NCBI GenBank assembly: GCA_027596945.1
Contig: JADGJH010000016.1
Coordinates: 1-43,937, forward strand
Source of the DNA: Physocladia obscura
Lineage: Eukaryota; Chytridiomycota; Chytridiomycetes; Chytridiales; Chytriomycetaceae
Length of the DNA: 43,937 nt
Reading direction: 5' to 3'
Positions 1-43,937 of this stretch are shown piece after piece (position 1 is the first letter of the stretch; every line of letters starts with the position of its first letter). Under the pieces are notes generated by a model. The model worked only from the letters and a program-made list of their open reading frames with translations. It was not told the origin of the DNA and did no database searches. The translations under genes were made by a program, and so were the position numbers.

Positions 1-661
1 CCTACCCTTATTATTGTTGGTCGCGACAAGGTGGATAATATTAAAGGCATTATCCACAAACTCCTTGCCTTTGAAAAATTTCTTGTTTTGTTTCCTCAAT
101 GGAGAAATAAGGTACGATTTAAGTTGAAGCGAAACTTTTTGACAGGATGTTATGTACACAACGCAGCCATAAACTAAACATTCAAACCAAAAATAAATTA
201 CCAGGTAATTTTAATTCAGGTAACTACCCCGTCGAAACGAGACACGCGCAAACTCGAATCAAAAGTGTCAGAAATCGTGGCGCGCATCAATGGCAGATTC
301 GGAAGCCTGGCCTTCGAGCCCGTGCTCAACTATAACCGCCACCTCGATCGCGACGAGTACTATGCGTTATTGAGTGTCGCCGACGTTGGGCTGATTACGA
401 GTCTCAGGGACGGCATGAATACCACGAGTCACGAATTTGTCGTGTGTCAAAAAAAGAGTGGGAATGCTGGTGTTTTGATTTTGAGCGAGTTTGCGGGTAC
501 GGCTGGTAGTTTTGGGGGGGCAATGTTGGTGAATCCGTGGGATTATACGGTGAGTCATTGAACTGAGAGAAATTCTTGAGAGATAGGAGTAAAAAAAACC
601 ATGTGAGCGCGCGCGCAATGCCTGGCATCGAAAGCGAAGAGAGATGGAATAGTTAATCCGA

Positions 662-693
<32 letters not shown>

Positions 694-1759
694 TCTATAT
701 GACCAACAAGTGAATTAAAAGAGTAGGGCGTCGCGACAGCATTACATGAAGCACTCTCATTCTCGGACGAAGAAAAACAAAACCGACATAAACAACTATA
801 TTCCTACGTAGCATTGCGAACCGCCGCATTCTGGGCGAAATCATTCATCAAGGAGCTGCAAAATTGCACAAAAATCCCCGACCAAATGAATCCCACGCCG
901 CACCTAGATTCCGCGTTGATCCAAAGCGCCTTCAAGCGCGCGCAAAAACGCATGTTTCTGTTCGATTATGACGGGACATTGACGCCGATTGTTAAAACGC
1001 CGAGTGAAGCGCATCCGCCGCCAGAGATGCTGCGCGCGCTGGAAGCTTTGGCGGATGATCCACGGAATTACGTGTTTGTGATTAGTGGTCGGGATCAGGC
1101 TGCGCTTGATAACTGGCTGGGACATATTCAGGGACTTGGTTTAAGTGCAGAACATGGATGTTTTATTAAATACCCGGGCGAGTTTGGATGGCACAATTTG
1201 ACGGAGCAAATTGATCTATCATGGAAAAACGAAGTGTCGGAGATTTTTAGTTATTATACCGAGAGGACTCAAGGTAAAATTTCATGACTTTTATTTTGTG
1301 AAATTTTTGTAAAAGTATCCAAATAAACTTATAGGTTCTTTTATTGAACACAAACAAAGCTCAATAACTTGGCATTACCGTCTCGCTGATCCAGAATACG
1401 GTATATTCCAAGCCAAAGAATGCCAAAACCACCTCGAAAACGCCATACTCTCAAAGCTGCCCGTAGAAGTCCTGATTGGCAAGAAAAACCTCGAAGTCCG
1501 GCCAATCTCAATCAACAAAGGAGAGATCGTAAAGTCCCTGCTAAACAGCCAGCCCGGCACTGATTTCGTCATGTGTGCCGGGGACGACAAGACTGACGAG
1601 GATATGTTCAAGGCACTGAAACGCAGTAATTTGGTTGCGGAGGAGGAATGTTTCACGGTTACTATTGGCGCGGCGACAAAAAAAACCAAGGCTCGGTGGC
1701 ATTTGGTTCGGCCTGAGGAGTTGAATCAGCTTTTAGGAGTGCTTGCCGGCACAGACTGA
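1..1759 (+). CDS. TPS2: Trehalose-6-phosphate synthase/phosphatase (Tps2-like), 5' end outside the window
   Basis: This is the C-terminal 475 residues of a two-domain trehalose enzyme. Exons are 1-111, 205-549, 727-1273 and 1335-1759, all joined at GT-AG introns that keep frame. The first two exons carry the end of the GT20 glycosyltransferase domain, with VGRDKVDNIKG, VILIQVTTPS and the SLRDGMNTTSHEFV stretch. The last two carry a HAD-type phosphatase: FDYDGTLTP with the nucleophile DxD aspartates (motif I), VISGRD (motif II region) and AGDDKTDEDMF (motif IV). Because the DxD is intact, I call it the Tps2-type phosphatase, which releases trehalose from trehalose-6-phosphate in the cytosolic TPS complex, rather than a Tps3/Tsl1 regulator. 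The synthase half may be catalytically dead, as in yeast Tps2; its N-terminus is not visible here. Confidence 0.93.
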
Positions 1760-1992
1760 GTTTGTTTTCTTATTTCATTTCTTTTTGTTCTTTAGGATTG
1801 GGAGGTAATTTATCGCAAAATCATTTATTTCAGTGTTGCAATATATAGTATATACTCTTGTTTTTTTTTGTTTTTTTCTTCTTTTTTTGGTTTATCGATC
1901 ATTTGCAGTGAAGTTATGTGGACTTTTGAAAAATATTCCGAGTTTTTTGTCCAAATCTTCTTTTTTTTTCTTAAGAGACTGAATCATCTGTA

Positions 1993-3979
1993 ATGGCGCC
2001 AATTGGAGTACGTATGCACAAGAATGTATTCCTCCCCATACAAACTGAATACTAACTCATGATCTGTATTGTTTTTGCAGAAACTCCACACCTGTAAGCA
2101 AAAATTAAATATAAAACAAACGAGCGGCACACAAACAGCCCTTGTTTATTCATTGATGTCTTATCCCGCGCCATTCAGACCCAAACAACCCGCGTGTTGC
2201 CAAGGCTCTTATCGCTGCCAAGTTCAACGGCGTCGAGATTGAGATTGTCCCAGTTGAGATGGGCAAGACCAACAAGGTGCGTTTTTTTTTTCTTCTTGGT
2301 TGTATGGATGAGTTGGGGTGTGATTTTGGCGATTTCAACCGTTGACTCGAGTCGAATAATATTGTGCGCGTACAGTCGACGTATTATCGAAATATCTTGT
2401 TGTTTGCTACACACCACTAATATCAACTTTTTTTTTTTTTTTGTTAATGGTGGCAGGCCCCAGAATTTTTGAAGAAGTTCCCACTTGGAAAGGTCCCAGC
2501 ATTTGAAGCCAACGATGGATTCACTCTCTATGAAAGCAACGCTATTGCCTTCTATGGTTCGAATTAGCAAACTAAATATATATTTTTGTTTTAAATTAAC
2601 CTATTTGTTTTCAATGTTGTTCCACAGTTGCTGCTTACAAGCAAGGATCCGACCTGCTCGGAGCATCCCCAAAAGAATCCGCCCTCATCCAACAATTCAT
2701 TGGAGTTGCCGACAACGAAATCCAACCGGCCGCCGCAACCTGGCTTTTCCCAATTCTCGGCTGGATCCCCAACAACGAAGCCAACACTGCGAAAGCGAAA
2801 GAAGACATCAAGAACGTTCTATCGGCGCTCAACGCCCACCTCCTCACGCGCACCTACCTCGTCGGCGAGACTGTCACACTCGCCGATATCACGCTCGTTA
2901 CGGAGCTGCTTAACTTTTTCCACACTGTGTTTGACCCGGCGTTCCGCGCGTCGTACAAGAACGTGACCCGTTGGTTCACCACTTTGGTTAACCAGCCGCA
3001 GTTTAAGGAAGTTCTTGGCGATGTTGTGCTTGCCGAGAAGGAACAAGTTCCCGGTGCGGCCCATGCCCCTGTTGCTGTTTCTGCTGCTGCTACTACTGCC
3101 CCTGCCGCCGCCCCAGTGGCGAAAGCCGACAAGGCACCAAAGGCAGAAAAGGCGCACAAGGCCGAAAAGGCGCACAAGGCCGAAAAAGCTCACAAAGCTG
3201 AAAAGGCACCTAAAGCCGTCGCCGCCGCCGCCGCCGCACCAAAGAAGGAAGCCGACGACGAAGAGGAAGAGGAGAACTTTGCTGACGAGAAGCCAAAGGC
3301 CAAGAATCCATTGGACCTGTTGCCAAAGTCTGACTTTAACCTGGAAGAGTGGAAGCGCTTCTACTCGAACAACGACACTCGTCCAACGGCTGTCGACTGG
3401 TTCTGGGAGCACTTTGACCCAACTGGTTTCTCCATTTACCGTCTCGATTACAAATACAACAGTGAACTGACTTTGGTGAGTTTATTTTTGTGTTGCCTAC
3501 TTCTGCTTCTTGCGTATATATTCAACTTGCTGGGCGTGATGAGCATCAAATCAAAAAACAGTTATCCCTGACGGAAATGCATTTGTCGAGATGATATACT
3601 CTGATCCCTTCTCTCTTTTTTTTCTCTGTTCCATGTCTTTTTTTCACTTCCTCGTTTGCTAATGTTTATAAAAAATAAGGTGTTCATGTCTTCCAACTTG
3701 GTTGGTGGAGTGTTCCACCGTCTTGAATCCGTTCGCAAGTATGCTTTCGGATCACTCGCTGTTCTTGGTGAAGACAACAAAAACTCTATTGCCGGTTACT
3801 TTGTGTACCGTGGCGACGGAATCCCAGCCGAAGTGCAGGACTCCCCAGACTTTGAGTCCTGGAAATTCACAAAGGTTGATTCAAAGGATCCCAAGACCCG
3901 TGAGCTGTTTAACTCGTACATTGCTTGGGATGAGATTATTGAGGGCAAGACGTTTGCAGATGCAAAGGTGTTCAAGTAA
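1993..3979 (+). CDS. EEF1G: Elongation factor 1B gamma subunit (eEF1-gamma)
   Basis: Six exons (1993-2007, 2081-2093, 2179-2276, 2457-2556, 2628-3475, 3680-3979) give 457 residues. Residues 1 to about 210 form a glutathione-S-transferase-like domain ([28 protein letters not shown]). Then comes an Ala/Lys-rich linker of about 80 residues with the hexad KAEKAH repeated. The C-terminal EF1G domain (about residue 295 on) begins [16 protein letters not shown] and contains the family's typical DWFWEHFDP and [13 protein letters not shown]. It scaffolds the eEF1B nucleotide-exchange complex that recharges eEF1A with GTP. The start is fixed by MAPIG followed by a 15-base first coding exon and a 13-base microexon; a longer start is not available upstream in frame. 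The exon joins reproduce the family consensus without gaps. Confidence 0.96.
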
Positions 3980-4275
3980 ACGCGTTCGTATTCATGTGTG
4001 ATTTCTTTGTTTTCTTCGTCGTCTTCTTCTTCTTGGGTGGCATTCACCCACTGTTTGTTGCTTTTAATTTGAGTGGTTTAAAGTGGAGAGAAATTTAGCC
4101 TTCTGCTTTGCTTGTAATTGGTAATGACGTGGGAATTTTGAGCCAATGAAATCATCAGAAAAATGACAACGCTCTCCCGATATCAGGTTTGAAACACATT
4201 CGAATCACACTGCTGAAAACTAGTACCTCCAACAGCGAGATATACTAAAGTAACGAACAGGACATCGGTACGACA

Positions 4276-5596
4276 ATGCCGGATGCGCCTTTATTTAAGC
4301 GAGGAACTACCTCAGCAACGACTGAATCCCCTGGTGCGAAAGCAACATCTGTTCAACGAATGATTTCTGCTGCTTTTGGAGCCACAATAGTAGCATTACT
4401 AGGTATATATTTACGCTTAACTGAGTATCTGTTGCCAACACTCACTTTAAAACTTTTCTTTTTTTCTTTTTGTTTTTCAGTCACCCCATTCGATGTGGTA
4501 AAAACGCGCATGCAAACCGAAATTATTGCAAACTCAAAACCAGACTCGATGATATTCGACAAAAATATCCAACGCAAGACGGCGCTTCAATGTATACGCG
4601 AGAATAAACTGTTTGGAGGCAACGGGAGCGTGAAGTTAGGGTTGCAAGCGACATCTGATATGCGGCCGATAACGAGTACATTTGACGGATTTGTTCGGAT
4701 TGCACATTATGAAGGTGCGCGTGGACTGTGGAAGGGATTGGCTCCTGCACTGTGAGTTTTTTCTATTATTATATATTTTTTTTCAATCTCCGCCGCCGCT
4801 TGCATTAATAATTTAATATATTTTTACATCGAATCAGTGTGATGCAGGCACCATCAACCATTTTGTATTATATTGGATACGAAGAAATTCGAAACTCTCT
4901 CGCACCGCGATTTTCTGAAGCTGGAGCAAACTTTTACGCGCCACTGTTTGCTGGAATGATTGCAAGAAGTAAAGTTTCACTTTTTAATTATCAATTTTAA
5001 TTTTTTCGCCGTTTACTAAAAACTTTGTTGTTTTCACTTCAGCTTGCACGACAGTAGCAATCTCACCCCTTGAACTTATCCGCACTCGAATGCAGAGCGG
5101 CGCTGATACGACGCTTGGCAGTGTTTTAAAGCAAGTTCGCGGAATGGTTTCCACGAATGGTATAACATCCGTCTATCGAGGCCTCGGACCCACGCTGCTC
5201 CGTGATGTCCCCTTCAGCGCAATATACTGGTCATCATATGAAGAAATCAAGAGACGGTTTTCTGACGCGACTATGATAGTTCCAAAAAGCGATATCGCAA
5301 TCAGCTTTGCGTCCGGCGCAACGGCGGGGGTGATTGCTGCAGTCTTGACAACGCCGTTCGATGTCGCAAAGACGTTGCAGCAAGTTGTGCATTACAGTGA
5401 GCCTGGCTGTGCGGTTGCAGAGAATCGACGGAAGGCTGGAATGAGTATGGTGGGCGTTATGCGGAGTGTTTTGGTAAATGACGGAATACGGGGACTCTTT
5501 GTCGGTCTTGGTCCCCGCGTTGCGAAAATTGCTCCTGCTTGCGCAATCATGATTTCGTCTTATGAACTTGGAAAGAAGTTTTTTGAAGGACGATGA
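4276..5596 (+). CDS. MTM1: Mitochondrial carrier, SLC25A39/SLC25A40 (Mtm1) type
   Basis: Four exons (4276-4402, 4481-4751, 4838-4968, 5043-5596) encode 360 residues with the three-fold carrier repeat. The signatures are PFDVVKTRMQ (repeat 1), PLELIRTRMQ (repeat 2) and PFDVAKT (repeat 3), each followed by an amphipathic matrix helix and a G-L-x-P segment such as GLWKGLAPAL, VYRGLGPTLLRD and LFVGLGP. The PLELIRT motif and the long first matrix loop point to the SLC25A39/40 branch. In animals that branch imports glutathione into mitochondria; yeast Mtm1 is linked to Sod2 metallation and Fe-S metabolism. It acts in the inner mitochondrial membrane. The gene converges on a minus-strand gene only about 150 bases downstream. 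Assignment to the carrier family is secure, to this subfamily probable. Confidence 0.88.
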
Positions 5597-5749
5597 AAAA
5601 AAATATATATATACATAAATATAGATATAATTGATGGAATGGAAAATTTAAGATTTTACAATTTTCGGTAAAATATTTTTCACAAAGTTTTCAATCAAAA
5701 CCGAATCAAACATATCCATTAAAGCAAAAAAAAAAACAAAAAAAAAACT

Positions 5750-6313
5750 TCATGGACGCCGCAATATGAATGCACATGCAGCGCAGAAGGTAGCACAAAG
5801 TATTATAATTACAGCTAACGCCAGAACACCAGCTCTCCGTGCATTTTCATCTGCGCTGAGCAAAACTTGAAGCACAATGAGGCCAAACAAGCAGACAGTT
5901 GCAAATCCACAAACAAGAGAAGAAAACTGATACAATAAAACGCGCGAACGAATTTTTCCAAATCCCATATCAGTGTAAGGATAACTAACTCCTTTCGGTG
6001 GCCCAGTTCCATTCGCCTTGCGATAGATACAGTACACAGCGATACGATCCCAAGCAGAGTAAAAAATCCCGCAACCGTAAAACAAGCCAAAAAAGATTCG
6101 TCCCAAAAGGTCGTTCAAGTCATTGTAGGACGGTGGCTGATAAACATTCGTGAACAGGTATTGAAGAAGTACTCCGCCGCCACTGATTCCAAACGAGAAT
6201 AGACGCAGAAATACTCCACGGCGCGTAAGTCTCCATGTAAGCTCAGATGGTTCGAGGTTGGGTTCGTGTTGTGGATCGTCAACAATTTCAGGCTCCGATC
6301 GAGTGGTATCCAT
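5750..6313 (-). CDS. Unrecognised four-helix membrane protein
   Basis: A single uninterrupted frame of 187 residues if started at the ATG of MDTTRSEPE; that ATG has A at -3 and G at +4. An ATG ten codons upstream (position 6343) would add MPNKKKKFST, encoded partly by a run of A, and is less likely. I see an acidic N-terminal tail, then four hydrophobic segments: FLRLFSFGISGGGVLLQYLF, a second around IFFGLFYGCGIFYSAW, a third around LVCGFATVCLFGLIVLQVLL and a C-terminal one rich in Ala/Ile/Cys, ending in ILRRP. There is no signal peptide or catalytic motif I recognise. The topology recalls small tetraspan or fungal membrane-remodelling proteins, but I cannot assign a family. It is divergent from the Prp17 gene and convergent with the carrier gene. 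Confidence 0.7.
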   Translation of the reverse strand: MDTTRSEPEIVDDPQHEPNLEPSELTWRLTRRGVFLRLFSFGISGGGVLLQYLFTNVYQPPSYNDLNDLLGRIFFGLFYGCGIFYSAWDRIAVYCIYRKANGTGPPKGVSYPYTDMGFGKIRSRVLLYQFSSLVCGFATVCLFGLIVLQVLLSADENARRAGVLALAVIIILCATFCAACAFILRRP

Positions 6314-6778
6314 TGTCGAGAATTTTTTTTTTTTGTTGGGCATGCTCCCACTCAAAATTTAAAACCAATTCAAAAAAGAGTCAATCTAATTCTTCAGCAT
6401 TGAAATAAATAAGGCGGTTTTTAGATTTTTTTCTATTGCAATACGTATTGGTGCAGCATTTTGAAAATAAGCATGGTAGTAAAATTTTGTGAATAAGCTC
6501 GGAAGCTGGTGCCCTAAAAGTTCCCGTTTTCATATATTCTAGTAAAAATTTCAAAATTACCTGATAAGAACTGCTTTTTTTGTTTTGTTTGGTAGTTGTT
6601 TGTATTGGTATTCAGGAAGAATTGATGAGAATGCTGGTGTGAATTAGCATTGAAAAAATTTTGTCTGAGTGTCCACTGGCAATAAACTCAACATCTACGT
6701 AATTCTGTCCTTGTAAAACTGCAATAACAACATCGAGTTTGCCTCCACAGAATCTTGAATTTCTTTCTTTTTGAAAAA
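6314..6778. other. Divergent intergenic region between the four-TM gene and Prp17
   Basis: About 465 bases separate two divergently transcribed genes, so both promoters should lie here. The region is AT-rich with T runs near the minus-strand start and a short pyrimidine stretch just before the Prp17 ATG. I see no gene, repeat or clear TATA element. ORFs across it are short and low in coding character. Confidence 0.5.
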
Positions 6779-8819
6779 ATGGCTTCGCTGATTGCAAACT
6801 ACGATTCTGACGACTCTGACTCGCAGCCAGACTCAGCTGCAAACAAGCGCACGAAGCCATCAATTGTTGTTGATATTGCGCCCGAAGTTAGCACTGAGGT
6901 TCGTCTTTTTATTATTATTTTACAGCTTGCAGCACAATAATAAACATTTCGATAAAACTTTACCAGGACCTGAGTGTGCATCGGTTCCTTCCGGGTGTAA
7001 AAACGACCGAAATCACACATAATGTGCCATATCAAGACCTTGCGAAACCACTTGTCGGGCCATCGAATCCGTTTCAACAGCAAGCAACGAACAAAAATAT
7101 TTTGACAGGTATAGCTCTTCCCTTTCTTGGCCATTGGACATTGATTCACTGTTCTGTCAATACCTAGGTTTTGTCGAAGAGCACGCAATGTCGGATTTCG
7201 CATTCACGACCATGGAACGTACCTATATGAATTATGGATACACTATAAATCCGAATGGACAGAACGAGCTGATTGGCAATGCTGCAAAGATTGCCGAATA
7301 CGGAGGTGCAGTACTGTTTTGAAAACTAAAAACTAAAAATAATAATCCTCATTAAAGGTGCAACAATTAATGACTATATTCCAAACAAAAACGAAGTAAA
7401 GCGCAAGCGCAAGCCGAAGGGCGACCCAGCAGTTATCGGCGGATATAGTGGACCATGGGCTGGTTATGTGGACGAAGCTGATGACCGCGGCGTCTCTGGT
7501 CCCACTGAAGAAGAAAAGGCTGCTCTCGAAGCTGCGCTTGCCGCAACCAATCCCGCAATTCCTGTAAAATCTGTCGAAGTTGTTGCTGACCCAGGCAAAG
7601 AAAAGACTGTGTTCCATGGAAAGTCTGAATACGATTATTTGGGAAGAACATATATGCACGCACCAACAGACTTGGAAGGAATCAATTTGTATGGCGAGTC
7701 TGGGGCAAATGAGTGTTTTATTCCCAAACGATGCGTGCATACTTGGACTGGGCATACGAAGGGGGTTAATCAAATTCGTTTTCTGCCAAAGACTGCGCAT
7801 TTGTTGCTGAGCGCAAGTATGGATACCAAAGTGAAGGTAACACAAAACAAAACAAAAAACTGAATTTGCTGCTGTTCATTTTCTTATACCGCATCTTATT
7901 TAGCTCTGGGACGTGTATAATGATCGGAAATGCCTCAGAACATTCATGGGGCATAGCAAAGGGGTGAAGGCAGTCGATTTTTCAAATGACGGAACGCGTT
8001 TTTTGAGCTGCAGCTATGACAAATGGATCAAACTCTGGGATACTGAAACAGGTGAGGAAATATTTTCTTCTTCTCTTGAGTAGTGACAAAAAAAACAAAA
8101 ACAGGGCAATGTATTAAAACGTTCAGCACCAAACGTGTCCCAAATTGTGTTACATTCAATCCGGCCCAGCAAAATATATTCTTGACAGGATGCGCTGACA
8201 AAAAAGTTTATCAATTCGATATTAACTCGGGCAGAGTGGTGCAAGAATATGATCAGCATCTTGGTGCAGTCAATACTGTCACATTTGTTGACGAATCTCG
8301 TCGATTTGTGACCACTTCAGACGACAAAACTTTACGAGCATGGGAATACAATATTCCTGTCGTTATTAAATATATTGCTGAGCCCGATATGCATTCTATG
8401 CCTGCTGTTACACTTCATCCCAGCAGTGAGTATAATTTTTTTTTTTTTTTTTAAATATTATTAATATCTAACGTATTGTTTTTTTTTTTTTGACAGAAAA
8501 ATGGCTCGCTTGTCAAAGTCTTGACAACCAGATATTTATTTATTCTGCATCAGACCGGTTCAAACTCCAACGCAAGAAGATATTCAAGGGACACTTGATT
8601 GCCGGATACGCATGTAAGCCGGGATTTTCGCCAGACGGGCGATTCATTATGTCTGGCGACTCTGAAGGGTTTTGCTGGTTCTGGGATTGGAAAACAACAA
8701 AAGTCTACAAGAAATTGAAGGCACATGAAAATGTTGTCATGGATTGTCAGTGGCATCCGCACGAGGCTAGTAAAGTTGCGACCTGTTCATGGGACTCGAC
8801 AATTAAGTATTGGGATTGA
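6779..8819 (+). CDS. CDC40: Pre-mRNA-processing factor 17 (Prp17/CDC40), WD40 protein
   Basis: Seven exons (6779-6898, 6967-7108, 7168-7305, 7358-7836, 7904-8051, 8105-8425, 8497-8819) join in frame to 556 residues. The N-terminus is the conserved Prp17 leader ([14 protein letters not shown]). It is followed by the characteristic segment [20 protein letters not shown] and the block ending [11 protein letters not shown], which is diagnostic of the family. From about residue 290 there are WD40 repeats: [57 protein letters not shown], and the last ends [11 protein letters not shown] at the very C-terminus. Prp17 acts in the second catalytic step of nuclear splicing. The start is the first ATG in frame with this conserved leader; an upstream ATG in the same frame (6755) would add eight unconserved residues. 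Confidence 0.96.
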
Positions 8820-9199
8820 TCGAAGTCATTTCACTTTTTTTTTTTTTTTGGGACAAAAAGGGCTGCAGAACATGCTGCCAAGGCACTCCCCTACTGCCAT
8901 CTTATTAAAACACAAAGAACAAAGAAAAATAATATGGAGTGAAAGAAAACGAGAAAGAGAGAAAGAAAGAAAAGCGTGACATCGAGAAAAAAAAGAAAGA
9001 AAAAAAAAGAAAAACAGAAAACTGCGGCGAATGGTGGTGGAAGAAACCCTCACTCGAGGAAGGAAAGGGGTCAACCATTTTTCGTACTGCATTGAATTAG
9101 TTTTACCCAAAAACCCTTCCCAAAGAATATTATTAAACATTCAAACTGAGAATAATGAAGTGCTAAAAAGGTTGGAGAAATATACTGCAATCGAAATTC
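8820..9199. other. Intergenic, purine-rich tract
   Basis: Between Prp17 and the voltage-sensor-like gene. The stretch at about 8930-9025 is almost pure A/G on the plus strand (GAGAAAGAGAGAAAG repeats). I see no gene. Confidence 0.5.
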
Positions 9200-9214
9200 A
9201 TGTACCGTCGAACA

Positions 9215-10129
9215 ATGTCGGCCCAACAATCATCTTCACAGGTTGGCGAAAACGCAGATAGCATAAGCATTGGCATCAGTATTAACGTGAATGGGGCTGG
9301 ACCGTCGGATCGTCTGCTGTCTGATACTGCAACAGCTGGCGGAGCAACAGCAGGAATTACCCGTGCCGAAGTTCTGACGTCCATCGCAAACAGAATCCTT
9401 TATTCGAAATATTATCGGTGGCTGTACTTTGCAATGGGCATTGCGTCTTTTTTTTGTCTCGTTTTGGTGAGTAGTCTATCCTCGTCTAAGCAATTATTTA
9501 AATTATACTGTTACAGTCGTTTGTCGAGCAGTGGTGAGTTCCGCGTGTTATCCAGCTTATCTTTACCCTGACGGCGATCTATTTAGTCCATCTGGTCTGT
9601 TTCTCTGGACAGACGCTCTCGTAAATCTGGCAATGATAGCCGAAGTATTGATTAGAGTTAACGCAATGGGAAAGGTATCTGAAAGTCATTCTGTCGATGA
9701 GGCGCATTATGCACTAACAGCAAGCTGCTGCGAAATTAGAACTTTTATAAATCAGTCTGGAACATTATTGATATCTGTCTTGTGTTTCTATGCATGCTGA
9801 CACTATTCTGGCTTCTGTCGGGCGAATGCCAGCGTGATAATTCAAGCTGGGAGACGGAACTCGATGCGTTGCTCTTGATTGCACGAAACAGCGTTCAGCT
9901 TTTCAGATTGCTCATGATGATGAACAAAAATCGCGACTCTTTATTGCGGCGGCAACAACCACAAGCTATCGATTTTAGCAACGCCGCACCAGCAGTCGAT
10001 TTCTTGGGAGTTGGAAATACAGGAGAACTGCCCCGCCACACGAGTATCGACGGCACTGGGAGCGGCGGTGCAAGGGTTGCGTCTTCTGTCTTTGATTTTG
10101 AGGGCGAAGAGGATGATTGGGGATTCTGA
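9215..10129 (+). CDS. Small voltage-sensor-like (S1-S4) membrane protein
   Basis: Three exons (9215-9470, 9517-9684, 9756-10129) give about 265 residues. The start is the ATG of MSAQQSSSQ; an ATG 15 bases upstream is in the same frame. After a low-complexity Ser/Gly/Ala N-terminus come four hydrophobic segments laid out like S1-S4 of a voltage-gated channel. S1 is WLYFAMGIASFFCLVL. S2 is LVNLAMIAEVLIRV, with an acidic residue and Arg. S3 is WNIIDICLVFLCML, the usual W-N-x-x-D pattern. S4 is LLLIARNSVQLFRLLMM, with spaced arginines. No pore domain follows; the tail is acidic and ends EEDDWGF. Both introns need donors slightly off the strongest-looking GT (9467 and 9675), because those would break frame, so exon ends are less sure than elsewhere. 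It could be a fungal voltage-sensor-only protein; ion conductance is unknown. Confidence 0.6.
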
Positions 10130-10257
10130 TATTGCTTTGCCATTCTTTTTACTGAAGTAAAGTTGCATACTAAAAATAAAAGAAAAAAATTGTTTATGAA
10201 CTTTTTGGTTACCATTTCCTTTCAATTAAACACAAGAGCTCGCTTATTAGCCAAAAA

Positions 10258-10569
10258 CATGAGTAAAAAGTTTAAAACCACGCAGCTTGCAAGCCTATTT
10301 GGCATTTCTCAGTCAAGAATTCTAGGCGAAAACTCTTTCAGAACTCGCCAAAGAAGCCAGAAAATGCTTTGCAGGCTGCTTTAAAACCACACACATATCA
10401 GGTGTAAGAGGACTGCGCCGTAAGGCGCGTTTTGCAGAGTGCGAGTCGAAGAATGAAGACGTTAAAATTTCGGAGGATATGTGTGGAGCTGTTTGGGACG
10501 AGCTTTTTGATCGTGTCATGGATGTTTGCAAGAAAGGGCCAATAAATCAAGATTGTATTACTTTTTGAC
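10258..10569 (+). pseudogene. Possible small broken or spliced coding remnant
   Basis: Two protein-like stretches sit in different frames. An ATG at 10259 begins MSKKFKTTQLASLFGISQSRI, which looks helix-turn-helix-like. From 10325, just after a TTCTAG that could be a splice acceptor, another frame runs AKTLSELAKEARKCFAG through GVRGLRRKARFAECESK to CGAVWDELFDRVMDVCKKG and stops at TGA (10567-10569). A frameshift or an intron I cannot place separates them. I do not recognise the protein. It could be a small real gene with unplaced exons. Confidence 0.3.
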
Positions 10570-11406
10570 ATGGCCGTTTTTATAAACCATATCTTGAATG
10601 ACTTTATTTTACCTTGAATAATTTACTGAGCTATCAATCTAAGTAAACGAATTAATTTCATTTTCAGCTGTTATTTGATTGTTTCCTTTCTAATACTGTA
10701 TTTTTCTTTATTAACTACTTTCATTTTTAATCATACTTCTTTCATTTTAAAAGGTGCCAGACAATTTTCTTTTTTCAGAAGTCAATCTATTTCAAGTGTG
10801 GCGCGGAGTTGACTTCTTAAAAATGAATTGTGAAAACAAAAAATTTGTGAAAAGTGGCGATAGGAAAAGATGAATTATGAAGAAAAATTTCCTGTCGTTT
10901 ATGACAGATTAATCATCGACTAAACTTCTATAAAGACCGTTTAACTATTCCCTGAAAATTGCGAGACGATGATTTTATGAAAGCTGGTTTTTTTGTTTGT
11001 AATTAATTTTCCAGATCTAGATGCAAAAATTTTTGATAAACGCAATTTATCAGCTGATCATATTTCTGTTATCGTAAAGCTATGCAATACCTGAAAAGAG
11101 ACAAGAAAGTAAATATAGGATCTATTTGAGCTTGATTTTTGATTTGAAAGCTGTGACTTGAAATAGAAGTAGCACCAGTATTTTGGTTATCTCAGGGTCT
11201 AATAATATTTTTATTTTCAACAATATTAACCCAATCAAAGTCTTAAATTTATTACTCCAAGTCTCATAGAAAAATTAAGAGACAATTTATCATAGTTAAA
11301 GGGTCGCAGTGGCGTTCTGTTTGATAGCACAGGCCACTATAAGATCTCTGGCACAGAAATTTTTCAAAATTCATCATCGTAAAATAGATAAACGTCTTTT
11401 CTCTAT
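10570..11406. other. AT-rich intergenic region
   Basis: More than 800 bases of AT-rich sequence with no open frame of substance. It presumably includes the promoter of the large synthetase gene. I see no repeat, RNA gene or conserved element. Confidence 0.5.
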
Positions 11407-14400
11407 ATGGCATCTGGCGGACAGAAACGACTAGATAGCCGATCATCGATCGTCTCGGCAATTGCAATTCCTGGACGGTCCAGACCACCATCGATTCTGC
11501 GCAACTCAAACTACCGCCAACTAATTGAAGAAACACCACTGGCTCAGCCTCCTCAAGTATTCGGCGTCACTTTGACAGTCCCTGATGCCGTAGAGGCGTT
11601 TGGTCGCGTGCAGCACGCGCCAACTGCGCCAACGCACAAACATCCTGTTAGCACAAATAGTCTAGGTGAGAAAATGGCTGCATCACTGCACTTCGCAACT
11701 CTCTTAGATGTGCTGCACGCAAAGTCCGAGGTGCCGGCAATTCGCTCGGTGGATTCGCGTAAGCCACTCACACATTCAGTGTTGCGCCGCTTTATTGCAG
11801 AATCGCAATTGCCCGTCCCGCAATTATCCACCTTGTCACGTGTCGGTGTCTTGTTGTCTGAGGGCCCTGAGCTGGCGTCCTGTCTTCTGACAGTGATGGC
11901 AACATGCTGTGTTGTGCCAATTAACTATCATCTCACCAATGCCGAAGTTATCGCTGAGCTTACTTTTTTGAATGCTTGCGCCTGCATCATTGAACGTTCG
12001 CGTATCAATGACGCAATTGTCCAGTTGCTTTCTGAACAAGGAATCTACGTCGTTTATCTGACTCCTGATATTACCAACGCAGGAATCTTTTCGCTATCCC
12101 TGAATCCCGATTCTGACTTATTAGCTATCGAAACGGTATAAAATTTTTTTTATGATCATGCTGTAATCATGTGACGAAAAAAATTAGCCAATTTCAAAAC
12201 GAGCAAGCCTACTATCTAAACCTGCGATTCGCCCAGTTACAAGTCAGCAAAGTATTCAAATGATACGTTCGTATCCCAGTTTGCAAACTATGCGTGGAAT
12301 GAGTCCCACCAGTAAGAATAGTCTCAGTCAAAACCCTGTCGGACTTCGGAGTAAGCAAAGTATCAGTGGTATCTCAGAAAATAGTGGTGGACTTGTTGGA
12401 TACTTTTTCGACAATGCCGGGCCACAGAGAGCCGATTTGGCTGGACCAGATGATGTGGCGATGATTTTAAGAACTTCTGGAACTAGCGGCAATAAAAAAA
12501 CAGTGCCGTATACTTTAAAAACTCTGATAGTAGGCGCAAGATGCGTTGCTGATACTTGGGCGTTGGAGGTTTGGTCTAATAATAGTTTTTAGACTCCGCG
12601 ATGTTAACGAAAGTATTTAGGCTGGAAAAGACATTAATCTCAATATGATGCCGCTTTATCACGTTGGAGGCATTGTTCGGAATCTCCTTGCGCCCATTGT
12701 ATCCAACTCAACTGTCATCATCACATCCGGTTTCGATGGACAGGCGTTTTGGGATATCCTTGAAACATACTCGCCTACGTGGTACTACGCTGTACCAACA
12801 ATGCATATGGCTATTCTTGATCAAGGAGATGCATTGCTCGCTCAAGGCCGCCATAAGAAAGGAAAAGGCATGCAAACTCCTATCAGAATGATTGCAAATG
12901 CGGGCGGCGGACTGCCTCACTCTCTTGCAGTCAGATTGCGCGAAATGTTTCAAGACAGCACGGTTTTACCCTCTTACGGAATGACTGAATGTATGCCAAT
13001 CGCTTCCCCTCCAATTGGGTACAAACTTGAAAAGCCTGGTTGCAGTGGGATTGCTTGCGGACCAGAAATTGCTATCATGGATATGAATGGAAAGCACTTG
13101 ACACCGAATGAGTTTGGAAGAATTATGGTGCGCGGGTGGCCAGTATTTGCTGGATACGAAAACGACCCTAAGGCGAACGAGTCATCTTTTTCGAAGGATG
13201 GATTTTTTGATACTGGAGACATGGGACATTTGGATACTGAAGGCTATCTTTGTGAGTTTTAGTTTTAGTTTTATTTTTATTTTCTATTTCATATTTTTTC
13301 GTTTTCTGATTATCAAATAGTTGTTACCGGGCGTTCAAAAGAAATTATCAATCGTGGTGGAGAGACTATTTCACCTGTTGAAATTGAAGACGCAGTTTTG
13401 ACGCATCCAAAAATCGCAAATTGTCTGGCATTCTCTGTTCCACATGATACACTGCAAGAAACAATTGGAGTCGTTATTGTGACAAAGCCAAATTCAACAC
13501 GTGTTGGAATAGCCGAGCTACAAAAGTATTTCAAACAAATTTTTTTTTTGTACACTTTTAACATTGTTCCTTATTTAGATTTATAGCTCCGAAGCTCCAT
13601 CCCACAAAATGGCCACAACTCATTGTATTCATGGACGATTTACCAAAAAACATGACCAACAAGCCATTGCGTATCAAACTTGCAAATAGACTTGATCTTC
13701 AAGAAATCACCGATACAACTCCTGCATCAAAAAGAATTTTTGAGGCTCAATGCCCACAAAAAGGTGCTGCCATAACAGAACCGATTTTCTGCCGGCATGC
13801 AAAAGAAATCAAAATTGACGAGTTGCAGACGGTTCTTGACGCCATGCCGGGGAAAAAAGACGTTTTTGTCTTTAAAGAGAGTGATAACGCCGGAGAAACG
13901 AAACTCGCAGTAATGCTTTCCGGCCAGAATGTATCCGAATGGTTCGTGATCAATTATTTGAGTAACAAGATTCACGAGTACCAGATTCCTTCCAGTATTG
14001 TTGTTGTACCACAAGTTCCAAAAGATATGAGAGGTGGTATTGATGAAGTCGCGGTGCGGACATTGTTTGAGGAGTCAATGCAAGAGGTTTTGACGATTTT
14101 GGAAAGAAAAACATGCGAGCTTTTCATGGAAGTTCTTGGTTTAAAAAAATTACCAAAGAAAGAAGCCGATTTCTTTGAAATTGGAGGAAGCTCTATGGCT
14201 GTTGGAAAAATTGTTGCACTCATTCGGTTTGTGTTTTATTAATTTTTTCTCAAAATTGACGAAAAACTTCCGCATCACAGTACAAGATATGGACTTAAAT
14301 TGAAACCGATGATTCTAATCAAAAATCGAACAGCTAAAACTGTTGCAGCTGCGCTCAGTGAAAATCTTGAGTTTATGGAGAAACTTAGTGGCGAAACAAG

Positions 14401-17075
14401 TAGTGAAACGCAAAAAAACGAATTTATTGCCCCCGAAGTACAATCCAAATCACCAGTCTCTTTTATTGCCTTGCTCGTTCAAATTCTTCCTATGTTTGTG
14501 TTTTCCCCCTTCCGAATGGCAAGCGCGTATTTGCTATTCACGCAATTTATTTGCATTTGGCAAGACCATTTATTCGATCCAATTACCGAAACGCGCGGGA
14601 CTGCTCCAGGATCATTTGCAATTATTTTATTGCTATTAACATCCTCGTTTACGACCGGTGTTTGTCTTTCAATCGCTGATCCTTTCATTTGTATTCTCTC
14701 CAAATGGATTATTGTGGGACATTATAAAATTGGAAAGTGGGTTGCCTACTCTGTTTTTATTCTTTGATTATTTTTTGATGTGTTTTTTTTCGCAACCAGG
14801 TATCCTCTGTGGGGATCATACTATTTACGTTGGTGGATAGTCGACCAGATTCAATCAGTCTTTTCGCGTGGTATTTTTTCAACCACACAGTATACGAAAT
14901 TGATATATATGCGCATTATGGGTGCAAAAATCGGGAAAAATGTCCAAATGGCGCCAGATTGTGTTATTCGAGAATATGACTTAATTGAGGTCCAAGACAA
15001 TTGCATTGTTGCTGCCTCCGCGCTACGTCCATTTACCATGGATCCTGGTTTGATGGTTTTAAAGCCAATTGTATTGGGTATGATTCTTGTTGCTGTTTAT
15101 TGTTACTTTGTTAAAAACTCATGCCAAATACTTTATACCAGAAAACGGTGCTGTTGTCAATCGAAAATGCACTATTGCTGCTGGAAGCACACTACCTGCA
15201 AATACTGTTCTTCCGCCTCTTAGCTCGTCGCATGAGCTATTGGAATCAAATCAGAAATATCGAATTTTTGCAGCAACTGGACCGACGAATCCGAACTTGT
15301 TTTTCCTGCTAACAGTCGCTTGGCCAATAATTTTGGTTGTTGAATTGTTTGGCCAAATTCCATGGATCGGTGTAATTTACTGGCTTTTGACATTTCCATT
15401 TTTTCCACCCGAAGATCGATCTTTCTCAAACCTGGAACGGTTTCCGCAACTTGTTTTACATCAAAGTGAAAAATACCGTATCGGAATTTTTGTACTCGCG
15501 GCTGTTGCAAAACTTGTTATCTGTCCTTGGTTTAAGCTCTCAGCTGTGATTTTCGTCAAACGATGTATTATCGGAAAGTTTGTGCCAGAACAAAAAATTC
15601 AAACTCAATGGCGTCTCACAAAGTCGTATATCATGTATAATATCTGTGGATTAGGTGGCTTATGTGGTGTTTATAATCTTCTCGGTCGCCATTATGAAGG
15701 AATCAGTATAATTTATAGAATTCTTGGCGCAAAAATAGGCAAACGAGTATATTGGCCGGGCCAGCCAATGCAAATCTCTGAACACGACTTGTTTGAAGTT
15801 GGTGACGATGTTGTTTTTGGATCGCGAAGTATTTTGCAATTTTCTGATGCTGTTGAGAGCAAAAAAATTGTGATTGAAGCTGGCGCAATGTTGGCAGATC
15901 GATCGGTCGTGTTACCTGGAGTAATGATTTGCAAAAATGCCACTATTGGATCTGGTTCACTTTTACGGAAGAATGGATACTATCCAACCGGATCAACGTG
16001 GATTGGTGGAAAAGACGGAGACGCCGTATTGTGGGAAGAAGGCACTCCAGAGTCAGAAGAAGCACCGACGCTGAAGCCATTTGGTAAAGCGTTTTACTTC
16101 AAAAATGCCACATTTACAGTTTTAAGTCAACCGTTTATTTTGTTTTATAACGTTATTTTCAACATTTATGCTGGTGTTGTTTGGGCTATTGTTCCGTTGA
16201 CGGGAATTCTTGCGGCAGGAGGAATGTACAAGTATATGCTTTACCATAACCAGCCAACGACAGATCAAGAGTTTAGTGTTGGCGCTGTTTTTATCATAGC
16301 AATTGTGATAGCTTCAATAGCTGCAGATAGTCTTGCATTTGTTGTATCAATCCTTTCAAAATGGATTATTTTGCGAAAATTAACGCCGGGAAGTTATGAT
16401 TGGGACAAAAGCTCGTACTGTCAACGCTGGCAAGTTTTTTTGACGCTTCAGCATTGTTTGGGAGTTCCAAGAGACCGAATTCGTGGATCAGAGTATCTGG
16501 TCCAATATTTCCGAGCACTTGGATGCTCAATAGGAGAACATGTTTGTTTATACCCAACTGGAGGAGACCCAATGATGACTGAGCCAGATCTTTTGACCAT
16601 TGGTGATCATTCTGTTGTAGAGCGTGCAAGTTTGATTTGCCACATCAATAGCAAAGGCAAGTTTGCACTCAACAAACTCAAAGTTGGAAATTGGTGTGCG
16701 TTAGCAAATGATTCGCGTTTGCTCTCTGGTGCAGAAATGAGTGATGGAAGTCGCTTGCTAGAACACACACTTATTATTGGTGGAGAAGTTGTTGATGCCG
16801 GGGCAGTGATGCAAGGCTGGCCAGCGGAAGAAGTAAAGCTGACTATAGAAGGAAAGAAGCTCTCTAAGATGGGAAGTATGCTCTCATTAAAAGGACAGCA
16901 GCAAATATTGCCAAATATTCAAGGTTAAAATTAAATAAAGTTATTTTTTCCTCTCATTTCATTTTCTTTCACCTTTTTAGCGATCTTGAACGGTGTTGGT
17001 TTTATGCCAGATAAAAGTATCCGCAAACTCTGGCTCCGCAGTAATTTGGAAGCTTTTGGCACCTTCGATTACTAG
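11407..17075 (+). CDS. Pls/PosA-like NRPS-type synthetase: adenylation, carrier, six TM segments, three hexapeptide-repeat domains
   Basis: Nine exons (11407-12135, 12188-12568, 12621-13251, 13321-13525, 13579-14226, 14281-14736, 14800-15077, 15142-16923, 16981-17075) join in frame to 1734 residues. The adenylation core motifs are in order: LRTSGTSGNKK (A3, about residue 338), YGMTE (A5, about 489), DTGDMG (A7, about 567), GRSKEIINRGGE (A8, about 583) and NMTNKPLRIK with the A10 lysine. A carrier domain follows with FFEIGGSSM; its serine, near 850, would take phosphopantetheine. Then come three units of two membrane helices plus a left-handed-helix acyltransferase-like domain, marked by MGAKIGKNV, LGAKIGKRV and LGCSIGEHV. 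That is the layout known for epsilon-poly-L-lysine synthetase (Pls) and PosA-type enzymes, which make short amino-acid homopolymers at a membrane. Substrate and product are not readable from the sequence. The first 80 residues are a Ser/Pro-rich extension. Confidence 0.87.
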
Positions 17076-17949
17076 ATTTTCATTTTCTAATACTTTCAAC
17101 TTTTTTTAAGCTAGAAAGAAATCAAATACGTAACTTCTTGAAGTGCATGAGTTCAAATGTTGGAAGTTAATTGATTGGAGCTCCCTTCAAAGCCATACTA
17201 AGCAATCAAAAACTCTAGTCTAAAAATTTTAATAGATTAGAGAGCCAAAATCTTAAAAATACTTTGCACAAGCGCATTTGCCCTGGATAACAAGTATAAA
17301 AGTATGACGACATTCTTATGGTTGGACTTTTTAGCAGATACGCTGTAATGAAAGTCGGAATGCGCGAGATTCCGGCTGCGCAATGGTAGTACCTTTACAT
17401 GAACTAACCTGGTGCCTATCATCCCATGCGGATTACCCGCGGCCGTTCTATATGCAAACACGAAGTATTCGACCTTATTAGTATATATTAGTCATTTATT
17501 TGAGCAGAAGAAATTAATAAAAACGGTTCCAAAGAATTACTTCGACCCTTCCCTCACTACTCAATGCAAACACTTTTTCAGCTGATGCGGAAATCAACTC
17601 AACAAAGGAGTTAAAATAGTCAAGTTTTTGATTCGGAAAATAAAGTTTTGAAGTAAGATAATACATTTATAAAAACTTGCCTCGTTAGCTATTCACACAG
17701 TTCAGTAGAAACAAGACGAAAATGGAGTTGAATGATAATTTATTATATCCGGGATGAGGGGGTTTGGTTTGCGATTTGTAGAGATATTTGTAGCAATTCA
17801 GAAATCATTACTGAATTTGTTTAAATTTCTATCTTCCGCAACCCCAAACGCATTATCACCATCTCTAGAAAGCAAAAGTGCCTAGAATTTCTACTTCAAA
17901 AATTCTGGTCACAAATTCTTTAACAAATCATATTTTATTTTTACCCCCT
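17076..17949. other. Intergenic region between the synthetase gene and the first element copy
   Basis: Mostly AT-rich. A short stretch at about 17330-17460 has higher GC. Read on the minus strand it gives a protein-like segment (AYRTAAGNPHGMIGTRLVHV), but there is no start, splice context or family match, so I leave it unassigned. Around 17940-17980 the sequence turns C-rich (CGCGCACCCCCCGTGCA), just before the repeat array of the mobile element. Confidence 0.45.
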
Positions 17950-17984
17950 ATCACGCGCACCCCCCGTGCACTGGCCCGCACAGT

Positions 17985-18340
17985 TTTCTCTGTGGAGCTT
18001 CTCTAATAAAAATTTGAATTTCAAAGATTTTCCCTTCGGGTAGTGACAAATCAACTCAACTTTGAATAGTGGGGATTGTTCACTAAAAGACAGTGACGTG
18101 TATTTTGCTTTATTTCAGTGAGAGTGCTCACTAAGAAAATTCATTTTTGTGACAAATCAACTCAACTTTGAATCCTGTGGGATTGTTCACTGGCAGTGAG
18201 TGAGGAATAATGTGAGTTATTTTAGTCGGAGTGTTCGCTCAAAATGATGCGTTTATTTTGAGACGAATCAACTCGACTTTGAACAGTCTGTTTACTTTAC
18301 ACAGAGAGTTAGTCATGAATAATGTGATTTCTGTGAGTGA
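17985..18340 (+). repeat. Left subterminal repeat array, copy 1
   Basis: The array starts with a conserved block at about 17978-18044 (CACAG-TTTTCT-CTGTG hairpin, then GAGCTTCTCTAATAAAAATTTG). Three degenerate units follow at 18045, 18151 and 18262, spacing 106 and 111 bases. Each begins GACAAATCAACTCAACTTTG or a close variant. The first two continue with GATTGTTCACT, then an AGTGA-rich part and TGAATAATGTGA-like segments. The same block plus units recur at the left end of copy 2. Confidence 0.8.
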
Positions 18341-18394
18341 GACTCTTCGTTTTTTGAATGAGAGTATTGTATGTGGTCAATTGACTCCTCAAAA

Positions 18395-18448
18395 TACAGA
18401 GTTGTAGGCTTCAGGGAGTGTTGGAAATAGGAATCCAACAACTCTGTA
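18395..18448. repeat. Perfect 11-bp inverted repeat inside an insertion specific to copy 1
   Basis: TACAGAGTTGT (18395-18405) and ACAACTCTGTA (18438-18448) are exact reverse complements with a loop of about 32 bases. The structure lies in roughly 190 bases that copy 1 has and copy 2 lacks between the repeat array and the first gene. TGTTGG and CCAACA inside it could form a competing stem. Confidence 0.7.
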
Positions 18449-18600
18449 CTGTACAGCTTTTTGGCACAGTTGGTAGTAAGAAAAAAGTTCGCTCAGCTGG
18501 ATTTTTTGTACTAAAAATAGAAACAAATACATCAACAACTATTTTAATGTCAATTGAATGATATTTACTTAAAATTATTTTCTTTTATAATAATAAAACT

Positions 18601-19233
18601 ATGACTGTTACAATTCCATCCACAACTGTGAGAAATCGATTCTTAAAGACCTTTCCTATTTGAACAATCTTTAAGGACCCACGTAATGAACATCACTATG
18701 AAGTTCAAGAACGTAAAATTAATACCACTCTTTCGAAAATAGGTGTGCCATATTTTGGTTCAAACAAGCTTGTTGTTATTGAAGTGCCTGACAAATGGAT
18801 GAAAATGGCCAATCTGACGAGAGCCAACATTAATCAATCAATGAAGGAACAAATCAACAAGTTAGAAGAGAGTGTCAAGAGACTTCATTCAGAACTGAGA
18901 CGGGCGACGGACCCTGATTTCGAAAAGCCGTCGGTGATTGAAATAAAACATTCATTACTGGATAAAATAAAACAATTAATGAATGGTAATGAATACTTTG
19001 AGACTGATTCTGAATTGTTCTATGTTGATAAGACACTAGTGTATTATCTAAGAACAAAGAGCAGTGGTGATAATAAAAAGAGGATACACAGAATAAAACA
19101 CAATTTAATGAAGGGAGACATAAACCTGTGTAAAGAACTCCATGACAACCAGCCAGCTATCCAAAAGAGACTCTATCATCACTTGAAGAAGGAACTCGAA
19201 GATGAAAAGATTGTTGAAATAAAGAGACGTTAA
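18601..19233 (+). pseudogene. Element coiled-coil protein, copy 1 (nonsense mutation)
   Basis: Homologous to the plus-strand gene of copy 2. The intended protein starts MTVTIPSTTVRN and is about 210 residues long, Lys/Glu-rich, with a coiled-coil segment (SMKEQINKLEESVKRLHSEL) and a basic C-terminus. An in-frame TGA at codon 21 replaces the glycine codon (GGA) of copy 2, so only the downstream part remains open. The stop TAA at 19231-19233 overlaps the stop of the opposing zinc-finger gene. I do not recognise the family. Its place beside the left repeat array fits a structural or DNA-end-binding protein, but that is only inference. Confidence 0.65.
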
Positions 19234-20051
19234 TCATTGTCAGAGTCAGAGAATGCTGGAATCGGTGCTCTATCCTGAGAAAACATGTGGCCCAGAAAGT
19301 CTTGAATGCTTTTGTTTCCTTGACTGTTTTGTCTTGTGTTTACATATACAGTGTCACAGGGCTCCAATTCCATAAACACTGGTTCTGATGGATTCGATGA
19401 ACAGTTCATGTGCACCAATGTCTCTGATATTGTTCCATTTGAAAGATTCCTTATTGTTGTAATGGTGATTGTTGTTGGGAGTTTAGTGAGTGACAATGGA
19501 CAAACAACCCACTTACCACATTCATTCTTGTACACCAGGACTACTGCTTCGTGTGTTGTAAGTACTCCATCAGTAGGTGCGTCATTCAAATCCAGTTTGA
19601 AGCCTTGTTTTTTTGCATCCCATCCACCAAATTCTATCTGTGAAATATTTCTTTCAATAACTTGAGTCTTGCATCTTGTTTCAAAGTGACTCTGCATAGT
19701 TTTTCTTGAAATCACTTTTCTTTGACACATGAAGCATTTGTGTTTCTTGTAGTTACAGTCTTAAACGTGTTCATCAAGATTCCATTTGAGTACTTTCATT
19801 TTACAATTTTCATTGGTGCATGATTCTAAAAAGGGTGTAAGTGTAACCTGCAGCTGTTTATTCTGAAATAATGATTCAGTCTTACATTGCGGGCACTTCT
19901 GGCCCAATCCATGGCAACATTTGATACAAACAAAGTGTGGATTTGACCTGTTTGCACATTGGATAATGGGAAAGTTTATATTTTCAAGACAGACACAACA
20001 GGTCAAGTCAGATTGTTTTAAAGTCATTGAGTAGTTTACTGTTGATTCCAT
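19230..20051 (-). pseudogene. Element RING/TRAF-like zinc-finger protein, copy 1
   Basis: The frame begins MESTVNYSMTLKQSD. It carries a RING-type C3HC4 pattern: CCVCLENINFP, then HFVCIKC, then CPQC. Further Cys/His pairs (CTNENC, CNYKKHKCFMC, HFETRC) resemble a TRAF/SIAH second zinc finger. A C-terminal beta-rich part follows, with a tail SQDRAPIPAFSDSDND. An in-frame TAA follows LDEHV, where copy 2 has CAA, a C-to-T change. Such proteins are usually E3 ubiquitin ligases; a role in modifying host proteins is inference. Otherwise this copy keeps the zinc-finger segment that copy 2 has lost. Confidence 0.72.
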
Positions 20052-20109
20052 TTTATAATATTAGCAAAAGATTATAAATATTTGAAAAAGTCCACAAAAA
20101 TGGAATTAT

Positions 20110-21611
20110 TGGACCTCGCCATTTTTTACAACAATTGCAATTGTTTGACCCAACTCATTGTTTTCTTGTCTCGAAATCAGTCACAGATTCCAATAGGCAT
20201 TAATGCTCATGAAGTCATCATCTGTGGTATGTTGGCATCATGGCTTGATGTGGTCTATCTCATATCCTCTTGGCACTACTCCATCAGGAATACCAAGATG
20301 CTCCAACAGCTCTTGTCTCTTAACAAAAGTATGTTTCAAACTGAACTCATCAGAACAGTCCTTTTGAAAAATGTAGTTGATTACTTGAACAGCCTCGATT
20401 CTCTTTCATTTGACTCATCTTTCAAGTCTCGCTCTCTCTTCTTCTTCTTCATTCTTTCAAAATCAGTCTCTTTTGTCACTTTATGTTTTATGTGGTCATC
20501 AATTACATTAACGTATTCCTTTTTAGTTGTTCTGCTTATCGCTGTGTATTGCATATCTTTCTTCATCAGGCCCCATTCATGGATAGTGAATGGCTCTCTA
20601 ATTGAATCGCCTTGAACTCGATGGACTGTCGAACAATAGTTGACCCAGAAATATAACTGAAATTGCTCAACAGTAATCTCAATTGTGTCCTTGGTCACTG
20701 TGTCTTCTAATAATATCAATAGCTCAATCTTTTTCACCATAAATGTCACATTGTTAACAAGTCCGAGCTTCTTGTAGTTTCTATTTGAAATCACTGGAGT
20801 GCCAACCATCAAAAGAACATCTTGTGAGTTTGGGTCATCATTGTTTGCTTCTATTCTAATCATCTTCTTTTTCTTTAGTTTGTCTCGCTGCATCATAATT
20901 CATTGATTTGCTTATGCTTCGCATGAGTGTACACTAGATTGATTTGAGTAAAAGAGTGTTTATTGTCAAAGTCTCTTGGATTCAAAGTATCTAAATGTCA
21001 AATAGCACAGTAACTGAGTTGTCTGAATGATGATTAATCAAAAGCTCTGTTATACTGTAATCAACCAGTTCTTTTAATGCTAGGGTACTGAGATAATTGT
21101 ATTTTTTATTGTATTTCTCCACTCCTCCCAACTGTTTATAGTCACCAACTAACACAAACTTGACTTTTGTTTGCAGCTTTACAAAATACAAGATTTCATA
21201 AATCGCTGCTCTCAACATGCCAACTTCATCAATGAAAATGTACTGATATCTGCTGGCTGCCTTTACAGCTTCTTTCAAGTTACACTTGTCGTTGTTGTCA
21301 ATATGAAAGAAATGATGGACTGTCTGACCATTAATCAGTCTCGCAGCCTTGTTTGTACTTGCCAACAATACAAATGACCCTGGCTCCAATTTTTTAATGG
21401 TTTCTCTGACTTTGGTCGATTTCGCAACACCTGCCATTCCAGTTAATAACTGATGCTGTAATCTGTTTTCTGTTGGAATCCTGTCTTTGTTCTCAAGCTG
21501 AAACGCATACGTACTCTTGAATGGCTCAGATACTTTGTACTCTGTAAGTTGACAAAAAATGAAAGTTGATATTTTCTCCACCCACCAAAGGGGAAGCCGA
21601 TTGAAATTCAA
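20110..21611 (-). pseudogene. Element SF1 helicase plus HNH nuclease, copy 1
   Basis: The helicase motifs are visible: a Walker A region GMAGVAKST (copy 2 has GLAGTGKST), FIDEVGM (motif II), LVGDYKQLGG (motif III), the STVHRVQGDS region (motif V) and YTAISRTT (motif VI). Downstream, in the frame set by copy 2, is an HNH-type module with GYEIDHIKP and INAYWNL. Damage includes a one-base deletion near NEIMMQRD, a one-base difference before the HNH part, and two TGA codons in the HNH region where copy 2 has AGA and CGA. The upstream polymerase is missing. The family is Pif1/RecD-like SF1A, as found in viruses and large transposons. Confidence 0.72.
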
Positions 21612-21639
21612 AATTTTATCAGAGAATCGAAAGTGAATC

Positions 21640-22110
21640 GGGAAATAAATTCAATAGTCGTTGTTTTGTTGTGTCTATTTTCAGTACAGCTAATATTGAA
21701 ATGACCATACACATTCAATAAACACATCATTAAAACTCTCACTTAAATCCATCACACTATTTGTCACTGGATTTGAGTTGGACAATTTCTTTTAGCATTG
21801 AAACATCATACTCTCAGTGGAGAACACACACTAAAATCATTCACATTATTCATCACTCACTCCCAGTGAACAATCCTCATGCCATTTGAAGTTGAGTTGT
21901 TTTATTGAAGAAGTTTGTGTTGAATCTATTTTTAGTTCAAAAAATCAGGCCAGCTGAACTTTTTTCTTCGTCCACACACAATACTCAGAGTTTCACATTC
22001 CTCACTCACTCTGAGTGAACAATCCTCACTATTCTTAGTTGAGTTGATTCATCACACAATACTCATTTCATTCAAACAAGCACAATGTTTTCAGCGACTC
22101 TTCTCACTCA
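21640..22110 (-). repeat. Right subterminal repeat array, copy 1 (inverted)
   Basis: The same unit motifs appear in reverse complement: AGTGAACAATCCTC at about 21865 and 22016, GTTGAGTTG-type cores at about 21891 and 22040, and a weaker unit near 21760. A 40-base block at about 21926-21970 matches in reverse the block at about 18478-18523 (AAAAAAGTTC..CAGCTGG..ATTTTTTG..ACTAAAAATA). The order of parts is not an exact mirror of the left end, so the ends have been rearranged or truncated. The first block of copy 2 begins at about 22120. Confidence 0.7.
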
Positions 22111-22119
22111 ACCCCCCAA

Positions 22120-22480
22120 TCACACACCCGCACAGTTTTTTCTGTGGAGCTTCTATAATAAAAATTTGTATTTCAAAGGATTTCCCTTTGGGTAGTGACA
22201 AATCAACTCAACTTTGAATGATGTGGTTTATTCTTGCTGAGATTTAGTGACGTGTTTTGTGTTTGATTTATGTGGGTGTCTTCAGTGAGAAATCATTGCT
22301 GTGACAAATCAACTCAACTTTGAATGGGTGAAGATTGTTCACTCAATGTTAGTGATGAATAATTTGAACAATTTTAGTGTGTATTATGGCTAAGAAAATT
22401 CATTTCTGACTTGACCTTGAAAAGCCTGTTTACTTTACACTGAGACTAAGGGATGAATAGTGTTATTTTTTGGAGTGATG
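22120..22480 (+). repeat. Left subterminal repeat array, copy 2
   Basis: The hairpin CACAG-TTTTTT-CTGTG is followed by GAGCTTCTATAATAAAAATTTG. Units beginning GACAAATCAACTCAACTTTG sit at 22197 and 22303 (106 bases apart), and a degenerate third unit is near 22408. The block and spacing match the left end of copy 1. Confidence 0.8.
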
Positions 22481-22567
22481 AGACTATTCAACTACTATTT
22501 TACACTGTATTTAATTTCAATTTAACAATATTTACTTAAAATTATTTTCTTTAATAATAATAAAACT

Positions 22568-23245
22568 ATGACTGTCACATATCCATCCACAACTGTGAGA
22601 AATTGATTCTTAAAGACCATTCCTATTGGAACAATCTATAAGGACCCACGTAATGAACATCACTATGAAGTACAAGAACGTAAAATTAATACCACTCTAT
22701 CTAAAGTGGGCGTACCATATTTTGGTTCAAATCAGGCCATTGTGATAGAAGTGCCTGACAAATGGATGAAAATGATTAACCCAACAAGAGCGAATATCAA
22801 CCAATCAATGAAGGAACAAATCAACAAGTTAGAAGAGACTATCAAGAGACTTCAATCAGAACTGAGAGTGGCAACGGACCCTGATTTTGAGAAACTGTCA
22901 GTGATTGAAATAAAACATTCATTATTAGGTAAAATAAAACAATTAATGAATGGTAACAAATACTTTGAGATGGATTCAGAGTTGTTCTTTGTTGACAATA
23001 GTTTGGTCTATTATCTAAGAAAGAAGAAAGATGGTGACAATAAAAAGAGAATTCAGAGAATTAAGCATGATTTAATGAAGGGAGACACAACCCTTTGCAA
23101 AGAACTCCATCACAACCAGCCAGCCATCCAAAAAAGGCTCTATCATCACTTGAAGAAGGAACTCGAAGATGAAAAGATTGTTGAAATAAAGAGACGTAAA
23201 TCATTGTCAGAGTCAGAGAATGCTGGAATCGGTGCTCTATCCTGA
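22568..23245 (+). pseudogene. Element coiled-coil protein, copy 2
   Basis: Starts MTVTYPSTTVRN. Codon 13 is then TGA where copy 1 has CGA (Arg), so translation from the original ATG is cut. The open remainder is about 180 residues with PYFGSN, a Lys/Glu coiled coil, and a tail KRRKSLSESENAGIGALS. That tail is 12 codons longer than the copy 1 product, because a single base change removed the TAA stop. It is the same family as copy 1, at roughly 85-90 percent identity by eye. Function unknown. Confidence 0.65.
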
Positions 23246-23981
23246 GAAAACATGTGGCCCAGAAAATCTTGAATGCTTTTGTTTCCCTGACTGTTTTGTC
23301 TTGTGTTTATATATACAGCATCAAAGGTCTCCAATTCCATAAATACCAGCTCTGACAGATTAGATTAACAGTTCATGTGTAGTGATGTTTCTGATATTGT
23401 TCCATTCAAAAGATTCCTTATTGTTGTAATGGTGATTGTTGTCAGGAGTTTAGTCAGTGACAATGGACAAACAACCCACTTACTGCATTCATTCTTGTAC
23501 ACCAGAACAACTGCTTCGTGTGTTGTAAGCACTCCATCTGTAGGCCCATCATTCAAATCCAGCTTGAAGCCTTGTTTCTCTGAATCCCATCCACTCATTT
23601 CAATCTGTGACAAATTTCTGTTGATAACTTGAGTCTTGCATCTTGTTTCAAAGTGACTCTGCAGCATTTGTGTTTTTTGTAGTCACAATCTTGAATGTGT
23701 TCCTCAAGATTCCATTTAAGTACCTTGAACTTGCAGTTTTTATAAGTGCAAGCTTCTAAAAATGGTGTCAATGTAACTTGCAACTGTTTGTTTTGAAATA
23801 GTGATTCAGTCTTACATTGAGGGCACTTTTGGCCCAATTGATGGTGGCATTTTATGCAAATAAAATGTGGGTTTGACCCATTTGCATATTGTATTATTGG
23901 AAAGTTTATGTTTTTGAGGCAGACACAGCATATAAAGTCAGATTGTTTTAAGTTCATTGAGTAGTTTACTATTGATTCCAT
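23146..23981 (-). pseudogene. Element RING/TRAF-like zinc-finger protein, copy 2
   Basis: The RING part is complete (CCVCLKNINFP, HFICIKC, CPQC). A 37-base deletion, relative to copy 1, then removes the second zinc finger and shifts the frame just after KHKC. Further on, TAA replaces a serine codon (TCA in copy 1) after HMNC. At the 3' end the TAA stop of copy 1 has become TTA, so the frame runs on to 23146 and overlaps the plus-strand gene by about 100 bases. The gene is certainly dead in this copy. Confidence 0.72.
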
Positions 23982-24064
23982 TTTATAATATTAGCAAAAG
24001 ATTTTAATTTTTTGAAAAAGTCCATGAAAATGGAATTTCTGAACCAATCAGAAGTCGCAATTTT

Positions 24065-27000
24065 TTACAACAATTGCAATTTTTGACCCAACTTGTTATT
24101 TTCTTGTCTCGAAATCAGTCGCAGGTTCCAATAAGCATTGATGTTCTTGAAGTCATCATCTGTTATGTGCTGGCTTCTTGGTTTGATGTGGCCTATTTCA
24201 TATCCTCTTGGCACCACTCCATCAGGAATACCAAGACACTCCAATAGCTCTTGTCTCGCTACAAAAGTATGCTTCAAACTAAAGTCATCAGAACAGCCTT
24301 TTTGAATAATGTAGTTGATTACTCAAACAGCCTCAATTCTCTTTCATTTGAGTTCATCTTTTAAATCTCGCTCTCTCTTCTTCTTCTGTTTCATTCTGTT
24401 TATATCAGTATCCTTTGTCAATTTATGTTTTATGCCATCATCAACAACATTAATGTATTCCTTTTTAGTTGTTCAACTTATTGCAGTGTATTGCATATCA
24501 TCTTCCATTCTGTTCCATTCATGGATTGTAAAAGGCTCTTGGATAGAATCTCCTTGCATCTTGTGGACAGTTGAACAATAATTTACTTTAAAGTATAGCT
24601 GGAACTGCTCGTTATTAATCTCAATTGTCTCTTTTGACAACATATCTTCCAGTAATATCTGTGGCTCAATCTTTCGAACTGAATATGTAGCACAATTCAC
24701 GATTTTCAGGGACTTGTAGTTTCTATGTGCAATAACCAGAGTACCAACCATCAACAATACCTGCTGTGAGTTTGTGTCATCCTTATTTGCTCCTATTTTA
24801 ATCATTTTTTTCTTTTTTAGTTTATCTCGTTGCATCATGATTTCATTGATTTGTTTATGTTTTTCATTTGTATATGATAGATTAACTCTTGTAAATGCAT
24901 GTCTATTGTCAAAGTCACTTGGTTTCAACTGGTGAACCTTGTCAAACAGCTCAGAAACTGTGTTGTTTGACCTGTGATTTACAAGTAACTCTGTCATACT
25001 ATTTTCAACAATCTCTTTCAGTTGAGTCCATGTACTTTAGTCTTGGCCTTTCAACCCCTCCAAGCTGTTTGTAGTCACCAACCAAGACAAACTTTATGTT
25101 GGAATGCAGTTTGACATAATAAAAGACTTCATATGCACTTGATTTCAACATGCTCACTTCATCAATGAAAATATATTTATATTTTATTGCTGCTTTCAAA
25201 GCTTCCTTGAAATTACATTTACCATCATTATCAATGTGAAAAAAGTGATGTACAGTCTGTCCTTGAATCAAACGTGCTGTTTTGTTTGTACTTGCCAAGA
25301 GAATATAGGTCCCTTTATCTAACAGTTTGGTTGTTTCTTTTAGTTCTGTTGATTTTCCTGTACCTGCAAGCCCAGTAATGAGTCTTCCTTGTAATCTTTC
25401 TTCACAGGGATAAAAAAGTTCCTCTCTCAACTCGAAAACATAATTACTAAGAAATGAATCTTTGACTTTGTACTTGTCTGGAAGCTTTTCTAATCAATAA
25501 TTTCCAATCCCTGGTCCACAATGAACCTCATTACCATCCTCGACAATAACACTATCTGTTTTTAATTGAACAATTGTTCCAGCCATTTTCATTGCTAGTT
25601 TATATAACATCATGTTTCCATTGTCAATAATCTGCCAGTAAATCGGAATCAGATTTTGATACTTCATTTTCTTTGATTTAATCTTGACATGATATAATTT
25701 CAAGTCTTCTGCAATACATGAGTAACCTGCATTTTCATTTGAGCAGTAATATCGCGCAACATCGTTGAAACTTATTGTAAATTTGTCTGTTTGTTTTCTA
25801 TCATACTTTTTATTGAGACAGCCTATAAAGCAGTTTACCATGATTTTACCGTTATCATTGCCACACTTGTCATAAATCCTTTTTACAAAAGCATTAAAGT
25901 AATCTGGTTTTAATGTTTTGCTTGGAATCAGTTTGTAAACAATCTTCATTGTCACTTGTAGTTCTAAACATTCAGCAATAATATGACAAGGATACCATCT
26001 TGTTCCTCTCAATGGAAAGGTATTTTCTGTCTCTACATAAAACCAATCTGTTCTCAGTTTACCAGAATATGGCCTAATTTCATCAAAGATATTAAATGCG
26101 CACCATGGTTCTGTGTTTTTAACACTTAAACAAGCAGAATGACACTTTTGAATATTGTAAGCCTTCAAATTAGCTTCTGGTGATGGCTCATAGAATGTCT
26201 CAACAATGGGGCCTTTCACACAGTCAAAGAATACCTTGTGAGTGTTCTTGTTGAATGTGCTTTCAATTTTATCATCCTGCTTATAAATCTCAAAGGCTTT
26301 GCACACTAAAGATATAAGATTTTGATTTCTAAATGGTATCAAGAGAGATTTCAAAGCAGCCAGAGCTTGTTCATAATGTTTATTCACTTCAATTATTACA
26401 TTATTCTTGTATTCAATTCTGACAATGTATCCACCATGACTCTTGGTCTTGTAAATTGTTTCCTCTTTTCTTGCTAAAAAGACAACAAGCTCTTTCAAAT
26501 CATTTTTGTTGGTGTATACAACATTGCAATTTTCAAGTAAAAGAATACTTTTGTAAGGAACATTCAATAGAGTATGTACTTCCCCATCAAATGAATTCTT
26601 TGATTTTATTTTAGTTTTGAAAACAAGATTGTCATTGGAGCCTTTCAATTTCTCAGAAGCAACAATTGACCTTCTCATTTCTTTATCCAATACTGGATAC
26701 ATGTGATTGTTGGCTACTAAAAATATTAAGGCTGGTGCATGATGATTTCTATTTTGAGGAATGAATCAACTGAATGTTTCCATTTCCATATACAAGCTAA
26801 TACCAAATCGATGACAGAATACTTTAACTTGCTTTGTCGAAACGCCAGAATCAGTGTGTGTTTCTTCAAAGATGGAGAGAAGTACTTCATTTGTCAATGT
26901 TTTAAAGTGACTTGAATATGCATTCATCAAGAATTTGTAGACGCAGTCCTTATTGTTTGTTGAATTTGGTTCTACCTTTAATGAATAGTATGACAATACA

Positions 27001-27551
27001 GCTCCATATATTGGTTGTTCTTCAAGGGGTATGTGCCAGTATGGAACAGGTTGAGTTGTGTAGTTAATCTCTAAAATCTCACAGTCGTATGGCTGCCTTG
27101 CTGCATACTCTTTTGTCACTGTATCAAGGTGTTGTTCAATCAAATGGTCAGGAAAATCTCGAATGATACCAGTTTTGCTATTGTTGTAATTGTAATCGCT
27201 GTAATGAATCACATACTTGAATTCATAATAAACAATTACTTTCTAGGAGACGAGAGTTGGAAGATAATACAATGAATAGTCAATGTGTCTTTCTTTTTGA
27301 GCATCAAACGGGGCACTTGGTCTCTTTTTCTTTGATGAAGTATCCATTTGTTGCTCCTTTCTTGATGATTCAGGTGAATCTGCCCCCCTTCTCTTCAAAA
27401 CATTATGAACAACATCCATACCCCCGTTTTGAAGTTGCTTCACTGTCTTGTCAGTTTTCTTGATGAACGTGTTGTCCAACTTTAGAATATAGTTTCCAAT
27501 AATTGTTGCTTTATTGTTCCCAATGAGATTGGCAATGTGTGATTGCAACAT
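24065..27551 (-). pseudogene. Element B-family DNA polymerase - SF1 helicase - HNH nuclease in one frame
   Basis: Reading the minus strand from MLQSHIANLIGN, a basic Ser/Lys-rich N-terminal part is followed by a polymerase-like region. Its motif-B-like KIMVNCFIGC lies near 25840 and its motif-C-like QLKTDSVIVEDG near 25550. The FPLRGTRWYP block is shared, from memory, with organellar/viral-type family B polymerases. The same frame then enters the helicase: GLAGTGKST, FIDEVSML, LVGDYKQLGG, STVHKMQGDS and YTAIS. It ends in an HNH-like module (GYEIGHIKPRSQH, INAYWNLRLISRQENN). Apart from one helicase frameshift near 25030, single stops are all that interrupt it: TAG after TLVS, TGA after METFS, TGA after GIGNY, TGA at the motif VI arginine, and two TGAs before the HNH. 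I infer an ancestral protein of about 1150 residues. Two or three adjacent genes in one frame is an alternative. Confidence 0.7.
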
Positions 27552-27761
27552 CTTGTGTTCCTTTTCGTTACGAGGAAGCTTGATTTGGTTTACAACAGTT
27601 CTACTTCAAATAACTGTATAATTTGGTAGAAAGGATGTACATTTTTGAACGAGAACATGTTTAGTATTATAAAATAAAATAAGTTTTCAAATTAAATTGA
27701 TTTTTTTCTGATTAGACAAAAAGTATTTTGGAAATTCTAGAACCCAATCTTTCAACTGGAA

Positions 27762-27908
27762 ATGGCACTTGATGCCTACCGTGACGCTTTCATCAAGTGG
27801 ATGAGAGGAGAGCTAGCAAAACCCGCTGATGATTTACATCAAGATTTGCGCGCTATCAAATTGCCTATCATCAGAAAGATACTTTCGCAATTTGATGCTC
27901 TTTCTTGA
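27762..27908 (+). CDS. Small ORF of unknown function next to the element end
   Basis: A 48-codon frame, MALDAYRDAFIKWMRGELAKP to ILSQFDALS. It is strikingly protein-like (amphipathic, few rare codons) for AT-rich surroundings and has A at -3 of the ATG. It could be a first exon, a gene fragment or chance. It is divergent from the polymerase gene. I do not recognise it. Confidence 0.25.
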   Translation: MALDAYRDAFIKWMRGELAKPADDLHQDLRAIKLPIIRKILSQFDALS

Positions 27909-28078
27909 CTACAAACGGCACAGCAAGTGATGCTGAGAGTACCTTGTAGGGGAAAACGCGCCTACATATCAAAGTTCAGATTATGCAGCTCAAAATTTTG
28001 AATTGGTTGAATTTGACAGTGACTGAATTCTTAGTTTTTATTTCAACTTTGAGTAATAAAGCAAACTTGACTACAACA

Positions 28079-29358
28079 TCAAACGGAATTTAATTTATGT
28101 TCCTGATAAGCAATGAGTCTTGCAAGAAGGGGTCGAATTATCATTACAAGAACTTTGTAAGGGTGCAGCGTGAGCGGGATATCGTTGTTGACATGATATT
28201 TGTTGAGGGTCTCTTTTGAATGGAAGGCGGGATGAGCAAACTTAACATCGTTAATTCGCACTCCCATTAAAACAACGTCAGTTGCTTGGTAATAGCCATC
28301 AGCATCCCAGATACTGTATTTAAAAAAAATCAGATTGTTATTCGACATCAATTAAAAAAGAACTAACCGGTCACCAGTGACATCCAATATTGTATGAGAA
28401 ATCCCTGATATGATGCAAATAGAACAAAATCTTGTAACGAACGCCTTGAATTCCCAATCTTTCCACAAACGCCTGTCTTCCTTCTTGCAATTGAATGCGC
28501 TTTTTGACTTGAGAAGATGACAGCAAATTCAGTAGTGGGAATGAGGCACTTCCTCGATACTCCGAATTCACTTAATTTTCTCGCTGACGCGTCGTCGTCA
28601 TCGGCAATGTAACAATCAACCACAGCATCTGCAAGTGTGGGGTTGTAGTTGTCGATAAACGTTCTGAGCAATGATTCTCGTTCGAGTTTCGACATCTTAT
28701 TGAACAGACTATACGAAAAGTTAGTCAAGAAGAGAAAGGAGTAGAAAAAATTACCGTTGGCAAAACAGACAGCTACATACAGCTTCTTGTCCTAAATCAA
28801 AGTATCCACCCTTTTCAAGGCGGTCGACCGACCCCTGTGCAAAAAGCGTTCAATGATTCAAATAAAACAAAACTCAGTGAATATTTACTTGGCTGTCATT
28901 TCCGGCTTTCCAAACCACAGCAACACCGCAGTGTGTACATGCAGCACCTTGTCCATCCTCCAATCGTGCATAGGCTTCCTCCCGTCCGGTTTCAGTCCGA
29001 GTTTGAACTTGTCCGTCAGCAACTCACCCATTTAATGCAACAGAAAGAATCAAGTCAATGCATTGGTTGCGAGTTTCGGTAACTCCGTCTCGTTGTGACA
29101 TTGCATTAGCAAGCATGTATACCTGAGCAGAGACGAATGTTTGTTCTCGAATCCGAGCCTAAATTGAATAAGAAAGTCAGTTTAAAAGGGGCATCTCGGC
29201 GGGAAGGGGGTGAATTTGACACTTACTTTTGGATTGTTCTGTTGAAATAAAAAAAATCAATTAGTAATTTGAAACAAAAGTCAAAAGAGAGAGAACACGA
29301 CCTGGCTGAGGGTCGTGTTTAAAGGGGGCATTTCGGCGGGAAACTCAAGGGAAACCAT
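28079..29358 (-). pseudogene. Unrecognised spliced zinc-ribbon-like gene with an in-frame TGA
   Basis: Seven candidate exons on the minus strand join in frame: 29358-29302, 29238-29227, 29158-28889, 28834-28755, 28708-28572, 28507-28375 and 28313-28079. Every intron is GT-AG, and the joins between the last five exons keep phase exactly, which makes the model credible. The product (about 307 residues) has two Cys pairs of zinc-ribbon type (CTHCG and CSCLFC, about 40 residues apart), an acidic stretch (DDDDASARK), and a C-terminal part with HHIRDFSYN and WDADGYYQATDVVLMGV. A TGA at 29024-29026 sits between two halves in the same frame (LSVALNG, then VADGQVQTRTETG). It could be a nonsense mutation or an intron I failed to place. 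I know no family with this order. The gene's 5' end abuts a mitochondrial DNA insertion. Confidence 0.5.
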
Positions 29359-29365
29359 TATATTA

Positions 29366-29460
29366 TACTACGGGCCGAACCGAAACATCGTAGTAAGCCT
29401 AGGAAAGGAAATCAACCGAAACCCTGTCAGTAGCGGCGAGCGAACGCAGGATAGCCTAGT
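29366..29460 (+). rRNA. rnl: Fragment of mitochondrial large-subunit rRNA (5' domain)
   Basis: The stretch CCGAAACATCGTAGTAAG, then GGAAAGGAAATCAACCGA, then CAGTAGCGGCGAGCGAACG follows the order and spacing of domain I of bacterial-type 23S rRNA. Only this small part is present, so it cannot be functional. It differs from the cytosolic eukaryotic 28S version, which lacks the AAATCAACCGA form. Confidence 0.75.
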
Positions 29461-29482
29461 AGAGATCCGAAGTTCCATGCGT

Positions 29483-29508
29483 GTGGGGGTGTGAGCTCAC
29501 GCCCCCAC
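29483..29508. repeat. GC-rich palindrome of mitochondrial type
   Basis: GTGGGGGTGTGA and TCACGCCCCCAC pair over 12 base pairs (one G-T wobble) with a two-base loop. It lies directly downstream of the rRNA piece. GC-rich palindromes of this kind are known as mobile hairpin elements in mitochondrial genomes of chytrid and blastoclad fungi. Confidence 0.7.
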
Positions 29509-29595
29509 CCCAACTTAAGTTAGCGGGCGTATTCTTAAATTGGGGGGGGGGATGAGTAGAACTCCTATCGAAAGAAGAATTAGCTCCAAGGCAAT

Positions 29596-29666
29596 AACTG
29601 TATAGTTCAATGGTAGAATAGCGAACTTCAAATCCGCGCATGCATGTTCAATTCGTGCTGCCCCTG
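29596..29666 (+). tRNA. trnW: Decayed mitochondrial tRNA-Trp (anticodon TCA), in the NUMT
   Basis: The cloverleaf fits 71 bases: D arm GTTC-AATGGTA-GAAT, anticodon loop CTTCAAA (TCA), T arm GCATG-TTCAATT-CGTGC, 3' acceptor strand TGCCCCT and discriminator G. The 5' acceptor strand AACTGTA pairs at only four of seven positions with TGCCCCT, and the anticodon stem has one A-C mismatch, so it is a relic. A TCA anticodon on tRNA-Trp reads UGA as tryptophan, typical of fungal mitochondria and not of this nuclear genome. Confidence 0.75.
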
Positions 29667-29830
29667 TACGTGGTGAATGTGAGGGATATAGTATCAATGG
29701 TTAGCTATCTGAATAGGTTATGTGCCTAGTACTATAGGCCTAGAAACGACGCAATCTCCATTGACTCGTCAATTCAATACTTTATTAGGAGTTCACCACT
29801 GAGTTGCAGCACAGGGCGCGACCACGGCCC

Positions 29831-30499
29831 CCGGGGTAAAAAATAAAAACTGAATTCAATTTATTTTGTAACTTCCAATAACAACTTCTAATTAATCCAT
29901 GAATCTATATCATGTTATCAAGTATTGTGAATTTTTTCAAATGAATGACAAACAGTGTAGAGAAGTCTGAGGCACCTGAAATCCACCTGAAAAGGGTAAT
30001 TTTTCATTCTTGAGAGATTTCTGGAAACTTCTCAGGTCAAACTTACCTAGCAATAGAGATCGCCCAGTGTTTGTTATTAGCATTCTGCTCATAAACACCG
30101 GATACGCTGCTCTTATTTTATTTCACCACTTAATTTATTGTTTTTAATAAAAACAGCTGTTATATTATGTAAGTTTCCGATTATAGTGTTATTGGAAAAT
30201 TTTTCATCAACTTCCTCTCGAACTGTCTCAAAAATTTCAATTTCTGAATTAAAATATTTCTATATGGAGACTTGCGTTAGGTGCTTGCGCTGAGAAAGTA
30301 ACTTTTGAGTATGGCCTTGATTGCTTGAAGCTGCCAGTATTTCTTTTTCTTTTAAAATGTATGTATACCATCAGTAATAATAAAAAACAGAGATAATATA
30401 GGAATCACTAGATCTTTTTGATTCCTGTTTATTTTTGACATTTTAATTTATAACGATTCAAAGAAAATAAATAAATAAAATTGTCATTAAAAATAAATT
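29831..30499. other. AT-rich intergenic region
   Basis: I see no open frame of substance, repeat or RNA gene. The final part before 30500 is very AT-rich (AAATAAATAAATAAAATTG) and presumably holds the promoter of the coiled-coil gene. Confidence 0.5.
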
Positions 30500-31127
30500 A
30501 TGTCATCACGCCACGCATCCACAAATTCAGTTGTAGCGCATATGGATTTGTGCGACCTTCTCTCGTTAAAAATTAAAGAACAATTGCAAATGATCACTTT
30601 GCTTGAGAAGGAATTGTCGAATACGCGAGACGTTATAAAGCGTAAAGACAGGTTACTACTTCGTTTTCATTTTCAAAAAAGGAGAAGATAATGTAGTATT
30701 TTGATTAACAGGCTTTTGCTTTTCGGTTTTTTGGTTTTTTTTGGTTTGTTTTTGCCAATCACAGAATGTTTGAAGATTTCCGTGTTCAAGCAGCAAAAGA
30801 CCTCGCAAAAGCCACAATTGAGAGTAAAGAAACTCTGGCAAAGTTAAAAGATGAACGAACAGTCGAATCAAACAAACTTAAGTCCACTGTTCGAGAATTG
30901 GAATTACAGGTTGAGAAAAACTCTTACCACATCAATTGTTTTGAAACTTTTTGAAATCTCAGCTCTTCAAGGAACAATTGAAAAGCAAGCAACTTGAAGA
31001 AAGTCAAAAGAAAATTCTCAATAATTTTGCTGTCAGTCGGGAGCATGACGTAGAGATTATCTTGAATGACATGAGTAAACTCAAAAGTGTGATATCGAAG
31101 TCGTTAGTTGAGCGTCTGAAACAATAA
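30500..31127 (+). CDS. Small coiled-coil protein of unknown function
   Basis: Three exons (30500-30651, 30765-30909, 30963-31127) give 153 residues. Almost the whole protein is predicted helical by eye, with heptad patterns: LLSLKIKEQLQMITLLEKEL, LAKLKDERTVESNKLKSTV and a C-terminal NDMSKLKSVISKSLVERLKQ. It is rich in Lys and Glu, with no Cys pairs and no membrane segment. The three exons are in phase with clean GT-AG sites, which supports a real gene. It could be a small subunit of a centrosomal, kinetochore or tethering complex; I cannot name it. Confidence 0.7.
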
Positions 31128-31263
31128 TATGCAAAAAAAATTATTGCGCGTTCTCCATTTTATTTTTGGCGTCCAGTTTCATCAAGTGAAACTGAAAAAA
31201 CTTCCAAACGATTCATTTAACATTCAACAACTGATGGACCAACGAAAAGACTAAAAAATCTAT

Positions 31264-31629
31264 TCAGTTTTGTTTTCTTCTGAAAGAAGATCCCTCTATA
31301 AATAAAAATTGGTTTTCAACGAATTGGCAAAAAACTGAAATGAAATTAACCAACCAGTCAGACGTGCTTTTCCTCCAGTTGGCTGAGATAGAACAGTAGC
31401 GCATCCACCGCAGATAACAACGGTCTGGGCGTGGGAGAAGACGGTGGTGATCTGGAAGCATCCTAAAAATTCGCAAAAAATTGAGCTTAATATATCGTTC
31501 GTATTTCGGATAGTACAAACCAGAGCACTTCACGTCCATGAAGAAAGAGTTTGGGCTCTGCACAAGTCTCTTGAGTTTGTGGCTGCGCTTCTCGGAAGAC
31601 TCGAGTGGGTTTAGGAGATCAATAGCCAA
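31264..31629 (-). CDS. RPS27: 40S ribosomal protein S27 (eS27), start exon not located
   Basis: Three exons on the minus strand (31629-31521, 31462-31355, 31295-31264) give 82 residues from [18 protein letters not shown] to the stop. The C4 zinc ribbon is complete: CSGCFQI and CGGC, with the family blocks [22 protein letters not shown] and the C-terminal [10 protein letters not shown]. Only the initiator methionine, or one or two residues, is missing. It must lie in a short upstream exon, as is common in ribosomal protein genes. Candidates are an ATG at about 31810 or an ATG before GTTAATG at about 32071; I cannot choose. The protein sits on the 40S head near the mRNA exit region. Confidence 0.93.
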
Positions 31630-31821
31630 CTAAATAATTGAAAGTAAGTGCGAGTAGTAAGTTAAGAGTGGAAGACTGGTTTGTTCATCGATTGAATATT
31701 TTTCGTTAAAGTAATCCAAGTTTGCTTCGTCACATAAATCCAACAATAATATTTCGAAGCCAAATAATATGAATAAATTTGTATATCGGCGACAATAGCT
31801 AGTACGAATCATATGTGAAAA

Positions 31822-32067
31822 CTAAGGAAGCTGGGCGGTGCAGTAATCGAAGTGCATCTGGAACTCACAGTCATCTATTGGAAAAACAAAAAAAAGATAA
31901 GCACAAGTGCACGAATCAGATAGACATTCACTATTATTCAAAGAGAAAAATAATTGATTAACAGATGGTGATGTGATGAGTCTGCGGATGGTGGGATCAT
32001 AGGGATGGATGGCGGTTGTGAACGCACCTTGATTTTTCACTAAAAAGACCACAAAATTTTCAGTCAT
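31822..32067 (-). CDS. Small unrecognised gene, partial exon model
   Basis: Two protein-like exons are visible on the minus strand. One reads VKNQGAFTTAIHPYDPTIRR to LITSPS, preceded by a possible TTTTTAG acceptor. The other reads DDCEFQMHFDYCTAQLP and stops at 31822. The intron between them (starting GTTAATC, ending CCAATAG) does not keep phase in the simplest reading, so one exon edge is wrong. Further upstream, TVVALSLFSD could belong to it. I do not recognise the family. It ends just upstream of RPS27 on the same strand. Confidence 0.4.
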   Translation of the reverse strand: MTENFVVFLVKNQGAFTTAIHPYDPTIRRLITSPSVNQLFFSLNNSECLSDSCTCAYLFFVFPIDDCEFQMHFDYCTAQLP

Positions 32068-32366
32068 TAACCATCTGAAAACAAAGACAGCGCAACCACA
32101 GTGACTGCTCCTCCTGTGCGTCTTAATTTTCTAGATTATCATATTTAGTCCACTCTGTCTTTACTTAATAGGCTTTACCGTTTGTTAGCGAAACAGATTC
32201 GTTGCTGCATCTTTTTATGTTACCTCCACTGCAATTTTTTACTTTCACCACTTGACGTCTACAAATTTCTCAATATTTTCAATATTTATTTGAACGTGTC
32301 GCATGCAATTTGAACACCGCTTTCCAGCTTGATTGAATCATAAAAAACAAAGATATTCTAATTTTA

Positions 32367-32947
32367 TTATTTACGCCTCTGAAGACCAGCCAGGCCAACA
32401 TTATGCTCTGAAAGGATCGGAATTGGCCGTTCGCTAAATAAGTATTTGTGACGTATGATGCAAACGACTTCTTCTTCTTCTTCGGATCCTGCTTTGGTAC
32501 TTAATTCTTCTGTATTAATATCCGTATCTGACGGATCGCGTTCCCGATGTCGCAGAAGAGCGTACGGCTTGTCGAGGGCAACACGTTTCCCACGGAGTTT
32601 GTGGCGTCCTATAACCAGCCAAGGTGTGTTCTGTTTGTTGTTAGTATAAATAAGTAGCTGTTTATTTAAATAAAAGAATTCATTCGAGTTTTGCGAACAA
32701 CTCATTAGCGAGCGTAAAACACGCCGAATCCTGTGGCTTTTACCTCACTGTCAAAGGTGATGCTACCCAATATGATTCCCGCAAGTTGAGTGCCGTCAGC
32801 AGTTTCAATCTCGCCCTGCACTTCAATGATGGCGAATTCGGCGTTTGCATTTGAGCTGTTTGGGTATGATGGCGATTTGGGATCATTGGCTAAATGTCCG
32901 ATGCAGTGCGGATTCAGACTTTGCGTCGGGATTTTGATTTGCGGCAT
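32367..32947 (-). CDS. CTF8: Chromosome transmission fidelity protein 8 (Ctf8)
   Basis: Two exons on the minus strand (32947-32744 and 32630-32367) give 155 residues. The conserved core EFAIIEVQGEIET, LGSITFD, then NTPWLVIGRHKLRGKRVALDKPYALL matches the Ctf8 family. There the protein joins Ctf18 and Dcc1 in the alternative clamp loader that acts on PCNA in sister-chromatid cohesion. The intron falls exactly between the two halves of that core. The C-terminal third contains a Glu-rich insertion before RHKYLFSERPIPI. The start is the ATG of MPQIKIPTQ; the frame extends upstream only from a non-ATG codon. Confidence 0.88.
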
Positions 32948-32992
32948 AGGTTCAGTTTTCGGACAAATCAACTTTGACCAAACAAATGCATA

Positions 32993-33333
32993 AATTCATA
33001 AACGTCAAAATTGAAAATAATTTACATAGCTATCGGTGTTGGCCAGACAATGCCACCATCTCTTGGTTATGATGGGTATGACTGTGGTTGTTAACTGAGC
33101 TTCAATTCGGTATAGATGTATCTCTTCTTTCGTTTGCGTTTCAGAATTCTTACTTCAGTTTGTTTTTTTTAAGAATGTACTGGCCTGTGAACCAAATCCG
33201 ATTTATTGCAAAGTTATCAAAATCTAAAAATTCAACACTTCCGTTTTTTTTTTTCTGTTGCCGATGGCAGAACAGAATTTAATGATGAAAAAAAGGAACG
33301 GTAAAAAAAAAAATTTCGTTTTCTCAGACAACA
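32993..33333. other. Divergent intergenic region between Ctf8 and a zinc-binding gene
   Basis: About 340 bases with T and A runs, presumably carrying both promoters. I see no gene or repeat. Confidence 0.45.
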
Positions 33334-33835
33334 ATGAAGGAGGATAAGAAGGACTCGAGATTGAGCATCCAGTCAAGTTCGCAATCGACGCTGACCGAGC
33401 AGACTTTTCAGGGGCCAGTTACAACCGGCGGGCAATATTGGACAGTGTCAGAGGTGCAAATTTTAATGGTTTTTTGCGAATTAAATTTTTCAAGGGAGTT
33501 GCAATTAGAACAGGTTTCAGCTGTCGAGAATGCAAGAAAGTTATTCAACAAGGAGGTGGGTTGAACAATTTTTATTTTTTATTAAAAGCAAAAACGTCAA
33601 TAAAAGCATTATTTGTATTTTATCTTTAGAACTGGTCACTGTGCGTGATGGGCGCAAAATGCGGTTCTTTTACCATCGAAAATGCTATGCTGGCGTCTCT
33701 GATCCGCGATCTCAGCCGAGCTCCTCATTCAATAATCCGCTATTCAAAAAGTCCATTCATACCGAGGCGCCAGTTGTGAAGGGAAGAGGAAAGTGGTCGG
33801 TCGCGAAATATGGTTATGATGATACCCACATTTGA
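33334..33835 (+). CDS. Small zinc-binding (PARP/LIM-like C2HC) protein
   Basis: Three exons (33334-33453, 33495-33555, 33630-33835) encode 128 residues; the first intron is only 41 bases. The core runs GFSCRECKKVIQQGELVTV, then RFFYHRKCYAG, giving a C-x2-C ... H-x3-C ligand set. The following DPRSQPSSSF is a conserved tail I associate with an uncharacterised eukaryotic family related to PARP-type or LIM-type fingers. The N-terminus is Ser/Thr-rich and probably disordered. Function unknown; nucleic-acid or protein binding is possible. Confidence 0.68.
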
Positions 33836-34050
33836 AAATTAAACTGAATAAAAAATTGAATCTTACAATCTGTCCATGAATTTACGAAAAGATCATTAAC
33901 ATATGTAGTTACTTTCGGTTTAATTAACTCACGTGTGGCACACGTAAATAAATCTTAATTAAAAAGAAAAACTCTATTTATATAAAATTCTTATTTTCGA
34001 GAACCAACAATTGGAATAACTTTTATTCCACTCTCACTCTCCAAAAACAT

Positions 34051-36434
34051 TTAGTACCCAGCACCAAGGGTAAAGTTGGAGGCAGCATCATTAACTAAGT
34101 TGTAGCATCCATCCCAGTACCAAATACCAGTTTCGATGTTTGGATTTAAAGTCCAGTACGGGAATGGAATCGGCGATGCAATCGCACCACCAACAATCAA
34201 AGTAACCAAAAGCGCGCACCACTGGTTACCGGCATCCAATGCGGCTGAAGTAATATATTGGTATTTGTTGAAGAACGCCGGCCTGTACTTCCGCAAATAA
34301 AATTGCGTGAACGTGCCGATAATAAGCGTGCCGAAGATAGACGAATTGATTCCCGTGCATAGGCATCCAAAGAACCACGGCATGACTGCAAAGTTAAGCA
34401 GATTGAATCCAACTTTCGGAAACATCTTGTGCGCGAAGTATGCGGGCAATGGCAAAATGAATCCAAGAATAAATGAGTATAGCACCCATTGGTACGGTCC
34501 ACCAGGCCCATACATTTGCTTCGCGAAGCCTCCCCATGTGACAGCATTTCCGTTGTACGACTGGGCCTGAGCACCGTTCCATTGCGTGTCACCAAGCACG
34601 GTCTTCAGTACATCAGCGTTGTTGGTGATGATGGAGATAGTGATAAAGTACGAAAAGAAGGCACCGAGGACAGTGCCATAGAGTTGGGCAAAGAATGTTG
34701 CCCGGGGTGGAATTTTCATGTATTGACCCATTTTCAAGTCGGCAAGCATGTTCGTTGCTTGCGACACTGCGTTCGAGCCGAATAAAGTGAAGTACATATT
34801 TGCGACGGGGTTTCCGGGCTTCAGGAATCCTCCGAGCATCTGCACGAGGTTAGAAACTCCGTTGGAGATTGACCATCCAGTTGTAGATGAAATGAAGCCA
34901 GAGATAAAGACCAAGATAAACGCCAAAATAAGAGCAACGATAAACATGTACCATTCAAGACCAGAGTGGGTGTATTGAGTGACAAACATGCCGAGAGCGA
35001 ACGTGATGACAAGGATCGTGAGGTACCACCACAATGGCGCTTCCGGGTACTTCGCCATGATGAGGAAGTACGGGTCATTGTTCGTTGATTCTCCTCTCTT
35101 CGAGAAAGTATTTTTCAGTCCAGCAACGATTTCGGGTCCAAAGTAAAGACCAATATGGACAAGACCAGCAGTAAGGGCCATGTTGGCACCAATCAAGAAG
35201 AGGGCGTAAGACGCAGCTAATCCAGGCAAGCCGACAACTTCGACTGCAGTCAAGTTGACAGTGTAGTCAGGGTTCAACACAGCAGTCTGGTTGTAAGAGT
35301 TTCCTCCAGGCGAGTAGATCCCCTGGGCCATCCACGGGTAAGACTGAGCGTCAAAAGTGTTGGAGTACCACAAGTATGGTTGGAAGATACAGCAGACAAG
35401 GATTCCAAGACTCATGTTTAAAATAGTACTCCATGGAAGTAACATTGGAGTGTACCCCGTCAAGTTGTTCCAATCAAAGCAGATGGAAAAGAGACCAAGC
35501 CCTTCGTTAGCCGATGCACCACCGAAAACCTTTGCAACAACATCGCTTTTGAGGTGCTGGGTTGCAAGACAGATGACAGAGAAGCCAATAAGGGATGGGG
35601 CAATGTATTGTGGCAACCACTCGTAGCAGAAACAAATTCCCGCGACGATGAAAAAATATCTTGCCATCTTTTTGGAAATACCGTCACCGTTGTGCAAGTT
35701 CTCGTAGACGGAAACTTGTGCGAGCGTGCCGGGATAGTAAGTTGCGCGCGGATAAACGAGGGTTTCACGGAAGAAGCCGGCGAAGCCGTAACCGAGGATC
35801 TGGGAGGACAGCACGAGGAAGATACCGGTCCATGTGGGGATAACGGTGTTGTAGAACAGATACATGGATGCAATGAGCTCGTTTGCAAGCGCGGCGGATC
35901 CTGCAGTGTTCGCTGTGATGACAATGAGAGCGTGTTCCTTCTTGTTGAATTTGCTGGGGTTGAGGAAGTTGCCGGAGGGGATAACCTTTTCGAGGAACTT
36001 GCCAAAAAACTGTGGGTTGTAAGTACAGAATTCTAGTTTCTCGGTTATGAGAGGGAACTTACGTAAGAAAAGAGAACGAGGAAGAAGACAGAGATGGTTA
36101 GGACCTGGGGCTTGAAGTAGTAGATCTGACCAAGAGTACCAGAGAAAGCAGAAAGGAGAGTTGCGATCAGAAAGTAGCGGAAGGTGAAGACTGGCAGGCT
36201 CGAGTCGTCATCCAGCGACACAATCTTTGTGACCATCTCGACACCAAAGTCGTCGACCTGGTCCTCGAGGTGATTCAGCCGCTCGGCTTCCAACGCCGCA
36301 ATATCTTCGGCATCGACACCCTCAACATCGCCTTTCTTGTCGGCGGAATCCTCCGCAAACTTGGTTTCATCGATCGGCGGCTGGAACGCCACGTTGTTAC
36401 TCCCAAATGCAATACCGGCTGACTCGTCAGGCAT
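34051..36434 (-). CDS. Oligopeptide transporter, OPT family
   Basis: Two exons on the minus strand (36434-36063 and 36009-34051) give 776 residues. An acidic cytosolic N-terminus of about 90 residues precedes 12-16 hydrophobic helices. OPT landmarks are present: SSQILGYGFAGFFRE, MGQYMKIPPRATFFAQLYGT with the KIPPR motif, and the C-terminal PFPYWTLNPNIETGIWYWDG. The length is typical of the PT clade (yeast Opt1/Opt2 type). It imports small peptides or glutathione across the plasma membrane by proton coupling. The intron join (TAC | TTT) restores the helix 1 region without gap. No regulatory site is obvious. Confidence 0.95.
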
Positions 36435-38102
36435 TTTTCTCTTTCGAAACTTTCTTTTCCTGACACGAAATCTTATTCCCCCCTTTATCTATTTTCTGAA
36501 ACAAAAAAATTTGTGGTTGAAAATTCTCACCAGGGTGGCGTTACAGATCTACTATCGCTTTTTCGATGCGCGGGCGTCTTACGCGGACTCACTTCTGCTG
36601 TTCAACATTTATACTTTAATATTGTTGCCTATTTATTCCAGCGAGTCTATGATCTAACTGCAAAACAGAGTGACGCCCAGAAATAAATGGTAAGATGGGT
36701 GGCGTGATCACGAATACGAAAATTTTCATTTCGAGCTTGTGACTGACTCAATAGAGTGGCCGAAAGACAATGTTATACAGACAAAATGCGAGCTCAAAAT
36801 AGTATCTCGTTATGTTTTATCAATTAAGAACAGGAAGGGAGAATATCTTCTGTTGCCAAGAGAGATAAGGAATTAATCTCCATTTGTCTGAATGAAAAAG
36901 TGGAGATCATCTCTTCATTTGCTTTTCCTTTCTTGGTTGAGATTTGTAAAGATAACGTCAGCTTATGTTTCCCAAAAAGACAAAATGATTATACATTACT
37001 ATTAGGAGCATAGACGATCAAAACACTACGAAATATGAACGCCAGAAACGAAGAGAAAAAGATCTTACTTTGCATCTTGCGAAATTTTTTTTCAAATTGA
37101 CCAAACGAAATTAATCAAATCAAATGACGTAACAGACGCCCAAGGCAAAAAGCCGACGAGAAAAAGTCATTTGCTATGCCACAGCGTTTATAAATTCGAG
37201 ACTTAATTATGAATTCAACCACATTATTGTATCGATTGGCAGTTTTCTCATTTATGCTCTCTTTGTAATTCCAATTTTTACAAAAACAAAATGCGGCAGA
37301 GAACACTCAATGTCCATGTTAAATATGAAATTCATGTCTTTGATGATGTTGAAAAAGAATTGAAAAAAATATAATAATAAAATAGCAATAACATTTTCGA
37401 TCAAATGATAAACTAGTCAAACAAATTTTATAAACATGCATGAATTTAAGAATAACCAGAAGTAGACGCACAATTTCATCTGTTTACAAGAAAGTGAACT
37501 CAAAAACAAAAAAGCAACACTATAAGCCAAGAAAACCCTAAGGGTTACCAAACCGGAAGCATAAAAGTGCCACACCGGTTAATATCATCCGGAAAATATC
37601 AGAAAAACTTCAGGGATCGGAACGATTGCATTCCTATCATATTATAAATAATGAAAAATTAATTCCTGATCTATATACTCATTCAAAACGTATTCAACCA
37701 TTTTAACGTTCATTACTTGGTTGTTTTTGACTGGTAAAGAATTAATTGTAACATTGCAATTATTCCTATTGCGAGGAGATAAATTGATTTATAATCATTT
37801 TATCCTCGGAAAGAATGTCATTCCGAATTTTATTGGGAATGCAGCTAGAATACATTTTATAACACATTCCTCATTAATAATGAACCAAAAAAACAACCAA
37901 AAAACCAAAACATTAAATAACAGGAAAAATCCATGTTTACAGACTGGAATTAGATGATTTACTGAGGCTCTTTTGTTTTTTTAACCTTTTTTATTTTTCT
38001 ATTGCTCATTCTATTTTTTTAAACGAACCAATCAATCAAATACCAAGAAAATCATCTACTATAACTTGCCTAATTTTTTCAATTCTATTCCATCTCCACA
38101 TC
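36435..38102. other. Long AT-rich intergenic region
   Basis: Nearly 1.7 kb between the OPT transporter start and the coronin 3' end. I find only short, unconvincing frames, no tRNA and no repeat with a second copy in the window. The promoter of the OPT gene should lie in the first few hundred bases. Confidence 0.5.
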
Positions 38103-41100
38103 CTAATCTCTCCAAACCAAAACCTCTTGTGCAACCTCCTCCACTATTCCACCGCCAACCTTCTTGTCCACATGAAACACACCGACATCACCCGCGCCAA
38201 CAACGTCTTCACCGTCTTCCATTAAAGTTTCCACCCCGCTTTTATATTCCTCCGCCGTCGTTGCCGCAATCGACTCTGGTGTCACAGACGACCGAACACT
38301 GCCAGTACTGCTGCCGCCAACAGGCCACGACGCACGCTTCTCGCCGCCGCTAGCATCAACTGTAGATCCTAACGATCCCGAAATATTATTCAAAGCCAAC
38401 TCCTTCAATTTCGACAACTGAGTGGTGATTCCCATGTTCGGTAACTTCCCAGACCCACTCTTCTTGCTTGCCGCCGCAGCCGCCAACGCAGCGGCGGCCG
38501 CTTGCTGTTGTTGCAACGCGGCCTGGTACATTGCCTCCCCGTGTTCCTTCACAGCGCCGTCCAAAAGCCCGGCGAAATCCACCGTTTGCTTCGAGAACGA
38601 GACTTGCACGGCGTCAACAACGGCGCGCGCTGTCGCAGTGATGCTGTCGGCGACGGCAGTGTGAATTGCGGCGACTGTTTCGCGGTGGTGCGCGGCAAGC
38701 GACGCGTCAATGTGGGAGAGTGTGTAACCTGCGCGCGATGCGCTTTCTGTGGCGAAGACTTCGAGCAGCGCGTCGAGGCGATGCGTGATTTCAGTGACGG
38801 CCGATGACAAGATTGGCGCATGGATTTCTGGGTCAGTGTTGGGTGTGGTGACAGGAATACGGTTTATTGTTTCTTGAACCTGTGCAACCTTTTCTGACAT
38901 TGTGGCTTCGGAGGTCGATGTTTTCAGTGCCATTTGGTACATGACGAGTTCGAGGCGGGACATACGGGTGTTGAGACTCACGAGGCGTTCGAGGACTGTG
39001 TCGAGGTTCGATGATGCATGGTAATCTATTGTTGCTGTCGATAATGTTGGCGGCGGTGGGATTGAGGTCGCTGATGTTGGTGTAGCGGATAGGGAGGGTG
39101 AAGCAGGCTGTCGTTGTATTATCGCATTTGCATTTGTGAAAAATTGAGACGAAGGTTTTGCGGTTGATTCTTCTCGGTCATTGTTTTCGGGGGTTTTTGT
39201 TGGTATTGTAGATTTTGGAGCAGCTGAGATTGAAAGCCGCAAGGGTGTTGCTGGACGGTTTGTCGAAAAAGCGGTTGCCGATTGAGAATCCGCAACACGC
39301 GGTGAATCAGGCGGTACTCCAAGAACTATGCTGTTTGGTCTCCTGAGCGAGATAACCGGAGACGCAGGCCGACTGCCGCTACCGAATGATGGACTTGGAG
39401 AATCCGTCACTGGAATAATCGGAGGTGCTTGAAATGGAACTGTTTTAGCAACAACAAATAGATCGCACGTTGACTTTGTGGGTGCGAGTTTGGGATCTAA
39501 CGACAGCTTTATTAGCGGTGCATTTTCGCCATTGATCCATTTCTCGCCGGAAAGTGTAACAGCTGAATCAACAGTATCTGGGAAGAGATCTGAAGAATGA
39601 AATAAATAAATAAAAAATTAAAGAAAAATAAAAAAAGCAGATAAAAAATTAAATGAAGAAGTTAATAAATATTTGTTTTTTTGGTACCAATTTGAAAATC
39701 CATTTTATATTGTCTATTGATGGAAACAGAAACGGGTACAATCGTGCAAGAATCTTGCGCAGAACCAGTACCGCCGCCCGTGGGGCAGAGAGTTATAATA
39801 CGCGCGATTTCGCAACCCATAACATCAAGTGAGTTTTTCGATTGCAGTAGACACGCATTCGTGATTGGTTTCGAGAGAACAAACGACGCGTTCGGCAAAG
39901 TCTGTGAGATTGTTGACGACGTTACTTCAAAAGTTTTAATTGTCGTGTCGCCTCGGCCAGTCAAGAATAGAAGGGACGAATCTGGATCATAAACTGCAAC
40001 GCAAAAAAAAAATTTCTTTTTAACAAATTTTCTTTCTTACTCGTCAAATCACTACTCGCAAAAAGTTATTTCTATTGGAAATTTCTTTATTTCTTCTCTA
40101 TTATACTCGCTTCACTAGATTTTTTTTTTGGTTCTCTCGCTGCAACTCGGCAACATACGAGGAATCAAAGAACCACTAGAAGAATCCAGTCGATGTATAT
40201 AAACGGGCGATTTCATAGCCCTCGCATCCCATAATGCACATTCGCGATCACGCGAGCGCGAAAAGCCAGTAGAAACAAGGTTATGATTGAGCGACGACGA
40301 CGACGCGAGCCAAAAGATTTTTGACGGTTTGATGTTGGTATGGACTGGAAGAGAAGAGGCAATGACAACGGATGACCGTTGCGAAGAGCGCTAATTGAAT
40401 TAATTGGTTTTTGTAACCTTTGATTACCAATTTAGATTAATTTTACCGGGTCGTACAAGCGCACAATGCTGTCTTTGGCGGTGGTAGCGAGTAGGGAGCC
40501 GCAAGAAGAGAAGGCCAACGAGGTTAGTTGGGTGGGGGTGTCGAGACGGACAAGGAGAGAGTCAGAAGGGGAATCGAGACTCAGAAAGTCGAGACGGGTT
40601 GCGCGAGCAGAGACTACGACTTTGGCGGCAGGGTTTGCGGCAATGAGAGTTGGAGCCGTGGCTGCTGAGTGCAAGTCGGAGTCGGCGGGGGCGAGAAGGC
40701 ATGCGGCAGTGTTATCCACGTTCAGCAGACGTACACTGCCGTCAACACACGCGGCAACGATTCTCACGGCCGCATTGGCATTTGCATTAAAATTAACGTT
40801 GGCATTGACATTGGTACGAGTATTGGTATTGAAACTTTCTGACACTGCCACGGCCAGCGAAGAGACGGGTGATGGTGTGGCAAGGAGGTTTGTAGTGCCA
40901 GTCGTGTTGGTACCAGTGGCAGTGTCCACTGAAGAGGAAGGCGGCGCCACCACGGTTACGCCGCGCGCGCCGCCAACAAACACGAGTCCAGCGCCGCTGC
41001 CAATAACACTCGACGAGTCACCGCCGAGTCCAACCCATGAATCGCGCCCCTTCTCACGCAGCTCAGCGTTGCGGAACGCTGACACTGCGAATCGCGACGT

Positions 41101-41109
41101 TCTTTTCAT
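38103..41109 (-). CDS. CRN1: Coronin, actin-binding WD40 protein
   Basis: Four exons on the minus strand (41109-40447, 40390-40159, 39993-39688, 39589-38103) give 895 residues. The propeller holds the coronin landmarks: a basic start MKRTSRFAVSAFRNA, TKDSIVRLYDP, LVSTGFSRSRDRECALWD, LDSSSGSLIP-LYDPDSSLLFLTGRGD, EIARI and DLFPDTVDSAVTLSGEKW. A long Ser/Thr/Pro linker follows, then a C-terminal coiled coil (LDTVLERLVSLNTRMSRLELVMYQM) and about 230 further residues with Gln and Ala runs. The protein binds F-actin and regulates Arp2/3. Odd points are a low-complexity insertion in the first blades (SSSVDTATGTNTTGTTN, then an Asn-rich NANVNFNANANA) and an unusually long tail. Confidence 0.92.
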
Positions 41110-41565
41110 TTATGTAGTTGTCCGTTTTCGTATCTCAATCCTCTTGGCTGTCTCGGTCGTGATATTTTGGTTTCGTGAGATGAATTTAATTTTTGCCTTT
41201 GTTGTCCAGTCAGCTGCCGAACCCTTAATTTTTTCAATTTGCGAGTGTATCTCACAAGAAATGATACTTTTCTCTGTAGCATTGCACAAAACTTGTTGCC
41301 TTTTCCAAGGAAATCTAATAATAGTGTTTTGATTTGTTGAAGCCAGTTTGCCAAACAACGCGTTCTTCAATCATCAACTTAGTTCTGAGAATCTCGTTTT
41401 TCAACAAAGCTTTTTCACCCTCAGTATTTTTCAATTTGACCAACCATCGATCTATGAAGTAAAAATACTTGCATAAACTAAACTAGAAATTAAATCGAAT
41501 TAAAAAAATAAAATAAAAAACCATTTTTCATATTTTTCATATTTTTCATATTTGTTCAAATTTGT

Positions 41566-42715
41566 TCAATTTTTTGTTCGGTTTAATAATTTTCCAACCA
41601 ATTCAGCTTGAATATTCGCCTGCTTCTTTGCCTCAGCAAGCGATTGCACACTACGCAAATCATTCACAATATCCTTGGTCTTGCCAAAATATATCTCGTG
41701 CAGCGCGTTACGCATCTTGAGTTCCATATCTTCAACAATTCGTCCGATATTTGCAACATGAGAGCCTAAATCTTCAACAGGAAGGTCATGTTCTGCCTAT
41801 ACGTAAATAAATATTTGTAAATTAAATACAAATAATTTTCTTTTTTTTCGCGTTATATATAACCTGTCTGGTCATATTCCCACTAAGATTTAATTCACCG
41901 AGAATATTACTATTGGTTCCATGGACGAGCTGTAAAATGACTGTTGATGTGAGTTTGTAATGCGCCGTGCGGCCCTTTTCTTGCACTTCGACAACGTGGA
42001 TTGAATCCCATGAGCCAATCTCGACTGTTCCTTCTTTATTGGCTGTGCCGATTGTTTTTTTTTGGTTTTTGTTTTTGTTTTTTTTTTTTAATATTCCCAA
42101 AGAGTGTGATATGAGATAGGGGTGGAGAAAAAAAAAATCGCTGTCGAATGTTAAGCACCTTTCTTGATCAGTACTGCACCCGCAAATACATTTTGTTCAT
42201 CGGTATCCCACAAATAAACAGATGAGACTCCGCCCTCAAAGTACCTGTTCGTTCGTTTTGTAAATTTTTATATCGTTCTGTAGGTAATATATTTTTCGCG
42301 AGTTTTTTTTCCACTCAACAAGTCTCTGTACACATCAAATGCCTCGTTCGCCGCGACTTCAAGCTTGCGCAGCCGCGTTGACGGGAAAGTTGCGTCTGCA
42401 AGCGGCGGATCGTATTGGTTCGACCATGGAGACCTTTTTTGAAAATTAAGGTTTGAAACATACAAGTCAATCCATTCGGATTTCACAAACAAACCTGTAG
42501 CTGCGCTCGTCTCTGTTGTAATCACATGCAAGGTAAGCGCGATTGGAGAGGGGACAAACTTTCGGGAGAAGCGGTTGATCGACGGCCGCAAGCAATTCTT
42601 CTTCGAGGGCCGCGTCGTCGAGAAGCGTCGCTATGCGCGCAACGTTGCTAGCTGTCGATGGTGGAAATAGCCGGCGCATTAAATCCAGACTCGCTTCAAT
42701 CTTCTCGTTCTCCAT
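41566..42715 (-). CDS. CAP2: F-actin-capping protein subunit beta
   Basis: Five exons on the minus strand (42715-42495, 42433-42320, 42244-42159, 42042-41864, 41796-41566) give 276 residues, the usual length. Diagnostic blocks are [85 protein letters not shown] and the C-terminal [21 protein letters not shown] give them only in part. With the alpha subunit it caps barbed ends of actin filaments. It lies about 450 bases upstream of coronin on the same strand. The poly-A tract inside the third intron is long but does not touch the coding part. Confidence 0.96.
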
Positions 42716-43937
42716 TTCCTTGTATTTTTTATTTTTTATTGATCAGATTATCTAGAAAATGAAAATGAGTATCCAATGAACATACAGAGTCTTTTATTTC
42801 AGGCATGAGCTTGAAAAACATCCAAAAAAATATGAGTATGATACTTTTCCTCAGTAAAAGCTTGATTGTAAAGTTTGGAAGTGAAATTTTATTTGCTGTT
42901 TTGGTTAGAAACAAATTTTTGAAAATTTGACTGTTTTATGTGGTTGCACATTTAATGTAAGAGCCAAATTCCAGCTTCTGTAATTAAAATGACTGCTGCT
43001 TGATGCTGCCTGTTTATTTTAGAAAATAACAAGCTTGTACAAGGGTTGATAGTTTATTCCAGCATCATCAGCCCATCATTTTGTTTCATAACAAAGGGTG
43101 ACTTTACAAATTACACAGAACTTCTTTCCTCTAAATCCAGCACATGTGTGCAAAAAATTTCCAAACGATATGCCTGTGATCTGTCTGAAGATTTCCAACA
43201 ATTTGATGATCAAAAGTTCCTTGCAAGTCAGCCAGAGTATCTTGCAAAAATTGAGCTAAAGTGAAGCATTTTGCAGTTGAGGTATTTAAAATATTTGATG
43301 TAGTCAAGTCATTTGTGTTAATTTGCAGTGCAGAATCTGCTGTAATACAGGTGTGTTGAAATTTCTTGAAAGAACCTGCTCTTTAGCAACCAACAAATTT
43401 ACCTAATACAGATTAATAAATGCAAGAATAATAGCTTGTGTAGGAGACTAATTTTGGTTTCCAGTGGCAATTTCTGATAAAAAATGAAAAGTATCATCAA
43501 CACCTTCTTTTATAAGATTTTAAACAGCAAAGGTAATTGTCCACTGATTTCATCACATAGTTTTTTCAGCTGAATTTGAAATTTTCATGATTTTTCAAAT
43601 GTATACAAATCAACAGTATGCCCATAAGTAGAAATAGTTTTGAAACCTGATATAGGGTCATTTTGAAATACTCTGTCAACAAATATTGCACCAAAAATCC
43701 AAAAAAGATTTAAATATTGGTTTTAAATTTGTCTTGAACCATGAATCAGAATCACGCAGATAATTTCTGTTGATTTTGTATAGATTAGTAGTGCTTTTCA
43801 AATGCCAACAAGTGAAACACCCGGCATTGATACAACAAACATTTTAAAAACTAATGAGTCTGTGGCAGTCCACACTATCTCAATGTCAAATAGCAGCAAG
43901 TTAAATTTAATGTGTTCAAGGCAAACCAAATCTATTG
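42716..43937. other. AT-rich terminal region, unassigned
   Basis: No convincing gene. A 72-codon frame on the plus strand (43046-43264) has a protein-like end (KRYACDLSEDFQQFDDQKFL) and might be a gene or transposon remnant, but I recognise no family and see no splice support. The base composition and lack of frames resemble the intergenic DNA elsewhere in the window. Confidence 0.4.

What the first reader, a model, noticed from the sequence alone, without database searches (positions are those of the whole stretch)
24065..27551. A single reading frame that seems to join a family B DNA polymerase, an SF1 helicase and an HNH nuclease
Seen: the minus strand keeps one frame from MLQSHIANLIGN to the end of the HNH module, broken mainly by isolated stop codons and one frameshift in the helicase. 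Motif-B-like KIMVNCFIGC, motif-C-like KTDS, Walker A GLAGTGKST and GYEIGHIKP lie in order. Known: linear plasmids, virophages and Polintons carry polymerase and helicase as separate proteins. A polymerase-helicase-nuclease fusion in a fungal genome would be an unusual replication machine, possibly of an undescribed element family.
Basis: partly seen in the sequence, partly recalled or inferred. Interest (0 to 1): 0.9.

Follow-up and report, generated by a model that had tools for sequence, protein, structure and literature searches.

The report
Fungal jumping element with polymerase-helicase protein
The window holds two decayed copies of a many-copy mobile element of a chytrid-like fungus whose main protein joins a protein-primed DNA polymerase, a helicase and a nuclease, an arrangement known from some small protist viruses and giant-virus plasmids but, as far as I could find, not described in fungi.

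The parts
22114..29829 (-). copy 2 of the element; the low-coordinate terminus is clear, the high one is tentative
   Evidence: terminus search: 22114 matches at E 2.9e-8; 29829 is weak (E 0.027, best 3e-5), the same terminus type stands beside the element in L024:1312 (E 0.002)
24065..27658 (-). gene A: vOTU-like / protein-primed PolB palm / SF1 helicase / HNH fusion, broken by stops and one frameshift
   Evidence: start by comparison with L009
26640..26960 (-). vOTU-like cysteine protease region (Cys at 26945, His at 26705)
   Evidence: Cys in 15 of 16 and His in 17 of 17 places read; secondary structure of P0003 175-283; fold itself not tested alone
25497..26582 (-). [quoted passage not shown]
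24454..25409 (-). SF1B (Pif1/RecD2-type) helicase, frameshift inside
24068..24322 (-). HNH nuclease module
   Evidence: clearer in stop-free relatives
23281..24017 (-). gene B: RING / TRAF-type zinc-finger protein
   Evidence: zf-TRAF 6.3e-9 in copy L014
22538..23197 (+). gene C: conserved protein of unknown function, convergent with B
28097..29344 (-). accessory gene D, in pieces (introns inferred by eye), upstream of A
   Evidence: matches P0009 residues 282-584; pieces also upstream of the copy on C126
17962..22059 (-). copy 1: gene C 18571-19230 (+), gene B 19314-20087 (-), helicase and HNH remnants 20130-21542 (-); polymerase deleted; repeats matching its left end near 21.8-22.06 kb

Best explanation
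These are two decayed copies of an integrated, capsid-less, self-replicating type of mobile element. Gene A makes one protein: an N-terminal part, a vOTU-like protease, a protein-primed family B polymerase palm, a Pif1-type helicase and an HNH nuclease. It most likely copied the element as linear DNA by protein priming at the terminal inverted repeats. The fused helicase would open the duplex and the vOTU-like domain would cut the priming domain free. Genes B (RING/TRAF zinc finger) and C are constant partners. How it enters the chromosome is not shown: no integrase was recognised, and HNH-made breaks or host repair are guesses. Shown: modules, fusion, gene order, repeats, copy number, past purifying selection. 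Inferred: protein priming, protease cleavage, linear intermediate, integration route.
Against: No terminal protein domain, origin or linear molecule was shown. No clear target-site duplication was found in the two copies read with both flanks, L016 and L020. A whole subfamily, the window's, mostly has Asn at motif A, which argues against catalysis there. The vOTU part rests on two residues and predicted secondary structure. The AF2 alignments are shallow (13-14 sequences) and the full-length model is only moderate (pLDDT 67.6, pTM 0.40). No sequence profile of a polymerase matched.
Confidence: 0.8

Rival explanations
1. The copies are remnants of polinton-like viruses that have lost their capsid genes by decay, not a capsid-less lineage.
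For: The fusion protein is typical of such viruses. The genome also holds fragments of ordinary polinton-type polymerase with DTDS (L027, L028).
Against: Three copies with both ends, 7.15 to 8.7 kb, keep the same three genes in the same order, leaving about 1.5-3 kb for accessory genes. No packaging ATPase (PF04665) in the genome, while the control rang in 2 of 14 genomes. No major-capsid profile of polinton-like viruses was available to me.
Confidence: 0.15
2. Gene A no longer works as a polymerase: an inactivated palm is kept as a DNA-binding or priming platform for the helicase-nuclease (the earlier 'inactivated polymerase' reading of such fusions).
For: First Asp of motif C is missing in the chytrid proteins (KTD). 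Motif A Asp is Asn in 8 of 19 palm-bearing copies read, 6 of 7 in the window's subfamily, with palm dN/dS 0.16-0.30 in 10 of the 15 pairs of those six (0.32-0.60 in the other 5, four of which involve the decayed L018b).
Against: Motif A Asp is kept in 11 of 19 copies and in all 11 relatives of A1 that cover it. PMC11071308 argues that polymerases lacking the first Asp of motif C are active.
Confidence: 0.25
3. A host gene family or gene-prediction artefact rather than a mobile element.
For: Relatives are annotated as ordinary hypothetical proteins in chytrid genomes.
Against: Terminal repeats, a copy with an internal deletion, many decayed pieces, and presence in metagenomes.
Confidence: 0.02

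Closest known systems
Tlr1-like helicase (pPolB-S1H fusion) of Tlr1 elements and other polinton-like viruses
   Same: vOTU-like region, protein-primed palm lacking the first Asp of motif C, SF1 helicase behind the palm, C-terminal homing nuclease (GIY-YIG or HNH) in some (PMC11071308, passages and section 10)
   Different: Carrier here has no recognised capsid, ATPase or integrase gene; host is a fungus; a subfamily with motif A Asn. The fold alignment also covers phi29 residues of the exonuclease part, whereas the paper says that domain is lost; not resolved here
Transpovirons
   Same: About 7 kb, TIRs of hundreds of bases, no capsid, pPolB-S1H protein, a zinc-finger protein and a protein of unknown function as core genes (PMC7031253, passages; PMC11071308)
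   Different: Transpovirons are plasmids tied to mimiviruses; these copies are integrated in a fungal genome; homology of genes B and C to transpoviron genes was not tested
OmPLV of Oxyrrhis marina
   Same: Polymerase and SF1 helicase in one large protein, many decayed copies (PMC12721341, abstract, passages and section 15)
   Different: Helicase lies before the polymerase, complete exonuclease, about 25 kb element with capsid gene
Polintons / ordinary protein-primed PolB
   Same: Palm fold
   Different: DTDS in motif C and no helicase fusion in the polintons described; fragments with DTDS/DSDS lie elsewhere in this genome (L027, L028)

Membership tests
Tlr1-like helicase (pPolB-S1H fusion) | protein-primed family B palm with motifs A, B, C | tested here: met
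Tlr1-like helicase (pPolB-S1H fusion) | SF1 helicase C-terminal to the palm in the same protein | tested here: met
Tlr1-like helicase (pPolB-S1H fusion) | vOTU domain next to the palm, catalytic Cys and His | tested here: inconclusive
   Cys 180 at the start of helix 180-189 and His 263 at strand 263-266 of P0003, both conserved; 2 of 13 members match Peptidase_C39, best 0.0038, position in the protein not shown; the domain was not folded and searched alone
Tlr1-like helicase (pPolB-S1H fusion) | exonuclease domain absent | tested here: inconclusive
   Alignment to phi29 runs from its residue 6, so an exonuclease-like remnant is possible; I saw no conserved D-x-E motif by eye
Tlr1-like helicase (pPolB-S1H fusion) | C-terminal homing nuclease (variable feature) | tested here: met
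   HNH residues D 14 of 15, H 15 of 15, N 15 of 15 places read, the D being G in window copy 2; 4 of 13 proteins in A1 have it at the C-terminus
Transpoviron | linear extrachromosomal DNA of about 7 kb with TIRs | tested here: inconclusive
   TIRs and size fit; only integrated copies are seen
Transpoviron | dependence on a giant virus | tested here: inconclusive
   no Capsid_NCLDV or VLTF3 match in the genome, but the controls did not ring either
Polinton / polinton-like virus | major capsid protein | tested here: inconclusive
   no suitable capsid profile available; no capsid family among the ORFs scanned
Polinton / polinton-like virus | A32-type packaging ATPase | tested here: not met
   PF04665: 0 matches in the genome, control rang in 2 of 14
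Polinton / polinton-like virus | RVE or tyrosine integrase in the element | tested here: inconclusive
   none among the element ORFs scanned with Pfam; not every ORF of every copy was scanned

The most novel reading that the evidence does not exclude
A so far undescribed superfamily of capsid-less, self-replicating nuclear elements of chytrid fungi, in effect 'transpovirons of the nucleus'. They carry a protease-polymerase-helicase-nuclease protein and two constant partners, and one subfamily spread through the genome after its polymerase had lost the motif A aspartate, perhaps using the polymerase of sister elements or a new role of the palm.
Probability: 0.5. Interest if true: 0.75.

Novelty: new variant of a known kind. 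Interest (0 to 1): 0.58.

Why it matters
Polymerase-helicase fusions of this type link small protist viruses and giant-virus plasmids. The large survey of integrated viruses in protists left fungi out (PMC10120064, passage). An abundant, capsid-less lineage in chytrids would show that this replication protein has also supported a purely genomic way of life, and could give culturable hosts in which protein-primed replication of a transposon can be tested. The Asp-to-Asn subfamily makes the disputed question, whether the palm of these fusions is active, directly testable. Gene models of several chytrids (P0003, P0004, P0008, P0009) are unlabelled pieces of the element.

Tried and rejected
Pfam, PHROGs, NCBIfam and PDB sequence searches found no polymerase (searches list only the 25 commonest families). 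hhalign of the palm profile gave phi29 E 0.025 with motif B on motif B and PRD1 0.12 (local mode), against 0.38-0.61 for shuffled, reversed and capsid controls; in global mode nothing stood out: suggestive only.

Viral contigs gave no relative in six scans, each with a few 8-residue patterns, so only close relatives could be found. The plasmid collection held none.

The idea that stops reflect another genetic code was dropped: long open copies exist under the standard code, and copy 2 also has a frameshift.

I first took the gene at 28.1-29.3 kb for a host gene cutting copy 2 short. Its match upstream of other copies changed that.

Target-site duplications: L020 shows at best a run of A on both sides, L016 none; left open.

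The whole-model fold search does not list an OTU protease; one domain can fill that list.

The viral structure library and Foldseek 'pdb' could not be reached.

Host naming by 18S failed (not completed). The two chytrid proteins tested against the genome reached at most 91% (P0003) and 92% (P0009) identity, so the host is near, but not shown to be, Obelidium or Chytriomyces.

Full report
OBSERVATION. Cut at its stops, the minus-strand frame gives pieces 27246-27605, 26769-27242, 25497-26765, 25008-25493, then after a frameshift 24476-25036 and 24068-24322. Pfam finds an SF1 helicase (AAA_30 1.6e-13, PIF1 5.6e-7), a weak HNH (0.036) and, in the next gene, a weak Sina-type RING (0.0098), but no polymerase. 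tblastn of a stop-free relative places one frameshift near 25.02-25.03 kb and three stops on each side. A second copy lies at 17962-22059 and has lost the polymerase part.

THE FUSION IS NATURAL. Homologue searches gave P0001 and P0002 and P0003-P0014. P0003 (Obelidium mucronatum, 1144 aa; its gene model lacks about 80 N-terminal residues seen in L009) and metagenome P0005 (975 aa) run from the protease-like part to HNH; P0007 and P0002 from within the polymerase part to HNH; P0004 (Chytriomyces cf. hyalinus) from the N-terminal part to helicase. In P0012-P0014 an HNH sits before motif A instead. Obelidium P0003 and gene C protein P0022 are on contigs of the same length (68,714), as are P0004 and P0025 (356,797), and P0008 and P0027 (3,203; consecutive Physocladia locus tags): linkage in three species is likely.

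THE ELEMENT. The palm piece has 102 matches on 61 contigs of the 21.76 Mb genome (contigs counted by me; a lower bound); gene C has at least 151 matches. Among the window and 16 fetched stretches, all 10 copies in which A, B and C were found have the order A>B with C convergent (window twice, L009, L010, L013, L014, L016, L019, L020, L024); four more show A>B (L011, L012, L015, L017); L018, L021, L022 and L023 show A only; several stretches end at a contig end or cut. Three stretches have inverted repeats at both ends of the element (L009 67% over 252, L016 70% over 268, L020 84% over 164 plus further blocks), giving lengths of about 8.6, 7.15 and 8.7 kb. Gene B is a RING/TRAF zinc-finger protein (zf-TRAF 6.3e-9 in L014). 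Gene C found 30 proteins in chytrids and metagenomes, hypothetical or unnamed but for one JGI name (maltooligosyltrehalose synthase) that looks misapplied. Upstream of A lie accessory genes that differ between copies: an OTU protease in L012 (1.5e-9), and in the window gene D at 28097-29344, shared with Chytriomyces confervae P0009 and contig C126.

SELECTION AND A SUBFAMILY WITH ASN. NG86 estimates from stop-free pieces give dN/dS 0.05-0.19 in the 9 of 29 reported pairs where a ratio could be formed; in the other 20 dS was saturated, and 7 of the 36 possible pairs shared too few codons. A wider codon table gave 0.10-0.23 for the 11 of 55 Asp-type pairs and 0.19-0.45 for the 16 of 28 Asn-type pairs with dS under 0.9 (palm alone 0.08-0.27 and 0.16-0.60; the decayed L018b raises the latter). 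Motif A is Asp in 11 and Asn in 8 of 19 palm-bearing copies. Six of the eight (window copy 2, L005, L015, L016, L017, L018b) fall in one clade (local support 1.000) with L024, which has Asp; the other two (L020, L021) are decayed copies elsewhere. All 11 relatives in A1 that cover the site have Asp; P0002 and P0008 do not reach it. The simplest history is one loss before the subfamily spread and one return in L024, but repeated G-to-A change is not excluded; branching inside the clade is poorly supported.

WHAT IT IS. PMC11071308 (abstract, passages and section 10 seen) describes Tlr1-like helicases as TP-like/vOTU/palm/SF1 helicase proteins of polinton-like viruses and transpovirons, with the first Asp of motif C changed and C-terminal GIY-YIG or HNH nucleases. 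The protein here fits these points, except that the vOTU fold was not tested alone, no TP domain was sought by fold, and the exonuclease question is open. The carrier resembles transpovirons (PMC7031253, passages: TIRs 380-520, core genes helicase, zinc finger, unknown). OmPLV (PMC12721341) has the opposite domain order. The 2016 paper that first named the fusion (PMC5499653) is not held and is cited from other papers.

IN PRINT? Searches listed no report of such an element in chytrids or other fungi; some searches listed only 10-20 of 11-134 papers, and the library lacks most subscription papers. PMC10120064 (passages) excluded Fungi and noted helicases 'fused to an unknown domain' in protist elements. 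PMC10799480 and PMC5294986 (passages) do not mention it in the passages seen.

MECHANISM. Shown: domains, fusion, gene set, repeats, copy number, selection. Inferred from the families: protein priming at TIR ends, vOTU cleavage, helicase-aided copying without a separate replicative helicase. Unknown: integration route, role of B and C, reliance on a helper virus.

Mended: number of pairs, ranges and denominators, number of relatives with Asp (11, not 10), position of the Peptidase_C39 match (not shown), integrase row now inconclusive, name in gene C hits.

Noticed in passing
window 26156 and loci L005, L015, L016, L017, L018, L020, L021: Catalytic Asp of polymerase motif A is Asn in 8 of 19 copies read, 6 of them in one subfamily with pairwise dN/dS below 1.
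   Followed up: yes
L027 (C275:4251-4580) and L028 (C33:20356-20640): Fragments of an ordinary polinton-type protein-primed polymerase with DTDS/DSDS in motif C, a different element of the same genome.
   Followed up: partly
L025 (C443:15007-16198): Another PolB_2 match with nine in-frame TAG codons; probably mitochondrial or plasmid DNA read with TAG as an amino acid (recalled for chytrid mitochondria).
   Followed up: no
L012:3098-3541: A separate OTU-type protease gene (Pfam 1.5e-9) upstream of gene A in one copy.
   Followed up: no
L016:2657-3127, L018:1955-2308, L012:4476-4841: Upstream accessory ORFs of different copies seem, by eye, to share a W..F/DF..W pattern; the two scanned (L016, L012) have no telling Pfam match.
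   Followed up: no
window 29600-29661 and about 29829: A tRNA-like Rfam match (37.8 bits) lies just inside the tentative upper terminus of copy 2.
   Followed up: no
L019:8091-9642: A decayed reverse-transcriptase-like ORF (by eye) next to an element copy.
   Followed up: no
P0009 (Chytriomyces confervae g10219): An annotated gene model that fuses accessory gene D to the protease part of gene A, probably a prediction artefact.
   Followed up: partly
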